A stretch of DNA of 64,000 nucleotides, from contig JAJEAA010000021.1 in NCBI GenBank assembly GCA_022824365.1, positions 1 to 64,000 on the forward strand, given 5' to 3'. Each line of letters starts with the position of its first letter. Positions within the stretch are counted from its first letter, which is position 1. The position numbers were made by a program, and so were the translations under genes. The notes beneath the pieces are model-generated. The model made no database searches. It saw nothing but the letters and a program-made list of their open reading frames with translations, and was not told the DNA's origin. Positions 1-64,000 of the stretch are shown here, one piece after another. This stretch comes from Anaerolineae bacterium. GTDB taxonomy: Bacteria; Chloroflexota; Anaerolineae; Aggregatilineales; Phototrophicaceae.

Positions 1-692
1 TTGATCTCGAAGGCGGACACTTCGGAATTGAGCCAAACCAAGCCGATGATCTCGCCGCCGGGCTCAGCGCGCAAGAAGAGCGTCTCCACCAGTTTGATCT
101 GGCAACCGCTCAGCGGGATGGCTTCAAATACCGGCAGCGTATTTTCAGCGTACTGCGGCGCAGTTGAGCTTACCAGCGCGACCGTGCCGGCGCTGTCAAT
201 CGTGCCGCAGGTCATGCCATCGCGATGATAGCGCTCCAGTTCCATGAGCATGCGCGGCGTGTAAGCGGCATCCAGGAAGACCAGCCAGCCCTCATTGCGG
301 AAACAGACTTCCAGCCCGCCATTGACGTAGCTCCAGACATCAACCGCATCAATGAAACCGCGCTGGATCAAGTCCATCCGTCCGATGCCGGCCGCGTCGA
401 CCATCTGGCATTGCGTGTTTTCCGCGTAGCCGGTGACGACGACTCTGGGCGGCAGGTGCGGGCAGGTCACATCGGGCGGACGATACGGTTCTTCTTCCTC
501 GTCGTCATCATCGTCATCGGGCTCTTCCACGCAATTCTCGTCGTACCATGCGCGTTCGGCAGGTATTAGCGAGTCGTAACCGTAACCTTCCAGAGTACCG
601 CAATCGTTTTGCGCTTGCGCCGCCGGGACTGCGATCAGAAGGCAAAGCCAGCAAATCAGCAGCGCTGCAATGCCAATTCTCTTCTTGCTCAT
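1..692 (-). CDS. Secreted protein with SH3-like C-terminus, tandem paralog A (3' end outside window)
   Basis: The reading frame opens with ATG at 692, preceded by AAAGGAG, and stays open to the window edge, so only about 230 residues are visible. It starts with a Sec-type signal peptide (basic MSKKR, a hydrophobic run, then AAQAQ). An Asp/Glu-rich stretch follows, then a Cys-containing module (VTCPHLPP, CQMVD, VCFRNEG, LVFLDAAY, DGMTCG), then the start of an SH3-like fold (FLRAEPGGEIIG). It is closely similar along its whole visible length to the next gene and shares the module with the protein at 28387-30396. It is predicted to be exported. No enzymatic residues are recognisable and the function is unknown. 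Confidence 0.85.
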   Translation of the reverse strand, partial: MSKKRIGIAALLICWLCLLIAVPAAQAQNDCGTLEGYGYDSLIPAERAWYDENCVEEPDDDDDDEEEEPYRPPDVTCPHLPPRVVVTGYAENTQCQMVDAAGIGRMDLIQRGFIDAVDVWSYVNGGLEVCFRNEGWLVFLDAAYTPRMLMELERYHRDGMTCGTIDSAGTVALVSSTAPQYAENTLPVFEAIPLSGCQIKLVETLFLRAEPGGEIIGLVWLNSEVSAFEI

Positions 693-793
693 CTCGCTTC
701 TCCTTTCACAAAATATTACTTATGCTCATAGTCTACGGGCGCGAACGCGAGGATCAAGCAAATCTGACCAACAGTAGGCGAAGCGGGTATCCT

Positions 794-812
794 CCGTAGG
801 CTTGCGGTAGGT
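794..812 (-). repeat. Upstream element shared by the two tandem secreted-protein genes (copy 1)
   Basis: The 19-nt element CCGTAGGCTTGCGGTAGGT lies about 100 bp upstream of the 692 start. A near-identical copy (one internal change, different last base) lies at 1810-1828, at the same relative distance upstream of the second paralog. This suggests that the promoter region was duplicated together with the gene. No protein-binding assignment is possible. Confidence 0.5.
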
Positions 813-838
813 TTCCCTCGCCGGTATTCAAAGAATAA

Positions 839-864
839 CCCCGCCTCGATTGTTCCAGGCGGGG
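839..864 (-). terminator. Intrinsic terminator of the 896-1711 gene
   Basis: On the minus strand, CCCCGCCT and AGGCGGGG form an 8-bp perfect stem around a 10-nt loop. The stem is followed by TTATTCTTT. It lies about 30 bp after the stop codon of the upstream minus-strand gene. Confidence 0.8.
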
Positions 865-895
865 CGTCGCGGAATTGGAAGATGCGCGGCAGAGC

Positions 896-1711
896 TCAGA
901 TGCAGCCGCCGTACAAGACCCGGCTGTAGAAGCGGCTGATGTAGCCCGTCACTCCTTGAAACTCGATCTTGTACCAGTCGCCGCTGATCTCGAAGACAGG
1001 CACTTCGGAAAACAGCCATACCAAGCCGATGATCTCTCCGCCCGGCTCGGCGCGCAGGAAAAGCGTCTCTTCCAGTTTGATCTGGCAATCGCTCTGCGGG
1101 ATGGAGTCATAGAGGGGCAAGGCATCTTCTGTTGGCTCCGCCGTCGGCTGTGGTTCAGGGGCTGGAGTCGCGGCTTCGCGCAGCATCACCACCGTGCCGA
1201 CGCGGTCAATCTCGCCGCAGGTCATGCCATCGCGCTGATAATGTTCCAGTTCCATGACCATGCGCGGCGCATAAGCGGCATCCAGAAAGACCAGCCAGCC
1301 GTTGTTGCGGAAACAGACTTCCACCCCGCCATTGACATAGCTCCACACATCCACCGCATCAATGAAACCGCGCTCGATCAAGTCCGTCTTCCCAATGACG
1401 ACCTCTCCGACCATCTGGCACTGGGTGCCTGTGACATAGCCAAAGACGGCGACCCTGGGCGGCAGGTGAGGGCAGGTGACATCAGGCGGCCGATATTCTT
1501 CTGGTTCTTTTTCGTCTTCATCATCTTCCTGCTCGCTCGTGCAATTGTCTTCCAACCATAGCCGTTCCTGTTCGAACAGCGCTTCATAGCTAGTGTCCAG
1601 CAATAGCTCACAGGTGAAGTTGAAGTTTTCCGCTTGAACGGGCAGAGCCAGCAGCACAATGCAGAGCAAGCCAAAGGCAATTGCGGTCGACGCAAATCGT
1701 TTCGAGTTCAC
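896..1711 (-). CDS. Secreted protein with SH3-like C-terminus, tandem paralog B
   Basis: This gene encodes 271 aa from a GTG at 1711, chosen because AAAGGAG sits 7 nt upstream; an in-frame ATG at 1750 would place that RBS inside the gene. A signal peptide ends near PVQAEN. An acidic EDDEDEKEPEE stretch follows, then a module of about 110 residues (VTCPHLPPRV, CQMVGE, VEVCFRNNG, LVFLDAAYAPR, DGMTCGEIDR), a short Pro/Thr linker (TPAPEPQPTAEPTE), and a C-terminal bacterial SH3-like domain (FLRAEPGGEIIG, WYKIEFQG, GYISR). It is a tandem duplicate of its neighbour. It is likely exported and involved in binding, but the function is unknown. Confidence 0.88.
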   Translation of the reverse strand: MNSKRFASTAIAFGLLCIVLLALPVQAENFNFTCELLLDTSYEALFEQERLWLEDNCTSEQEDDEDEKEPEEYRPPDVTCPHLPPRVAVFGYVTGTQCQMVGEVVIGKTDLIERGFIDAVDVWSYVNGGVEVCFRNNGWLVFLDAAYAPRMVMELEHYQRDGMTCGEIDRVGTVVMLREAATPAPEPQPTAEPTEDALPLYDSIPQSDCQIKLEETLFLRAEPGGEIIGLVWLFSEVPVFEISGDWYKIEFQGVTGYISRFYSRVLYGGCI

Positions 1712-1862
1712 ATGTTCGCTCCTTTCCCCGAAATACTTATTGCCAAGCATAAGCTGCTGGGGCGGCTAGTCAAGCAGAGCGACGGCATTGTAGTCTAGCC
1801 GTATTAGTCCCGTAGGCTGGCGGTAGGGCAGCGAGGCGAATCTCCGCCAGCGGGCGCGCCTC

Positions 1863-1890
1863 TTGCCATTTTCTGACCATTAGTTATAAT
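1863..1890 (+). promoter_or_regulatory. Sigma70-type promoter of the SelW-like gene
   Basis: A -35 hexamer TTGCCA (1863-1868) and a perfect -10 TATAAT (1885-1890) are separated by 16 nt. The predicted transcription start is about 30 nt before the ATG at 1930. Confidence 0.65.
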
Positions 1891-1929
1891 ATTGACATCG
1901 TACCCTTTAGTGATTGGAAAGGTTCAACC

Positions 1930-2223
1930 ATGCAAGAAGGCGGAATGGACATCGTCGTCAAGTACTGCGCATCTTGAGGACACCAACCACAAGCCGTCAG
2001 TTTGACGGACGAAATCTTGAACGAGCGCGAAATTGAATACTTCATCAGCAGTTGGAAGTTGATTCCCGGCAGCGGCGGCGTCTTTGACGTCTGGGTCAAC
2101 GGCGAGTTGATCTTCTCGAAGAAAGAAGTCGGCAGGCACGCCGAGCCAGGCGAAGTCCGCGCCGGCATCATGAAGGCGCTGGAGACAATTCGCCCGGCCG
2201 ATTTTGAACTGGCCGGCAAGTAA
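1930..2223 (+). CDS. SelW/Rdx-family selenoprotein with in-frame TGA (Sec)
   Basis: The frame runs from ATG 1930 (RBS GGAAAGG) through an in-frame TGA at 1975-1977 to a stop at 2221-2223, giving 97 residues including one selenocysteine. The sequence around the TGA reads VVKYCASUGHQPQA, which places U exactly at the second position of the CxxC/CxxU redox motif of SelT/SelW/Rdx thioredoxin-like proteins. The downstream part matches the family core (WKLIPGSGGVFDVWVNGEL, IFSKKEVGR, EPGEV). A SECIS-like hairpin follows the TGA. A gene caller that treats TGA as stop would start at the TTG at 2002 and lose the active site. ATG 1945 is an alternative start. Family members are small thiol/selenol redox proteins whose substrates are poorly known. 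No selA/B/C/D genes lie in the window. Confidence 0.85.
1990..2019 (+). promoter_or_regulatory. Bacterial SECIS-like element
   Basis: CCGTCA (1994-1999) and TGACGG (2003-2008) form a perfect 6-bp stem with a GTT loop. Flanking CAAG and CTTG can extend it below an internal loop. The loop G at 2000 is 22 nt past the TGA, within the roughly 16-37 nt window reported for bacterial SECIS elements, which require a G at the start of the apical loop. The element lies inside the coding region, as in bacteria. Confidence 0.7.
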
Positions 2224-2271
2224 CGAGCCAAAAGTTGCGAATCTGATTTGTAACTGCGCCGCATATACAAA

Positions 2272-2309
2272 ACCGCTCCGTTAAGAACACTTTGGCGGGC
2301 GGTTTTTTT
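2272..2309 (+). terminator. Intrinsic terminator after the SelW-like gene
   Basis: ACCGC..CCG pairs with CGG..GCGGT around a loop and is followed by seven T residues (2303-2309), about 50 bp downstream of the stop codon. Confidence 0.75.
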
Positions 2310-2332
2310 GTTTGCAGGTCGGCTGGGGGGTC

Positions 2333-2367
2333 TTGGCATGCGTCGGTTTCTGTAATAGACTTATACT
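2333..2367 (+). promoter_or_regulatory. Candidate promoter of the aap operon
   Basis: TTGGCA (2333-2338) could serve as -35 with TAGACT (2356-2361) 17 nt downstream. The better -10-like hexamer TATACT (2362-2367) is too far from that -35. The two readings cannot be separated by eye. Confidence 0.35.
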
Positions 2368-2454
2368 TAGATACCAAGCAATGAAGGCGGCGGTTGTCGT
2401 CGGCGAATTGCTCGGTATGCGACAAACGTATCTCCTCAGGGAAGGAAAGGAAAG

Positions 2455-3492
2455 ATGAAACGACTTATATTGCTGTCAGTTCTATTGGTTGCCGTGCTTG
2501 CTCTAAGCACGGGGCTTGCCGCCGCGCAAGACGGTCATATCGTCCAGCGCATCATGGACCGTGGCGAGCTAATCTGCGGCGTGAACTCGGTTCTGCCGGG
2601 CTTCGGCACGCAGAATGACGCTGGCGAATTTGAAGGCTTCGATGTGGATATCTGCCGCGCCGTCGCCGCAGCTATCTTGGGCGACGCCAACGCCATCGCT
2701 TTCCGCCCGCTGACCGCCGCCGAACGTCCGACCGCTCTGGCTAGCGGCGAGATCGATATGCTTAGCCGCAACACCACCTGGACGCTCAGCCGCGATACCG
2801 AATGGGGCGCCACCTTCGGTCCCACGACCTTCTATGACGGGCAGGGTATCATGGTCAAGGTTGAGTTCGGCGTGAGCACCATTGACGAGCTCGGCGAAGA
2901 AAGCATCACGATGTGCGCTACCGCCGGCACCACCACCGAGCTGAACATCACGGACAAAGCCAATGCGCTTGGCGCCGACTGGGAATTGAATACATTCCCG
3001 GACTTTGACGCCATTATGGATGCCTACGAGGCTGGCGCCTGCGATGCCTTCACCAGCGATATCAGCAGCCTGGTCTCGCGTAAAGCCACCTCGGCTGACC
3101 CCGCCGCGCATGTGATCCTGCCCGGCGCCATCAGCAAGGAGCCGCTCGGACCGGTTAGCCCGCAGAATGACGCCAACTTCGCGGACATCATCCGCTGGGT
3201 GGTCTGGGGTCTGCTGAGCGCGGAAGAGTTCGGCATCGACAGCATGAACATTGGCGACTTCATGGATAGCGATGATGCTGGAATCGGCCGCCTGCTTGGC
3301 TCGGGCGACAACGTCGCCGGCGACTACCTGGGCATCAACGACGAGTTCATGGTTGACGTGATCACGCAGTTGGGCAACTACGCCGAAATCTTTGATCGCA
3401 ACCTGGGTCCGGATACGATCTTCGGTCTGGAACGCGGCTTCAACGCCCTCTGGACGGATGGCGGTTTGATGTACGCGGCCCCCTTCCGTTAG
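2455..3492 (+). CDS. aapJ: General L-amino-acid ABC transporter substrate-binding protein
   Basis: This protein has 345 aa, with a strong RBS (GGAAAGGAAAG) just before the ATG. The signal peptide covers residues 1 to about 24 (basic KR, hydrophobic core, LAAAQ). The mature part begins with GELICGVNSVLPGF, followed by FDVDICRAVAAAILG and a Ser/Asn/Arg ligand pocket segment (DMLSRNTTWTLSRD), all characteristic of AapJ/BztA binding proteins. It would capture amino acids outside the membrane and deliver them to the permease pair downstream. It is the first gene of aapJQMP. A terminator-like hairpin between it and aapQ fits the usual excess of binding protein over permease. Confidence 0.95.
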   Translation: MKRLILLSVLLVAVLALSTGLAAAQDGHIVQRIMDRGELICGVNSVLPGFGTQNDAGEFEGFDVDICRAVAAAILGDANAIAFRPLTAAERPTALASGEIDMLSRNTTWTLSRDTEWGATFGPTTFYDGQGIMVKVEFGVSTIDELGEESITMCATAGTTTELNITDKANALGADWELNTFPDFDAIMDAYEAGACDAFTSDISSLVSRKATSADPAAHVILPGAISKEPLGPVSPQNDANFADIIRWVVWGLLSAEEFGIDSMNIGDFMDSDDAGIGRLLGSGDNVAGDYLGINDEFMVDVITQLGNYAEIFDRNLGPDTIFGLERGFNALWTDGGLMYAAPFR

Positions 3493-3522
3493 ACCGCAGT
3501 AGAAATTACGAGCAGTAAGTTG

Positions 3523-3563
3523 CGGGCTGTGTCATCAAGATGGTGGCGCAGCCCGTTTTCTAT
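3523..3563 (+). terminator. Intrinsic terminator/attenuator between aapJ and aapQ
   Basis: CGGGCTGTGTCA (3523-3534) pairs over 12 bp, with two G-U pairs, with TGGCGCAGCCCG (3544-3555) across a 9-nt loop. TTTTCTATTTT follows. The position suggests partial termination that keeps aapJ transcripts more abundant than the rest of the operon. Confidence 0.75.
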
Positions 3564-3716
3564 TTTGACGTTTGGTCTCTTGGTCCGGTCGCCAGCGTTT
3601 TGAGATATTATCAACTGGCGAAAAAGAAAAATTTGTCAGCCGCGCAGCTATTGCTTACAATTGTCGCTTAGTATGGACGCGCCTCGATTCAAGAATCGAG
3701 CCACAGGGGCGAATTG

Positions 3717-5234
3717 ATGTCATTGCAGAACGAAAGCAGACCGAGCGACAACCTGCTGCCGGCCGTCTTTCGCGACGGCCGTATTCTGCAGGGCATCGCC
3801 CAGATCATCTTCGCCATCATTGTCGTCATCGTGTTGAACGATTTACAGACGCGGATTAATACCGCGCTGGAATCGACGAATCAGTCCCCAAATTTTGAAT
3901 TCCTGCAGAACCGCGCCGGCTTTGATCTGGCCGATTCCGGCAGCTACTCCTCCAACGATCGTTATATTGACGCCTTCCGCGTCGGTTTCATCAATACCTT
4001 GCGCGTGGTTTTGCTGGGCTTGGCAGCCACAACTGTCATCGGCATCATGGTCGGCATCTTCTTGCTGAGCAGCAACTTCTTGCTGCGCACCCTGTCGCGC
4101 GCATACGTCGAAGTTTTGCGCAACACGCCAGTGCTCTTGCAGATCTTCGCCTGGTTTTACATCGCCATCTTCGCCTTGCCGCCGCAGCAAGAAGCGATCG
4201 CCTTTCCCCAAGAGGGCATTCGAAATCTGCCTCTGCTGCAATTCGCCTTCTCCCTTGTTGTCATTCTGGCAATCTGGCAATACAGCGGGGGGATGCGCCG
4301 CCCGGCCTGGCGCACAGGCGTCCGGCAAGTGGGCATCGCCATTGTCGTGCTGGTCAATCTCTTCGGCATCGTGCTGGTCGGGTCTGGCACGCCGATTGAG
4401 TTCCTGCCTGGCATTTACATCAGCATCAAGGGCGTTGCCATATTCGAGTTGATCCCGTCCTCGCTCTTCGGCGTGTGGATGGTATTCGTCGTCATTGGCA
4501 TCGTCGTTGCGATCTTGCTTTGGCGCTACTTCGGTTTTATCACCGAGAGCACGGGGCAGCCGATTGCCAAAGCCAGAATCGCGCTTATCGTCTTCATTGG
4601 TTTTGTGCTGCTGGGCTGGCTTGTCATGGGCATGCGACCGACGCCTTCGGTGATAGGGGTCTATGATGAAGAGCGCGATGTCATCGAGGAGATGCCCTAC
4701 GATGACGCCTTTGAATCGGGCATGTTGACGATTGAGCAGGAGCTGGAATATACGCGCCAGCCGCTGATTTTCCGCCCGCCGATGCTGGACCGCCGCGGAC
4801 GAAATGTGGAAACCGGCATCGAAATTTCTCCTTCCTATCTGGCGATCTTCCTGGGTTTGGTGATCTACACATCCGCCTTTATCGCCGAGATCGTTCGCGC
4901 CGGCATCCAGGCCGTGCCCAAGGGACAGTTAGAGGCGTCGCGGGCGCTTGGCTTGTCCCAGGGCGACATGCTGCGCTTGGTCGTTCTGCCGCAGGCTCTG
5001 CGCGTCATCATCCCGCCGCTTGGCAATCAGTTCCTCAATCTATCCAAGAACTCCAGCCTGGCGATCGCCGTCGCTTACACCGATATCTATCAAGTGACTT
5101 TCACCATCATCAATCAGTCGGGCCAGTCGGTCACGGGAATGGTGATGGTGCTGCTGGCTTATCTCGTTATCAGCCTTTGCATATCGCTGGTTATGAATTT
5201 GGTCAATCAACGCTTCCAATTGGTGACGAGGTAA
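3717..5234 (+). CDS. aapQ: Amino-acid ABC transporter permease AapQ
   Basis: This permease has 505 aa from ATG 3717, with AGGGGCG upstream; the TTG at 3714 is less likely. It is a multi-pass membrane protein of the HisMQ type. TM1 near residues 25-45 is followed by a periplasmic loop, then FINTLRVVLLG and EVLRNTPVLLQIF, the signature of the polar amino-acid permease domain. The cytoplasmic EAA loop reads EASRALGLSQGDMLRLVVLPQ and couples to the ATPase. AapQ proteins are usually near 400 aa; here extra membrane and linker sequence of about 100 residues splits the domain. It lies 7 bp upstream of aapM and probably forms a heterodimer with it. Confidence 0.92.
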   Translation: MSLQNESRPSDNLLPAVFRDGRILQGIAQIIFAIIVVIVLNDLQTRINTALESTNQSPNFEFLQNRAGFDLADSGSYSSNDRYIDAFRVGFINTLRVVLLGLAATTVIGIMVGIFLLSSNFLLRTLSRAYVEVLRNTPVLLQIFAWFYIAIFALPPQQEAIAFPQEGIRNLPLLQFAFSLVVILAIWQYSGGMRRPAWRTGVRQVGIAIVVLVNLFGIVLVGSGTPIEFLPGIYISIKGVAIFELIPSSLFGVWMVFVVIGIVVAILLWRYFGFITESTGQPIAKARIALIVFIGFVLLGWLVMGMRPTPSVIGVYDEERDVIEEMPYDDAFESGMLTIEQELEYTRQPLIFRPPMLDRRGRNVETGIEISPSYLAIFLGLVIYTSAFIAEIVRAGIQAVPKGQLEASRALGLSQGDMLRLVVLPQALRVIIPPLGNQFLNLSKNSSLAIAVAYTDIYQVTFTIINQSGQSVTGMVMVLLAYLVISLCISLVMNLVNQRFQLVTR

Positions 5235-5241
5235 GAGCCCC

Positions 5242-8200
5242 ATGTCGGAACAGCCAACCGTTGATGCGACTAGGACCATCATCAATCATCAAGATGAAGG
5301 CTCTCGTCCGCCGCCGACGCTGGAAGTCGGCTTGGTTGGCTGGATGCGGCAAAATCTCTTTGGCTCGCCGGCCGATGTCATCGTAACGATACTTTCTTCG
5401 CTGCTGATACTGTTGCTGGTCTTCGGCTTTTTCGATTGGGCGATCGGGTCGGCCAACTGGTTCGCTATCATCAACAATCAGCGCTTGTTTATGATGTCGT
5501 CATTCGAGCCTGTCTTCGAATGGCGCGTCGCCCTGACGGTGCTGATATCCGCGCTTTTGACCGGGGTGAGCCTGGCCGCCTGGGCGCGCCGCTCCCTGCG
5601 CATGGTCGTTGTCATCGCCTTGGCCGTGATTGTATTGTTGGCTGCTCTGCCGCCGATCATCGAATCGATCATTCCGCAGCCCTATTCTTATTTCACTGCG
5701 GGCAACATCGAGATAAGGGATCGCGCCTCGACCTTAAGTCCGCAGCGAGATCTGGCGTTCATCGCCAAAGCGGGGGAGACAGTCTCCCTGCGTCTCGCGC
5801 TGGATGAAGTGGACGATATTCAGACCTTGAGCAAGCTCGCCGGTTTTTCCGATCGCGCGACGAATGCCTTGGCGAATGCCGCCGCCAATCGCCTGAATCA
5901 ACAGGCGGCAACCGGCCTTGCCTTCGATCAAATGCGCAGCGGCGAATTGACCGAGGGCTTGGAAGAACGCACTCGGCTGACGATCCGCACCTTCACGCGC
6001 ACCAACGATATGCTCGCCTCAACGACGCAATATGTCAGACATATCGGCGGCCGCCTGACTGGCGGAGATGCCCAGGTATCTCTATTGCGGCTTTGGCTGG
6101 AGCGCTTGGAACGCGCCGCCCGCGGTTTGGACCCGCGCGAAACCTCGATCCTTGAAGCGCTGCAAGCGGTCGAAGACGGCACGGTCAACCTGTCGATGAA
6201 CGATAACATTACAGCCGATTTGCAGGATGCCATTAGGCATTTGACCACAGTCACGCTCGGCAGCGAGCAACTGGAAGACTTGGGGGAATTGCTGGTCGCG
6301 CAATTGTCTGAAGACTTCATTGGCGAGCCCAACCAGAGCGATGACGATGAAGAACTGATCCAACCCTCAGAGCGCGAAACCGAATTCTTGCGCGATATGT
6401 TCGTGCGGCTGCTGACGCCGCAATCGGTCCTCAATCTTTATGATCTCGGCAACACGCCTATGGCGGTAACCATCCGCGATGCGCGCTCGCTTGAAGTCTT
6501 GGCTGAGGGACTGCTCGCAGGCGCCGGCGATGAGCTGTCCTACGATATTCCGGCGGACGGCTGGTACCTCCTGACGAAGGACGCAGTCGAAGGCGAAGAA
6601 GGCACGGCGATCTTGGCGGCGCACGGCATCCATCCTATCGTGGAGCGGACGCTCAGCGCCACCGAGTCTCGATTTGTTCGCCTGACCGACAATGAACTGG
6701 CCATCACTGAGAGCCGCCCGACGATCGATGGCAAGAACATCCCCTTTGTTGTGCTCATCGACAATCAGTTCCGCGGATTGCGCGATCTGCAAACTTACCT
6801 GGTGCATTTCATCCCGCCGTTCTTTAAGCAGATCGAAGCGCTGCTCTTGCCATTTTTCATCACGGTCGTCTGGGGTTATTTGGCCGGTCGCGCGCTTTCC
6901 CACGCGCTTGGCGAGAATTCCGTCTTCAACCACCGCAATAGTCGGTTGGTCCTGTTGGTTTGGTCGCTGACGCCGCTGCTGATCCTGCTGGCCTATTTTG
7001 CGCTCCTGGATGGCGCCGGCGCAATCGACGGACTGCCCGCTGTGATACTCAAGCTGGCGGCCGCCTTTGGCGTCGTGTTGCTAGTACGCCGAATAGAAAA
7101 CTGGCTCAACGCCACCAACCGGGGGGAGGACGCCGAAGGCTCGCTCAACCGCGCGTTGGTCTACGGCTGGGGTATCTTTCCCTTCGCGATGTTCGCGCTG
7201 GGTTCCGGGGTGGGCGGGCTGTCCGGAGCGACTATTGGCAGCCTGGCGGGCGGCTTGATCTGGCTGCTGCTGATGTACTTCATCGGCTTGAATTTCCAGG
7301 GCGCTTTGGGTTATGTCTTGCTGGTCGGCGGTTTCTTCGCCCAAGTCGCGCAGGCGGCTCTGATTAACCTGGTCTGGGACGGCTGGTATAACGACCCGGT
7401 CAGCTCCCTCGCGTTATGGCTCGCCATCGCCGCTATTGGCGTCTTTGCCGGCACACGCGGCGCGCGGCTGAGGACCAGCCTCGATTTTCGCCTGAAGCGG
7501 TATGGCTATCTCATCTCCTCCATCGCCTTTGTCTTTGTGCTGCTGGATACGAATGTGCTTTCCGAGGCGGCGGATGGCAACGCGCCCTTGTTGGCCGGCT
7601 TGGGGCTTATATTTTGGCTGGGTTGGATGTTCTTCAGCGGCGCGACTCGCTGGAGCTCCAATCGGATCATCACCGGTCTGCTCTTGCTCACGTACTTGTG
7701 GATGCAGAGTTGGACGCTGGTCGATCGCTGGTCGACGATATATTTCATCGTCTGGCTGGTTGTTGGCGCCTTGGCTTTTAAGCGCGGGGAAAGCGCCCAG
7801 GATGAAAAGCGCAAGGTGGAAGAGGCGCAAAGCGGACCCTTACTCTATCGCTATGCCAGACAAGGTCCCTTGGTCGCCGCCGGCGCTTGGATCGTGGCGC
7901 TTTTGCTCCTGCCGAGCCTGGTGGTTGGCTTGGATGCCCAGGGCGTCCTGCAAACATCGCCCGATGATCTGCTGCCTCTGTCCGACAAGCGCTTGTGGGG
8001 CGGTCTGATGATAACCCTGCAATTGACCATCCTCGGCATCGGCGCCTCTTTCCCGATCGGCTTAGCGCTGGCGCTTGGGCGGCGCAGCAATATGCCCGCC
8101 GTAAAATACGCCTGCATCCTCTACATCGAGGTGGTGCGCGGCGTTCCCTTGATTACATTGCTGTTCCTGGCTGTGCTGCTGGTGCCTCTGGTCGATCCCA

Positions 8201-8640
8201 CGCTGGCGACCGTCGAGAACATCGTGCGCGCCTGGGTCGCCATTACCATGTTCAGCGCCGCCTACCTGGCGGAAAATGTCCGCGGCGGCTTGCAGTCCCT
8301 TGATATCGGCCAGACCGAAGCGGCGCAGGCAGTAGGCTTGTCAACCTGGCAAACCACGATTCACATCCTGTTGCCTCAAGCCTTGCGCGCGGTGATACCG
8401 GCGTTGGTCGGGCAATTCATTTCGCTGTTCAAAGACACATCGCTGGTCTCCATCATCGGCTTGGCGGATATCACCGGCATCGCCAATCGCGTCGTCGCCC
8501 AGCCGGAGTTTCTGCAAAAACGGCAGGAGACCTTTCTATACGCCGCCATCATTTATTTCGTCTTCAGTTATATGATGTCATATATCAGCCGCCGGATAGA
8601 AGCGACGGGCTCCGGCGCGGTGCGGGCCGAGCGCTTATGA
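5242..8640 (+). CDS. aapM: Giant AapM-type amino-acid ABC permease with a large internal insertion
   Basis: This protein has 1132 aa, whereas AapM homologs are normally about 380-430 aa. The N-terminus ([20 protein letters not shown], then [10 protein letters not shown]) and the C-terminal 215 residues ([45 protein letters not shown]) are clearly AapM. Between them lie a mostly soluble segment (about 150-520, rich in charged helices) and a block of additional hydrophobic segments (about 530-880). The frame is uninterrupted and base composition does not change obviously. The permease domain and its EAA loop are intact, so transport is probably retained. The role of the insert is unknown; sensing or scaffolding would be speculation. 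Confidence 0.88.
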
Positions 8641-8695
8641 GCGAATTGCCGCCTATGGCGCGGCTATCGAGCGGCTGAGATTCGCGGAGGTTCAC

Positions 8696-9466
8696 ATGCA
8701 AGACAGCAGCACGCAAGTCATGGCGGGCGACGAGCCGATCATTATCTGTCGCGAAATGAACAAGTGGTTCGGCGATTTTCACGTCCTGCGAAATATTTCC
8801 CTCGAAGTGATGCCGCAGGAAGTACTTGTGATCATCGGACCTTCAGGCTCGGGCAAATCCACCTTGATCCGCTGCATTAATCGCCTGGAAGAGCACCAAG
8901 ACGGCACCATCATCGTCAATGGCATTGAACTGAGCCACGATGTACAGAATATCGCCGAGATCCGTCGCGAAACCGGCATGGTCTTCCAGCAATTCAACCT
9001 CTTCCCCCATTTGACTGTGATGGACAATATCACCCTGGCGCCAATGAAAGTGCGACACTGGGCGCGGGACAGAGCCGAGCAGCGGGCGATGGATTTGCTC
9101 GAGCGCGTCGAAATCCCGGAACAGGCGTTTAAGTATCCGGGCCAGCTTTCGGGCGGGCAGCAGCAGCGCGTCGCCATTGCCCGCGCTTTGGCGATGGAAC
9201 CGAAGATAATGCTCTTTGACGAGCCGACCTCGGCGCTTGATCCGGAGATGATCAAGGAAGTGCTGGATGTCATGAAAGAATTGGCGCGCACTGGCATGAC
9301 CATGTTGGTCGTCACACACGAGATGGGCTTCGCCCGCGAAGTGGCTGACCGCGTCATTTTCATGGATATGGGGCGTATCGTCGAGGAAGGTCCCCCGGAG
9401 AACTTCTTCAGCCCTGATATCGTGCATCATCCGCGTACGCAGGAATTCTTGGACCAGATCTTGTAG
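8696..9466 (+). CDS. aapP: Amino-acid ABC transporter ATP-binding protein
   Basis: This protein has 256 aa, with GGAGG upstream of the ATG. It has a complete ABC ATPase motif set: Walker [10 protein letters not shown] (48-56), Q-loop [10 protein letters not shown], signature LSGGQ (151-155), Walker [13 protein letters not shown] (from 171) and the switch His in VTHEM (H218). It belongs to the polar amino-acid (GlnQ/HisP/AapP) branch and powers the AapQM permease pair. It is the last gene of the operon. Confidence 0.96.
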
Positions 9467-9469
9467 CTG

Positions 9470-9497
9470 CGCTCGCCATCACGGCTTGCGGCGAGCG
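9470..9497. terminator. Hairpin between convergent aapP and DUF3179 genes
   Basis: CGCTCGCC and GGCGAGCG form a perfect 8-bp stem around a 12-nt loop between the two converging genes. There is no T-tract on either side, so it is either a weak terminator or a 3' end stabiliser. Confidence 0.4.
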
Positions 9498-9512
9498 ACA
9501 AGCTGTTGCCAG

Positions 9513-10676
9513 TCAGCCGCTGCTGTCGCTGCCGAATACAATCGTATCCGGGTAGAAGGCGGCCCAAGCGAACCAGAAATGCGGGAAAGCGTTGAGCGCG
9601 TCCAACTGCTTTCCAGCCAACTCTCCGCCGGTCGCGCTGCCGAATATATTCCAGACGCTGCCCGTTTCGTTGTCGACGATCTCGCCGTCTTCGACGCTGA
9701 AACTCAATGTCGTCCCGTCGATTGTCCGGTCAAATATCGCCCCCATCCCGGCGTCATAAGACTCGTCAATTCTCGCGGCGTCAAGCGCGCTATAAGCGCC
9801 CGGCTGCCAAATGACGACGATGTCCCGGTCGGCGAAGGTATCGTTCACGGCGAATTCTTCCGACAGCAGGGCAAAGGGATACGCGATACTGGCCTCATCC
9901 AGCGCCAAGCCCATGACCCGTTCGGTCGCGGCCAGACGCGGATCAGGACTGCCGTTAAACAGGAAAGGCCGCGCGCTGCGGTCGTAGCCGGCGTAGGGAT
10001 TACTGCCGTAAAACCGCCCTTGCGTCGAAAGGACCTCGCCTTCGGGATATTGCGTCTTGAATGCGCCATAGCCGACCAACTGCGACGGCACAATATCCAA
10101 CAAGGTTCCTGTATATTCGCCAACGATGCCCTCGCCGGTTAGCTGCTGCCAGAAGGACTGCGTCAAGTCATCCCACATGATCAAGTCGCTGTTGCGCAGC
10201 AGGCCGCTTACGCCGAAACGCAGCGTCACATCGCCGACTTGCCGATTGTAGACGATTGCGCTGTTGCAGAGCGGGCAGAAGGTGACCGCTATCGGCGTAT
10301 CGCCTATGATGTCGTTGGCGATTTCATGGCGAGTCAAGATGGCCAGCGGATAGGCGCGGGCTGCGCCGTCGACTTCCACAGCGATAACGGGCGATGCTGC
10401 TTGAAGCCAGAGGTCGGCGGTCTCCAAATCGTCAAATTGTGGATTGTCGATTGGCGGGATGCCATCACGGCCAACGCCGCCCGAGATGATCTCGTAGAAG
10501 ACGCCATCGACGCTCCGGCAAACATCAGTCAGATTCCAGACCGATTGCCAATTGCCCAGGACTCCGTCGTCATCGAAGGGCGCCGGAGGGTTGTCGCAAC
10601 TGAGTTGAGCCTGCGCCGTTGCCGGCATCAGAGTGAGCGCTATCAGCAGAAGCGCGAGTTTCAGTGTTCGAGTCAT
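9513..10676 (-). CDS. Secreted DUF3179 protein (copy 1)
   Basis: This protein has 387 aa and its start has AAAGGATG upstream. The signal peptide ends near TAQAQ. The body is a full DUF3179 domain: RDGIPPIDNP, RAYPLAILTRHEIAND, IGDTPIAVTFCPLCNSAIVY, FGVSGLLRNSDLIMWD, SFWQQLTGEGI, and a conserved HFWFAWAAFYPDT end. The CPLC motif is a possible redox or metal-binding pair. It is paralogous to the next gene and to 54187-55956. The biochemical role of DUF3179 is not established. It is predicted to be exported. Confidence 0.9.
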   Translation of the reverse strand: MTRTLKLALLLIALTLMPATAQAQLSCDNPPAPFDDDGVLGNWQSVWNLTDVCRSVDGVFYEIISGGVGRDGIPPIDNPQFDDLETADLWLQAASPVIAVEVDGAARAYPLAILTRHEIANDIIGDTPIAVTFCPLCNSAIVYNRQVGDVTLRFGVSGLLRNSDLIMWDDLTQSFWQQLTGEGIVGEYTGTLLDIVPSQLVGYGAFKTQYPEGEVLSTQGRFYGSNPYAGYDRSARPFLFNGSPDPRLAATERVMGLALDEASIAYPFALLSEEFAVNDTFADRDIVVIWQPGAYSALDAARIDESYDAGMGAIFDRTIDGTTLSFSVEDGEIVDNETGSVWNIFGSATGGELAGKQLDALNAFPHFWFAWAAFYPDTIVFGSDSSG

Positions 10677-10776
10677 TGTTCATCCTTTGTTTTTAATATG
10701 GTCTTGCCCAGGGCACTCGGTTGTTGAAGCTCCGGGTGAACCCTTTAATGCTCATGCAAGACGCTGGCGCCGCGGC

Positions 10777-11949
10777 CTACTCCAGCCCATAAACCAAAGT
10801 ATCGGGATGGAATGCGGCCCAAGCGAACCAGAAGTGAGGGAAGGCGTTTATCCAGCCCAACTCACGGCCCGCAAGCTCGCCGTCAATCGCTTCGCCATAA
10901 CCGTTCCAGGTGGAATTGGTCGCGTCATCGGTGAATGTTCCATCGCCGTTGGCGCTGAATTTGAGGACCATGCCGTCCAAGGTAGCTTCGTACATGCCGG
11001 CGGTTCCGATGTCGCGCGCGTTATCGATGACATAATCCCCGAGAGCGCTGGCCACGCCGCCCTGGAAAAAGACCGCGACCGGCCTCTCCGCCACCACATC
11101 GTTAAGCACGCCTGCCTTCCGCAGAATCTCAAATGGATAGGCGACCGGGACGCCATCAATCACAGCCGCCAATACATGCGCGACCGGCGGAGCCACCCGG
11201 GGATCCACCTCGCCGCGGAACAAGAAAGGCCTTCCGGGCCGGCTATCGTAATTGGAATAGGGGTTGACGCCGTACTGCCGATTGTGACCTGTCTCGCGGG
11301 ACATGACCAAGCCATCGGGATGCCGCTCGGCAAAGCTGCCGAAGCTGATGACTTGCGATGGCGCGATATCCAGGAATATGCCTGCGTGCGCGCCGGCCAA
11401 GCCTTCGCCCGTCAGTTGCTGCCACCAGGACTCCGTCTCGAAGTCGTACATGATGAGATCGCTGTTGCGCAGCAAGCCGCTCACGCCGAATTCGAGCACA
11501 TCATCGTTCACTCGGCGATCGAAAGTAACCGAGCTGTTGCAGAGCGGGCAGAATGTCACCGCGATAGGCGTATCGCCGATTACGTCATTGGCGATCTCGT
11601 GCCACATGAGAATGGCCAGGGGATAAGCGCGCGCCTCGTCATCAAGTTCCACAGCGATCACTGGTGATCGCTCGCTGAGCCAGTCCGCCGCCGCTGCAAC
11701 GGATTCCATCGCCGGGTCAGTCACAGACGGGATGCCATTCTTGACCGGATTGCCAACCAGGATCTCGTCGAAGTCCACGACGCTTTGGCAGAAGTCGGTG
11801 GTCCAATTCGCCGTCCTCAAGTTGCTGGGCGCGCAGTCGCTTCCGCCGGAGACTTGCGTGATCAACGACCCTATCAGCAGGGCGCCGACCGCCAGGCCGA
11901 CCAGTTTCCTGAACAGCGCTCGCTGGCTACGCGGCAAATCCTTGTACAT
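10777..11949 (-). CDS. Secreted or membrane-anchored DUF3179 protein (copy 2)
   Basis: This protein has 390 aa, with GAGAGGAC before the start. A hydrophobic N-terminal segment (LVGLAVGALLIGSLI, residues about 14-30) is a signal peptide or anchor. The DUF3179 domain follows, with KNGIPSVTDP, YPLAILMWHEIAND, CPLCNSSVTFDRR, SGLLRNSDLIMYD, WWQQLTGEG, NPYSNYDSRPGRPF and a terminal HFWFAWAAFHPDT. It lies about 100 bp upstream of copy 1 in the same orientation, so the pair probably forms a transcription unit that arose by duplication. Confidence 0.9.
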   Translation of the reverse strand: MYKDLPRSQRALFRKLVGLAVGALLIGSLITQVSGGSDCAPSNLRTANWTTDFCQSVVDFDEILVGNPVKNGIPSVTDPAMESVAAAADWLSERSPVIAVELDDEARAYPLAILMWHEIANDVIGDTPIAVTFCPLCNSSVTFDRRVNDDVLEFGVSGLLRNSDLIMYDFETESWWQQLTGEGLAGAHAGIFLDIAPSQVISFGSFAERHPDGLVMSRETGHNRQYGVNPYSNYDSRPGRPFLFRGEVDPRVAPPVAHVLAAVIDGVPVAYPFEILRKAGVLNDVVAERPVAVFFQGGVASALGDYVIDNARDIGTAGMYEATLDGMVLKFSANGDGTFTDDATNSTWNGYGEAIDGELAGRELGWINAFPHFWFAWAAFHPDTLVYGLE

Positions 11950-12295
11950 TCAGCATGTCCTCTCTTGGCAAGCTTCCAAGAGCAGGCTAACCGCAGCTCA
12001 TTACAATATCGTTACGCGAAAGCATCTGTTAAGATACCGTCCGCTTCTCAAACGTTACATCCTGCTCAGCCAGATTCTGTCAACTAGAAAGGCATGCTTT
12101 AGCAGAGCAATCTTAATGGTGGGATTCTGCGCCCGTCTGTATAATGATTCTTTACAATGCAAGTGGGTTGTCTCATCTTACTGTTCGCCAAGACTTGCCG
12201 GCCTCACAAATATTGGGAATGGCGGGCATCATCGCATTATCGATTAGCTGCGTCGCCGCGCGCCGCGCATCTGCGCCAGGGAACTCTCTGAGATA
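11950..12295. other. Divergent intergenic region, 346 bp
   Basis: This spacer separates the minus-strand DUF3179 gene from the plus-strand SGNH gene and is AT-richer than its flanks. The only recognisable plus-strand signal is TATAAT at 12140-12145, without a convincing -35. No ORF, repeat or RNA structure is supported. Confidence 0.4.
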
Positions 12296-13609
12296 ATGAA
12301 ACGCGTTAAGTACATATTGATTTCACTAGGCATCTTGATCGCGTTTGGTGGCATAGCCGTTGATTATCTATGGCCCGCTGCAAGTCCCGGAATAAATCTT
12401 CCGCAGTTGCTCGTGATAATCGCCGGCCTCGCAATTTCATTAACCGCAGTACGCGCGCGCCGCGTCGGCGGGGAAGAGATAAATCGGATTGCGATGCCGG
12501 CCAGCAAGCGCGCTGCAGTAGCAATTGCAATTTCTGCGCTAACTCTCTTGATATTGGAAATCGTTTTGATCTTGTCAGGCTGGTCTACTTACTTCCCGGT
12601 CGAAGTATCGTATGACGATGTAAAGCTGGTCGATTGGTGGAAGTGTGATGACTTGGGCTGCCGATATCACTACGAGACGGCAATGGAGGCTTGCGCCGCG
12701 AACCTGATCTCCGGCAGACACTGCAAAGTCAATCGTCAAGGATTCGCCGATTCGGATGACTTCGTTACCAGCGCTGATTTCGCCGAGCGAACGCGCATAA
12801 TGGTGCTGGGCGATTCATTCACTCAAGGTTTTTCTGCTGATATCGGAAACTCGTATGTTGAAGTCCTGGAAGCTTCGCTGCCCGAATCGGTCGTGTGGAA
12901 TCTCGGCATTGCCGCAACCGGGACCTCTCAGGCTTTGGCGACGTTTCGTGAATATGCGCCGCGGCTCAAACCGACGATCACAGTTCTTGGCTTTTTCAAT
13001 AACGACTTTCGGGACAATGTGGTGCCGCTGCATGCCGCCATGCTGCTTGAGGCCTACGATGGAACAGTTCATCGCGTAAGGGGCATTCGTTTTGTAGACA
13101 GTTGGGTAAACCGCTCGGATCTGCCAATTGAAACATTCTACGCCTATGCTGTCCACGGTTCTCGACCGCCCAGGAACGATCTGGAACGACTCATCGGCTT
13201 GACCCGCCTCGGTAGCTTGCTGCTGAGGCTCGACGATCAGTTGAGACGCGCCAATGACACGAGCTTGTTAAGCTACCAGAAAGAGCTTACGCGAGGGTAT
13301 CTGACTGACCTTCGAGACGCCGCTATGGCACAGGATGGCATATTTCTGGCTTTGCTGATACCAAGCCGAGAAGACGTTGACGTCTCGGGGGTGTTATATT
13401 CGAGCGCGATTCAACTGATGGAGGAGTTGGATATACCGTATATGCGTCTGGCGTCTACGCTCCACCCAGTCGAGGACTACGCGCCAGATGGTCATTGGAA
13501 CAACTCGGGCCACCAGAAAGCCGGCGCCATTCTCGCCGACTGCGTCAATGAATTTATCGCCAGCGCAGACATCTCCAACTGCGCTCATGTTACAATGCCG
13601 CGAAACTAG
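12296..13609 (+). CDS. Membrane-anchored SGNH-hydrolase-like protein (copy 1)
   Basis: This protein has 437 aa. Two or three hydrophobic N-terminal helices lie near residues 5-25, 35-50 and 70-95, followed by an extracytoplasmic SGNH/GDSL-type domain: block I GDSFTQGFSAD (Ser nucleophile), a central GFFNNDFRDN segment with the Asn position, and the C-terminal catalytic pair in DGHWNNSGH. A TFREYAP segment also lies between. SGNH proteins of this membrane-anchored form often act on acylated envelope polysaccharides, but no substrate can be assigned. It is about as long as the tandem paralog at 14113, with a nearly identical C-terminal stretch ending CAHVTMPRN. Confidence 0.85.
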   Translation: MKRVKYILISLGILIAFGGIAVDYLWPAASPGINLPQLLVIIAGLAISLTAVRARRVGGEEINRIAMPASKRAAVAIAISALTLLILEIVLILSGWSTYFPVEVSYDDVKLVDWWKCDDLGCRYHYETAMEACAANLISGRHCKVNRQGFADSDDFVTSADFAERTRIMVLGDSFTQGFSADIGNSYVEVLEASLPESVVWNLGIAATGTSQALATFREYAPRLKPTITVLGFFNNDFRDNVVPLHAAMLLEAYDGTVHRVRGIRFVDSWVNRSDLPIETFYAYAVHGSRPPRNDLERLIGLTRLGSLLLRLDDQLRRANDTSLLSYQKELTRGYLTDLRDAAMAQDGIFLALLIPSREDVDVSGVLYSSAIQLMEELDIPYMRLASTLHPVEDYAPDGHWNNSGHQKAGAILADCVNEFIASADISNCAHVTMPRN

Positions 13610-14112
13610 AGTTCAATCTGCTGACTCAGCGCGACAAGTCTCAGCCCGGTGACCAAAACACACAGCACTTACATCTGCTCCAATCGAGGGCGATCCCTTC
13701 GGGCAGTACCGCCTGCTGGGCAGCGTCAAGAATCGCTTCGGCGCAACCAGTGAAGCGGGCGTTTTTGAAATGCGCGGCAGCGGCTCGGCATAAGCCATCA
13801 CGCCTGCCAGCAGAATCACGCAGATGTTGCCCTTGACTTTCCGCAGCGCTTCCATGCCCCATGCCCCCGCTCGGGTAGGTGATAATGTCAGGATACCTCG
13901 TGCAGATTACAGGATGGTTATGGCTTTGTAATCGTCAAAATTCGGCCCCATTGCCCCGGACCCCTGGCAATCTCAGCGCCACATTATGATATAATTCATC
14001 CCAATATGAATCACTATCCGGCTTCTCGTAAGGAGCCGCGCTGGTCAACTGACTTGTCGAGAAGTCGACTGGCGCTCGCAAGTTGCTTGCAAGGCGAATA
14101 TCAGGAGTTGTG
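13610..14112. other. Spacer of 503 bp containing a radA remnant
   Basis: The first 40 bp after the SGNH stop match the sequence between the second SGNH gene and radA. A deleted radA fragment follows (13649-13794). The rest (about 13800-14112) shows no convincing gene; the 80-codon minus-strand frame across it is judged fortuitous. Confidence 0.6.
13649..13794 (+). pseudogene. radA: radA remnant with internal deletion
   Basis: Positions 13649-13684 match the first 12 codons of radA (GTG start, MTKTxSTYICSN). The match then jumps at 13685 to sequence corresponding to radA from 16179 (CGAGGGCGATCCCTTCGGGC onward) and continues to about 13784-13794. The missing middle is about 680 bp, not a multiple of three, so the frame is broken and the zinc finger, Walker A and most of the ATPase are gone. 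It follows SGNH copy 1 exactly as intact radA follows SGNH copy 2. Confidence 0.85.
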
Positions 14113-15423
14113 ATGAGGATCCCGAATGTGTTCGTCACTACAATATCCGTCGTCGGTCTGCTGATCGCCCTCGCGGGCCTCGGCGTGGATTACCTATTGC
14201 CTGACGCCAGCCCTGGTCTCAACATCCCGCAGTTGCTTGTTGTCGCCGGCGGCCTGGTCCTTGCCGTGCTGCCCAAGCTGCTGAATTCGTGGGCGGGATT
14301 CCCCCAAGGATCTGTAAAGGCAGCCGGTCTCGCCATTATCATCACAGTTCTTACTTGTCTTGTACTTGAGATTGTCTTGACGCTGGCCGGCTTGCCCACC
14401 TATTTCCCCAGCCAGCTGCCAAAGAAGGAGTACAAAGTCCTTTCTTACACGATTTGCGATGAGCGTGGCTGCCGGCTGAATTATGAGCGCATATTGGACC
14501 TATGCGCGAATGGCGATCTCACCGGGCGCAAATGCAAGGTGAACCGCCAGGGTTATGCCGATTCGGAGGACTTCCTGGTCAGCGCCGATTATGCGGAGCG
14601 CAAGCGGATTCTCACCCTTGGCGACTCTTTTGCGCAAGGCTTCTCAGCTGACCTTGGCAAGTCTTATGTTGAAACGCTGGAAGCCAATTTTCAGGAGGCG
14701 GTTGTGTGGAACGCCGGGCTAACTACGACGGGGACCAAGCAGGCTTTGGCCGCCTTTCGGGAACTGGCGCCAATCCTCCAGCCGCAACTGACTGTGCTTG
14801 GCTTCTACATGAATGATTTTGCCGACAATATCATCCGCGACCGCGACCGCTTACAACTGCAAGACAGCGGAGGCAATCTGATCTCCCGCCCCTATTTTCA
14901 GCATGACCGCTGGGGCAACTCGGTCGATCTGCCTGCCGAACTCGTCTACATCTATTCTCTGAATGGTTCCAATCCGCCGACCAGCGAACTGGAACGCCTG
15001 ACCGGCTTGACGCGCCTCGGTAGCCTGACGCTGCGCATTCTGGATGGGCTGGGCGAACGCTTGCAGGACAAGTCGCTGCAGCGCCCAGAAGAGGCAACGC
15101 GCCATTACCTGCGGGAATTGCGGGATGCCGCCGCTGATTTGGACAGCCAGCTACTTGTCATCCTCGTGCCGCGTTTCGAAGATCTGCGCGAGGTCAGCGA
15201 CGAGCACAAGCTGGCGATCGTCTTGCTGGAAGAGCTGGCTATCCCCTATATGCCGACGCTGCATCTGCTCGACTCGACTCTGGATTATGCGCTGCCGCCA
15301 GACATACATTGGAACAACTCTGGCCACCAGAAAGTCGGCGCCATTCTCGTCGACTGCGTCAATGAATTTGTCGCCAGCGCAGACATCTCCAATTGCGCTC
15401 ATGTTACAATGCCGCGAAACTAG
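14113..15423 (+). CDS. Membrane-anchored SGNH-hydrolase-like protein (copy 2)
   Basis: This protein has 436 aa from ATG 14113 (CAGGAG upstream), which also aligns with the start of copy 1. It has the same architecture: an N-terminal hydrophobic hairpin with the conserved VDYLLPDASPGLNIPQLL segment, a third helix near residue 85, then the SGNH domain with GDSFAQGFSAD, GFYMNDFADN and DIHWNNSGH. The two copies are similar throughout and most similar in the last 45 codons at the DNA level. It probably hydrolyses or transfers an ester group in the envelope; the substrate is unknown. It lies 39 bp upstream of radA. Confidence 0.85.
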   Translation: MRIPNVFVTTISVVGLLIALAGLGVDYLLPDASPGLNIPQLLVVAGGLVLAVLPKLLNSWAGFPQGSVKAAGLAIIITVLTCLVLEIVLTLAGLPTYFPSQLPKKEYKVLSYTICDERGCRLNYERILDLCANGDLTGRKCKVNRQGYADSEDFLVSADYAERKRILTLGDSFAQGFSADLGKSYVETLEANFQEAVVWNAGLTTTGTKQALAAFRELAPILQPQLTVLGFYMNDFADNIIRDRDRLQLQDSGGNLISRPYFQHDRWGNSVDLPAELVYIYSLNGSNPPTSELERLTGLTRLGSLTLRILDGLGERLQDKSLQRPEEATRHYLRELRDAAADLDSQLLVILVPRFEDLREVSDEHKLAIVLLEELAIPYMPTLHLLDSTLDYALPPDIHWNNSGHQKVGAILVDCVNEFVASADISNCAHVTMPRN

Positions 15424-15462
15424 AGCGTAATCTGCTGACTCAGCGCGACAGGTCTCAGTCCG

Positions 15463-16845
15463 GTGACCAAAACACGCAGCACCTACATTTGCTCCAATTG
15501 CGGCAAACGCAGCCCGCAGCCATTCAAATTGTGCCCGGGCTGCCGTCAATTTGGCACGATGCAAGAACACCGAGAAGAAGTTCGCCGCGCCAGCGCTCGC
15601 CGCAATGTTGGCGCCGTCGACCGCGTGACCAAACCTCTAACGCTAGCGGAAATCGACGCGGGGCAGGACGCCCGCATTCCCGTGGGGATCGCGGAGTTCA
15701 GCCGCGTCCTTGGAGGGGGCTTGGTGCCGGGCTCGTTGATATTGCTAGGCGGCGAACCCGGCATCGGCAAATCCACCCTGGTGCTGGAGCTTTCCGCGCA
15801 ACTCGCCGGGGCGAACGGCCGCGTCCTGTACGTCAGCGGCGAGGAAAGCGCTAGACAGATCAAACTGCGCGCCGACCGGCTCAAGTTGAACGCGCCCGAT
15901 CTCTATCTGCTGACCGAAACCGATCTCGACACCATCCTCGACCAAGCCGAGCGCCTTGATCCGCTGCTGGTCGTGATCGACTCGATCCAAACGACCAGGG
16001 ACCCGAAATTGGAGACGGCGCCCGGTTTGATCGCGCAAGTGCGGCACTGCGCGACCAAACTCCAAGAACTGGCAAAGTCAAGTGGCATCAGCATCCTGCT
16101 TATCGGCCACGTCACCAAAGACGGCAACATCGCCGGTCCGCGAATCCTGGAGCATATCGTTGATGCTGTGCTCACCCTCGAGGGCGATCCCTTCGGGCAG
16201 TATCGCCTGCTGCGCAGCGTCAAGAACCGCTTCGGCGCAACCAGCGAAGTGGGCGTTTTTGAAATGCGCGGCAGCGGCCTGGCTCAAGTGGAAAACCCGT
16301 CCGAAGCTTTCCTCGAAGAGCGCCTTGTCAACGCGGCCGGCTCCGCCATCGCCATCACCATGGAAGGCTCGCGCCCTCTGCTCATTGAATTGCAAGCCTT
16401 GACCAGCCCCTCCGCTTTTGGCAATCCAAGACGCACGCCCAACGGCGTCGATTTGAATCGGCTGCTGCTTATCAGCGCGGTCTTGAGCAAGCGCATCGGC
16501 TTGAAGCTCTGGGAGCAAGATATATTTGTCAATGTGATCGGCGGCTTGAAAATCTCCGAACCCGCTTCCGATCTCGCGATGGCGCTGGCGATCGCCTCAA
16601 GCTATTACGATCGTCCCTTGCCGGCCGACCTTGCCATCGTCGGCGAAGTCGGCTTGAGCGGCGAAATTCGGCGGGCGGGCCAATTGGCGGCGCGGCTCAA
16701 CGAAGCGCGGGAGATCGGCTTCAAGCGCGCGCTTGTGCCGCGGCTGGGGCGCCATACTGACGACTTGCCGGAGGGAATGCAACTTATCGAAGCGCGCAGT
16801 GTGGCTGAGGCTTTGCGGGCGGTGCTATCATCCGAGCGGGATTAA
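15463..16845 (+). CDS. radA: DNA repair protein RadA
   Basis: This protein has 460 aa with a GTG start, the usual length for RadA/Sms. The N-terminal C4 zinc finger has Cys10, 13, 24 and 27. The RecA-like ATPase has Walker A GEPGIGKST (97-105), Walker B LLVVIDSIQT, and the RadA-specific KNRFG motif (254-258). The C-terminal Lon-protease-like domain (PASDLAMALAIASSYYDRPL, VGEVGLSGEIR) is present without need for protease activity. It processes branched recombination intermediates in the cytoplasm. Its stop codon overlaps the stop of asnS on the other strand. Confidence 0.97.
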   Translation: MTKTRSTYICSNCGKRSPQPFKLCPGCRQFGTMQEHREEVRRASARRNVGAVDRVTKPLTLAEIDAGQDARIPVGIAEFSRVLGGGLVPGSLILLGGEPGIGKSTLVLELSAQLAGANGRVLYVSGEESARQIKLRADRLKLNAPDLYLLTETDLDTILDQAERLDPLLVVIDSIQTTRDPKLETAPGLIAQVRHCATKLQELAKSSGISILLIGHVTKDGNIAGPRILEHIVDAVLTLEGDPFGQYRLLRSVKNRFGATSEVGVFEMRGSGLAQVENPSEAFLEERLVNAAGSAIAITMEGSRPLLIELQALTSPSAFGNPRRTPNGVDLNRLLLISAVLSKRIGLKLWEQDIFVNVIGGLKISEPASDLAMALAIASSYYDRPLPADLAIVGEVGLSGEIRRAGQLAARLNEAREIGFKRALVPRLGRHTDDLPEGMQLIEARSVAEALRAVLSSERD

Positions 16846-18179
16846 GGATACTTCCGGTTGAGCAGGCGGGCGTAGGGAATCGTCTCGCGCACATGGCTCA
16901 AGCCGCAGATCCAGGCGACCGTGCGTTCGATGCCGATGCCGAAGCCGGCATGCGGGACCGTGCCGAACTTGCGCAGATCGAGATACCACTCGTAGGCTTC
17001 CCGCCCCAAACCCATCTCGTCGATGTTCGCCGCCAGCAAGTCCAGGTCGTGGATGCGCTCGCTGCCGCCGATGATCTCGCCATAGCCTTCCGGCGCCAGC
17101 AGATCGACGCTGCGGCAGACTTCGGGCCGGCCCGGGACCGGCGTCATATAAAAAGCTTTTACCGCCGTCGGATAGTGATAGACAAAGACCGGCTTGTCAA
17201 ACATCTCCGCCAGCGCCGTCTCATGCGGGCTGCCAAAGTCCTCGCCCCACTCGATCGCCAACTCGGCTTTCTGCTGCCCGTCATCAATTTCGGCATTTAG
17301 CGCTTTTAAGCGGGCGACCGCGTCATCGTAGCTGATGCGAGCGAAGGGTCCCCTGATCGCCTTGAGCTTTTCAAGATCGCGCCCGATTATTTCCAACTCT
17401 TGCTGATGCTTGGCCAGCACCTGCTCCACAACATTGCAGACCAAACCTTCTTCAATGTCCATTAACTCTTCCAGCGAGCAAAAAGCGATCTCCGGCTCAA
17501 GCATCCAGAACTCGATCAGATGACGCCGGGTCTTCGATTTCTCGGCGCGGAAGGTGGGACCAAAGCAGTAGACCTTGCCAAAAGCCATGATGTTCGCTTC
17601 GTTATAAAGCTGCCCGGTCTGCGCCAGGAACGCTGTTTCGCCGAAGTAATCGACGTCAAAAAGCGTGGTGGTTTCTTCACCGGCGGCCGGCGTGATTATC
17701 GGCGTATCAACCAGCAGAAAACCCTGATCATCCAGCCAGTCGCGCATCGCCTTGATGATCGTGGCGCGGATGCGCAATATCGCCCATTGCCGATTGCTGC
17801 GCACCCACAAGTGTCGATGGTTCATCAGAAACTCGGTGCCATGCTCCTTCGGACTGATGGGGTAATCATCCGCCTGCTGGACCAACTGCAAATGCTGAAT
17901 GCCTATCTCGAAGCCGCCGGGGATACCGGGGGCGCGCTCATCGGCCCGCACGACGCCGCTGATAATGACGGACGACTCCTGTGTCAATCCGCGCGCGATC
18001 TCGAAGTCCTCCGGCGGCATCTCCTTCTTGAAGGCGACGCATTGCGCTTGACCGCTGCCATCGCGCAGCAGGATAAACTGCAAGCGCCCCTTGCCCGTGC
18101 GATTGTAGACCCAGCCGCGCACGGTGACCTCTTCGCCCTCGTAAGCCGCAATGTCTTTGATCTGTATAACTTCGGCCAA
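16842..18179 (-). CDS. asnS: Asparaginyl-tRNA synthetase
   Basis: This protein has 445 aa from a TTG at 18179 (MAEVIQIKDIAAYEGEEV). TTG is chosen because GGGGAG precedes it and the extended -10 at 18220-18228 would place upstream starts before transcription begins. The N-terminal OB-fold anticodon-binding domain (VTVRGWVYNRTGKGRLQFI) is followed by the class II catalytic core, with motif 2 around CFGPTFRAEKSKTRRHLIEF and motif 3 GFGIGIERTVAWICGL. It charges tRNA-Asn with asparagine. Presence of AsnS argues for direct Asn-tRNA formation in this organism. Confidence 0.95.
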   Translation of the reverse strand: MAEVIQIKDIAAYEGEEVTVRGWVYNRTGKGRLQFILLRDGSGQAQCVAFKKEMPPEDFEIARGLTQESSVIISGVVRADERAPGIPGGFEIGIQHLQLVQQADDYPISPKEHGTEFLMNHRHLWVRSNRQWAILRIRATIIKAMRDWLDDQGFLLVDTPIITPAAGEETTTLFDVDYFGETAFLAQTGQLYNEANIMAFGKVYCFGPTFRAEKSKTRRHLIEFWMLEPEIAFCSLEELMDIEEGLVCNVVEQVLAKHQQELEIIGRDLEKLKAIRGPFARISYDDAVARLKALNAEIDDGQQKAELAIEWGEDFGSPHETALAEMFDKPVFVYHYPTAVKAFYMTPVPGRPEVCRSVDLLAPEGYGEIIGGSERIHDLDLLAANIDEMGLGREAYEWYLDLRKFGTVPHAGFGIGIERTVAWICGLSHVRETIPYARLLNRKYP

Positions 18180-18219
18180 AGCCCAACTCCCCGCAGAACT
18201 CGTCACTGTATGCGGCGGG

Positions 18220-18228
18220 ATTATAGCA
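18220..18228 (-). promoter_or_regulatory. Extended -10 promoter of asnS
   Basis: On the minus strand the sequence reads TATGCTATAAT, a perfect TATAAT with a TGn extension. It lies about 40 nt upstream of the TTG start. No good -35 is seen, as is usual for extended -10 promoters. Confidence 0.6.
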
Positions 18229-18292
18229 TATTCCTGCTGACGCCTGCGTTCGAGTCTGCAATAGTCCGGGCGAACAGGCGCTTTGTCCGCGA

Positions 18293-19321
18293 TCACACTT
18301 CGACCAGCGAACCTTCGGCCGCCCGCAGCAATCGATCCCAAACCGCCAGCCCCAAGCCCCGCTTCTCCGGCGCTCGCGCGATGATCAGGTCGACGCCTTG
18401 TTCATCCAGGGCGCGCATGGCGGCGAAAAGACGTTTGGCCGCCTGCTCGTCGCCCGTCCCCAATCGCTCTATCTTGATGCCAAGCCCGGCAAAGGCGGCC
18501 GCGTCAGCATCGTCCGCCATAAGGCCGATATTACGATGTCGCTCAATTTCGGCGCGCATCGCCGCCCTCACGGCTGTGTCATCGCCGCCTTGGAATACGA
18601 GGAGTCGCGCCCGCGGCGAATAATGCTTGAGCATGCTGCCCGGCGCTGGCGCGGCATCATCTTCCCCCAACAAACGCGGCCTGAAATCCAGATCGGGAAT
18701 GAACTCGCGCAAAGCTTCCAAGGATAGGCCGCCCGGTCGCAAGACTTGCGGTCCCTCGTCAAGCAGGCTCAGTATTGTGGATTCCACGCCGATAGTCGTC
18801 GGACCGGCATCCAGCAGAACATCGACCGCATCGCCAAGGTCATCCAGCACGTGCTGCGCGGTCGTCGGGCTGGGGCGGGAAAAGCGATTGGCGCTCGGCG
18901 CGGCAATGGGCGCATCCGCCGCCACAAGCAGGGCAGCCGCGACCGGATGATCCGGCACGCGAACCGCGACCGTATCCAGCCCGGCTGTAAGATTCAGCGG
19001 GATTTTCGTCGCCTTCTTCAGCACCAAAGTCAGCGCGCCCGGCCAGAACTGGCGACCGAGCTCGTAAGCCAGGTCCGGTATCTCCCGCGCGACCGCCGGC
19101 AACTGCTTCATGCTGGCGATATGCACGATGAGCGGGTCATTGGGAGGTCTGCCTTTGGCGCGGAAAATCTTGTCAACGGCGGATGCGTCCCAGGCCTTAG
19201 CGCCCAATCCATACACAGTTTCGGTAGGGAAGGCGACCAAACCGCCTGCTCGTATGATCTCGGCGGCGAAGTTGATGCCCTCCGTCGCGGGATGCCTCGC
19301 GTCAAGGCGGATGCAGCGCAT
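18293..19321 (-). CDS. sua5: Threonylcarbamoyl-AMP synthase (Sua5/YrdC family)
   Basis: This protein has 342 aa from ATG 19321; in-frame starts further upstream (to 19423) exist, but the family core begins at once here. The YrdC domain covers residues about 15-200: GGLVAFPTETVYGLG, KIFRAKGRPPNDPLIVH, FWPGALTLVL, VAVRVPDHP, PSANRFSRPSPT. A C-terminal Sua5 domain with APGSMLKHYSPRA follows, so it is the long form. It makes threonylcarbamoyl-AMP from Thr, bicarbonate and ATP for the t6A37 modification of ANN-decoding tRNAs. It lies about 110 bp upstream of asnS in the same direction. Confidence 0.93.
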   Translation of the reverse strand: MRCIRLDARHPATEGINFAAEIIRAGGLVAFPTETVYGLGAKAWDASAVDKIFRAKGRPPNDPLIVHIASMKQLPAVAREIPDLAYELGRQFWPGALTLVLKKATKIPLNLTAGLDTVAVRVPDHPVAAALLVAADAPIAAPSANRFSRPSPTTAQHVLDDLGDAVDVLLDAGPTTIGVESTILSLLDEGPQVLRPGGLSLEALREFIPDLDFRPRLLGEDDAAPAPGSMLKHYSPRARLLVFQGGDDTAVRAAMRAEIERHRNIGLMADDADAAAFAGLGIKIERLGTGDEQAAKRLFAAMRALDEQGVDLIIARAPEKRGLGLAVWDRLLRAAEGSLVEV

Positions 19322-19448
19322 GTTTTCCAATGTAGTCTCAGTCGCTTGCGTCACGGTTAAAGCCTTGATACCCCTGCCGGAAGAATTCGACTGTATTTTA
19401 CCATGCCCGCTCCAGCCGCCCATTTCTAATGATTGTCTTGGCGAGCGC

Positions 19449-19479
19449 TTGGACGCTCTTCACTTTTGGCGCTTATAAT
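19449..19479 (+). promoter_or_regulatory. Candidate promoter of the NAD(P)-binding protein gene
   Basis: TATAAT (19474-19479) lies 32 nt before the ATG at 19511. A possible -35 TTGGAC (19449-19454) is 19 nt upstream, slightly longer than ideal. Confidence 0.45.
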
Positions 19480-19510
19480 AGAATTAGATAGGCTCACGGA
19501 GGACGACGCA

Positions 19511-20464
19511 ATGACCATCTTGATCACCGGCGCAGCCGGCTACCTGGGCAACCAAACCGCTAAGAAACTCGTGGCGATGGGCAGACCAGTGCGCGCGCTC
19601 GTGCGGACTCGGGCGAAAGCCAGTTTGCGCTTGGGCGATATTGCCGATCGCATCGACATCGTCGAGGGCGATGTTACTAAGCCGGCCTCCCTCGCGCCCG
19701 CCATGCGCGATGTATCGGCTGTGATTCACTATGTCGCCATCGCGATGGAAAAGGGCGGGCAGACTTACGAATCGGTGAATTATCAGGGCACGGTTAATGT
19801 CTTGAAGGCGGCCAAGGCAGCCGGCGTCCAACGCTTCATCAACATGAGCCAGAATGGCGCTCGCGCGGATCTGCCGTATCGCTTCCTCGCCAGCAAGGGC
19901 CGCGCCCAGGAATTCGTCGCCGCTTCAGATATGCAGTGGACCGCGCTGCGTCCCTCCGCCATATTTGGTCCCCAAGACGAATTCTTCAATACCTTCGCCC
20001 GTTTGCTAAAGCTCAGTCCGGCCGTCTTTCCGCTGATCGGCGGCGGCAAAGCCGAGTTTCAGCCGGTGTCGGTCCATGATGTCGTCGAGGCGGTCATCCG
20101 TTGCCTAGACGACGATAGCACAATCGGCGCTGAACTGGCGCTGGGCGGTCCCGAAGCGCTTAGCCTGGGCGAAATTGAAAGGCGGATTATCGAGGCGCTG
20201 GACACATGGCGCATTCTGCTGCCTGTGCCGGTTGGCCTGCTGCGCCCGGTCGTCCGCGTCATGCAGGCGCTCTTGCCCGGCTCGCCCGTCAGCACCAGCT
20301 TGCTGGACTTGCTGGCAGTGCCGAATACCGTGCCGGATAACGCCCTCGTCAACCGCTTCGGGATGGAGCCGATACCCTTCTCCGGCGAGAATATCGCCTA
20401 CCTGCGGGACAATACCCTGAGCGATACCCTGGCCAAGTTCTTCGGCAACGCGACGATCAACTGA
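19511..20464 (+). CDS. NAD(P)-binding protein of the NmrA/complex I NDUFA9-like SDR family
   Basis: This protein has 317 aa from ATG 19511 with a good GGAGG; a longer frame upstream lacks support. The N-terminal Rossmann motif ILITGAAGYLGNQ (GxxGxxG) is followed by RLGDIADRIDIVEGD, VNYQGTVNVLKAAKAAGVQRF and ALRPSAIFGPQDEF. It has the atypical (extended) SDR pattern without a clear YxxxK catalytic pair, as in NDUFA9-like and NmrA-like members. Substrate unknown. It converges on the GT4 gene with an 8-bp overlap. Confidence 0.85.
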   Translation: MTILITGAAGYLGNQTAKKLVAMGRPVRALVRTRAKASLRLGDIADRIDIVEGDVTKPASLAPAMRDVSAVIHYVAIAMEKGGQTYESVNYQGTVNVLKAAKAAGVQRFINMSQNGARADLPYRFLASKGRAQEFVAASDMQWTALRPSAIFGPQDEFFNTFARLLKLSPAVFPLIGGGKAEFQPVSVHDVVEAVIRCLDDDSTIGAELALGGPEALSLGEIERRIIEALDTWRILLPVPVGLLRPVVRVMQALLPGSPVSTSLLDLLAVPNTVPDNALVNRFGMEPIPFSGENIAYLRDNTLSDTLAKFFGNATIN

Positions 20465-21608
20465 GCTGCAAGATATCGTCAAAGATTCGCTGATAGGCGG
20501 CTGTGGCGGCTGCCAGGGAGAAACCCGTCTCGACATGCTGCCTTCCCGCTTTGCCCATCATCTCGCGCAGTTCCACATCGTCGAGCAAGCGCCGCGCCCG
20601 CGCCGCCAGCGCCCCCGCATCGCCGCTTTCGACCAGATAGCCGGTCACTCCATCCGCCACTGTCTCGGCCGGTCCGCCCCGCCGACCGCTTACGACAGGC
20701 AGGCCGCAAGCCATCGCCTCGAGATTGGCTTTGCCGTAACTCTCAAACTCGGATGGGCAAACGACGACGTCAGCCGCCGCGTAAACCATTTCGATATCCT
20801 CGCGAAAGCCGATGTAACGCAGCTTATCGCGCAGCACAGCGCTGGATTTCGCCCGCGCCAGGATAACATCGCGATAGCGCTGGTCGGCCGCCGCGCCGAA
20901 AGTGTCATCGCCCGCGACGATGAACTGCGTCGCTGGCATCTCCGCCAGCAGGCGCTCAGCCATCGCCTGAAAAATGTGGTGCCCCTTCACCCGCTGGAAG
21001 CGTCCGACCATGGCAACGACCTTGGCCTCCTCGCTGAGACCGAGCTCGCGGCGCAGACGCATTGCATCCAGGCCCGGATGAAAGCGCGCGGTGTCCACGC
21101 CGGAATACACCACCGGCACAGTATCTGCTGGCATGAAAGGCGGCCTGCCGAGGAAACCGTCGCGGATCGCCTTCGAGCGGGCCACAGTCCGCAATTCGCG
21201 GAAGAATGCGCGTTGCCAGGGCTTCGGCCGAAACCACCAGCCATGCACGGTCCACATCAGGGGGATGCCCGCGCGCCTCGCCGCCGGGGCGAGAAAGGGC
21301 AGGGTATGATAATCGCTGTGCGCCAGGTCAATCCGCTCGCGCTTCAGCAGGTCAGCCAGCCGGCCCACGATGGGAAACCGCGCCCAGATCCCCGGCACAA
21401 AAAAAGTTGACGCGCCGCGATAAGGCAGGATATGCGTCTGACCGCCGAGCCCGCGCCAGCGCTCCGACAGCCTGCCTTCCCCCGGCAGCAGAAGATGGCA
21501 TTCATATTTGCTCGCGTCCAGCGTTTCCAGCAGCGAAAGCAAATCCGTCTCGCCGCCGCCCAAGCCGGTATACCACGAGGCAAAAAGCAGGCGCTTCATG
21601 TCGCTCAT
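20457..21608 (-). CDS. Family 4 glycosyltransferase (GT-B fold)
   Basis: This protein has 383 aa. The N-terminal Rossmann half has the Gly-rich LGGGETDLLSLLETL loop. The C-terminal half has GRFQRVKGH, the donor-binding CPSEFESYGKANLEAMACGLPVV segment with the E-x7-E motif, and GVTGYLVESGD. It would transfer a nucleotide-activated sugar to a lipid or polysaccharide acceptor at the cytoplasmic membrane face; donor and acceptor are unknown. Its ATG overlaps the stop of the TIR-WD40 gene (ATGA), indicating co-translation. Confidence 0.9.
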   Translation of the reverse strand: MSDMKRLLFASWYTGLGGGETDLLSLLETLDASKYECHLLLPGEGRLSERWRGLGGQTHILPYRGASTFFVPGIWARFPIVGRLADLLKRERIDLAHSDYHTLPFLAPAARRAGIPLMWTVHGWWFRPKPWQRAFFRELRTVARSKAIRDGFLGRPPFMPADTVPVVYSGVDTARFHPGLDAMRLRRELGLSEEAKVVAMVGRFQRVKGHHIFQAMAERLLAEMPATQFIVAGDDTFGAAADQRYRDVILARAKSSAVLRDKLRYIGFREDIEMVYAAADVVVCPSEFESYGKANLEAMACGLPVVSGRRGGPAETVADGVTGYLVESGDAGALAARARRLLDDVELREMMGKAGRQHVETGFSLAAATAAYQRIFDDILQLS

Positions 21609-24600
21609 TCGCAGAGCGGCAGGACGAGATAGCGCACGCGCTCGGCGCAGGTCAGCTCGCGCGCGGGAGAATCCGCTTCGATCCGCCGCAGCAATTCTGC
21701 CGGTTGCTCGATACGCAACAGACGATGCGCGCCGCCAATATCGCGCGCCACTATATGACGTCCGTCATCGCTCAAGCTGAACTCAGCGATGGGCTGCCCC
21801 AGCCTGAAGCGCTGATCGAGTTCACCGTCGCTCACATCCCAAATGCTCAACTCTCTTCCCGCAGCTATAGCGAGCAAGCCCGCCTCAGGCAGGTAGCGCC
21901 AATCGTCAGGGATTTCGGTCGCCATGGGCAGGTGGTGAGCCACTTCGCCATCAATGGCGCTGATGATGCGAAGGCCGCTCTCGCCCTGCGCCAGCAATAG
22001 CGCCGACCCATCGCGCGACAGTGCCCCCGCTGCGACGCCGAGGTAGCTGCGGCGCCACGTTACATTCTCTGTGCCTGTGACGGCTGTCAAGCTGGCCAAT
22101 CCGTTTTCCAACTGAACGAAAAACAACAGTGTGTCGCCGTCCGGTCCAAAGGCCGCGTCCACCTCCGCCATCGATTCGTCATCGAGCGCGTATTCGCCCA
22201 GCGCCTGACCGCTGTTGGCATCCCATAAGATGGCGCGCTCGTCGAGAAGGCTCAGCATCCGCTCGCCGTTCGCCGAGAATTCGACTCTGGCCGGCAGGCT
22301 GGCAATGCTCGCATCCAGCGCCAGCGGCTCTTCACGATCACTGGCCAGCAGCCAGAGAGAGTTGCTGTCGTCCACCGCCAGCAGCCGCTCGCCGTCAGCC
22401 GCTATGTGCAGCGCTTGCAGACCCTCCCAGTCACCCGACCAACTCCCCAACTCGTCTCCGCTCTCGCTATCATACAGTGCCGCGTCCGCGCCCTCTGACA
22501 CGGCGATGAATGCGCCGCGCTGCCTTACAAATTGAGCGTCAATCTCCTTGATTGTTTCGCCGGTATCCAGCGAGATCAGGCGCAAACCGTCGGCGCCCAG
22601 CAGGTGAAGCGCCTCGCCGCTCGGGCTGATGCCGCTGCCCGGCAAAGCATCGGTCAATATCTCGCCCGCTTCGCCGCTGCTATCGCTCATTCGCCAAAGG
22701 TAAGCTCGTCCCTCGTCTTCCCAGCCGATGACCGTATTCGCCCCCGGATTGAAACCGATTTCCGTCAAGTCCGGTCCCGCGCTGACGATCTCGCGTATGA
22801 CGCCGCCGTCGGCAAGCGACCACAGAATCACGCGCTCGTCTCGCGTCCGCGACAGGATAGTCTGGCTGTCGACGAAGGCGGCCGATGCCAAATCTGCCGC
22901 GGGTTCCTTTTCGAACTGCCTAATGACGCTGCCATCGGCGAGGCTGACCAGCACGGCGCGTTGACCGCCATCGCCGCTCGTCACGCCAACCAGCGCGGCA
23001 TCCTCATGAAAACTTATGAAGAGCAGGTCATCACTCGGCGCGGTCAAATCACCCAGCGACCAATTGAAGCCATTATTCAGACGCGCGATCTCGCCGCCGC
23101 TGGCTAAATCCCAAATGACAAGATCGCCGGTGTTGGGATCGCCGGGGTAGGCGGGCAAGCTGTTCCCGCCGCTGTAGCCATAAAGACCGGCGGCGTCAAC
23201 GCCACGATAGACCAGCTCGGCCTCCGTGCTTATGGGTTCAAGCGTATCAGCCGCCCACTGCGTCATGACTGGTTTCCCGTCGGCGGTCGCCCAGCTGATG
23301 ATACGATCCCCGTCCGCCGTCGCCAGCAATTCTGCAATAGCGGGCGCCTCGCTCTCTTCGGGCGAGTATACAGCGAGCGCGTCGCCGCTAGCGAGATCCC
23401 AGGCGGCTAAGGCCGGCTCGCTGCCGGCGCTGTAGAGCCTGTCTCCGCTTGGATCGAAGGCCAGCGCCGTGATCGCTCCCTCATGCCCGGCCAGGCGCAT
23501 TCTGATGGCTCCCGAATCAGCCGCGCGCAGCAAGATTTCCCCATCCAGCGACGCGCTGACCAATAGGCTGCCATCCGGACTGTAAGCCAGTTGACTGATC
23601 GGCGCTTCGTGATCGCTTGCCTCCGCCTTGAGGCTCCAGTTCGCGCTCTCGTAAATCCGCAGCGATAGACCCCCGTCGGCGATTAGCGCGAAGTACGCGC
23701 CGCCCGGCTGAAATCGCGGCATGGAATCCGCCTTCAACATAGCGCTGCTTGACCGCGCAGCCGCCCGCCGCAGCACGCGATAGGCTCGCTTGGGAGTGTC
23801 CATGGCGTCTTTCGCCACCCAAGCCAGCGCCAACGCCAGTTCACGGTCGCCGGCCGCCAGCGCCGCTTCCGCCGCGTCTACTAGCCGAGCCGCGTCAGCA
23901 TCTCGCGCTTGCTCGTAAATCTCGGTTGCGCGCGCCACCGTTGCGAGGGCGTAGGCGGTTTCGGTGGCGTAGGCCGCCTGCGTGGCCGCCGCCGCCGCTG
24001 CCTGCGCGGTTTGCTTGACCGATTCGGCGATGACCGCGCTGGTGGCCGCGAGCGCGTCTACCAGGCTTACGGCGCTATCGCTGGCAGCGGTGGAGGCCGC
24101 CCCGGTCAATGCCAGTTGCGTCTGCGCTACCCGTGTTTGCGCTGCTGCCGCTTGCGCAGTCTGGCCAGCCTCCAACGCCGCGCGCAGCAGCAAGAAACCC
24201 AGTGCAAGCACAACTACGGCGATTACTGCCAAGCCCAGCCGGGCGCGACGAAACGACCCGGCGCTAGGCGGCCGCTGACGGCGGCTGCTGTGAATGAATT
24301 CGACGAGCAAGGGCGACGGTTTCAGCGTCCGCATCCCGGCATCCGCCAGCCACTGCCGCGCCTCAACCGCGCGCTCCGGCGCCAGGAGCTGGCTGGGCCG
24401 CCGACCCCGCCGCTGCCAGATATTGGCTGTGACCAATAACTCGGTGTGCAGTCTCGTTTCGTGATCGATCTTCAAGTGTTGGCGCAGCTCGTCAACCTGC
24501 TCCGCCAGGTCGTCCCGCTCGCGGAAGAACACAAAAGGATTGTCCGCGATCGCCGGATGCACCTCCACCTCAATATCTTCATCAAGGATCAAGCTGACGA

Positions 24601-24937
24601 TGCGTTTGCTGTTGTTGAAAGCCTGCTGGATCAACTCATTGCAAAGTTGGCTGGCGGCCGATTCCGGCGATAACACCACCCCGACCACGTGCGAGCGCAA
24701 AACGCCGTCTTTTAACTCGACGATATCCACCGCACTCTTGCGGAAGTCGTCTTCCTCAAAGCGGCATACGCTGCCCATGGCGCTGAGTTGCGCGGCGATG
24801 CGCCGGACTATCGAGACATTGTCCGGATGGTAGATGAAAAACAGATCGTAGAATCTATTGTCTTCGGGCACGGCCAATCTGGTCGCTGCATATTTCTCTC
24901 GACACTTACAAATATAGCATAGAAGCGGCAAGGGCAT
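21605..24937 (-). CDS. TIR domain - transmembrane - WD40 protein
   Basis: This protein has 1110 aa. A TIR domain spans about 29-155 (YDLFFIYHPDN, SPESAASQLCNELIQQAFNN with the expected catalytic-position Glu101, IVSLILDEDI). A linker (IWQRRGRRPSQLLAPERA) and one TM helix (about 234-254) follow, then an Ala/Gln-rich coiled-coil-like stretch (about 255-400) and WD40-type repeats to about 1060 (LAYSPDGSLLVSASLDG, ALAFDPSGDRLYSAG, WDLASGD). TIR domains can cleave NAD+ and beta-propellers sense partners; a signalling or abortive-infection role is inference. The start is uncertain: in-frame TTG and GTG codons about 20 residues in are possible. It is coupled to the downstream GT4 gene. Confidence 0.88.
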   Translation of the reverse strand: MPLPLLCYICKCREKYAATRLAVPEDNRFYDLFFIYHPDNVSIVRRIAAQLSAMGSVCRFEEDDFRKSAVDIVELKDGVLRSHVVGVVLSPESAASQLCNELIQQAFNNSKRIVSLILDEDIEVEVHPAIADNPFVFFRERDDLAEQVDELRQHLKIDHETRLHTELLVTANIWQRRGRRPSQLLAPERAVEARQWLADAGMRTLKPSPLLVEFIHSSRRQRPPSAGSFRRARLGLAVIAVVVLALGFLLLRAALEAGQTAQAAAAQTRVAQTQLALTGAASTAASDSAVSLVDALAATSAVIAESVKQTAQAAAAAATQAAYATETAYALATVARATEIYEQARDADAARLVDAAEAALAAGDRELALALAWVAKDAMDTPKRAYRVLRRAAARSSSAMLKADSMPRFQPGGAYFALIADGGLSLRIYESANWSLKAEASDHEAPISQLAYSPDGSLLVSASLDGEILLRAADSGAIRMRLAGHEGAITALAFDPSGDRLYSAGSEPALAAWDLASGDALAVYSPEESEAPAIAELLATADGDRIISWATADGKPVMTQWAADTLEPISTEAELVYRGVDAAGLYGYSGGNSLPAYPGDPNTGDLVIWDLASGGEIARLNNGFNWSLGDLTAPSDDLLFISFHEDAALVGVTSGDGGQRAVLVSLADGSVIRQFEKEPAADLASAAFVDSQTILSRTRDERVILWSLADGGVIREIVSAGPDLTEIGFNPGANTVIGWEDEGRAYLWRMSDSSGEAGEILTDALPGSGISPSGEALHLLGADGLRLISLDTGETIKEIDAQFVRQRGAFIAVSEGADAALYDSESGDELGSWSGDWEGLQALHIAADGERLLAVDDSNSLWLLASDREEPLALDASIASLPARVEFSANGERMLSLLDERAILWDANSGQALGEYALDDESMAEVDAAFGPDGDTLLFFVQLENGLASLTAVTGTENVTWRRSYLGVAAGALSRDGSALLLAQGESGLRIISAIDGEVAHHLPMATEIPDDWRYLPEAGLLAIAAGRELSIWDVSDGELDQRFRLGQPIAEFSLSDDGRHIVARDIGGAHRLLRIEQPAELLRRIEADSPARELTCAERVRYLVLPLCE

Positions 24938-24966
24938 GGCGCTGCCAGCGCTTTGCCGACGGCGGC

Positions 24967-25001
24967 GAAAAAGGAAAACCGCCGGCCAGAGCCAGCGGTT
25001 T
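24967..25001 (-). terminator. Intrinsic terminator of the 5'-nucleotidase gene
   Basis: On the minus strand AAACCGCTGGC pairs with GCCGGCGGTTT around a short loop, followed by TCCTTTTT. It lies about 40 bp past the stop codon at 25042. Confidence 0.75.
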
Positions 25002-25041
25002 AGGGCTTGCGATTGCTGCGGCGGGTCCGGCCCGCCCGGCG

Positions 25042-26634
25042 CTATTCAGCCGCTTGATGCGCGATGCGGCCATCCAGCGCAATGCCAATCGGGCTGTTGG
25101 CCGCGATGTAATCGGCCACTACCTGATCCAGCGGACGCCCGGCGTCATAAGCGTTGACGGCATTGGTTTCCAGGACGGAATAGGCATCGCCGCCAGCGCG
25201 CATGTAATCATTGGCCGCTACCGAATACATCGCGGCCGGATCTATCGGCGCATAAGCGCCATCTTGCATGACTTCCACGCTGACAATGCGGCTGCCCGGC
25301 TCCTGCGTCGCATCAAAGATATAGCGCATGCCCGCTACCTGCGGGAAGCGCCCCGCTGCGCCATCGACCACCGGATTGTTATTCTCGTCAACCTCGACCC
25401 GGCTGACGCCATTCTCCAAAGCAACGATCACATCGGCGCCGCTCAAATCGAATGTGCTTATCAAGTTGCCGAAAGGCAGCACAGTCAAGACATCGCCAAG
25501 CGTCACTTGTCCCGCTGCGATATCGGCGCGGATGCCGCCGCCATTCTGAATGACGATATCGACGCCGGTCTCTTCCAGCATCGCGTCCGCGATCAAATTG
25601 CCCAGCAGACACTCTTCGATCCGGCAGAGACGCGGGCTGGTGCCGGTCAGATCAACCGCGCTTTCACCGACGGGCTGCGCGCGCAATTCCGCGATTGGCT
25701 CCGCCAAGCCGGCGATCAAATCGCTGATCTCCGGATCCGGGCTGATGTAGCGGCTCAGCAATATCGCATCGCCGTCCCAGTCCGTCAGCAGACCCTCGCC
25801 ATCAAACTCAACATCCAGCCGCCCAAGGTAGACTGTCTTTGTGCTGGCCTGCACAACCAGCACCGGCTCGCCGTTGGCGCTCTCCAGCACGGTCGGGTAT
25901 TCGCCGAGCGCGCCGGCATAGGCGTTGCTGAGGAAGGTGTTGGTATGCCCGCCGACGACAACATCGACTCCGCTGACACCCTGCGCCACCGCCACATCAG
26001 CGCCGTAGCCGATATGCGTGACCAGGACGATCTTGTTCACGCCTTCCATCGTCAACTGGTCGACCTGATCCTGCGTGACGCCAACCAGGTCATAATTGAA
26101 GACCAATTCGTCGCTCGGCTTGGCGAGGATTTCCGTCTCCGGCGTGGTCAAGCCGATGACGCCGATTTGCTCTCCGCCGACTTCCAGAATCACGGATGGC
26201 TCGATCAAGCCCGCCAGCAGCGGATCTTCACTGAAATCGGTATTGGCGCTCAAAGCCGGGAAGTTCAAACCGGCCACGAAATTGGCGAGGACCTCGCTGC
26301 CGTCATCGAATTCGTGGTTGCCCAGCGCCATCGCATCGTAGCCAATAGCGTTCATGATCTGTACGCTGTCTTGCCCGCGATATTGAACATGGAAAAGCGT
26401 ACCCGTGAAGCGGTCGCCGCCATCCAGCAAGAGGTGATTATCCACTTCCGCGCGGATCTGTTGGACGACGGTCGCTTGCCGCGCCGCGCCTCCATCGCCG
26501 TTGCGCTGCGGCTCATGATGACCATGCACATCATTCGTGTGCATGATTGTGAGCTCGAAGCTCTCGTCTTGCGCGAGCGCGCCGCCCGCGATAAGCAGGA
26601 GCGCCGCCGCCAGAAAAATTAATCTGTGCCTCAT
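25042..26634 (-). CDS. Secreted 5'-nucleotidase / 2',3'-cyclic phosphodiesterase (UshA family)
   Basis: This protein has 530 aa, with CTGGAGGAT before the ATG. The signal peptide ends at GALAQ. The N-terminal metallophosphatase domain carries the dinuclear-metal motifs MHTNDVHGH, LDGGDRF, LGNHEFDDG, THIGYGAD and GGHTN. The C-terminal 5'-nucleotidase domain has LLGNLIADAM, QNGGGIRADI, VLPFGN and ANDYMRAGGD. It hydrolyses extracellular nucleotides, releasing phosphate and nucleosides for uptake. It is monocistronic with its own terminator. Confidence 0.95.
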   Translation of the reverse strand: MRHRLIFLAAALLLIAGGALAQDESFELTIMHTNDVHGHHEPQRNGDGGAARQATVVQQIRAEVDNHLLLDGGDRFTGTLFHVQYRGQDSVQIMNAIGYDAMALGNHEFDDGSEVLANFVAGLNFPALSANTDFSEDPLLAGLIEPSVILEVGGEQIGVIGLTTPETEILAKPSDELVFNYDLVGVTQDQVDQLTMEGVNKIVLVTHIGYGADVAVAQGVSGVDVVVGGHTNTFLSNAYAGALGEYPTVLESANGEPVLVVQASTKTVYLGRLDVEFDGEGLLTDWDGDAILLSRYISPDPEISDLIAGLAEPIAELRAQPVGESAVDLTGTSPRLCRIEECLLGNLIADAMLEETGVDIVIQNGGGIRADIAAGQVTLGDVLTVLPFGNLISTFDLSGADVIVALENGVSRVEVDENNNPVVDGAAGRFPQVAGMRYIFDATQEPGSRIVSVEVMQDGAYAPIDPAAMYSVAANDYMRAGGDAYSVLETNAVNAYDAGRPLDQVVADYIAANSPIGIALDGRIAHQAAE

Positions 26635-26849
26635 GTCTATCCTCCAGTACTATCTAAGGGTTGTCAAAGTCCGGGACCTCTAATTCGGTAGAGGCTATCT
26701 TACACGGGCTAATGGAATAAATTGCCGTGCGGCGGCTTTAAGGGAGTTTCGCATTTGTCCAAACCGCCTGCTTCCGCCCCTTGGACTATGACGCCAGCGA
26801 CCATAGGCGCAGGGCAATCATTTTCCGCCGCAGGACATAGAATTCGATT

Positions 26850-27407
26850 TTAACGAACATTGTCAATCTTGCCAACAACCTGGCGCCAGGCCGGCTCGGC
26901 GAGTGGATTGCTGTAAAGCGTCATGCCCAATCGCTTCATCGTTTTCTTCGAGGCGGTGTTGTCATGCTCTGTCGTCGCCACCACCTGCCGCAGGTTTAGC
27001 GCGCCGAAGAGAAAGTCAAGCAAGGCTTGACCGGCTTCGCTGGCGTATCCGCGCCGCCGATGCGCCGGCATGACGCCCCAGAACAAACCCACTTCCGGGC
27101 TGAGTCGCGCCTCCCCCTCATCGCCCCGCAGCGCCCCCCAGGGCACAACTGTCGGCACGATGCCGGCTGACCCGACAAATTCGCCGCTGCCAATGAGTTC
27201 CAGGGCGTAATCGGCGTAGGGCGGTTGACTCAGGTTCGCCAACTCGCGGTAGCTGTCTATCGTCCAGCGCAGCCAGGCTTCGGCGGTATCGCGCCCCTCT
27301 TTCAAGCCGAAGACTTCCCGCCGAAAACGAAGGCAATCGTCCAGATCGCGCCGCTCAAAATGGCGTATGCGCAAACGCGCGCTTGTGAGATCCAGTCGCT
27401 TTATCAT
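26850..27407 (-). CDS. GNAT-family N-acetyltransferase (RimJ/RimL type)
   Basis: This protein has 185 aa. The N-terminus TSARLRIRHFERRDLDDCLRF is typical of RimJ/RimL acetyltransferases. The acetyl-CoA binding motif A is WGVMPAHRRRGYASEAGQALLDFLF (the R/Q-x-x-G-x-A loop as RRRGYAS). The NTASKKTMKRLGM end matches motif B. The acceptor (protein N-terminus, small molecule or antibiotic) cannot be predicted. It is 18 bp downstream of an SDR gene in the same direction, so probably cotranscribed. Confidence 0.88.
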   Translation of the reverse strand: MIKRLDLTSARLRIRHFERRDLDDCLRFRREVFGLKEGRDTAEAWLRWTIDSYRELANLSQPPYADYALELIGSGEFVGSAGIVPTVVPWGALRGDEGEARLSPEVGLFWGVMPAHRRRGYASEAGQALLDFLFGALNLRQVVATTEHDNTASKKTMKRLGMTLYSNPLAEPAWRQVVGKIDNVR

Positions 27408-27425
27408 CGTGTTGTCTGCGGTCCC

Positions 27426-28184
27426 TCAAGTACGCAGGTACGAAGCGCCGTTGACATCGACGATGGTCCCGGTGGTGAACTCGGCGCCTTCCGATGCCAG
27501 GAACAGGGCGACATGGGCGACCTCTTCCGGCTTGGCCACCCGGTTCAACGGCGATTGCCGGCGGATGTCATCGCCGTCGGGCCGCGCCAGCCGCTCGGCT
27601 GCCATATCCGTCTCCACGAAACCCGGCGCCACCGTGCCGATAAAGATATTGTGCGGCGCCAGTGATTTGGCCAGAGACTGCCCCAGGCTGTTCAGGCCCG
27701 CTTTGCTCGCGCCATAGGCCGGCGCGTCCGGCTCCCCGCGGAAAGCGCCTCGCGACGAGATGTTGACGATGCGTCCGCCGCCCTGCCGGATCATGTGCTG
27801 CGCGGCGCAGTAGGCGGCGTTGGCCGCGCCGAATAGATTCACGCCCACAATCCGCGGAAAATAGGCCGCCCATTCTTCATAGCTCGCTTCGGTCAGCGGC
27901 AACTCCTCGTAGATGCCGGCGTTATTGACCAGGATGTCCAGCCGGCCCATGCGCTCGGCGACCGCGTCCACCATTTGCTTGACCGCCGCCGCGTCAGCCA
28001 TGTCGGCTTGCGCGATGATATGTCCCTCGCCGTCCAACTGCCGCTCTGTCGCTTGAGCCGCCGCCAGATCCCGGCGATAATGCACGGCCACCCGGGCGCC
28101 CCGCGCGGCAAAGGCCCGGGCGATCTCGCGCCCGATGCCCCGTGACCCGCCTGTGACCAAAACTACTCTGCCGTCAAATCGCAT
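27426..28184 (-). CDS. Classical SDR oxidoreductase (FabG-like)
   Basis: This protein has 252 aa. It shows the Rossmann TGGSRGIG motif near residue 12, LVNNAGIYEE, the catalytic Ser in NISSRG, and YGASK with catalytic Tyr and Lys, followed by GTVAPGFVETDM. It is typical of NAD(P)H-dependent 3-oxoacyl or sugar reductases. The specific substrate is unknown. It forms a two-gene unit with the GNAT gene downstream. Confidence 0.92.
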   Translation of the reverse strand: MRFDGRVVLVTGGSRGIGREIARAFAARGARVAVHYRRDLAAAQATERQLDGEGHIIAQADMADAAAVKQMVDAVAERMGRLDILVNNAGIYEELPLTEASYEEWAAYFPRIVGVNLFGAANAAYCAAQHMIRQGGGRIVNISSRGAFRGEPDAPAYGASKAGLNSLGQSLAKSLAPHNIFIGTVAPGFVETDMAAERLARPDGDDIRRQSPLNRVAKPEEVAHVALFLASEGAEFTTGTIVDVNGASYLRT

Positions 28185-28235
28185 GGATTCATCCTGACGC
28201 CGGTTCTTGCTGTCTCAACTTTGCGAAATTCGTAG

Positions 28236-28256
28236 GGGCGACTCTGTGAGTCGCCC
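28236..28256. repeat. Small palindromic dispersed-type repeat
   Basis: GGGCGACTC-TGT-GAGTCGCCC is a perfect 9-bp inverted repeat, preceded by CGTAG. It resembles the GTAGGGGCGA...TCGCCC family of intergenic palindromes seen in several bacterial genomes. No T-tract follows, so it is unlikely to be a simple terminator. Confidence 0.5.
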
Positions 28257-28386
28257 GCAAACTGCCATTTCTACTGCCGACATAAATTGTCCGACAAACC
28301 TGCGCCCTCTCTGATGCTTCGGATGCTCGCCATATAGATGGCGAAAAGGGGGCAGACTGTGAGTGAATCGCGCTTGAAGCTGGCTC

Positions 28387-30396
28387 CTAGTAACAATTCC
28401 TGCCCGAAAACGCGAGATAGTCCTTGCTCAGCCAGCCTACAATCCCGTAATAGTTGACGCGGTAGAAGAAGGTGCCGCGCTTGTCGGCATTCAGCGCCGC
28501 ATCCTTCAGCACATTGCCAATCTTCGCCGCGTCGCTTGATGCGCCCTCGCGCAGGTTGAGGATGTCCGTCGCGGTGACGGTGCAGCCGCTGAGGTCCCAT
28601 ACCGGTTCGTCAACGGCGCCGGAAGTGAAGAATTCCAGCGGCATGTAGACTGCCGCGCCCTCGCGATCTACTGAGGCGCATTGTTTGTCGCCATCGGGAT
28701 ATGTCCGCAGCGGCACGATATTGCGGGGCGAATTGGCTGCGTCCAACAAGACGATAGCGCCGGAGCTATGCAGGAAACAGACGGTTACCGGCGTCGCTAC
28801 CTGTCCGTAAAGGTCGACGGCATAGAGCGCCCCGCCATTGACCAGCGTTTGATTGTTTACGCCAGCCCAATCGAGCATGGTGCAGTTGAGGCTTGGCGTA
28901 GCGCCGTCCACGATAATATGACCCGGCAGGTCGCCGCAGTTCGATGTCGTCGGCGTCGGTTGCAACTCTTCTCCCTCTTCCTCATCGCCATCGTCGGACG
29001 AACCGTCGCTGCCGCCGCCAGCGCCTGGGCTAAGCGCCGCCTGAGCGCTCTGAATTTGGAAGCTGAAGACGCCGGGCTGGTATTCAGCCGCGCCTATATC
29101 GCATAACTCAGGCCGGCGATCAATCCCTCGCTGATCGAGCGGCGAGCAATGCTCGGCTGCCGCCGCGTCAATCGCCGGGCTGTCCTCTTGCGGCAAGTAA
29201 TACATGGGCAAGCCAGCCAATAGCAGCAAATTGGGATCAGCCGTCGAGCCATCGTGGTTGCAGGAGTTATCCCGGATGATATTGCCGAGATTGGCATTCA
29301 GCGAACCGACGCAATCGCCGCCCGTGTTATCGCTCAAAATACTGTTGTACAGTTGCAGCACTGACGCGTCTACGATGCCGCCGCCGTTCTGGGCAGTGTT
29401 GCCGACAACCGTAACGTGCTTTAGAACGCTCTCGCCTGCGTTGTAGATGCCGCCGCCGTCGACGCTGGCGCTGTTGCCGCTGATTGTCGAGTTGCTTATT
29501 GCCGCGCTGCCGCTGGCGATGTAGATGCCACCGCCGTCCTCCGGCGACGAATTGCTGTCCACCCCGCTCCTGTCAACAACCAGACTGCTGGATTCGCCCG
29601 CGAAATAAAGGCCGCCGCCGTATGTACCGGCCGCCTCTGGCAAGTCTGCTTCTTCGGGCGCCTCGGTCGGCTCAACCTGATCCGCGCTTTCAGTTTGGCT
29701 CTCTACTTCATCATCGGTCGCGGTTTGCGCATCGCCGTCACCGTTGCCTTCTTCGGTCTGGTCATCGTCCTCGACAACTTCTACCGGCGGATAATCTTCC
29801 GCCGACGCCTCGGTGGCATTGCCGCTTATCACGCTGTCTGTCAGGGTGACATCGCTGTCGAAGGCGTAGATGCCGCCGCCGAGTCCTCTTGCGCCGCTGT
29901 CTCGCACGACGCTGTTGTTAAGCGTGAGCGCCGCGCCCGTTACTGAGATTGCGCCGCCGTTGCCTATGCTGAAACCGTTGGTCATAGTTAGATCATTGAC
30001 GGTTAGCGAGCCAAGCGTCACGTTGAAAACCTGATTGCCGCCGCCATTGACGCTAAAGCCCTTGCCTTCAATCACGATGTGCGAACTGACTGCCAAAGTC
30101 GCGTCCAGCGCGATCATGTTCTCGTTGGCGCCAGTAATGTCGATGGTAACGGTGTCCAGCCCGGGGATGATCTCGTCTTCGGTTTGGCTCTCGCTCTCAT
30201 CATCAATGCCGTCGCCCGCTTCGCAATCCATCATTGGCTCAACCATATCTTCGCCGTTTGCCGAACGAATGGCGTTCGCCAAGCTGCAATCGGCGTCCAC
30301 AGTAATGTCCGCCGCCAGAATCTGCCCGATCGGCAGCAGCATCAGCGCGATCGTCAGAATGAGATATCTCGCGGGAATTATAGCTCTAGTCTTCAC
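28387..30396 (-). CDS. Secreted beta-helix protein with Cys module and SH3-like tail
   Basis: This protein has 669 aa. The signal peptide ends at ILAAD. Then CSLANAIRSANG begins a choice-of-anchor-Q-type parallel beta-helix with repeated GG(G/A)I(Y/S) turns (GGAISVTGAALTLNNS, GGGIYIASGSAAISNS), an acidic insert near residues 205-255, and the closing SPAIDAAAAEHC/DQRGIDRRP/CDIGAAEYQPG. A Pro/Asp/Gly linker leads to a Cys module (VCFLHSSGAIVLLDAANSPRN) homologous to the two secreted paralogs at 1-1711, and a final SH3-like domain (CTVTATDILNLREGAS, GWLSKDYLAFSG). It is predicted to be cell-surface or secreted. No enzyme motif is seen. Confidence 0.87.
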   Translation of the reverse strand: MKTRAIIPARYLILTIALMLLPIGQILAADITVDADCSLANAIRSANGEDMVEPMMDCEAGDGIDDESESQTEDEIIPGLDTVTIDITGANENMIALDATLAVSSHIVIEGKGFSVNGGGNQVFNVTLGSLTVNDLTMTNGFSIGNGGAISVTGAALTLNNSVVRDSGARGLGGGIYAFDSDVTLTDSVISGNATEASAEDYPPVEVVEDDDQTEEGNGDGDAQTATDDEVESQTESADQVEPTEAPEEADLPEAAGTYGGGLYFAGESSSLVVDRSGVDSNSSPEDGGGIYIASGSAAISNSTISGNSASVDGGGIYNAGESVLKHVTVVGNTAQNGGGIVDASVLQLYNSILSDNTGGDCVGSLNANLGNIIRDNSCNHDGSTADPNLLLLAGLPMYYLPQEDSPAIDAAAAEHCSPLDQRGIDRRPELCDIGAAEYQPGVFSFQIQSAQAALSPGAGGGSDGSSDDGDEEEGEELQPTPTTSNCGDLPGHIIVDGATPSLNCTMLDWAGVNNQTLVNGGALYAVDLYGQVATPVTVCFLHSSGAIVLLDAANSPRNIVPLRTYPDGDKQCASVDREGAAVYMPLEFFTSGAVDEPVWDLSGCTVTATDILNLREGASSDAAKIGNVLKDAALNADKRGTFFYRVNYYGIVGWLSKDYLAFSGRNCY

Positions 30397-30647
30397 AGTT
30401 GGTTCCTATCCTTAACTTCGGCAAAAAACTGACGCGAGACCGGCTGGCGCAGCCGCTCAGCGGAACACACTGAAGTCAATTGCCTGCCGCGAGGTCGATG
30501 TTAATGCAAGTTATTAGTCTATGCGACGGGACTATGACCACCTTCATTTAAGTACGATTCCGCATATCGCACAAACGCGACAGCCACTTTTACAGCGTGG
30601 AAGTTCTGGAGTATTTCAAGTTGGAGAGTGGAAAATAAGCCCGCGCT

Positions 30648-31226
30648 TCAGTTGGCGTCCGCCATTTTGTGGATGAGCGCCAGCGTCATTCTCGCGTCGT
30701 CAAGCGCGTCATGCGCCCGCCGGATCTCGATGCCTTCTTGCCGCGCGGCATTGCCCAGCTTATGCCATACGTAGTTGCGCCCGTTACTCTTGCGCAGACC
30801 CTTGAAACGGGCATATTGCTGCATGGCGCAATTGAGCTTGCCGATGCGCACAGGCGGCAACCTATAGCGCGCCGTCGTTTGCTGCAGCATGCGCCAATCG
30901 AAATCCATGTTGTAGGCGACCACCGCCTGGCCCGCCAACAGCGCCGATAGCTTGCTATAAACTCGCGCGAAGCTGGGCGCTCCGGACACGTCCCCATCGC
31001 TGATGCCATGCACCGCCGCGGCCCCGCGACCAATCGGTATCGTCGGCTTGATCATCTGGTTCATCAAGGCGACGCCATCGCGGTCGACGATGCCGATCTG
31101 CACGATTTCGTCCTCATTGCCCAAGCCGGTCGTCTCCGTATCCAGGACATAAAAGGGGTGCGCCAACAAGTTCCGCGCCCACTGTATCGATTGCCGTCGA
31201 TGCGCCGGGTGAAAATGCCTTGTCAT
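30648..31226 (-). CDS. DnaQ-like 3'-5' exonuclease (DEDDh)
   Basis: This protein has 192 aa. The DEDDh residues are visible: Asp29 and Glu31 in YVLDTETTG, Asp in the YNMDFDWRML motif (108/110), His172 and Asp177 in RAHDALDDARMT. It is a stand-alone proofreading-type nuclease similar to the DNA polymerase III epsilon exonuclease domain, and could trim DNA or RNA 3' ends. It has no polymerase-binding tail. It is monocistronic on the minus strand. Confidence 0.9.
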   Translation of the reverse strand: MTRHFHPAHRRQSIQWARNLLAHPFYVLDTETTGLGNEDEIVQIGIVDRDGVALMNQMIKPTIPIGRGAAAVHGISDGDVSGAPSFARVYSKLSALLAGQAVVAYNMDFDWRMLQQTTARYRLPPVRIGKLNCAMQQYARFKGLRKSNGRNYVWHKLGNAARQEGIEIRRAHDALDDARMTLALIHKMADAN

Positions 31227-31577
31227 GGCTCGCGATTCCTAGGCTCCATCAACCGCCGATTATAACACAGCCGCGGCGTCAATACGGCGCGAAGCCCTTC
31301 CGCTCCCAGAGCAATCGCCTCAAATTATTTTCAACACAAAGACGCTAAAGGACACAAAGTTTAAGTTTGAAATGGCTCTTCGCTTCTTCAAAAGGCAGCA
31401 AAATGGTCTTTGGGCCTGCTGCTGAATATCGCTTTGGAGCAATTAATAGTTCGATGTAAAGGGCTTTCCTCTGTGCTCTCTGTGTCCTCTATGGTTAAAT
31501 TTCAGTTTGATTTTCTCGTCGCGGCGAATGTCGATTTTTAAGCGGTTGCTCTGCTTCGGCTCCCCACCGCCAGGCGC
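31227..31577. other. Intergenic region with degenerate repeat sequence
   Basis: No gene is supported here. The region holds the segment CACAAAGACGCTAAAGGACA (from 31335) and a related inverted form at 31468-31503, both of the widespread 'TTTGTGT CCTTTGTG' intergenic type. Confidence 0.5.
31468..31503. repeat. CCTCTGTGnTCTCTGTGTCC-type dispersed intergenic repeat
   Basis: The sequence is a CTCTGTG/CTCTGTGTCCTCTATGG ladder followed by TTAAATTT. On the minus strand it would read NHRGHREHRG, the familiar spurious peptide of this widespread intergenic repeat. It is not a gene. Confidence 0.6.
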
Positions 31578-31606
31578 TTGCGGATCGCCTGAAGATGTGA
31601 TATGCT
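31578..31606 (+). promoter_or_regulatory. Promoter of the small structured transcript
   Basis: -35 TTGCGG (31578-31583) and -10 TATGCT (31601-31606) have an ideal 17-nt spacer, with a TGA extension giving TGATATGCT. The predicted start is near 31613. Confidence 0.6.
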
Positions 31607-31644
31607 TGTCGCATCGTCGGACGAGTAAAGGAGGTGATTTGATC

Positions 31645-31674
31645 ATGTTAGGTTCTAAGGGGGCTACCCTCTAG
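31645..31674 (+). CDS. Nine-residue ORF with perfect Shine-Dalgarno
   Basis: ATG at 31645 opens MLGSKGATL followed by TAG. AAAGGAGGTGAT (31627-31638) is complementary over 12 nt to the usual 16S rRNA 3' end, which is exceptional and indicates selection for translation. The last codons and stop overlap one strand of an alternative RNA helix, so ribosome position could steer folding. It could be a leader peptide, a signal peptide or a microprotein. No function can be assigned. Confidence 0.5.
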   Translation: MLGSKGATL

Positions 31675-31764
31675 CAGATTCACACCTCTAGGTTTCACCA
31701 CTTACGTGAACTCCGTTAGGGGGTGAACCCGAAAACCGCAAGACTGTAAGTTTGACAGTCGAGG

Positions 31765-31801
31765 GACCGCAGACTAATCCTCTGCGGTCTCTTTACTTTT
31801 T
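31765..31801 (+). terminator. Intrinsic terminator of the small structured transcript
   Basis: GACCGCAGA (31765-31773) and TCTGCGGTC (31781-31789) form a perfect 9-bp stem around a 7-nt loop, followed by TCTTTACTTTTT. It overlaps the 3' end of the convergent GNAT gene. Confidence 0.85.
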
Positions 31802-32350
31802 CGGGAGGCATTGCCTTTCATAATCCTCGCGCAGGATGGCATACCAGTGCGCGTCTTTGAAACGATCGCGATGCCAGAAAGCTTGCCGCCGCACCGCTTC
31901 AAAGCTCATATTCGCCTTCTGCATCACGCGGCCCGAGGCGGTGTTGCTTGCAAAATGCCCCGCTTCTATCCGGTTGAGCTTCAGCGTCTCAAAGCCAAAT
32001 TCAATTAACAGCCGCAATGCCGTTGTCGCCAGCCCGCGCCCCCAAAACGGCTTGCCAATCCAATAGCCAACCTCAGCGCGAAAATGATCCTGGACCGGAT
32101 GCAGCCCCATGCAGCCGGCGAAACAGTCGCTGCGCTTTTCGATGATGCCGAATACATAAGCCTCGTCCTTGGACCAAAGCTCCCGCCTCGTCCGGACGAA
32201 TTCATCCGCCGCTTCCGGCGGGTAAGGCGAGGGCACAAAGGTATTGTCCGCGATCTCCTTCGCCCTAGCTAGCGCGAGGATATCCGCCGCGTCGCGTGTT
32301 TCCAGCGGACGCATGAACAGCGCTTCGCCCTGCAAAACCAGGTCTTTCAT
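31793..32350 (-). CDS. GNAT-family N-acetyltransferase (RimJ/RimL type)
   Basis: This protein has 185 aa. The N-terminus LFMRPLETRDAADILALA is followed by FAGCMGLHPVQDHFRAEVGYWIG, the acetyl-CoA loop KPFWGRGLATTALRLLIEFGF, and the NRIEAGHFASNTASGRVMQKANM segment typical of ribosomal-protein-type acetyltransferases. Its substrate is unknown. It is distinct in sequence from the GNAT gene at 26850. The 3' end overlaps the terminator of the convergent small transcript. Confidence 0.9.
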   Translation of the reverse strand: MKDLVLQGEALFMRPLETRDAADILALARAKEIADNTFVPSPYPPEAADEFVRTRRELWSKDEAYVFGIIEKRSDCFAGCMGLHPVQDHFRAEVGYWIGKPFWGRGLATTALRLLIEFGFETLKLNRIEAGHFASNTASGRVMQKANMSFEAVRRQAFWHRDRFKDAHWYAILREDYERQCLPKK

Positions 32351-32416
32351 ATTCCCGTCCTCAAAGGCTGCGTATCGCGAGCTGATTCAACTCTACTGTC
32401 TTTCGAGCGCTAGCTG

Positions 32417-33628
32417 CTATTGCGCTGCCCTACATTCCAGAACGTTGCCGCTGTCCGCCTCGCGGCTCTCAAGCGTCAGCGGAATCTCCAGCGTATCGCG
32501 ATCGCGGATAATCAGCAATTCGACCTCGTCGCCCGGCCGGGTCTGCTGCACCAGGTAGGTCACCAGGCCGTCCAGGTTGTCGAAATGATAATCGTTGATG
32601 GCGACGATCACATCGCCGCCGGCGCAGACTTCTTCCCCGCGCACATCAACAAGCGTATCGCCGCCGCGCAAACCGGCTCTGTCGGCGGGCGAACCAGCCG
32701 TGACGCCGCGCAGCAGCACGCCGCGCTCCACCGGTAAATCCAGCGTCTCGCTCAAACCGGCCACGCCGTATCCGCCATCCTCTCGCATGACCGATATGCC
32801 CATCCAGGAATAATCGACGCGGCCCCGTTCGATCAGATCCGGTATCACGCGCCGCATCGTGTCGGCCGGCACAGCGAAACCGATACCCTGAAAGGAGCCG
32901 TTGTCGGACCGGATCGCTGTGGTGATGCCGATGACCAAGCCGCGCGAGTCAAGCAGCGGTCCGCCGGAATTGCCCGGGTTGATCGTGGCGTCTATTTGAA
33001 TGATGGACGGATTGTCGAAACCCGGCGCCGCCCCCGCGTCCACTAGCTCAGCCGAAGGCAGGGTGCGCCCCAGCCCGCTGATGATGCCGATGGTCATGGA
33101 GCTGCTCAAGCCAAAAGGATTGCCGATGACGATGCCGCGCTGCCCCACCTTGACTGCGGCCGAGTCCCCGATTCTCAGTGGATACAGACGCTCCGGATCA
33201 GCTTGAATCTTCAATGCGGCCAGGTCGCTGAAGCTGTCCAGCCCCCGCGCTTCCGCCGGCAATACGAAAGCGTTCTCCAAAGTAACCGTGATGCTGTCCA
33301 CCGCGCTGACCAGATGCGCATTCGTGATGACATGGCCCTCGCGGTCATAGACGAAGCCGGATCCGCGCCGCGTATCGCTCGCCTGGCCATCCGCGTCGAA
33401 AATCACCGCCTCGATGTTCACCACTGACGGGCTTGCCCGCTCGTAGATATTGCTCAGCAGCAGATATTCCGCATCGGCGGCGCTGATGACTTCCTCCGGC
33501 AAAGCGGTCGGCGGCATCGCCGTCGGCGGGTCGGATTCCCTGTCCGCGCCCGTCAGTCGCGATTCGCTGTTGAAGCTGCAGGCCGCCAGCAAGACAAGAC
33601 TGATTATTGGCAGGAGAATGGTGCGCAT
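32417..33628 (-). CDS. HtrA/DegP-like serine protease lipoprotein (S1C)
   Basis: This protein has 403 aa from ATG 33628, chosen because it starts a lipoprotein signal with lipobox LLAAC (Cys17); an upstream GTG at 33652 would disrupt it. The trypsin fold has catalytic His105 (ITNAHLV), Asp135 (SDLAALKI) and Ser221 (NPGNSGGPL). A C-terminal PDZ domain follows (GVLLRGVTAGSPADRAGLRG, DVIVAINDY). It degrades misfolded proteins on the outer face of the cytoplasmic membrane. Confidence 0.94.
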   Translation of the reverse strand: MRTILLPIISLVLLAACSFNSESRLTGADRESDPPTAMPPTALPEEVISAADAEYLLLSNIYERASPSVVNIEAVIFDADGQASDTRRGSGFVYDREGHVITNAHLVSAVDSITVTLENAFVLPAEARGLDSFSDLAALKIQADPERLYPLRIGDSAAVKVGQRGIVIGNPFGLSSSMTIGIISGLGRTLPSAELVDAGAAPGFDNPSIIQIDATINPGNSGGPLLDSRGLVIGITTAIRSDNGSFQGIGFAVPADTMRRVIPDLIERGRVDYSWMGISVMREDGGYGVAGLSETLDLPVERGVLLRGVTAGSPADRAGLRGGDTLVDVRGEEVCAGGDVIVAINDYHFDNLDGLVTYLVQQTRPGDEVELLIIRDRDTLEIPLTLESREADSGNVLECRAAQ

Positions 33629-33814
33629 CGGAATAACTCTATAGCCAGCCACCGCCTACATTGTAACAGCACTACCTGCTGCCTGGCGCCGAGCGGCTTG
33701 TGTACTTCAGGCAAGCGTGGGGAAAACGCCTTGAATCACATCGCCGCCCGTTTGCAGTAATAGGGCAGGCGCCGCAATATGCCCGACCCGCGCCAGCGGC
33801 TAACGCTCTTTTAT

Positions 33815-34684
33815 CTAGCTCAAGCTATCGCGCAGCTTTTCCGCCTGTTCTCGCTGCTCCGCATTCAGCGCTTTGGGCACCGTGATGACGACTCGCGCGA
33901 ACAGGTCCCCGGCCGCATCGCCCTGACGCAGCTTGGGCATGCCCTTGCCAGCCAGGCGCAGCTTCTGTCCCGATTGCGTTCCCGGCCGAATCTTCAGCCG
34001 CAGCGGCCGGTTCAAGGTCGGCGCCTCGACCTCGCCGCCCAGCATAGCCGTGAAAGCATCAACTTTGACATCCACCAGGAGGTCGTCGCCCTGCCGTTCA
34101 AATACGGGGTCATCGCTGACATTCACCACCAGGTAAAGATGGCCCGCGCTGCCGCCGTTGATGCCGGGCTGCCCCTCGCCAGCCAGCCGCACTTTCGTGC
34201 CGGTTGCCGCGCCCTTGGGGATTTGCACTGTGATATCCCGCCCGGCCTTGCTGACGATCCGCTGTGTCCCCTCGTATGCCTCGCGCAGGCTTATCGAGAC
34301 TTCTTGTTCGATATCTTGTCCCGCCCGCGGGAAATTCCTGTTGCCCTGGAAGCCGCCGCGCCGGCCCCCGCCGCCAAAGAAGTTTTCGAAGATATCCGAC
34401 ACATCGGTGAAGTGGACATCGCCGCCATCGGCGAAAGGTCCTTGCCCGTTAAATCCTTGGTACTGCTGCCAGTTTTCCCCAAAGCGATTGTATGCCGAGC
34501 GTTTCTCCTCATCGCTCAGCACTCCATAAGCCTCATTCACTTCCTTGAAGCGCGCCTCCGCCGTCGGATTGTCGGGATTGGCGTCGGGATGATATTGCTT
34601 CGCCTTTTGGCGAAAAGCTTTTTTGATCTCGTCATCGCTGGCGTCGCGCGATACGCCAAGCACATTGTAGTAATCTCTGCTCAT
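33815..34684 (-). CDS. DnaJ-class co-chaperone (CbpA-like, no zinc finger)
   Basis: This protein has 289 aa from ATG 34684, with AAGGAC upstream; an ATG four codons earlier lacks an RBS. The J-domain carries the HPD tripeptide ([10 protein letters not shown]), followed by a Gly/Phe-rich region ([13 protein letters not shown]). The C-terminal substrate-binding domains ([39 protein letters not shown]) follow directly, without the four CxxCxGxG zinc repeats of true DnaJ. It would stimulate DnaK and deliver clients. Confidence 0.94.
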
Positions 34685-34937
34685 GTCCTTGTCCATTCAG
34701 GTCGCGCCTTAGACGCCTATTGTAAGGCTTGCGACTCAGCCGGTCAATCGAAGCCCCGCCGCGCGCCTTCTGCGGATGGGCGGTTTCCAGCGCTCCCAAC
34801 ATATATTACCGGCAGAATGTTAGATTGACGTAGGTGACAAGCCGCCAAATATCCTGGCGTCCTTCTGTGTTATGATATGACCACTTATGGCAGGCGCCGG
34901 TTCCCCACGTTGCCGCGCGCCTTTTGAGGGCGGATTC

Positions 34938-35630
34938 ATGAGCAAGCGGAACATCCCCAGGGGGTCATCGCAGTCCGTTGAGGATTTCCTCAAGGCCATC
35001 TATCGCTTGCAGCGCGCTGCCGATCGCGTCTCCACCAGCGCCTTGGCGGAGGCATTGAACATCAGCGCGCCGGCTGTGACGGATATGGCGCAGCGGCTGG
35101 TGGAAGAGGGCGCCGTCGATTATGTGAAGTATCGCGGGGTCCGGCTCTCCGATCAAGGCGAGCGCATTGCTTTGAAGATGCTCCGCCGCCATCGCTTGAT
35201 AGAAGCCTATCTCGTCCAGGATCTCGGCTACGAATTGCATGAAGTGCATGACGAAGCCGAAGCCCTTGAGCATACCGTGTCCGATCGCTTCGTGGAGGCA
35301 ATATCGCGAAAGCTGAATGACCCAAGCTACGATCCGCACGGCGACCCCATCCCGGATATGGCCGGCGTGATGCCAGTGCGCGATCTGCACCCGCTTTCGG
35401 ATCTCGCTTTGAACACGCCAGCCCGCATTCGGCGCTTCCTTATGGAAGACCCGGCCATGCTCCGCAATACGCAAGAGCGCGGCTTGGAGATCGGCAAGAC
35501 CCTCAAGGTTGTCGAACGCGATCAGTTTGACGGTCCCATCGTGGTGCTGGTGCATCCGCGCAACATGCAAACAATCGGCTTCAAAATGGCTTCCGCCATC
35601 CTGGTTGAATTTTCCGAGCCCTTGTGCTAA
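34938..35630 (+). CDS. DtxR/MntR-family metal-dependent repressor
   Basis: This protein has 230 aa from ATG 34938 (GAGGGCGGA upstream). The N-terminal winged helix-turn-helix (SVEDFLKAIYRLQ, LAEALNISAPAVTDMAQRL, VKYRGVRLSDQGER) is followed by the dimerisation and metal-binding domain (HRLIEAYLVQDLGY, VHDEAEALEHTVSDRF, DPHGDPIP) and a C-terminal FeoA/SH3-like domain (LNTPARIRRF onward). It represses metal-uptake genes when loaded with Fe(II) or Mn(II). The target genes are not in the window. Confidence 0.93.
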   Translation: MSKRNIPRGSSQSVEDFLKAIYRLQRAADRVSTSALAEALNISAPAVTDMAQRLVEEGAVDYVKYRGVRLSDQGERIALKMLRRHRLIEAYLVQDLGYELHEVHDEAEALEHTVSDRFVEAISRKLNDPSYDPHGDPIPDMAGVMPVRDLHPLSDLALNTPARIRRFLMEDPAMLRNTQERGLEIGKTLKVVERDQFDGPIVVLVHPRNMQTIGFKMASAILVEFSEPLC

Positions 35631-35795
35631 TATCCAATCCCCGTTTTCACGTTTATTGAGCGCGGATTCACCAAGTCTGAATCTCAGGTGAATAAAGGCT
35701 TAACATAAGCCTAACGCGCCCTTCAAGATTGCCGGCTATGCTGGCCGCCATTTGATGTGAATTCGGACAATAACGATGCTACAGGTCCTGCAAAT

Positions 35796-36278
35796 ATGTT
35801 AGCCGAGTTGAAGCCACTGAGCCGAGTCAATCAGCGTGTCAGAGCGATTCTCCTGACCGGCGATGATGCGGTTCTGCTAATTAAGCGGATAAAACCCAAC
35901 GGCGCCGCCTCTTATTGGGTAGCGCCGGGCGGCGGCGTCGAACACAACGATGCCGATCTGATCGCGACCCTCGAGCGCGAGCTCTACGAAGAATTGGGCG
36001 CGGTCGCCACGGTCATTGATACCGCCTTCGTCCTGGAACATTGGAAAGCGGGCAAACAGTTGGAAGAGCACTTCTTTGTTTGCCGCCTGCGCGATTATGA
36101 TCTCAGCAAGCGCTATGGTCCCGAATTCAGCGACCCCGCCAATGGCGAATACATCCCCGAGGCAGTCCCGCTTGATCCCTTTGAATTGCGCCGCATCAAC
36201 ATCAAGACGCCGGAACTGCGCGACTGGATGATCCGCAACTTGGATTATTTGCGCTCGCTCCAGCCAATGCCGCTCTAA
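35796..36278 (+). CDS. Nudix hydrolase
   Basis: This protein has 160 aa from ATG 35796; an in-frame GTG at 35757 would add 13 polar residues and neither start has a strong RBS. The Nudix box is recognisable (APGGGVE then RELYEELGA), with the catalytic REUxEE present. The upstream Glu of the canonical box is replaced by Ala next to an Asp. Substrate is a nucleoside-diphosphate-linked compound of unknown identity. Confidence 0.85.
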   Translation: MLAELKPLSRVNQRVRAILLTGDDAVLLIKRIKPNGAASYWVAPGGGVEHNDADLIATLERELYEELGAVATVIDTAFVLEHWKAGKQLEEHFFVCRLRDYDLSKRYGPEFSDPANGEYIPEAVPLDPFELRRINIKTPELRDWMIRNLDYLRSLQPMPL

Positions 36279-36388
36279 CTCGTCCTGGCGTCCGCCGCCG
36301 TCGACCTCCCGCCCCTCATCTCGAGAATTGCCGCTTTTCCGCCGCTGCATTATGATGTCCCCTGTTACGCGAGACAGGAGCGGCGACC

Positions 36389-37246
36389 ATGCGCATCAAC
36401 ATCGGCTTGGCGCAGATTTACCCCAAACTCGGCGATTTGCAACACAACCTGGACCTGCACCTTGACTATGCCGCGCAAGCCCGCGCTGAGAACGTCGATC
36501 TGCTCATCTTCCCCGAACTGTCGCTGACCGGCTACCAGGTGCAAGACCTCGTGCCGGAAGTCGCCCTGCGAGCCGATGCGGACGATAGCGTCTTCTCGGC
36601 ACTGCTCGACGCCAGCCGCGACCTGGACATCGTGGTCGGCTTCGTGCATGAGGACAAGCGCAACCGTTTCTACATCGCGAACGCCTACCTCTCCGGCGGC
36701 GAAACGTTGCACATCCACCACAAACTCTACCTGCCCACCTACGCCATGTTTGACGAATCGCGCTACTTCGCCCAAGGCAACAGCGTCCGCGCCTTCGACA
36801 CTCGCTTCGGCCGCGTCGGCATGCTCATCTGCGAAGACTTCTGGCACGTCTCGCCGCCTTATCTGCTCTGGCTGGACGGCGCCGACTTGCTGATTCTCAA
36901 CAGTTCCAGCCCCTCCCGCGGACTCAACGAGGGGGATCGCATGCTGGGCACACGCTGGGTCGAGCATGTCAACCAGGCTTACGGCAGCATGTTCACCTCC
37001 TACATCCTGCACTGCAACCGCGTCGGCTATGAAGACGGCAAGAATTTCTGGGGCGGCTCTTCCGTGGTCGATCCCGATGGCGAGTTCATGACGCGCGGGC
37101 TTTACTTCGACGAAGCGCTCATCACACAAGAGATTGACCTGAATCAACTGCACCGGACGCGCGCTCGTCTGCCGCTGCTGCGGGACGAGCGGCCCGGTTT
37201 GGTGCGGCGGGAGCTGGGTCGGATTTTGAGCGAGAGTTTGGGGTAG
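36389..37246 (+). CDS. Nitrilase-superfamily carbon-nitrogen hydrolase
   Basis: This protein has 285 aa, with CAGGAG before the ATG. The catalytic triad is visible as Glu43 (LIFPELSLTGY), Lys112 (IHHKLYLPTY) and Cys148 (GMLICEDFWH). The sequence is most like the glutaminase-type domains of NAD synthetases and related amidases, but no synthetase domain follows. It would release ammonia from an amide or nitrile. The FRG gene begins 5 bp downstream but differs in composition. Confidence 0.92.
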   Translation: MRINIGLAQIYPKLGDLQHNLDLHLDYAAQARAENVDLLIFPELSLTGYQVQDLVPEVALRADADDSVFSALLDASRDLDIVVGFVHEDKRNRFYIANAYLSGGETLHIHHKLYLPTYAMFDESRYFAQGNSVRAFDTRFGRVGMLICEDFWHVSPPYLLWLDGADLLILNSSSPSRGLNEGDRMLGTRWVEHVNQAYGSMFTSYILHCNRVGYEDGKNFWGGSSVVDPDGEFMTRGLYFDEALITQEIDLNQLHRTRARLPLLRDERPGLVRRELGRILSESLG

Positions 37247-37251
37247 GGGAT

Positions 37252-38211
37252 ATGGAAAACGATTACGGCATACCGGAAGTGCGCTGCGACTCGGCCAGCA
37301 ACTTTCTGTACGAACTGGATGAAACGAATGACAGATGGGGTGATGATATCTGGCTGTTTCGCGGGCAGAATGACGTAGGTTGGACCTTACATCCGCGCGC
37401 TATGAGGAGTGAATTGATAACTTCGTTTGTTGACAAGTACATTAGAGAGTTTCCCGACCGAGAATCCCTACCTAGTTCCGTCCAACCACTGTGGAAAGAT
37501 GTTGAAGATGCCGACTTTCGCAAGTTGCTGTGCTTAAAGCTCCATACTACAGCGGAGCACTTGTTGGTTCGTAGTTTCGAAGAACTCTCTGACCGAGTTG
37601 GGTTGACGATTCCAACAGACCGTTACGCAATTTTGGGAGGCGATAATAAGCCTCTGGCATTTGATGAGATAATAGAAAAATCTCTTACTCCTTCAGTTAG
37701 CGAGACTAACCCCGGCCGAGTGTCGTACGCGCTTGCGCAACATCACGGCATTCCCACGCGACTGATGGATTGCACGTTTCGGCCTCTCTTTGCTGCATTT
37801 TTCGCCGCACATGTCGAAAATGAGTTAGAGGATGAACCTGAATATCTGGTTGTTTGGGCTATCAAGTCCAAATGCTTGCGAAAGACAGGACTTAGAGTAG
37901 TCTCCCACCTTCGAAGTCAGATAGGATTCTTGCAGTCGCAGGATGGAGTATTTCTTTATGACAGTAAGGCCAACGAGAAGTTCGCAACTTGCGGCGACTG
38001 GCAACCGCTAGAAAGTGAGTTGCGGAGTAAGGTGTTGAGAGATTGTGTCTACAAGCTCGTTCTGCCCTTTCGCGAGAGAGGGAACCTTCTTGCACTTCTC
38101 AATTCGAAATACGTTTCCAAGCCCTTTCTTATGCCCTCGTTTGACAACGTGGCCACAGAGATCGTTAGTGAATCAGTTGACTGGACAAAACTGCTGGACG
38201 GTTTACCATGA
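37252..38211 (+). CDS. FRG-domain protein
   Basis: This protein has 319 aa. It shows the FRG signature: DIWLFRGQNDVGWTLHPRA near the N-terminus and YALAQHHGIPTRLMDCT/RPLFAAFFAA in the middle. The domain is named for its Phe-Arg-Gly motif and its activity is not well defined; it is frequent in accessory and phage-related loci. The gene is visibly AT-richer than its neighbours, with many A/T-ending codons, which suggests recent acquisition. It starts 5 bp after the nitrilase stop, without a clear RBS of its own. Confidence 0.85.
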   Translation: MENDYGIPEVRCDSASNFLYELDETNDRWGDDIWLFRGQNDVGWTLHPRAMRSELITSFVDKYIREFPDRESLPSSVQPLWKDVEDADFRKLLCLKLHTTAEHLLVRSFEELSDRVGLTIPTDRYAILGGDNKPLAFDEIIEKSLTPSVSETNPGRVSYALAQHHGIPTRLMDCTFRPLFAAFFAAHVENELEDEPEYLVVWAIKSKCLRKTGLRVVSHLRSQIGFLQSQDGVFLYDSKANEKFATCGDWQPLESELRSKVLRDCVYKLVLPFRERGNLLALLNSKYVSKPFLMPSFDNVATEIVSESVDWTKLLDGLP

Positions 38212-38435
38212 CCACCACCACAACCCGCCTCCGCAACGGAACGACCAACCCCTCCCCGCCAACATCCACTCCCACACCCCATGCGCGAACATTTGGTCTG
38301 CCCCAACCACCATACCTGCGCTAAAATACCCGTATCACGAAAACGCTCGCCAACCCGGACTCCCAAAACAATGACTCAATCCGCCCTTTGCCCAAATCAC
38401 CTCTCTCATGGCCACTGCCTTGACGCTACCCCCTA

Positions 38436-38450
38436 CCCCCCCCCCCCCCC
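38436..38450. repeat. Homopolymer tract of 15 C
   Basis: This is an uninterrupted run of 15 cytosines directly followed by TGTATACATA. Such tracts are prone to slippage. No gene start is close enough to indicate phase variation. Confidence 0.8.
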
Positions 38451-38588
38451 TGTATACATACTGTATCTATACACTTGGCGATTTATCGGAGTTTTCAGGA
38501 GTTTTCCGGCGGTCTTAAGCCAAGTTGCTCTGTGCCCTCAGCAAAACTAAGCTAGTCATGCGAAAAAACAATCTCGCTATTAGCGCTC

Positions 38589-38650
38589 CCCTTCCCTGAT
38601 GCTTCGGGGAAGGGGCCGGGGGATGGGGTAGAAAAACGGCAATTCCTGAT
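38589..38650. repeat. Dispersed ~60-bp hairpin repeat, copy 1
   Basis: CCCTTCCC and GGGAAGGG flank TGATGCTTCG, giving a hairpin, followed by GGATGGGGTAGAAAA. The same arrangement (CCCTGATGCTTCGGGGAA, then GGATGGGGTAGAAAA) occurs at 41301-41358. Confidence 0.6.
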
Positions 38651-38782
38651 TCTCATTACTTGCTTTGAACTACTTCTGTAGTTAATACCCCCAAATATTG
38701 AGGTATCCGCCCCCAACCAAGCCTATGATATAATCAGCGAGAAGAATCGAAACAGCAGGTAAATCGCTGTAAAGGAGCGGTC

Positions 38783-39820
38783 ATGAATTTTAGTGGTCTA
38801 TTAGGTATTGTCGCCGTGCTCGCCTTTGGCGTGGGCATCCTCGGGGTCGCCTTCGCCTTCACCCTGGCGTCGCAGGGGCGCTCGGCTCGTGGCGGGTTCA
38901 TGCTGGCGGTGGTCGGCTTCGCCTCCGGCGTCGTGCTCTTCGTCATCAGTTCGGGCATATTGATCGTGCAGCCGGCGCGGTCGGCGGTCATCGTCAACGT
39001 CTTGACCGGTGAACTGGAAACTCCGGCGCGCGCCCCCGGCACATCGATCATCATCCCCGGCTTGCAGGAATACATCATCTACCCGACCGATCAGCGCGAA
39101 TACACCATGTCCGGCATCAGCTCCGAAGGGCGCTTGCAGGGCAATGACGCCGTCGAAGCGCTGACGGTTGACGGCCAGGAAGTCCGCCTGGATATCACCG
39201 TGCTCTATCGCATCGAGCGGCAGGATGTCAACCAGATTCACCTCAACTGGCAGAATCGCTACGAATCCGACTTCATCCGCCCGACTGTCCGCGCCGTCAC
39301 GCGCGATGTCGTCTCGCAATTCGAAGCGGAAGCCATCTACGGCTTGGAGCGCGAGGCTCTCGGCGGTCGGATTTCCGAGGTGGTTGGCAACGCGATGAAA
39401 GACGAAGGCTTGACGCTGACCTCGCTGCTTGTCCGGCAGATCGACTTCAACGACGCCTTTGCCAATTCCATCGAAGAAAAGCAGATCGAGGAACAGAAGC
39501 TGCAGCGCGCCCGCACCGAAGCGGAACGTGTACGTACCGAGGCCAGCGGTCGCGCCGATGGTGAGGAAGAGGCGGCGCGCGGTCGCGCCAACGCCCGCTT
39601 GATCGAAGCGGAAGCCGAAGCCGAGGCGCTGCGCGTCATCAGCGATCAGATCGCGGCCAATCCCAACTTGATCCAGTACCTCTATGTCGCCAACTTGTCG
39701 GACAACGTCTCCTTCGCGCTGCTGCCATCGGATTCGCCTTTCATCTTCAACGTGGATGATTTCGCCGATCTGGGCGCGGAATTCTCAGCGCCGGAAGTGG
39801 ACTTGCAAACCGATAACTAA
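38783..39820 (+). CDS. SPFH/prohibitin-family membrane protein
   Basis: This protein has 345 aa, with AAAGGAG before the ATG. Two N-terminal TM helices (about 5-28 and 38-60) are followed by the SPFH domain (VQPARSAVIVNVLTGELETP, LTVDGQEVRLDITVLYRI, RDVVSQFEAEAIYGLER) and an Ala/Glu/Arg-rich coiled coil (RARTEAERVRTEASGRADGE). Such proteins oligomerise into membrane microdomain scaffolds that protect or organise membrane enzymes. A terminator follows closely, so it is likely monocistronic. Confidence 0.92.
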   Translation: MNFSGLLGIVAVLAFGVGILGVAFAFTLASQGRSARGGFMLAVVGFASGVVLFVISSGILIVQPARSAVIVNVLTGELETPARAPGTSIIIPGLQEYIIYPTDQREYTMSGISSEGRLQGNDAVEALTVDGQEVRLDITVLYRIERQDVNQIHLNWQNRYESDFIRPTVRAVTRDVVSQFEAEAIYGLEREALGGRISEVVGNAMKDEGLTLTSLLVRQIDFNDAFANSIEEKQIEEQKLQRARTEAERVRTEASGRADGEEEAARGRANARLIEAEAEAEALRVISDQIAANPNLIQYLYVANLSDNVSFALLPSDSPFIFNVDDFADLGAEFSAPEVDLQTDN

Positions 39821-39846
39821 CACGGGCGAAGATACCGTACGAAAAT

Positions 39847-39873
39847 GGCGCTCTGAATCCAGGGCGCCTTTTC
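39847..39873 (+). terminator. Intrinsic terminator of the SPFH gene
   Basis: GGCGCTCTG and CAGGGCGCC form a 9-bp stem (one G-U pair) with a 4-nt AATC loop, followed by TTTTCATTT. It lies 26 bp after the stop codon. Confidence 0.85.
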
Positions 39874-39900
39874 ATTTCCATGTCGCTGTAGTTGTTACCG

Positions 39901-41181
39901 ATGTCTCGCCAACGCATCCGCGTATTAACCCTGCTCTGCCTCTCTGCTACACTGACACGCGCGCAGGAGGATGCCTTGCTCGATCGCTATTTCTACACCT
40001 TCCACAATCCCGCCGGCAACCGCCTCGTCCGCGGCCAGGCCCGCTTTCCCGATGTCATGACGGTCGATGTCCCTTTGCGCGGTCTGCCAGCCTGGGCGGT
40101 CGGCTATGCGATGGAGACGGCGATCTGGCATGTCGTGCTCGAAAACGGCGACCTGCAAGTTATAGAAGTCGCCCCCGACGGCGCCGCTCAAACCCTGGCT
40201 TATGAAACCGGCTGGTTCAATGGCGCGCAGCCGCCGCTGGTGGGCGTCTCCATGGTCGAGGGCGCCTACGTCCTGCGCAGCGATGACAGCGTCTCGCCCT
40301 TGACCCATCCCATCCCGGTCAACGATTTCGAAGTCCTCTACATCAATCGCGCCGGCGACCTGGTGCTGGGGCGCGAGGAAGGGCTGGTGGCTCGCTTGCC
40401 GCTTCACGCGCCGCCCGACGCCCGCCTGGTGATGAACCGCCGCGGACAAGTCGCCCTCTACGCCAATGCTGCCGATCAGCGCTATACGCATGGCATCATG
40501 GGCGACGCGCTGGAAGCGGCGACCTTGCTCCTGCTGGAAGTCCGCGAGAGCGAGATTCGGCTTTTGGCTCGCGTGGACCTGCCGGGCGAAGATGTCTACG
40601 AAGGCATCGCTCCCTTCTGGGCGGATATTGACGGCGACGGCGTCGAAGACCTGGTCGCGACGGTGTCGAACCGGTCCCTGGGCGCGCGGCTGCGGGCTTA
40701 TCTTTGGGATGGCGCGAGTATACGGCAGGAAGTCGACGGTCCGCCAATCGGGACTGGACATCGCTGGCGGCATCAGCTCAGCGCCGGCCCCTTCGGCCCG
40801 GACGGCGAGATCGAAATCGCCGCCATGCGGACGCCTCATATCGGCGGCGCGCTGGAATTCTTCCGCATTGATGGCGGCGCGCTGATCCAAACAGCAGCCT
40901 TGCCCGGCTTCACCACGCATCTTATCGGCTCGACGAATCTCGACCAAACCGCCGCGGGCGACTTTAATGGTGATGGCAAACCCGAAGTTCTGGTGATGGA
41001 TCCGGCGCGGCAATCAGTCCTTGCGGTTCAGCGTACAAAAGCGGGCGCGCAGGAGATCTGGCGCTTGGAAGCGGGCGCTGAAATCCTGAGCAATTTCGCG
41101 CCGGTCGAATTGCTGGAAGATGGTCTGGCGCTGGCGGTGGGCACGCGAGACGGCCGGCTGCGCGTTTGGCTGCCGAAGTGA
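39901..41181 (+). CDS. Secreted FG-GAP/VCBS-repeat protein
   Basis: This protein has 426 aa from ATG 39901; a TTG three codons earlier is less likely. A short signal peptide ends near TRAQE. Two calcium-binding FG-GAP/VCBS motifs are clear: ADIDGDGVEDLVATV and GDFNGDGKPEVLVMD. These and the pattern of beta-strand blocks suggest a beta-propeller. No catalytic residues are evident. The protein is probably exported and may bind a ligand or carbohydrate. Confidence 0.8.
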   Translation: MSRQRIRVLTLLCLSATLTRAQEDALLDRYFYTFHNPAGNRLVRGQARFPDVMTVDVPLRGLPAWAVGYAMETAIWHVVLENGDLQVIEVAPDGAAQTLAYETGWFNGAQPPLVGVSMVEGAYVLRSDDSVSPLTHPIPVNDFEVLYINRAGDLVLGREEGLVARLPLHAPPDARLVMNRRGQVALYANAADQRYTHGIMGDALEAATLLLLEVRESEIRLLARVDLPGEDVYEGIAPFWADIDGDGVEDLVATVSNRSLGARLRAYLWDGASIRQEVDGPPIGTGHRWRHQLSAGPFGPDGEIEIAAMRTPHIGGALEFFRIDGGALIQTAALPGFTTHLIGSTNLDQTAAGDFNGDGKPEVLVMDPARQSVLAVQRTKAGAQEIWRLEAGAEILSNFAPVELLEDGLALAVGTRDGRLRVWLPK

Positions 41182-41300
41182 GACTGATAGCAGAAGTAAG
41201 TGCGAGTAAGTCATGTAAATGCTTACCACAGCGCACACAAAAGCGGTTCAAAGTAAATGATGCGAATTACGTTGGATACTCCATTTGCAATAGGGAGTCA

Positions 41301-41358
41301 CCCATCCCTGATGCTTCGGGGAACGGTCGGGGATGGGGTAGAAAAGCGACGATTCAAG
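41301..41358. repeat. Dispersed ~60-bp hairpin repeat, copy 2
   Basis: The copy shares CCCTGATGCTTCGGGGAA and the following GGATGGGGTAGAAAA, then a degenerate CGACGATTC, with the copy at 38589-38650. It ends just before the serine hydrolase start. It is intergenic and of unknown origin. Confidence 0.6.
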
Positions 41359-41371
41359 GAGCGAGTAAGAG

Positions 41372-42598
41372 ATGAAAATACACGCGGCCGAAGATGTCGG
41401 CATGTCGAGCGAGCGGCTCGCGCGGATCAATACTTATTTGGATGGCGAAGTGGCGGACGACCGCCTGCCCGGCATCATCGCCTTGGCTGCGCGGCGCGGC
41501 AAGATCCTGCACCACAGCCTGCACGGCAAGATGGATATCGCCGCGAACCGCCCGATGGCTGCCGATGCCATCTTCCGCATCTACAGCATGACCAAGCCCA
41601 TCGTCAGCCTCGCTTTGATGATGCTGCACGATGAAGGCAAGCTGCAATTGCACGACCAGGTCGCGCGCTTTATACCGAGCTTCGCCAAGACCAAGGTCTT
41701 CAGCCATATCAGCGAGAATCGCCCCCAATTCGTCGAGCAAGACCCGCCGATGACAATCTTTCATCTGCTGACGCATACCGCCGGACTGACCTATGGCGGC
41801 GATCCCTGGCATCCGGTCGACAAGCTCTTCGGCGAGGCGGCGGCGCAGCATGGTTTCTTCCGCCGTGATACCGAGTTGGCGGATATGATCGACCGCTTCG
41901 CTGCCCTTCCGCTCAGCTTCCAGCCCGGCACAAACTGGCAGTACAGCGTGGCCAGCGATGTCGTCGGCTATCTGGTGCAGGTGATCGCGGATATGCCGCT
42001 GGCGGACTTCCTCAAAGAGCGCGTCTTCGCGCCCCTCGGCATGGTGGATACCGACTTCGTCGTGCCGCCGGAAAAGGCGGAGAGAGTGGCGGCCATATAT
42101 GGCTCGCCGACGAATGTCGATCCCGTGCTGATCAACCCGGACGAAGTCGCCAATGGCGATGTGCGGCTGCCAACGCGCTGTCCATCGGGCGGCGGCGGCT
42201 TGGTCTCGACGGCGGCCGACTACCTGCGCTTCGCCTCGATGCTGCTCAATGGCGGCGAGTTGGATGGCGTCCGGCTGGTAAGTCCCCTCACGATCAAGCG
42301 CATGGCCACCAACGCCGTGCCGCGCGACTGGCTGCCTTTGCGCATCGGCGTCGAACGCTACGGCTATGGTTTCGGCCTGGGCTTCCGCGTCATGGTCGAT
42401 TATGGACGCGCCAACGGCTACAGCTCGCCGGGCGAATATGGCTGGGCTGGCGCCGCCAGCACTTATTTCGTGATTGATCCGACCGAAGATCTGCTCATTC
42501 TGATGCTGACGCAGATGTGGGGCGCCGAGCCGCATCGTCCGCGTTCCATATTCCCAAATCTGGTATATCAAGCGATCGACGAAAGCTACGGCGACTGA
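41372..42598 (+). CDS. Class C beta-lactamase-fold serine hydrolase
   Basis: This protein has 408 aa. The SxxK motif is SMTK (Ser72, Lys75), the YxN-type position is Tyr191-Ser192 (NWQYSVASD), and FHLLTHTAGL is characteristic of EstB/LCP-like esterases and D-aminopeptidases rather than true beta-lactamases. There is no signal peptide, so it is cytoplasmic or exported by another route. The substrate (ester or D-peptide) is unknown. It converges with the protease gene downstream, 10 bp apart. Confidence 0.9.
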   Translation: MKIHAAEDVGMSSERLARINTYLDGEVADDRLPGIIALAARRGKILHHSLHGKMDIAANRPMAADAIFRIYSMTKPIVSLALMMLHDEGKLQLHDQVARFIPSFAKTKVFSHISENRPQFVEQDPPMTIFHLLTHTAGLTYGGDPWHPVDKLFGEAAAQHGFFRRDTELADMIDRFAALPLSFQPGTNWQYSVASDVVGYLVQVIADMPLADFLKERVFAPLGMVDTDFVVPPEKAERVAAIYGSPTNVDPVLINPDEVANGDVRLPTRCPSGGGGLVSTAADYLRFASMLLNGGELDGVRLVSPLTIKRMATNAVPRDWLPLRIGVERYGYGFGLGFRVMVDYGRANGYSSPGEYGWAGAASTYFVIDPTEDLLILMLTQMWGAEPHRPRSIFPNLVYQAIDESYGD

Positions 42599-42608
42599 GC
42601 CAGCCGGC

Positions 42609-43694
42609 TTAGATATCGACCTCCATCACATCCAGCACGGTTTGGATCGGCGTGAAGATCGTGGCGCGGCGGGAGCCGGCGAAGAGCAGCCCGACCGCCT
42701 TCAAGCTATCGCGCTCCATAATCAGGGCGCCGGAATCACCACCCTGGCTGATCGGCGTCGCGATCACTTGTCCGACAAAGCGCGCCTGCAAGTTATCGCT
42801 GTAGGAGACATCGACGGTGGCGTTCATCAGCGTCACGTTGCCTTCCGTGTAGCCAGTCGTGCGGCCCTGCTTGCGGATTTTCATGCCGAGCTGCGCCAGC
42901 TTCGTGCCGTTGGGTCGGCCGATTTCGACGATGCTTTGCTGAAAAAGCATGGGATTGATGGGGCGGGCGAGCGCCGCGTCCACCCGATTGGGATAGATCG
43001 GCGTCGAATCGATCTGGGCTTTTGGCGCGCGCACGGTCGCCAAACGCTTTGATGAGCCGCTCAATTTGCTCAGGGCATTGCCAACGGTGACCCACAACTC
43101 GGCAATATCGCAGCCGCCCGGCGGGAAAAGCGGGGGCGTTGTGGTTGGCGGCGTCGGTCCCGTTTCCGAATCGCTATAGAAGCGCAGCATTTCGAAGCGG
43201 TGCAGTTTCGCCACCACATCATCGGGTCGCGCGCCGTGATCGGTCGGTCCCGGCTGCAAGATCGCATCGCCGATCTCGGCTTCGTTGCTGTTGGCCAGCA
43301 CATGATTGTTGGACAGGATCAGCGGTTCGCCAGTGTTGCGGTCGAAGACGATGCCGCCAAGCGTGCCGGCCGTCACCATATAATGACCAATGCTCACGCC
43401 CGCCGGGATGTTGGGTCTGAAGCGGTCTCGCGGGTTTGTCAATGCCTCCAGCCGACCGATCTCGACCACATCAGTGCGCGCCCCATTGACATCGGGCGGT
43501 ATCAGATCATCCGCGCTCAGCGCCTCCACCGGCTTTTTCTTTTCGACCAGCACCGCCATCGCCAGCTGATCCGTGATCTGCTCCTTATAATTGCGATAGC
43601 CGATCGCCACGCCGACGACGCCGCGCCGCCGCAACAAATCCGCCTGCGCTATCCGCTGCGCCTCCAGCAGCTGCCTGAACAAATCCATCGACAT
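42609..43694 (-). CDS. Trypsin-fold protease (NAL1-like)
   Basis: This protein has 361 aa. The trypsin-like fold has His131 (ILSNNHVLAN), an Asp in RVDAALARP and Ser321 (QGGDSGALIM). The N-terminal residues (VVGVAIGYRNYKEQ, LAMAVLVEKK) and the lack of a signal peptide are typical of the NARROW LEAF 1-like group found in bacteria and plants. Intracellular serine protease activity is likely. The substrate is unknown. Confidence 0.82.
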   Translation of the reverse strand: MSMDLFRQLLEAQRIAQADLLRRRGVVGVAIGYRNYKEQITDQLAMAVLVEKKKPVEALSADDLIPPDVNGARTDVVEIGRLEALTNPRDRFRPNIPAGVSIGHYMVTAGTLGGIVFDRNTGEPLILSNNHVLANSNEAEIGDAILQPGPTDHGARPDDVVAKLHRFEMLRFYSDSETGPTPPTTTPPLFPPGGCDIAELWVTVGNALSKLSGSSKRLATVRAPKAQIDSTPIYPNRVDAALARPINPMLFQQSIVEIGRPNGTKLAQLGMKIRKQGRTTGYTEGNVTLMNATVDVSYSDNLQARFVGQVIATPISQGGDSGALIMERDSLKAVGLLFAGSRRATIFTPIQTVLDVMEVDI

Positions 43695-43778
43695 TCTGCG
43701 CTGCCCTCATCGTCCCTCATCGAATGAATGCCACAACATTATACAGCCGAACAGATATCCAGGATAACGAGGACAAAG

Positions 43779-44864
43779 CTACCCTTTGACGCCCAGGCTT
43801 TTGAGGCCGTTGCCGGTCAAGGCGATGACCAGTTCCGCCGTTTCGCCGATGCGCTCGCGAATGCGGGTCAAAGCCGCTGCCGGCGCGGCGCTGGTCGCCT
43901 CGATGATATGACCCCCGCGCTGCATCGCCGTTTGCGCCGACAGGATCGCCTCGTTGTCGACGCGCAGGGCGAAGCCGTCCGTGTCATAGAGCGCCTGTAA
44001 GATCTGCTCGCCGCGCACGGGCGCGTCAACCAGGATGCCATCGGCGACGCTCGGCGCGGGCTTGACGCTGGGCGGTTGCCGGGAGCGGGCTTCCCAGCCG
44101 CGGACGATGGGGTCGACGCCGGCCGACTGAACCGCGATCATGCGCGGCAGCGTCTCTATCAGCCCGGCAGCGCGCAAAGCCCGGAAGCCGCGATAGAAAC
44201 CGAGGAAAAGCCCGCCATGCCCCACAGGCGTCGCGACGGCGTCGGGCGCCCGCCGACCAAGCTGCTCCCAGGTCTCCCAGGCGGCGGTTTGCTGCCCCAG
44301 CACAAAGTAAGGATTCCAGGCGTGGCTGGCGTAGGTGGCTTTCTCCGCGGCCGCATAGACATCCGCCAGATAATTCTGCGACTCGATAATCGCGCCGCCA
44401 AAGGCGCGTATGAGCTGCTTCTTGCTTTCCACAGCCGTGGCCGCCGGCACGTAGACCGTAGCGGATAAACCGGCCGCCCCGGCGTATGCCGCCAGCGACG
44501 AACCGGCATTGCCCGAGGAATTGTCGATCACATCACTCGCGCCCTGCGCCGCCAGGTGGTTGAGCATGACCGCCGTGCCGCGGTCCTTGAAGGAGCCGGT
44601 CGGGTTCAAGTGCTCCAGCTTGGCGCGGAACTTGCCGCCTGGCAAAGTCAGCGGGACCAGCGGCGTCATGCCTTCGCCCAGGCTGAAGCGCTTGCGGACC
44701 GGCAGCATCTCCGCGTAGCGCCACAAGGAGAAGTCGCGCCCGTCAATCGCGGACGCATCGAACGGGGGCAGTTCCGCCAATTCCAGAATGCCGTCACAGT
44801 TGCGACAGCGCCAAGCCAGCGGGTCGGCCTGCGTCGCGCATGATTGGCAGATAACTTTTGTCAT
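43779..44864 (-). CDS. thrC: Threonine synthase
   Basis: This protein has 361 aa, with GAGGAA upstream of the ATG. An N-terminal zinc-ribbon carries Cys6, 9, 20 and 23. The PLP-dependent fold has Lys93 in HLNPTGSFKDRGT as the Schiff-base lysine, DNSSGNAGSSLAAYAG for phosphate binding, and a C-terminal ALTGNGLK. It converts O-phosphohomoserine to threonine. It is divergently arranged relative to moaA. Confidence 0.92.
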   Translation of the reverse strand: MTKVICQSCATQADPLAWRCRNCDGILELAELPPFDASAIDGRDFSLWRYAEMLPVRKRFSLGEGMTPLVPLTLPGGKFRAKLEHLNPTGSFKDRGTAVMLNHLAAQGASDVIDNSSGNAGSSLAAYAGAAGLSATVYVPAATAVESKKQLIRAFGGAIIESQNYLADVYAAAEKATYASHAWNPYFVLGQQTAAWETWEQLGRRAPDAVATPVGHGGLFLGFYRGFRALRAAGLIETLPRMIAVQSAGVDPIVRGWEARSRQPPSVKPAPSVADGILVDAPVRGEQILQALYDTDGFALRVDNEAILSAQTAMQRGGHIIEATSAAPAAALTRIRERIGETAELVIALTGNGLKSLGVKG

Positions 44865-45010
44865 GGCAATTCCTCGGCAATTTTACGCGCTCATATCTCA
44901 TTCTAAGACGGATGCGTTATACTTGCCATGAGTGAGGACGCTGGCGGGCTTGGCAATCAGCCGCCGCCTCGCTACACTTATCCGCCAAATGCTGAGGCAG
45001 TTGCTCGCTG

Positions 45011-46030
45011 ATGACCCTCAAGGATCAATACGAACGCCCGCTGCGCGACCTGCGGATCTCGGTGACCGACCGCTGCAACTTTCGCTGTCCCTATTGTATG
45101 CCGGCGGAAATCTTCGGCGAACGCTATCAATTCCTGCCAAAACCGCAGCTTCTCACCTTTGAAGAGATCGCGCGGTTGACGCGGATCCTGGTTCGCCTGG
45201 GCGCGGTCAAGGCGCGTTTGACCGGCGGCGAGCCTCTACTGCGGCAAGATATTGAAGAACTGGTCGCGATGCTCGCGGCGATAGAGGGCGTTGACGACCT
45301 GGCGATGACCACCAACGCCTATCTCCTGCCGCAGAAGCTGGACGCGCTCAAGGCGGCCGGGCTCAAGCGCCTGACGATCAGCTTGGACACGCTCGATGAT
45401 GAAATCTTCCGGCGCATGAACGGCGGGCGCTCCGGCGTCGACAAGGTGCTGGCTGGCATCGCGGCGGCCGAAGCGGCCGGCTATACGCCGCTCAAGATCA
45501 ACGCGGTCGTGCAGCGCGGGGTCAATGACCATACGCTGGTCGAATTGGCGCGTTTTTTCAAGGAGCGGGGTCATATCCTGCGCTTCATCGAATACATGGA
45601 TGTCGGCAACAAAAACGGCTGGCGCATGGACGAGGTAGTGCCATCGGCTGAGATCGTCGAGCGCATCCATGCTGAATTGCCGCTGGAGCCGGCCGCGGGC
45701 AATTATTTTGGCGAGGTGGCGCGGCGCTATCGCTATGTCGATGGCGGCGGCGAAATCGGTTTGATCAGCTCGGTGACGCAGCCGTTCTGCGGCTCTTGCA
45801 CGCGTATGCGGCTCTCGCCGGAGGGGCGGATATTCACCTGCCTCTTCGCTGTCGAGGGCACAGATCTCCGCGGCCCGCTGCGGGCTGGCGCGGCCGACGA
45901 CGAGATCGAGGCGATCATACGCGCTACCTGGGGCGCGCGCATCGACCGCTATTCGGAGATTCGCAGTTCGCTGACCGACGAGGTCCGCGATCGGCGCAAA
46001 AAGGTCGAGATGTATCACATCGGCGGCTGA
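45011..46030 (+). CDS. moaA: GTP 3',8-cyclase MoaA
   Basis: This protein has 339 aa. The radical SAM cluster is at Cys22, Cys26 and Cys29 (CNFRCPYC), with [14 protein letters not shown] following. The second [4Fe-4S] cluster is at Cys260, Cys263 and Cys277 (FCGSC..IFTC). The C-terminus ends MYHIGG, the Gly-Gly tail needed for activation. It makes the first intermediate in molybdenum cofactor synthesis. No other moa genes are in the window. Confidence 0.97.
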
Positions 46031-46089
46031 CGCGTCGCTACCGTTTTGAATGCGGCGTCTGCCCCTACCGCTTGTATCACGCCAACAAC

Positions 46090-46119
46090 TTGTCAAGCGC
46101 CCGAGCGCTGTGGTATTGT
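46090..46119 (+). promoter_or_regulatory. Promoter of the SDR gene at 46161
   Basis: -35 TTGTCA (46090-46095) and -10 TATTGT (46114-46119) have an 18-nt spacer, with TGG before the -10. The start codon is about 40 nt downstream. Confidence 0.5.
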
Positions 46120-46160
46120 CCCTGCCAAAGTTAGGGCTATCACCTAGGACGAGGGTCTTC

Positions 46161-46931
46161 ATGAGCAATTCCGACTTTGAGCTTACCGGGCAGACGGCTT
46201 TGATCACCGGCGCTGGACGCGGCATCGGTTTGGCGACCGCGCGTCGCCTGGCCGCCGCCGGCGCAGATGTGATCATCGCGGAATATATCGCCGAAAACGG
46301 AGAACGGGCCGCCGCCGAGATCGAGAGCATGGGGCGCAAGTCCATGTTCATCGAGGTCGACGTGCGGGACTCCGGCAGCGTCAATCGTATGGCGGAGGCT
46401 GCTCTGGCCGCCTTCCCGCGGATTGACATCCTGGTCTGCAACGCCGGCATCGCCCAGGGCATACCCGCCGAAGAATGCAGCGACGAAGACTGGCTCAATA
46501 TGATGGCGGTGAATCTCAACGGCGTCTTTTGGTGCTGCCGCGCCATCGGCCGCCACATGCTGGAGCGGGGCAGCGGCGTCATCGTCAACACCGCTTCCAT
46601 GTCCGGCATGATCGCGAATACGCCGCAACCCCAGGCGCATTACAATGCCGCCAAGGCCGGCGTCATCCTCTTGACCAAATCGCTGGCGGGCGAATGGGCG
46701 GACCGGGGCTTGCGCGTCAATTGCGTCTCGCCGGGCTATATCGGCACGGATATGACAGCCGAAGGAATGAGCAATATGGATTGGTATCCCACCTGGCTGG
46801 CGATGACGCCGCAAGGCCGAGTGGGCGAGCCGGAAGATGTGGCCGCGGCGATCTATTACTTGGCGTCGCCGGCCGCCAAATTCACCACCGGTACCAATCT
46901 GGTCGTCGATGGCGGCTATACTTCCTGGTGA
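46161..46931 (+). CDS. Classical SDR oxidoreductase
   Basis: This protein has 256 aa from ATG 46161 (GACGAGGG upstream); the longer frame from 46050 has no family sequence and includes the promoter. Motifs are TGAGRGIG, VCNAGIAQ, NTASMSG with catalytic Ser, YNAAKAG with catalytic Tyr/Lys (Tyr-x-x-x-Lys), and VSPGYIGTDM. It is probably an NAD(P)-dependent dehydrogenase acting on a sugar, polyol or oxoacyl group. The gene ends 7 bp from the convergent TPR gene. Confidence 0.92.
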   Translation: MSNSDFELTGQTALITGAGRGIGLATARRLAAAGADVIIAEYIAENGERAAAEIESMGRKSMFIEVDVRDSGSVNRMAEAALAAFPRIDILVCNAGIAQGIPAEECSDEDWLNMMAVNLNGVFWCCRAIGRHMLERGSGVIVNTASMSGMIANTPQPQAHYNAAKAGVILLTKSLAGEWADRGLRVNCVSPGYIGTDMTAEGMSNMDWYPTWLAMTPQGRVGEPEDVAAAIYYLASPAAKFTTGTNLVVDGGYTSW

Positions 46932-46938
46932 GGCCGGG

Positions 46939-49305
46939 CTAGGGCAGGGGCGGGCAAGGTCGCGCTCGATCCGGGACCACCGTATCATTCCGAATCCAGC
47001 CAGAAATCTCGCCCTCGCCGACAGTCACATTGACGAAGTACCAGATCTCGCCGACGGGATTGCGCTCTTCCCGCTGCTGCTTCAAGATCGAAACCACTGT
47101 GCCGGTAGGCAAGTAACCAACGATAGGCGTTCCCGTTCTTGTTGTGGGGAGCGCCCGCAAGTTAATCGCGTTGATATTCAGGACAACTGCCCGACAAATC
47201 TCCACCGGCGTCGGCGAAGCGGTCGGCGTATCAGTCGCCGTCGGCGTATTGGAGGCCGTCGGCGTGATCGTTGCCGTGTTTGTAGCGGTCAAGGTATTCG
47301 TCGGCGTGAATGTTTCGGTCGGCGTGAAACTGGGCGTAGGCGTCCCGGTATTGGTGGGCGTGTCGGTGGCGGTTGGCGTGTCTGTCGGCGGCATGGTGGC
47401 GGTGGGCTGGGGCGTATTGGTTGGCGTGTTGGTCGGGGTGGGCGTATTTGTTGCGGTGGGGAAGAATATCGCCTCCAATTCCGACCGCGACGCGAAGCCG
47501 ACCGCGCCGACGAACCCGAGCGCGATAAGGATAACTACGAAGGTCACCAGCCGGCCCCGGTTGCGCCGACCGCGAATCACGCTGTCAATGCGCGAGATAT
47601 CGGCGCGCCGCCCGAGGATGCGGAAGGGGTCGTCCCGCATGGCATCGAGCCAGGCTTTCGCCTCGCGCGTGCTGCCGTCTTGCAGCGCCTCTTCAGCGCG
47701 TTCGAGGTAACGTGTGAACAAATCGTTCACGGTGGCGCGATAACGTTCGTCCTGCGCGAAGTCGCCCACCATTTCCGCCAGCATTTGCCGCGCCTGCGCC
47801 AACTCGGCATCAAAATTCTGCGAGACTAGCGCCTGCGCCCGCCGTATCGCCTGCTGCGCCCGCGAAATATCGGCTTGCTGGTTGCGCGAACGCATCAGCA
47901 ATTCGGAGAAGGCGCCATCGGTGGGGTCCAACTCCAGCCCCAATTCCAACAGCTTGATCGCCGAGTTCATCAGCAGGACGCGCTCATCCAGCGTCGTTGA
48001 ATTGCTGGCGTGGTTCAGCGACATTTGCGCCTGGTCGTTCACCTGGCTGCGAATGCTGGCGAGCTTGTTGTCCATCTCCTGCTGCATCTGAGCCAGACGC
48101 TGGCTATTGGGCAGCAACTGCCGCGCATGCGACAGCAGCGTGCGGACCGCGGCGATCTGCGCCACTTGCTCCTCGAGCGCGCCGCCGATGGTATTCATGT
48201 TGACCGCGATCTGGTCGTAATCGCGCTGGATGCGCCGGATCATTTCCAGGCGTTCTTCGGCTTGCGGGTCATTCGGCACGACGCGCAGCGCGCCTTCATA
48301 CTTGCGCAGCGCCTCCGTCCAATTGTCGTTGGCCATCAACCGGTCGCCATCGGCCATTAATTCTCGAGCTAGCGCCAGATCCTGGATATCCAGCAGCGCC
48401 TGTTCGACATCCTTCCAGGTGAGGATGCCATCGCGTTCCGCCAACTCCCGCGCTTCGCGATACAAGCCCGACGCCTGCTCATAATTGCCGGCCCGCACCA
48501 GAGAATTAGCCCGGTTGTAAGCCACCCGCGCCTCGAAGGGAATGCGATGATCGGGCACGATGCCGCGGATGAGATTGTCTTCGGATTTCTCGCGGTATTC
48601 CAGGGCGGTGGCGTTGTTCGATTGCAAGGACAGAATGCGATTGGCGACATCGATCGTTTGCTGATAATCGCCTGAGTAATAACTCTCGGTCAGGTTTCTC
48701 AGCAATTCGTCCAGAGGCTCGCTGGTTGGCACGGGGCGCTCTTCGGCCGGCTGTGGCGGCGGCTCCCGCCGGGCTGGCTCCCGCGGCGGATAATCGGTGG
48801 CGCGCCCGTAGGCCGGACGAGACGTCGATTCCGCCGGCGGCTCTGCGGGCCTCCGGGACGCGGAACCTTGGCTTGGCTCCCTCGATGGCGCCGAGCGAAC
48901 ATCGTGCCGCTCAAAGATTTCCTGAACGCGTTGCCTGGCTTGCGCGCTATGCGAGCCGGCTTGCTGCAGCAAGCTGATGACATCATCGTTGCCGGAGTCC
49001 ATGCGCAGCGCATCGGCCAGGATATCAATCGCCTCGTCGATATCATCGTCATCGCCGGCGATCTCAATACGAATCCGCGCCCGCCGCACCAGTCCGCGCA
49101 GCGCCGCTGTGTTCGGCCGCCCTTGCGCCGATTGGCTTCCCGCGATCTCCGCGAAGAGGGCTTGCGCCATCTGCTCAAGCGGCGTATTCTTCGCCTCCAT
49201 CAACAGGTCGCGCGCTTCCTGCTCCAATTCGTTTAGCGCCTGCGGGTCAGCAGTGGCTTGCGCGCGATGTCGTAAATCCTGAATTGCCCGTTGCAGGTCC
49301 TGCAT
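46939..49305 (-). CDS. Coiled-coil/TPR membrane protein with Thr-Pro linker and SH3-like tail
   Basis: This protein has 788 aa. A cytoplasmic N-terminal region of about 590 residues is rich in helical hairpins (TPR-like [37 protein letters not shown]) with a Pro/Arg/Glu-rich linker near 140-200. One TM helix ([20 protein letters not shown]) is followed by a Thr/Pro/Asn-rich spacer of about 80 residues and an extracytoplasmic SH3-like domain ([28 protein letters not shown]). The layout spans the membrane and suggests a sensor or scaffold linking the cell wall side to a cytoplasmic helical domain. The linker is typical of Chloroflexota proteins. Confidence 0.85.
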
Positions 49306-49454
49306 GTATGAAATTCCCGTCTTACTTGTCCCGGCTTATCCCGCGCTTACCGGGACGCGTGGCGCAACCTACCTATGCGACAAGCGCCATACCACGTCGA
49401 GGGATTGTATGATAGAGTAGGGTGAGTTCAAAATCCGACTGCGGTCAACCTATT

Positions 49455-49781
49455 ATGGCATCATTTCAGCATATCAGGCCCAGATATAAACTCATCTTAT
49501 TCTATAATATCAAACCCGAGAAACAAGACCAATACTATCGCTACATGCTTAGCAGCTTCGTCCCGGCGATACAAAAGCTGGGCGTTTACATGCACATGGT
49601 CTGGCATGTCGCTTATGGCGATTATCCCCGGCGCAAGATTGAGTTTGTCACCGAAAGTTCCGATACCTTGCGCCGCCTCTTCCTCAGCGACGAATGGGAA
49701 GAATTGGAAAACAAGCTCCGCCGCTACGTCGATGACTATGAACGGAAGGTCGTCGAATATCGCAACGGCTTCCAAATCTGA
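49455..49781 (+). CDS. Small conserved protein, possible dimeric alpha/beta-barrel fold
   Basis: This protein has 108 aa from ATG 49455; an in-frame GTG at 49422 is possible and a TATGAT at 49407 could make that start nearly leaderless. The alternation of YKLILFYNIKP, YRYMLSSFVPAI, VYMHMVWHVAY and RKIEFVTESSD with helices suggests a ferredoxin-like monooxygenase-type fold. I do not recognise a specific family. No catalytic residues are evident. Confidence 0.65.
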   Translation: MASFQHIRPRYKLILFYNIKPEKQDQYYRYMLSSFVPAIQKLGVYMHMVWHVAYGDYPRRKIEFVTESSDTLRRLFLSDEWEELENKLRRYVDDYERKVVEYRNGFQI

Positions 49782-49916
49782 TTCCTTAACGCAATTGTAG
49801 ACCGACGCCTCGTCGGCCGCGTTTGGCGCCGCCGACCCGCCTCTCGCTTGCAAATCATGACGGGGGGCGTAGAATGGGATGCACATACAATCCCTAGTTG
49901 ACGCTTTGTGGAAAAT

Positions 49917-51101
49917 ATGGACCTCAAAGATCTTCTGCCATTCCTCCAGGAACAACCAGCCTTCGTCCAGCAGATCGCGAGCGATATCTTCCCGTTTATT
50001 ATCGCGCTTGTAATCGTCCTGGCGCTGCGCGTGATTCTGACGGCTATCCTCCTGCGACCCCTGCGCGCCCTCGTCCGGCGTTCCGCGAGCGATGTCGATG
50101 ACCGCTTGCTGGAAGCCAGCGTCTCGCCCGTGCGGCTGGCGGTGGTTGGTTTTTCGATTATCCTGGTCACATTTCTTTTCGCCTTCGATATTGAAGTCAA
50201 GGAGATCGCCCTGACGCTGGGCCGCGCCATGCTGATTAGCGCCCTCTTCTTTGGCATTGTTCGCTGGTTCGAGGTCGTGTCGCTGCGCCCGGCGACCTTC
50301 GCCCGTGTCACCGGCTGGACGATTCCCGAGCGCCTGCTGCCTTTCCTCAACACCTTGGTGAAATATCTCATCATCGCCCTCGGCGCAATCTTCGTCTTGC
50401 AAGAACTGAACTTTGATGTCGCCGCTTTGATCGCATCGCTCGGCGTGGTCGGCATTGGCATCTCGCTGGCGTCACAAGATACCGTCAGCAATATGTTCGG
50501 CTTCGCGGCCATCGTCTCCGACAACCCCTTCAAAGTCGGCGACTTCATCCGCACCCCGACCATGTCCGGCATCGTGGAATCGGTCGGCGTCCGTTCGACG
50601 CGCGTGCGTCAACTCGATCAAGCCTTGCTCACGGTGCCCAACAATCTCTTGACCAACGCTGTGGTCTTGAATTGGTCGCGCATGGAAAAACGCCGCCTCG
50701 ATGTCACTTTGACCTTCACCTATAGCACGACCGTTGACCAGATGCGCCAAGCGATCGTCGAGATTCGCGCGCTGCTTGAGAACACCGAAGACATCGATCC
50801 CGAATCCGTCATCGTTCACTTTATCGACTTCGACTCCAGTTCACTCAACGTGCGCGTGATCGCCCAGGCGCTCCTCACCGATTGGAGGGAGTTCACAGCG
50901 CGGAAGGAAGCGGTCTTCCTCGACATTATGGGCATCGTTGAGCGTCTTGGCATCAGCTTTGCCTTCCCCAGCCAATCGGTCTATATCGAATCCGCGCCGC
51001 GGACTGAGGCGTCGGCGGAGACGCTGGAGCAACAGATGGCCGCCATAAACGCGCGCAATGACGATGAACCCGCTGAGGCGCCAGGACCCTCCGAGCAATG
51101 A
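49917..51101 (+). CDS. Small-conductance mechanosensitive channel (MscS family)
   Basis: This protein has 394 aa from ATG 49917; GTG 49908 is three codons upstream. Four hydrophobic segments (near 25-50, 75-95, 100-120 and 145-170) precede the pore-lining helix and the MscS beta domain (GVVGIGISLASQDTVSNMFG, VGDFIRTPTMSGIVESVG, VPNNLLTNAVVLNWSR). The C-terminal cytoplasmic cage follows. It releases osmolytes on membrane tension. Its stop overlaps the start of the next gene (ATGA). Confidence 0.93.
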   Translation: MDLKDLLPFLQEQPAFVQQIASDIFPFIIALVIVLALRVILTAILLRPLRALVRRSASDVDDRLLEASVSPVRLAVVGFSIILVTFLFAFDIEVKEIALTLGRAMLISALFFGIVRWFEVVSLRPATFARVTGWTIPERLLPFLNTLVKYLIIALGAIFVLQELNFDVAALIASLGVVGIGISLASQDTVSNMFGFAAIVSDNPFKVGDFIRTPTMSGIVESVGVRSTRVRQLDQALLTVPNNLLTNAVVLNWSRMEKRRLDVTLTFTYSTTVDQMRQAIVEIRALLENTEDIDPESVIVHFIDFDSSSLNVRVIAQALLTDWREFTARKEAVFLDIMGIVERLGISFAFPSQSVYIESAPRTEASAETLEQQMAAINARNDDEPAEAPGPSEQ

Positions 51102-51598
51102 CGAGCGCCTTGATGACTGCCATGCGTTTTGATGAAGCGGATCTGCGGGCCAACCGCCAGGGCGAGCTCAGCCCGGCCCAAGCGGAACGCGTGAAGAGCG
51201 CGCGGCGGCGGCAATCAATTATCGCCGGAACCTTGTTCTTCGCGCTGGTCCTTATCGCCACGGCGATGCTCTATGCCGGGCAGCGTAATCAGAACCAGAT
51301 CCTCGCCTCGGCGGGCTTGCTGTTGATCGCGGTCAATGCGATTCTGGTCGGCGTCATGGGACGGGCTTTTATGCGCCTGGGCAGCGACCTGCGCGCTGGC
51401 AATGTCGAGGCGCTGGCCGGCGATGTGGAGCGCGTTTTGCGCCGGGGACGGCATGGCGATAATTATCTCATTCGCATCGGCGGCGCCAGCCTGCCTGTGA
51501 CTCGCGATATCTTCCGGAGTTTTCGGCATGAGGCGCCTTATCGGATTTATCGCACAGCCCATGCCCGCCTGCTGCTCTCGGCCGAAGCCCTTGATTGA
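51098..51598 (+). CDS. Small two-helix membrane protein coupled to MscS
   Basis: This protein has 166 aa, with its ATG overlapping the MscS stop. Two TM helices (about 39-60 and 67-88) are followed by a soluble C-terminal domain with GDVERVLRRGRHGDNYLIRI and PVTRDIFRSFRHEAPYRIY, resembling membrane-anchored regulatory tails. I do not recognise a family. The overlap suggests that it works with the channel or in the same regulon. Confidence 0.75.
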   Translation: MTSALMTAMRFDEADLRANRQGELSPAQAERVKSARRRQSIIAGTLFFALVLIATAMLYAGQRNQNQILASAGLLLIAVNAILVGVMGRAFMRLGSDLRAGNVEALAGDVERVLRRGRHGDNYLIRIGGASLPVTRDIFRSFRHEAPYRIYRTAHARLLLSAEALD

Positions 51599-51681
51599 AA
51601 GCTCATGAACCTTGTCAGCGCAAAGCCGAAACCCAAGCTGTATAGTCGCGCGAGCGTCAGTAATGCTAATGAGGGCGTCAA

Positions 51682-54081
51682 TTGATAAGACGATTTGACC
51701 ACCGCCTTTTGCTGCCCGCCTTCGTTTACCTGCTGGTAGCGGCTTATCTGGCCGCGCCTGTCATCGGCTCGTTTTCGACCAGCTTCCTTGGCGGCGATTC
51801 CGGCGATGTATATGAATCCGCGCGACATATCTGGTGGTACAAAACGGCTCTGCAAAACGGTGATGACATCTTTGAGCATTCCCTGCTAGGCCATCCGGAT
51901 GGCTTCTCCGCGACCGTACTCTGGGCGCATCCGCTGAAGTTCCTTCCCGGTACCCTTTTCGCGTATTTTATGCCTCTCGCCGCCGCTTACAACCTGACGG
52001 CAATCCTGGCGCTCTGGCTGAACGGACTATCGCTTTTTCTTTTGGCTCGGCGTTGGCTGCCGCCTGGTCAGACTTTCCCGGCTTTGTTTGCCGGGTTGGT
52101 CTATATGGTCTTTCCGATGATGCAGGGCCGCCTTTTCGCCGGGCATCTCGGTCTTCTGATGCAATGGCCCCTGCCGCTATTCATCATGTTTCTCTTTGAT
52201 TATGCGGATGAGGGCGGCCTCCGTCGTCTTGTTGCCGCTGTATTGCTATTTCTGTTGTCCGCCATGGGCCACGCCTTGCAAGTTCTGTATGTCTTGGCGC
52301 CCTTCACCGCGCTTTTCTTGATCGCTCGCGCTTACCGCCGCGATTATCTCGGCGCGATTCGCTGCGCCACAGTTGCAACCGCTGGCGGCCTCCTCCTTCT
52401 GCTGTTCCTCTCCCCGATTATGTCGGCTTTATTTAGCGCCACCGAACTTACTGATGTCGGCGGCCACGTGCGCTTCAGCCTTGACCTGCTTGGCGTCGTT
52501 TCACCTTCCTTTGCCAATCCGTTCTGGGCTGATATCGCCCGGCACTCGGCACAAGTCATCGGCATCAATTTGGCGGAAGGCGCCAGCTACCTTGGGCTCC
52601 TTGGCGGCTCTCTGGCGCTTGTCGGCGTTATCCAGCGGCGCGCGGCTCGCTGGTGGTTCTTTGTCGCTTTGACAGGATGGCTCTTTGCTCTTGGTCCGGT
52701 GCTTAAAGTATATGACCAAGCGTTTACCGCTACCGTCGCCGGTTATGAGACGGTCGTGCCATTTCCCTTTGTTTTGCTGATGAACCTGCCCTTCTTTGAG
52801 CTGGTACGCGCGCCAGGCCGGTTCATGTTTCTTTTCGCCCCCGCTTTCGCGCTCTTGGCCGGTTTCGGCGTCGCCGCCCTTTGCTCCAGTCGATTCTTTC
52901 AGCAACGCCACCGCTACATCCGCTGGCTTTTCGCCGCCGCGGCTCTTGTATTGCTGGTGGAGGATTATAAGCTCTTTGCCGAGTTTCCCACCGTGCCGGC
53001 CGAAATCCCGCAGGCGATTCATAATCTCAAGGTACGGCGGGATATCCGCGCTATCTTCAACGCGCCTTATGACAATCTCTTAGCCGCCAAGGAGGCCATG
53101 TACCTGCAAACGGCGCATGGCAAACCTCTCATTGCGGGCCATGATACCCGGACGACGCCGGTCGACCCCGCTCGCCTCGAATTGCTCTCCAGCTTTCGCC
53201 CCACGTTGCTGAACGACTCGGATGCCGATGTGGTTATCATCAACAAAGTCCGCGCTTTGGAAAGCGGGCAGGCTGGACTTTTGCCGCGAGCGCGGCAGTG
53301 GCTTGGCGAGCCCTTTTTTGAAGACCAGCGCTATGCCCTGTTTGAGACGCCCTTTAGCCCGGATCGGACAGCAAAACTACACTCGACCAGATGGGATGGC
53401 CAAACGCATGTGACTTACATCTATAAGGAACAGCCCGGCTGGATGGAATTCAGCGCGACGCTGGAAGCGGTCAATCGCCGGCTGCATCTGTCGCTGAATG
53501 GCGTCCCGCTGCAAACGCTGCAAGTCGACGGCAGGATTCCGATTTCGATCCCCCTGCCAATCGCCCGCGACGGCTACCATACCTTTCGCATCGCCCTCGA
53601 TCCGCCATGCCCCGAACGCATTGATACCGAGCTCCTGCTCTGCCAAGGCGTGACTGTTGACAACGTCCTTACCCAAGTCCTGACAAATGGCGCCATCTAC
53701 GATCCCGTTCGCTTTGCCGATGGCATCGAGCTGGCTGGCTATTACCTGCCCAAGCAATTCGACGACGAGGTCGCCATACGCCTGTGGTGGCGTTTTGAAG
53801 CCGATCGTTCCAACAATGACGTCCGCTTCATTCACATTCTGGACGAACGCGGGCTGCCTGTGATTGACCGCCCCGATGACCGCTCCTTCGGCCAAATCGC
53901 CGCCGGCAGCGAACTCGCCGAGACGCTGATAATTGATATCAGCACCCTGGCGGAGGGCGAATACCGGGTGCTGACCGGCTGGTATGCGCTGCCCTTCGCC
54001 ATCCGCTACAATGTCTTGACCAACGTGGAAGGCGCGCAGAACGATACGGTTGTGCTCGGCGCTCTTCGCGTCCGCCATTGA
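51682..54081 (+). CDS. Polytopic membrane glycosyltransferase-like protein (GT-C type)
   Basis: This protein has 799 aa from TTG 51682 (GAGGG upstream). The first 430 residues contain about ten TM helices with the GGDSGDVYESARHIWWYK loop, consistent with the first extracytoplasmic loop of GT-C and YfhO-like enzymes. The C-terminal 350 residues are soluble and beta-rich, with PGWMEFSATLEAV and VAIRLWWRFE. Such proteins usually transfer sugars from lipid carriers. The exact donor and acceptor are unknown, and no other assembly genes are adjacent. Confidence 0.78.
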   Translation: MIRRFDHRLLLPAFVYLLVAAYLAAPVIGSFSTSFLGGDSGDVYESARHIWWYKTALQNGDDIFEHSLLGHPDGFSATVLWAHPLKFLPGTLFAYFMPLAAAYNLTAILALWLNGLSLFLLARRWLPPGQTFPALFAGLVYMVFPMMQGRLFAGHLGLLMQWPLPLFIMFLFDYADEGGLRRLVAAVLLFLLSAMGHALQVLYVLAPFTALFLIARAYRRDYLGAIRCATVATAGGLLLLLFLSPIMSALFSATELTDVGGHVRFSLDLLGVVSPSFANPFWADIARHSAQVIGINLAEGASYLGLLGGSLALVGVIQRRAARWWFFVALTGWLFALGPVLKVYDQAFTATVAGYETVVPFPFVLLMNLPFFELVRAPGRFMFLFAPAFALLAGFGVAALCSSRFFQQRHRYIRWLFAAAALVLLVEDYKLFAEFPTVPAEIPQAIHNLKVRRDIRAIFNAPYDNLLAAKEAMYLQTAHGKPLIAGHDTRTTPVDPARLELLSSFRPTLLNDSDADVVIINKVRALESGQAGLLPRARQWLGEPFFEDQRYALFETPFSPDRTAKLHSTRWDGQTHVTYIYKEQPGWMEFSATLEAVNRRLHLSLNGVPLQTLQVDGRIPISIPLPIARDGYHTFRIALDPPCPERIDTELLLCQGVTVDNVLTQVLTNGAIYDPVRFADGIELAGYYLPKQFDDEVAIRLWWRFEADRSNNDVRFIHILDERGLPVIDRPDDRSFGQIAAGSELAETLIIDISTLAEGEYRVLTGWYALPFAIRYNVLTNVEGAQNDTVVLGALRVRH

Positions 54082-54186
54082 CGCCCCTGGCGGCAACTGT
54101 TGCCGCGCCCGACCGCGACAATACTTCAGTAAGTTTTGTCGACTAAACTCTAGGCTAAAGTCGCTATGGAAGGGAAGGCTTCCCCG

Positions 54187-55956
54187 ATGAAAAGACTCGC
54201 AGGCTTAATACTGACGCTCGTCCTGCTGCTGGCGCCGGCGGCGGACGCGCTCGATTACGACGCCAATAACTATCGCAAGACCATGATACAGATGCTGGGC
54301 TCAGCCTTTGACGCCTCCCGCGGACGCTTGATTGATGTGGCGGTCTTTGAGGCGGTTGCCGCTTCGGGCGATCCGCTCTACATCGCGCCGCTGATCGATA
54401 TCGCCTACTTCGCGCGCAGCGCCGAGCTTAGCCGGGGCGTCTTCGGCGCGCTGAGCGCTCTGACCGGCGAGGATACGGGCTGGCGGGAATACTTCGAATG
54501 GGCTGGCGCCAATGACATCGCCCTGCCGCCGCATTACGACGAATTCAAGGGCCAGCTCTTGGCCAACTTCGTCGATCCGGAATTCACGCGCTTCTTCCAA
54601 CCGGGCGTGATGGAGTCAGCCGCGATCAACATGGTGGAGCCGGTCTGGGGCGGCGTCACCGTCGACGGCATTCCCTCGCTGGTTAACGCGCGCCAGATCA
54701 GCCCGCAGGCGGCGGTTGAAGAAGGCCTCCAGTATCCGGATTTCTGCCGCGATGACGACTGCAGCTATCCAGCCGCCGATGAACTGGTCTTCGGCATCAG
54801 CTTCAATGGCGATAGCCGCGCCTACCCGCTGCGGCTCCTGAACTGGCACGAGATGTTCAACGATGTCATAGGCTTCGCGCCGCTCTATGACGCAGCGGAC
54901 GGCGAGCAAGTCTGCAACTTCCGGGCCCCCACGCCCTTCGAGGTGCGCGGCCGCCGGGGCGAAGACTGGCTGCTGATCTACGGACGCTCGGCTGATTGCC
55001 CGCGCTCGGGCTGGCTCCGCGCCGCCGATGTCGCTTGGCTTGACGACGAAAACGCGGACGCCCTGACCGAATTGCCCGATCTCGCCGCTGGCGACGAGGC
55101 GCTGAGCGTCGGCGTCACAGGCCAGGTTAGCGGTATGCCGGTGATGCTCGCCTATTGTACGCTCTGCGGCGCCGGCGTGCTCTATGACGTCAGCATCCCC
55201 GACCTCGCCTACACCGACCTGACCGGCGAACGCGTCGAGCTGGGCGACGCGGTGCTGGAATTTGGCTCGACCGGCATGCTCATGCGCTCGAACAAGCTGA
55301 TGTACGACCGCAACACCGACACCGTCTGGAACGCCATCACGGGCGAACCGGCCTTCGGTCCCCTGGCTGCCAGCGGCCTCGCGCTTGATGTGCTGCCGGT
55401 CGTTGTCACTGACTGGGAAAGCTGGCTGACCGCGCATCCGGATACCAGCGTGCTCAGCCTTGATACCGGCTTCTTGCGCAATTACAGCAACGGCGCCGCC
55501 TACAGCGACTACTTCAACAGCGCGGATCTGATGTTCCCCTCATGGCAGCAAGATACGGCTCTGATTCAGAACAAGGAGATGGTATTCGCCCTGCGCTTGC
55601 AGGGGCAAGCCAAAGCCTATCCGCTCGCGACAATTATCCCGGAGCGCGTCATCAATGACCGCGTCGGCGATGCCAATGTCGTCATCATCGCCGACGCCAG
55701 TCCCTCGCGCGACTTCTTCGAGCCCGGCGGCGCGGCGGTACGCGCCTACGACAGCGGCGACTTGACATTTGAAGCCGGCGCGGACGACGCCTCTTTGATC
55801 AGCGCTGACGGCCGGAGTTGGCAAATCACCGAAGCGGCTCTAATCAGCGAAGACAGCCAGCAACTCCCGCGCATCGGCGGGCATCTGGCTTTTTGGTTCG
55901 GCTGGTTCGGCTTCTATCCGGACACTTTGGTCTACGGCGCGGACGCTCAGCCCTAA
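54187..55956 (+). CDS. Secreted DUF3179 protein with internal SH3-like insert (copy 3)
   Basis: This protein has 589 aa from ATG 54187, chosen because GGAAGGGAAGG precedes it; an ATG seven codons upstream is possible. The signal peptide ends near ADALD. A helical N-terminal extension (about 25-155) precedes the DUF3179 domain (DGIPSLVNARQIS, RAYPLRLLNWHEMFND, VMLAYCTLCGAGVLYD, FGSTGMLMRSNKLMYD). Between the WHEMFND and CTLC segments an SH3-like insert (CNFRAPTPFEVRGRRGEDW, CPRSGWLRAADVAWL) is lodged. The Cys pair is conserved but reads CTLC rather than CPLC. It is predicted to be exported; role unknown. Confidence 0.87.
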   Translation: MKRLAGLILTLVLLLAPAADALDYDANNYRKTMIQMLGSAFDASRGRLIDVAVFEAVAASGDPLYIAPLIDIAYFARSAELSRGVFGALSALTGEDTGWREYFEWAGANDIALPPHYDEFKGQLLANFVDPEFTRFFQPGVMESAAINMVEPVWGGVTVDGIPSLVNARQISPQAAVEEGLQYPDFCRDDDCSYPAADELVFGISFNGDSRAYPLRLLNWHEMFNDVIGFAPLYDAADGEQVCNFRAPTPFEVRGRRGEDWLLIYGRSADCPRSGWLRAADVAWLDDENADALTELPDLAAGDEALSVGVTGQVSGMPVMLAYCTLCGAGVLYDVSIPDLAYTDLTGERVELGDAVLEFGSTGMLMRSNKLMYDRNTDTVWNAITGEPAFGPLAASGLALDVLPVVVTDWESWLTAHPDTSVLSLDTGFLRNYSNGAAYSDYFNSADLMFPSWQQDTALIQNKEMVFALRLQGQAKAYPLATIIPERVINDRVGDANVVIIADASPSRDFFEPGGAAVRAYDSGDLTFEAGADDASLISADGRSWQITEAALISEDSQQLPRIGGHLAFWFGWFGFYPDTLVYGADAQP

Positions 55957-56423
55957 CGCTGGCGTTTCGGTTTGCCTTTGCGCTTGCGTTTCTGCGCCGG
56001 CATCTGCAAGTCATAAGCTTGCGTCTTGTCCATTGGCGGCATCCAGCTTTCGTCGCCGCTGATCTTGGGTCCATATTCCAGGCGGTATAATGCCTCGCTC
56101 AGGTCCGATTGCCTGTCGACATCGCTGAGCAGGTTGCCGCGCACACTGCCCAAGCGCCGCCACCTGCGCTCCATTGCGGCCCGTGGCGATTGGCTGGGCG
56201 GGTAACTAACGGCCGCCGCGTCGGTCTCTTCTTCCGGCTGCTTCCACCGGTAGTGACCAAATGGCTTCACAAGATACAGCCCGAGCAAAGCGCCCGGAAA
56301 CGCCCAGAGCCATTCTGTGCCCTCGCCATATCGATCGCCGCCCAATTGCACAAAGACCCCAGCCATGAATAAGGCGAAGGCAATCGTCGCCAGCCCCTTC
56401 CAGTTCGGGCGTCTTGACTTCAT
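55953..56423 (-). CDS. Small membrane protein with basic tail, gene 4 of a four-gene cluster
   Basis: This protein has 156 aa. Two hydrophobic segments lie near residues 11-28 and 38-53, followed by a charged tail ending in KRKRKGKPKRQR. I do not recognise a family. The start shares one base with the stop of the upstream gene (TGATG), which indicates translational coupling. The stop overlaps the convergent DUF3179 stop. Confidence 0.75.
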   Translation of the reverse strand: MKSRRPNWKGLATIAFALFMAGVFVQLGGDRYGEGTEWLWAFPGALLGLYLVKPFGHYRWKQPEEETDAAAVSYPPSQSPRAAMERRWRRLGSVRGNLLSDVDRQSDLSEALYRLEYGPKISGDESWMPPMDKTQAYDLQMPAQKRKRKGKPKRQR

Positions 56424-56818
56424 CAGCTTTCCCGCCGCGCTCCTCGCTCGGTCCGGGCAGCGCTTCCTGATCGCTCAATCTTTTCGTCAAGGACTGGCCC
56501 GCCGAAAGAATCGCGATAAGCTTCGCGGACCAGATTCCGCCGCGCTGTCGTGATCAAGTTGTCGTCATGGATGCCGGCCGCTTCATATTCGAAAGCCGGT
56601 CCCGCCGCCCCGCTCGCCCGCCGGATGGCGATGATGATGCCGATACTCCCGCCCAATAACGCGCCGACGAATGCGCCCTCCGGCAAGCCCTCGGCCAGAA
56701 CGAAAGCGATGACCGCGCCGATGACCGCGCTCAAGACGGCGAAGGCGATCAGATGCAGCAGCGGCGCCGACTGACTCCCGATGGACTTGACTTGTGGCGC
56801 TGCGCTGCCCTTAGCCAT
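56423..56818 (-). CDS. Small membrane protein with Gly-zipper helices, gene 3 of the cluster
   Basis: This protein has 131 aa. Two TM helices (about 23-42 and 48-65) contain small-residue patterns (AFVGALLGGSIGIIIAI). A charged cytoplasmic tail follows. Family unknown. It is one base upstream-overlapped with gene 4 and separated from gene 2 by one base. Confidence 0.75.
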   Translation of the reverse strand: MAKGSAAPQVKSIGSQSAPLLHLIAFAVLSAVIGAVIAFVLAEGLPEGAFVGALLGGSIGIIIAIRRASGAAGPAFEYEAAGIHDDNLITTARRNLVREAYRDSFGGPVLDEKIERSGSAARTERGARRES

Positions 56819-56819
56819 A

Positions 56820-57128
56820 TCACTTGTTTCGCAGAAACTGTCTTCGATTCAATTCCAGTTCAGCTTTCCCCCTCAGTTTATCATGTTTGCCGCGCTCTCG
56901 GTCGCGGAGTTTCTTGAGTCCCGGCGGCCGCGATTGGCGCATGACGCTGCGCAAGCCGAAGAAAAGGCCGATGACCAGCCCGATGATAGCGCCCCCGGCC
57001 GCGCTTTGGAGGCTGACTTCGGCGGTGATTAACGCCGCAACTGCGCCGATGCCCGCGCCGAGCAGGGCGGATGTGGTGATCATGCGAAAATAATGTGATG
57101 TTCGTGATTCAGATGCGGCAGATCTCAT
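56820..57128 (-). CDS. Small membrane protein with Gly-zipper helices, gene 2 of the cluster
   Basis: This protein has 102 aa. Two TM segments (about 18-37 and 43-60; AAGGAIIGLVIGLFFG) precede a basic tail (LKKLRDRERGKHDKLRGK). The start at 57128 overlaps the upstream GIY-YIG gene by 20 bp; an internal ATG at 57083 would remove the overlap but lacks an RBS. Function unknown. Confidence 0.7.
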   Translation of the reverse strand: MRSAASESRTSHYFRMITTSALLGAGIGAVAALITAEVSLQSAAGGAIIGLVIGLFFGLRSVMRQSRPPGLKKLRDRERGKHDKLRGKAELELNRRQFLRNK

Positions 57129-57630
57129 GGACTTGCGCGTCGCTCAAATCAAACCATTCGCCGCGCTTGCGGCTGTCCGCGTAGCGCTGATGCAATTGCC
57201 ATTCCAGCGCCGGCGCGTCCGGCGTGTCGATAATGGCGACGATGTCCGACTCGCCCGGCAATACAGTGCGAATCTCATGCAGACGCCGGGCGGGATTGTT
57301 CGTTCTGCCGATCTTGTAACGCTTGCTGAATTCTGTGTCCTGAATCACGTATACGTAGCCGGCGGGATGCGTCAAGGTTGGCAAGTCGACTGGATCGCCG
57401 AAATCGCAGCGAGGCGGTCGGGTATAAATGTAGACGAAGAAAATCATGACACACAGCGACAGACCCAAGCCAGCGCCAGCGCCGTATAGCGGGTTCTTAT
57501 TGAGGCTGAAGGCGACAACAGCGCCGACCCCCGCGCCAACGCAAACTGCGACAGCGGCTTGCAAGCCGATGAAGATTGCGGTTAATCCGACGGCGATTGC
57601 CAAGACGCTCAAGATCAACAATCGCGGCAT
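57109..57630 (-). CDS. Membrane-anchored GIY-YIG/T5orf172-like protein, gene 1 of the cluster
   Basis: This protein has 173 aa. Two or three N-terminal hydrophobic segments (about 3-70) are followed by a domain starting at residue 90: GYVYVIQDTEFSKRYKIGRT, NPARRLHEIRTVLPGE and ALEWQLHQRYADSRKRGEWF. This matches the T5orf172/Mug113 branch of GIY-YIG domains, including YKIGRT and the Arg/Glu/His positions. Fusion to a membrane anchor is unusual for a nuclease domain. The role is unknown; nuclease activity is uncertain. Confidence 0.8.
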   Translation of the reverse strand: MPRLLILSVLAIAVGLTAIFIGLQAAVAVCVGAGVGAVVAFSLNKNPLYGAGAGLGLSLCVMIFFVYIYTRPPRCDFGDPVDLPTLTHPAGYVYVIQDTEFSKRYKIGRTNNPARRLHEIRTVLPGESDIVAIIDTPDAPALEWQLHQRYADSRKRGEWFDLSDAQVHEICRI

Positions 57631-57677
57631 AGCATGTCCTCCCTTGCTGCTGAATACGCTGCGTCAAGCCCAGAGTT

Positions 57678-58418
57678 TTAGGTTTGCCGCCGCGCGAAAA
57701 AAGCCTGCATGATTCCCCGTACCTCATCCGAGACCAAGCGCTGGCCGATCATGTCAAGTTCCAGCGCCATCGTCTCCTCGACCGTCTTTGCAGTCCCCCG
57801 ACGCAAGAGCATCTTCGTCTGACGCAGCGCCTCCGGTGGCTTGGCCGCCAATTCCTCCGCCTTCGCTTGCGCCAGCGCTTCCAATTCTTCCGCCGCCGCC
57901 ACTTGATTCACGATCCCGCAGGCCCGCGCTTTCTCGGCTGTGAAGACCTCGCCCAGCATCAGCAACTCAGCTGCCCGACTGTAGCCCATCATCCGCGGCA
58001 GCAGATAAGTCGAGCCCGCTTCCGGCAGCAAACCGAGGTCGATAAAAGCGAACTTGAACTTGACGCCCGGCGCCGCGTAAACCAGGTCGCAATGCAGCAG
58101 CATCGTCACGCCGACCCCCACCGCCACCCCATTGACCGCCGCCACGATAGGCGCTTCAGCCATCGCGATCGCCTTGATGAAGCGCGCCGCCGACTCCGAA
58201 CCGGGCTCTTTTAAGAAGCTGTTCAGGTCGTTGCCGGCGCAGAAGCTGTCGCCGCTGCCGGTGATCGTGATGACGCGGATGTCCCTGTCCTCATTGCCGC
58301 GCTCGATCGCTTCCCGCAGCGCGTCGTACATAGCCGGCGTCAACGCGTTCTTCTTCTCCGGCCGGTTGAGTTGGATACGCAGGATGTGGTTGGAGAGTGT
58401 GGTGGTGATGTTGATCAT
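57678..58418 (-). CDS. Enoyl-CoA hydratase/isomerase (crotonase family)
   Basis: This protein has 246 aa from ATG 58418, with AGGAA eight bases upstream; a longer frame (58460) has no support. The oxyanion-hole segments are GDSFCAGNDLNSF and NGVAVGVGVTMLLHCDLVYA. The position where hydratases carry their second catalytic Glu lies in GLLPEAGSTYLLPRMMG. The motifs PEKKNALTP and KFAFIDLGL are family-typical. It probably acts on a fatty or branched acyl-CoA; exact substrate unknown. Same strand and 28 bp from the SSB-Gre gene. Confidence 0.92.
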   Translation of the reverse strand: MINITTTLSNHILRIQLNRPEKKNALTPAMYDALREAIERGNEDRDIRVITITGSGDSFCAGNDLNSFLKEPGSESAARFIKAIAMAEAPIVAAVNGVAVGVGVTMLLHCDLVYAAPGVKFKFAFIDLGLLPEAGSTYLLPRMMGYSRAAELLMLGEVFTAEKARACGIVNQVAAAEELEALAQAKAEELAAKPPEALRQTKMLLRRGTAKTVEETMALELDMIGQRLVSDEVRGIMQAFFARRQT

Positions 58419-58446
58419 TGGTATGGTTCCTGATAATGCGGCAAGG

Positions 58447-59427
58447 TTAATGAACGTCAACCACTCGGAGTTTTACATTACCATTTGGCGTTTGCACTCT
58501 GACTTTGTCGCCTTTTTGCTTGCCCAATAAAGCAGCACCAGTTGGACTATTTGCGGAGATTGTACTTTCTGAACGTTTCGACAGAGGCGTGCTTACAATG
58601 GTGTAGCCCTCGTCTTTGTTGCTGTAATCGTATCGAATGATAACTGTGGAACCGATTTGGATGATATGGTTTGCTTTCTTTGTCCGTGAGTTTAGTACGC
58701 TTGCCAAAGCTTGTTCGTAGAATTGAATTCTATCTTCAACTGCGATCAGTTGTTCCTTCGTATCATGGTAGTCTGCATTCTTGCTTTTCTTGCCACCGCG
58801 ATATGTGACGTTGCGCATTAGACGAGTTAGCTGGCCTTGTTTGTTTCTCAGCACTCCTAATTCTGCGCGAATTTGTTTTACTTCCAGTCTCTGATTTGCT
58901 TGAATTGTACTGTTGCCAGCCTTGTCAGTCTTTGATGCGTGGCCTTGGTTCCGGGGTTTGCGCTTGGCTGCTTTAGTTGCAACTCTGCGGTTGCTTTGTG
59001 TGGCGACCGGTCTTTTTATCACGTGTTGAGCCGGGCGTGTCGACACGTTCTTGATTTGTTCGGTGTTTGAATGTTTCCGCTCTCGTCGGTCGCGTCCACC
59101 AATTTCGATGAAAATCACATCATGCGCGGTCAAGTTGAGCGACGCTTTCAACTGACCGTTGTTGCTGATGTAAGCCTCGGCGCTTACATTCCCGGTTACC
59201 TTTACTTTGCGTCCCTTTGAGAGATTTGTCTTGCAATTCCTGGCTCGCTCGCCCCAAGCGGTTACGCGATACCAGGTTGTCTTTTCTCGCCGAATACCCG
59301 TTTGCCGGTCGTACCAACGGTCGTTCACTGCAACACTGAAGTTGCAGACTGCCTTTCCTTGTGAAGTGTGGTTCAATGTCGGATCAGCGCCGATATGACC
59401 AATTACAGTAGTTTGATGCCAAGACAT
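58447..59427 (-). CDS. SSB-GreA fusion protein with basic Gre tip
   Basis: This protein has 326 aa with a strong TAGGAGGG RBS. Residues 1-109 form a single-stranded-DNA-binding OB fold (MSWHQTTVIGHIGADP, TTWYRVTAWGERARN, GRKVKVTGNVSAEAY). Residues 110-185 are a Lys/Arg-rich linker. Residues 186-247 form a Gre coiled-coil domain (GKKSKNADYHDTKEQL). Residues 252-326 form the Gre C-terminal FKBP-like domain (IGSTVIIRYDY, SANSPTGAALLGKQKGDKV). The two acidic tip residues that GreA uses for RNA cleavage (D41 and E44 in E. coli) are Lys213 and Lys216 here. The SSB acidic tail is also absent. The gene is AT-richer than its neighbours, suggesting acquisition. Role inferred: DNA-linked RNA polymerase secondary-channel binding without cleavage. 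Confidence 0.88.
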   Translation of the reverse strand: MSWHQTTVIGHIGADPTLNHTSQGKAVCNFSVAVNDRWYDRQTGIRREKTTWYRVTAWGERARNCKTNLSKGRKVKVTGNVSAEAYISNNGQLKASLNLTAHDVIFIEIGGRDRRERKHSNTEQIKNVSTRPAQHVIKRPVATQSNRRVATKAAKRKPRNQGHASKTDKAGNSTIQANQRLEVKQIRAELGVLRNKQGQLTRLMRNVTYRGGKKSKNADYHDTKEQLIAVEDRIQFYEQALASVLNSRTKKANHIIQIGSTVIIRYDYSNKDEGYTIVSTPLSKRSESTISANSPTGAALLGKQKGDKVRVQTPNGNVKLRVVDVH

Positions 59428-59436
59428 TATACCCTC

Positions 59437-59458
59437 CTAAAGTTATGTACAACTTTAG
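59437..59458. promoter_or_regulatory. Palindromic operator-like site upstream of the SSB-Gre gene
   Basis: CTAAAGTT (59437-59444) and AACTTTAG (59451-59458) are a perfect 8-bp inverted repeat separated by ATGTAC. The inner arm touches the ribosome-binding site, so a bound repressor or the RNA hairpin could block expression. It may be autoregulated, but this is inference. Confidence 0.55.
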
Positions 59459-59503
59459 TTTAGGCACATGACATTGGCTGTAGCACCCCAACATTTAGGG
59501 GTT

Positions 59504-60700
59504 TCACACCTCCCCCAACAACTCAAACACCCGCGCCAGCCGCTGATCATAACGATGATGCGCCAAGACATGCGCCCGCCCCGCCGCCGCAATCCGCCCC
59601 CGCTCCTCATCATGCGCCAGGTAATAACGCGCCTTCTCCCGCAAATCCTCGAGATCGCTGAACGTGACCAGGTGCTCGCCGTCAACGAACCACTCATGTA
59701 CGCCCGGCCTGTCATCCACCAACTGAAACGTCCCCAAGCCCGCGCATTCAAACAGGCGCATATTCCCGCCGTAACGCATGAAATCGCCGTGAACGTTGAC
59801 GCTGATCTTCACCGACGACAAGATCTGCAGCATCCGCTCGCCCAGCGCCGATCCCCGATAATATGGCTGCAAACTCGCCGGAACCTCGTGCACGCTCCAG
59901 ACGCCCAGGTCAAACTCCCCCAGGCTCGTCAGCGCCGCTACCCGCTCGCTGTACAAATTGTCCGGCGTCAAAGTGCCGACGAACCCGATATCGCAGAGGG
60001 TGGCGTCGGGCGCATCGCTAATCGGCTGAGGATAATGCAGTTCAGGATCCACGCCGACGCCCGGCAAGCACTCAACCCGCGGCGCGCCCAATTCTCGCCA
60101 CTGCATGCCGTGATAATAATCGTTGACCAGCACCAGATCGTACAAAGGCGCGGCAATGCGCTCGATGGCATGGGAAAACACGATTGGCGAATCGCCGTTG
60201 CTGTATACAATCTTGCAGTCATGCTCGTCTTTGAGGCGCGCCAAAGTCGCCGGCAAGATCTCGCGGTTGCCGCCGGAGTGCCAGATAATGTCGGGTTGGA
60301 AGCGAGCCGCCTGCGCCAGCAACAGTTGATTGCGGCGCCGCAGGTCGGGGTTGAGCTGTGGCGGAAAGCGGCGAATCAAGGCGGCGGCGATCTTGCCCGG
60401 ACTCAGCCCGCTGCGATACACGCTGCTGCGCAAGCGGCTGATATCCCTGGCGCCAAACCCCGGCAAGTTCCGCCAGAAAACCTCCAGCTTGCAACCAGCT
60501 CCCCGCATCGCCCGCGCCCAAGCGTACTGAGCCATGCTGCGCGGGAAAAGCGGAACCGAACTCCCGGGCGAACTTCGTCGAATCTCAGCCTGCAATTCCT
60601 CAGGATGATACAGCGACTCGACGATCAGGACGCGCGGCCCATCCTCAGGTCTACGAGCCGACCGCTGTTCAGTCGGAGTCACTTCATTATCAAACCGCAT
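59504..60700 (-). CDS. Glycosyltransferase, CgeB-like (GT-B fold)
   Basis: This protein has 398 aa. The N-terminal half contains VLIVESLYHPEE, QYAWARAMRGAGCKLEVFWR and IWHSGGNREILP. The C-terminal half has DIGFVGTLTPDNLYSERVAA, SVNVHGDFMRYGGNMRLFE and CAGLGTFQLVDDRPGVHEWF, typical of the CgeB/DUF3880-related glycosyltransferases. Donor and acceptor are unknown. The gene lies 26 bp downstream of the E2 gene and may be read through from that operon. Confidence 0.85.
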   Translation of the reverse strand: MRFDNEVTPTEQRSARRPEDGPRVLIVESLYHPEELQAEIRRSSPGSSVPLFPRSMAQYAWARAMRGAGCKLEVFWRNLPGFGARDISRLRSSVYRSGLSPGKIAAALIRRFPPQLNPDLRRRNQLLLAQAARFQPDIIWHSGGNREILPATLARLKDEHDCKIVYSNGDSPIVFSHAIERIAAPLYDLVLVNDYYHGMQWRELGAPRVECLPGVGVDPELHYPQPISDAPDATLCDIGFVGTLTPDNLYSERVAALTSLGEFDLGVWSVHEVPASLQPYYRGSALGERMLQILSSVKISVNVHGDFMRYGGNMRLFECAGLGTFQLVDDRPGVHEWFVDGEHLVTFSDLEDLREKARYYLAHDEERGRIAAAGRAHVLAHHRYDQRLARVFELLGEV

Positions 60701-60726
60701 TTTGCGGTCTTGGCATTCATCTCGCC

Positions 60727-61974
60727 TCAGACCGCCGACAAATCCAGCAGCCGCAGCGGATTCTCGATCAAGTCCCGCAGATGATTCATGAACTGCGCGC
60801 CCTCAGCGCCGTTGCTGACCCGATGGTCGACGCTCAAGGTCATATTCATGCGGCTGCCGACGCCCAGCGTCCCGTCCGCCTGCGCGACCGGCACGCGCAG
60901 CGCCGATGACACCGCCAGGATGCCCGCTTCCGGCGCGCTGATGATCGCCGAAAATTCCTTGATGTTGAAAGGACCCATATTGCTGATGGTGAAGGTGGCG
61001 CCGCGAATGTCGTCCGGCTTGATGCGCCCGCTCCGCGCCCGTTCGTACATCGCCTTGTTGGCCTCCGCCATCTCGCTCAGCGCGATCTTGTCGGCATCAT
61101 GGCAGACCACATTGACCAAGCCATTCTCCGGCAAGGCGACGGCGATGCCGATATTGATGCGCTCGTGCCGGACGAAGCGGTCGCCGTAATAATGCGTATT
61201 CAAGTTGGGGAATTCCCGCAAGGTCAACGCCAGCGCCTTAATCAGCATGTCGTTCACGCTGACTTTGACGCCCCGCTCCGCCAGCGCCTTGTTGATCTCC
61301 GCTCGCAAAGCCAGCAACGGCGCCACATCCGCCTCGACCGTGACGTAGAAATGGGGCGTATTGCTCTTGCTGCGGATGGTGCCATCGGCGATCGCTCGGC
61401 GCATGCGCGAGAGCGGAACGACCTCGACATCGGCGTCGGGCAGCTTGCCCCAGGTGGCTTGACCGACAGTCGCGGCCGGCGGCGCAGCGGGCAGGGGCGG
61501 CAACTGCGGCGTCGCCTTGAAGTTTTCGATATCCGCTTTGACGATGCGGCCGCCGGGACCGGAGCCAGTCACGCGCCCCAGGTCGATGCCCTTGTCCGCG
61601 GCGATGCGGCGCGCCAGAGGCGATGCTTTTATCCGCCCGTCTTCGTTGATTGTTCGTCCATTGTCCGCAGTTTTCCCGTCCTTTTCCGTCCTTTTTCCGT
61701 CTTTTTCCGCGGCCTCGCTTGCCGCCTCTGACGGGGCGGACCCAGCGCTTTCGCCGGCCGCGCCAATGACCGCAATCACAGTGCCTTCGCCGACTTCATC
61801 GCCCGGCTCGGCCCGCAATTCCAGGAGCTGACCCGCGTTGCCGGCTTCAATCTCGACGGTCGCTTTGTCGGCTTCGAATTCGGCAATGACGTCGCCCGCG
61901 CTGACATCGTCGCCGACATTCTTGAGCCAGTTGATCAGCAGACCATCCATTGTGAGCTTGACTTCATGCGCCAT
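60727..61974 (-). CDS. pdhC: Dihydrolipoamide acyltransferase (E2)
   Basis: This protein has 415 aa. The lipoyl domain (1-80) has Lys in FEADKATVEIEAG. A Ser/Ala/Glu/Lys linker leads to the E1/E3-binding domain (ASPLARRIAADKGIDLGRVT, GPGGRIVKADIE) and then the acyltransferase core (ISNMGPFNIKEFSAII, SVDHRVSNGAEGAQFM). The catalytic His384 is present, but the usual HxxxDG reads HRVSNG, with Asn388 in place of the Asp. It transfers the acyl group from lipoamide to CoA. It adjoins the E1beta gene with no gap. Confidence 0.93.
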   Translation of the reverse strand: MAHEVKLTMDGLLINWLKNVGDDVSAGDVIAEFEADKATVEIEAGNAGQLLELRAEPGDEVGEGTVIAVIGAAGESAGSAPSEAASEAAEKDGKRTEKDGKTADNGRTINEDGRIKASPLARRIAADKGIDLGRVTGSGPGGRIVKADIENFKATPQLPPLPAAPPAATVGQATWGKLPDADVEVVPLSRMRRAIADGTIRSKSNTPHFYVTVEADVAPLLALRAEINKALAERGVKVSVNDMLIKALALTLREFPNLNTHYYGDRFVRHERINIGIAVALPENGLVNVVCHDADKIALSEMAEANKAMYERARSGRIKPDDIRGATFTISNMGPFNIKEFSAIISAPEAGILAVSSALRVPVAQADGTLGVGSRMNMTLSVDHRVSNGAEGAQFMNHLRDLIENPLRLLDLSAV

Positions 61975-62961
61975 TTACAGGATCTCCTTGACCGCGTTGA
62001 CGACCTTCCGCGCGTTCGGCAGCGCCAGCAGTTCGATCTCTTTCGAGTAGGGCAGGGGCACATCTTCGGCGGCGACGCGCTTGATCGGCGCGTCCATGTA
62101 ATCGAACATGTTCTCTTGCAGCAGCGCGGCGATCTCCCCCCCAAAGCTGTACATCGGCAGGGATTCTTCCACGATGACGCAGCGGTTGGTCTTCTTGAAG
62201 CTTTTGTAAACCAGCGCCATATCCAGCGGACGCAGCCAGCGCAGGTCCACCACCTCGGCCTCGACGCCATCGCGCGCCAAATCCCGCGCCGCTTGCAGCG
62301 ACCAGTCGACGCCGCGGGCATAAGCCACCAGCGTGACATCGCTCCCCTCGCGCTTGATATCGCCCTTGCCGATGGGAATTAGAGTGTCCTCATCGAGGTC
62401 CTCCGGCATCGGGCTGGGCTTGGGATAGAGGGCGATACTCTCGGTGAAGAGCACCGGATTGTCATCGCGGATGGAAGCTTTGAGCATGCCGTAGGCATCC
62501 AGCGAATTTGACGGGCAGCCGACATAGAGCCCCGGAAAATGGGCGAAAATCGGCTCGGGCGCGTGCGAGTGGGAGGCCGTGGCTTGGTTGCCCCAACCGC
62601 TCGCCGCGCGATAAACCAGCGGAACCTTGAACATGCCATCGAAGAAGTAGCGCACTTTGGCCGCGTGATTGGCGATAGCGTCCAGCGCCAGGAAGGCGAA
62701 GTTGATCGTCATGAATTCAGCCACGGGCCGCAAACCCGCCATGGCCGCGCCGACCGCCAGCCCGCCGATGGCCATCTCGCTGATAGGCGTATCGCGGACG
62801 CGGCGCTCGCCAAATTCTTCCAGGAAGCCGCGCGTGACGCGGTGCGTGCCTTGCCAGTAAGCCACCTCTTCGCCCATGACGAAGACGTTCTCGTCGCGCT
62901 GCATTTCTTCTCTTAGCGCCCGGCGGATCGCTTCCCGCATGGCGACATTTCTAGCTGCCAT
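61975..62961 (-). CDS. pdhB: 2-oxoacid dehydrogenase E1 beta subunit
   Basis: This protein has 328 aa. Family motifs are VFVMGEEVAYWQGTHRVTRG, DTPISEMAIGGLAVGAAMAG, NFAFLALDAIANHAAK and GVEAEVVDLRWLRPLD. It forms the alpha2beta2 thiamine-diphosphate-dependent E1 with the upstream gene. Pyruvate is the likely substrate, but acetoin or branched-chain oxoacids are possible. Its stop is directly followed by the E2 start (TAA ATG). Confidence 0.95.
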   Translation of the reverse strand: MAARNVAMREAIRRALREEMQRDENVFVMGEEVAYWQGTHRVTRGFLEEFGERRVRDTPISEMAIGGLAVGAAMAGLRPVAEFMTINFAFLALDAIANHAAKVRYFFDGMFKVPLVYRAASGWGNQATASHSHAPEPIFAHFPGLYVGCPSNSLDAYGMLKASIRDDNPVLFTESIALYPKPSPMPEDLDEDTLIPIGKGDIKREGSDVTLVAYARGVDWSLQAARDLARDGVEAEVVDLRWLRPLDMALVYKSFKKTNRCVIVEESLPMYSFGGEIAALLQENMFDYMDAPIKRVAAEDVPLPYSKEIELLALPNARKVVNAVKEIL

Positions 62962-62979
62962 GATATATCCTTGATTCCT

Positions 62980-64000
62980 TCAATCAATGCCGGCGCCGAT
63001 GCTCTGCGCGGTCTTGTGCACTAGCTCGGACGGCACATAGGTATTCTGTAATAATTCTTGTCTGCTGCTCGGCAGTTCGCTGGCTTCAGCGAATTTCACC
63101 GATTCCGCCACGATGCGCTCCGCATCCGCCTCATGCCGCGCCAGAATTTCGCTCACATCGCCGTGTTGCGCTTCGATGCAATCGCGCAGTATCTTGATCG
63201 GCTCGCGCGTCGCCAGCCACTCTTTAAGTTCGGCCGACATATCCTCGCGGGCGTCGTATTGCTTGTCGGAGACGCCATGTCCGCGATAGCGATAGGTGAC
63301 GTGCTCGATGACGGCGGGACCGTTCTCCCGCGCGTATTCGACCGCCTTCGACGCCACCGCGTAAACCTCCAGCGCATTCTGGGCATCCACCCGCCCGAAG
63401 CTCTTGATGCCATAAGCCTCCGCCTTGCGGTGCAGCTCGGTTTGCCCGCTGGCTCGCTCGACCTCGGTGCCCATGCCATAGCCGTTGTTCTCGATGATCC
63501 AGATGACAGGCAGATCCCAGATCGCGCTCATGTTGAGCGATTCGTGGAAGTAGCCGTTATTGGTGGCGCCATCGCCGACGTAGGTCATGGTGACATCGTC
63601 CTTGCCGCGATAGCGCGCTTCGAGGGCGATGCCGGCCGCCAGAGGCAGATGACCGCCGACGATGGCGTAGCCGCCCCAGAAATTGTGCTCTTTGGAGGCC
63701 AAGTGCATGGAGCCGCCTTTGCCGCCGCTGCTGCCGGTTTTCTTGCCCATCATCTCAGCCATGACCGCCTTGGGGTCCATGCCCAGGATGAGGGCGATGC
63801 CATGATCGCGGTAAGCGGTGATGACGTGGTCGCTCTTGCGCAGCGCCGCCATCGAGCCGACGCCGCTGGCTTCGTGGCCGCTGTAGAGGTGCATGTAGAC
63901 GCCGGTGATGCGCTTCTCTTCGTAGAGCCGATGGCAGGTCTCTTCAAACTCTCGAATGAGCGCCATCTGCCGATACCAGTCGAGGAGCATGTCTTTGTCA
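62980..64000 (-). CDS. pdhA: 2-oxoacid dehydrogenase E1 alpha subunit (5' end at or beyond window)
   Basis: At least 336 aa are visible. An ATG at 63990 exists but the frame stays open to the edge and the family N-terminus (LLDWYRQMALIREFEE) usually starts a few residues after the initiator, so the true start may lie outside. The thiamine-diphosphate motif is GDGATNNGYFHESLNMS followed by IENNGYGMGT. The phosphorylation-loop region is YRYRGHGVSDKQYD. E1alpha, E1beta and E2 are in one operon with gaps of 18 and 0 bp. No E3 gene is visible. Confidence 0.93.
   Translation of the reverse strand, partial: DKDMLLDWYRQMALIREFEETCHRLYEEKRITGVYMHLYSGHEASGVGSMAALRKSDHVITAYRDHGIALILGMDPKAVMAEMMGKKTGSSGGKGGSMHLASKEHNFWGGYAIVGGHLPLAAGIALEARYRGKDDVTMTYVGDGATNNGYFHESLNMSAIWDLPVIWIIENNGYGMGTEVERASGQTELHRKAEAYGIKSFGRVDAQNALEVYAVASKAVEYARENGPAVIEHVTYRYRGHGVSDKQYDAREDMSAELKEWLATREPIKILRDCIEAQHGDVSEILARHEADAERIVAESVKFAEASELPSSRQELLQNTYVPSELVHKTAQSIGAGID

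Follow-up and report, generated by a model that had tools for sequence, protein, structure and literature searches.

A lysine-tipped SSB–Gre fusion at a variable chromosomal site in an Anaerolineae bacterium: a candidate Gre-derived inhibitor of RNA polymerase

The transcript-cleavage factors GreB and TFIIS place a pair of acidic residues in the active site of RNA polymerase, where the pair holds the second magnesium ion needed for RNA cleavage (as described in parts of PMC5715097 and PMC7527559). A tip-dead variant of GreA, D41A E44Y, is toxic on overproduction (PMC7527559, in the same part). In archaea, the Sulfolobus protein TFS4 requires three tip lysines to inhibit both initiation and elongation, and the portion of PMC5715097 cited here further describes its inhibition as transferable by a tip swap, as working with arginines also and as rising with the number of lysines, and its synthesis as induced by virus infection. 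The structure of the TFS4 complex, as given in part of PMC8448823, shows it acting allosterically from a position in the funnel; its lysines lie exposed, contact no part of the polymerase and are thought to help entry only. On the bacterial side, the Gre-like proteins Gfh1 of Thermus and Rv3788 are inhibitors that use the Gre fold for inhibition, not cleavage, while retaining acidic residues at the tip (from a portion of PMC4598747). Lysine-tipped inhibition is thus already known from TFS4 and inhibition by a Gre fold from Gfh1. Among the matches listed in a search of the open-access literature, we found no description of an SSB–Gre fusion or of a lysine-tipped Gre protein, and what we report here that is new, as far as searched, is the pairing of SSB and Gre domains and the swapping of N-terminal parts at a single site.

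The window analysed here is a stretch of 64,000 nucleotides, positions 1 to 64,000 of contig JAJEAA010000021.1 (assembly GCA_022824365.1), from an Anaerolineae bacterium. On its minus strand, positions 58447..59427 encode a protein of 326 residues in one uninterrupted reading frame, and our searches bear out an earlier note on this DNA that had read the frame as an SSB domain, a basic linker and a Gre part. The SSB OB-fold domain (residues 5–106; 59110..59415, minus strand) matches PF00436 at E 5.8e-24, with 84.6 bits against a Pfam cut-off of 26, and the protein also passes the NCBIfam ssb model TIGR00621 (90.4 against a cut-off of 53.95). Residues W38, W52, W58 and Y86 of this half match the seven genus SSB rows aligned; by their E. 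coli SSB equivalents, we take these to be the aromatics that contact single-stranded DNA (ssDNA). The linker (residues 109–180; 58888..59103, minus strand) has 19 K/R against 4 D/E in its 72 residues, and is of low confidence and disordered in the full-length predicted model; the second half of this linker, starting near residue 155 (KPRNxGHxxKT), is common to the fusion and to a protein of the related genome G385, discussed below. The Gre C-terminal domain (residues 254–326; 58450..58668, minus strand) matches PF01272 at E 2.9e-17 (62.9 bits against a cut-off of 26.9), a significant match of the kind whose absence the note had said would overturn its reading. The Gre-type coiled coil (predicted helices 170–210 and 218–246; 58690..58920, minus strand) is less clear in Pfam, with a PF03449 match over residues 210–243 (E 4.6e-4) whose 20.8 bits fall slightly below the cut-off of 24.5. 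We nevertheless count it as present on the basis of two long model helices and the matches to GreA and Gfh1, so that the claim of both Gre domains stands firmly for the C-domain, and for the N-domain through the NCBIfam hits and the model. The NCBIfam GreA models cover residues 183–326 with a best E of 2.4e-23, all below their family cut-offs (TIGR01462, 78.3 bits against 139). Sequence matches in the PDB divide in the same manner, with SSBs matching the first half and E. coli GreA (1grj, 1.7e-11) and Gfh1 the second. Pfam searches at E up to 10 returned SSB and Gre alone and no zinc ribbon, and no acidic C-terminal tail motif of the DDIPF type occurs anywhere in the fusion.

The Gre and SSB halves were aligned separately. 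For the structure of the Gre C-domain the Gre-half model was used, since the full-length model, whose alignment consists of SSB rows only, has low confidence in that domain. The predicted Gre-half model has two long helices flanking the tip and matches structures of GreA, GreB and Gfh1, and its C-domain matches 2pn0 with an rmsd of 2.2 over 74 residues. Foldseek TM-scores for the whole Gre half are low (0.37–0.41 in the best ten rows), and the model has a pTM of 0.45, with the relative placement of the two Gre subdomains uncertain. In prediction, then, the C-terminal half keeps a Gre fold.

The tip of the coiled coil reads R210-G-G-K213-K214-S-K216-N-A-D-Y, with residues K213, K214, S215 and K216 (58780..58791, minus strand) replacing the acidic pair of GreA. 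In agreement with the earlier note, K213 and K216 align with the acidic D and E of the GreA tip, and counting back from N-A-D-Y puts them at the positions of D41 and E44 in the E. coli protein (numbering from the part of PMC7527559 cited above), with K214 as a third lysine. Given the replacement of both acidic residues by lysines, the sequence supports the same note's view that classical stimulation of cleavage would not be expected. Lysine at both positions is found in all three Gre halves borne at this site among the 32 rows of our alignment, and D plus E in the other 29 of 29, which are part of the Gre genes found in the genome searches; a distant Gre paralogue outside the alignment has the tip EDDQGEEA, likewise without lysines. 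The third of the site-borne tips, that of genome G367, reads SKVKKN. Between the source genome (G000) and G385, residues 204–236, a stretch picked post hoc from the alignment already in view, are identical at 32 of 33 positions despite 11 silent codon differences (Fisher p 3.4e-7). The corresponding dN/dS is 0.011 in this stretch, 0.25 in the whole Gre part and 0.47 in the linker stretch, as estimated by a simple counting method with dS close to saturation. The tip is thus under very strong purifying selection, and its lysines are maintained.

Set against the described systems, the fusion shares with GreA and GreB the C-domain, the coiled coil and the N-A-(D/E)-Y that follows the tip, but differs in having lysines where they have D and E, in its attached SSB domain and in scoring below the NCBIfam GreA cut-offs. 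With the inhibitors Gfh1 and Rv3788 it would share the use of a Gre fold for inhibition (it has a fold match to Gfh1), and it differs from them in having lysines where they keep acidic tip residues. With TFS4 it shares, by analogy only, the change of a secondary-channel cleavage factor's acidic tip to lysines (here K213, K214 and K216), and it too is a lineage-specific paralogue alongside a normal copy; TFS4, however, is a zinc-ribbon protein of the TFIIS type, with another fold and without an ssDNA-binding domain. The two proteins are unrelated and their likeness is convergent. Since the TFS4 lysines touch no part of the polymerase, the parallel is a loose one, lying in function and charge and not in detail. 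With bacterial SSBs the fusion has the OB domain and the aromatic contact positions in common, whereas it carries the Gre half in place of their DDIPF-type tail.

The normal copies are all present in the source genome, which has an SSB ending in DDIPF (58% identity with the SSB half), a GreA with the tip GDLKEN (35% identity with the Gre half) and the more distant Gre paralogue already mentioned (L011; 26% identity with the Gre half). The main SSBs of the individual genus genomes are 56–64% identical to the SSB half, which in a tree groups beside 30 genus SSBs (support 99/95 for the 31 rows), and its dN/dS against the genome's own ssb is 0.26, a value that mixes both branches.

Among 98 genomes of the family (34 of the genus, the source genome included), G385 has a close relative of the Gre half (61% identity over 191 residues) and G367 a more distant one (36%). 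The fusion lies after a glycosyltransferase gene (59504..60700, minus strand) and before an enoyl-CoA hydratase-like gene (57678..58418, minus strand), both named by general look, and G385 and G367 also carry their Gre halves at this site. At the G385 locus (L001) the neighbours are the same and the Gre half has a different N-terminus, the first 120-odd residues of which match no Pfam family. This N-terminal part is encoded at L001 5638-6040 and starts MIKFIRKILGIGVKARKPR. Among the 98 family genomes its relatives are G367 only (41% over 101 residues), plus a doubtful match in G333 (E 0.006) that has stops. The G367 frame has 410 residues (393 from the first ATG) and contains DnaJ_C (9.8e-32), Gre N (2.4e-5) and Gre C (5.7e-22) domains. 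G385 and G367 have leader DNA and the first 20 residues in common (19 identical), and on this ground we favour a common ancestor gene for the two. In the tree the Gre half of G000 pairs with that of G385 (support 100/100). A single clade of all three is not rejected, with a p-AU of 0.41 when the tip columns are kept; with those columns removed, G367 falls among genus GreA rows, yet the one-clade p-AU is 0.30. The lysines of G367 may have arisen separately or may share an origin with those of the other two.

A profile built from the three Gre halves gave no fourth member of like score in 396 genomes of the class: the three score 249–271 bits, by construction, and the next match 158. Among the matches listed from 301 phylum genomes, none besides the window's own spans both halves. 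A short-peptide scan of species genomes, which reaches close relatives only, returned 7 loci, none of them matching both halves; one, identified by its contig coordinates as the G385 locus, matches the linker and Gre part. The SSB–Gre fusion was therefore found in one genome only and the lysine-tipped Gre half in three, and the SSB–Gre combination itself is not conserved as a device; like Gre halves with other N-termini occur in G385 and G367.

The site can be read past the glycosyltransferase gene in 28 of the 34 genus genomes; in the other six, contigs end (G363, G364, G380) or there is no close glycosyltransferase match (G370, G371, G392). Lysine-tipped Gre proteins occupy it in 3 of these 28 and a MUG113/T5orf172 protein, Pfam-confirmed in each case, in 16, while 3 have other small genes (G374; G381, whose contig ends shortly after; G391), 2 have short gaps (G387, 161 nt; G369, 362 nt) and 4 a different neighbourhood (G361, G389, G378, G362). 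In some of the 16 T5orf172 genomes (G375, G384) no enoyl-CoA hydratase gene was found within the sequence retrieved. Judged by the flanking gene, the nearest relative is G376 (93%); a T5orf172 protein occupies its site, so the content there changes fast. Several other observations were made in this neighbourhood and genus. In G391 a DndB-family gene (L120 3847-5055; PF14072, 5.4e-35) directly follows the same glycosyltransferase gene. In the window itself, positions 57109-57630 (minus strand) encode a 173-residue protein with a hydrophobic N-terminus and a T5orf172/MUG113 domain (1e-15), which resembles the fusion-site proteins of the 16 relatives but lies beyond the enoyl-CoA hydratase gene; three small open reading frames of 156, 131 and 102 residues with glycine-rich hydrophobic stretches at 55953-57128 (minus strand) gave nothing above Pfam cut-offs. 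Elsewhere in the genus, DnaJ proteins of G366 (L184) and G380 (L185) have a later half of GGAI-type repeats, beta-helix-like by eye, and are more chimeras of housekeeping genes; a DnaJ-like protein of G363 (L186) continues, also by eye, into a hydrophobic stretch, a Thr/Ser-rich repeat run and a further C-terminal part.

The fusion gene is AT-rich, as had been noted (GC 0.475, against 0.594 for the window and 0.61 and 0.62 for the two adjoining genes), but the suggestion that it was acquired is not borne out. Low GC is common at the site (0.44–0.56 for the site genes of the 16 T5orf172 genomes) and the SSB half groups beside SSBs of the genus. Moreover, dS between G000 and G385, by the same near-saturated counting, is 1.20 for the Gre part, 1.09 for the glycosyltransferase gene and 0.77 for the enoyl-CoA hydratase gene, from which the Gre half appears to be about as old as the G000/G385 split; a recent acquisition from outside is thus unsupported. 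An origin from close, sampled phages or plasmids was likewise set aside: among 1524 phage records that match at all, none reaches 80% coverage of the fusion, two scans of viral contigs gave no relative, and the 55 plasmid records matched by the Gre half reach 29–36% identity in the best 15. Immediately upstream of the ribosome-binding site lies an inverted repeat, CTAAAGTT-6-AACTTTAG (59437..59458; 8-base arms, 6-base gap), which could fold over that site in RNA. The palindrome called operator-like in the earlier note therefore exists, but we reject it as a regulon operator since the genome has no second copy at two or fewer mismatches. A hairpin, CCCCTAAATGTTGGGG, 3' of the glycosyltransferase stop (59486..59501, minus strand) is a probable terminator. 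It was also considered as a recombination mark, an idea dropped because the genome has 11 instances of its pattern, CCCCnAAnnnTTGGGG (this one and 10 more), against none of a control pattern; a terminator family is the likelier explanation.

How should such a protein be understood? The best reading of a Gre coil that carries three lysines and hardly changes as the other parts drift is that it is directed at the polymerase, with a tip that matters but does not cleave. We tentatively suggest, as a serious possibility still short of probable, that the fusion is a Gre-derived inhibitor of RNA polymerase with a recruitment domain. According to this proposal, the Gre C-domain would dock on the polymerase as GreA does and the coiled coil would enter the secondary channel, where the tip lysines could not hold the second magnesium ion, leaving RNA cleavage unstimulated, and might instead block catalysis or exclude GreA. 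The SSB domain, on its long basic tether, would bind ssDNA and so direct the block to polymerases close to exposed single strands, candidates being replicating or damaged DNA, R-loops and incoming phage or plasmid DNA. On this view the N-terminal domain would serve as an address, for ssDNA in G000, for chaperone clients in G367 and of unknown kind in G385. Weighing against the proposal are the sub-cut-off PF03449 match, the small number of genomes involved and the lack in the SSB half of the acidic tail with which normal SSBs recruit partners. The Gre half might instead dock on the polymerase only to tether an ssDNA-binding domain there, which would shield the non-template strand or R-loops or help in repair, with lysines that do nothing more than disable cleavage. 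Both halves do appear intact, but an inert tip need not be the most conserved part of the protein and the siblings in G385 and G367 have no SSB domain, and we consider this role unlikely.

The fast turnover of the site, mostly among T5orf172 (GIY-YIG-like) proteins, raises the different prospect that the Gre half acts off the polymerase and that the protein, with its basic linker, is a nucleic-acid-binding product of a variable locus, perhaps an effector in defence or conflict like its T5orf172 counterparts. Some of the latter match candidate defence models in PADLOC weakly and in part, but no model matches the three Gre proteins (with a threshold of E 1 for the fusion and its G385 relative and of E 0.01 for the one in G367), and the Gre C-domain and tip are still constrained; a defence role is possible, though this account of it seems to us improbable. 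That the fusion occurs in one genome, in a genus with other DnaJ chimeras, and that its linker drifts fast could also suggest a functionless, short-lived chimera of duplicated and fused genus ssb and greA genes. The open frames in all three genomes and the dN/dS values of the Gre part and, with its mixture of branches, the SSB half speak against such decay, making it more doubtful still. Finally, the earlier note had raised an assembly error joining two genes. The assembly has 37 contigs and a single copy of the fusion, but neither half duplicates another gene of the genome, at the same site in G385 the Gre half and a portion of the linker continue the frame of coding sequence upstream, and G367 shows that fusions recur there; such an error is very unlikely.

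If the inhibitor reading is right, swapping the tip charges would be a simple way to test what decides between cleavage and inhibition by a secondary-channel factor. A broader extension, which we regard as somewhat unlikely as it stands, is that bacteria possess a class of GreA-derived, lysine-tipped Gre proteins that would shut off RNA polymerase, with an exchangeable N-terminal domain, a fast-changing genomic site, a convergent counterpart in TFS4 and possibly a part in resisting phages or plasmids. If true, bacteria, like archaea, would have made a polymerase blocker from a transcript-cleavage factor through a charge reversal at the tip, the blocker would be addressed by exchange of its N-terminal domain, and exposed single-stranded DNA would be linked to the shut-off of transcription.
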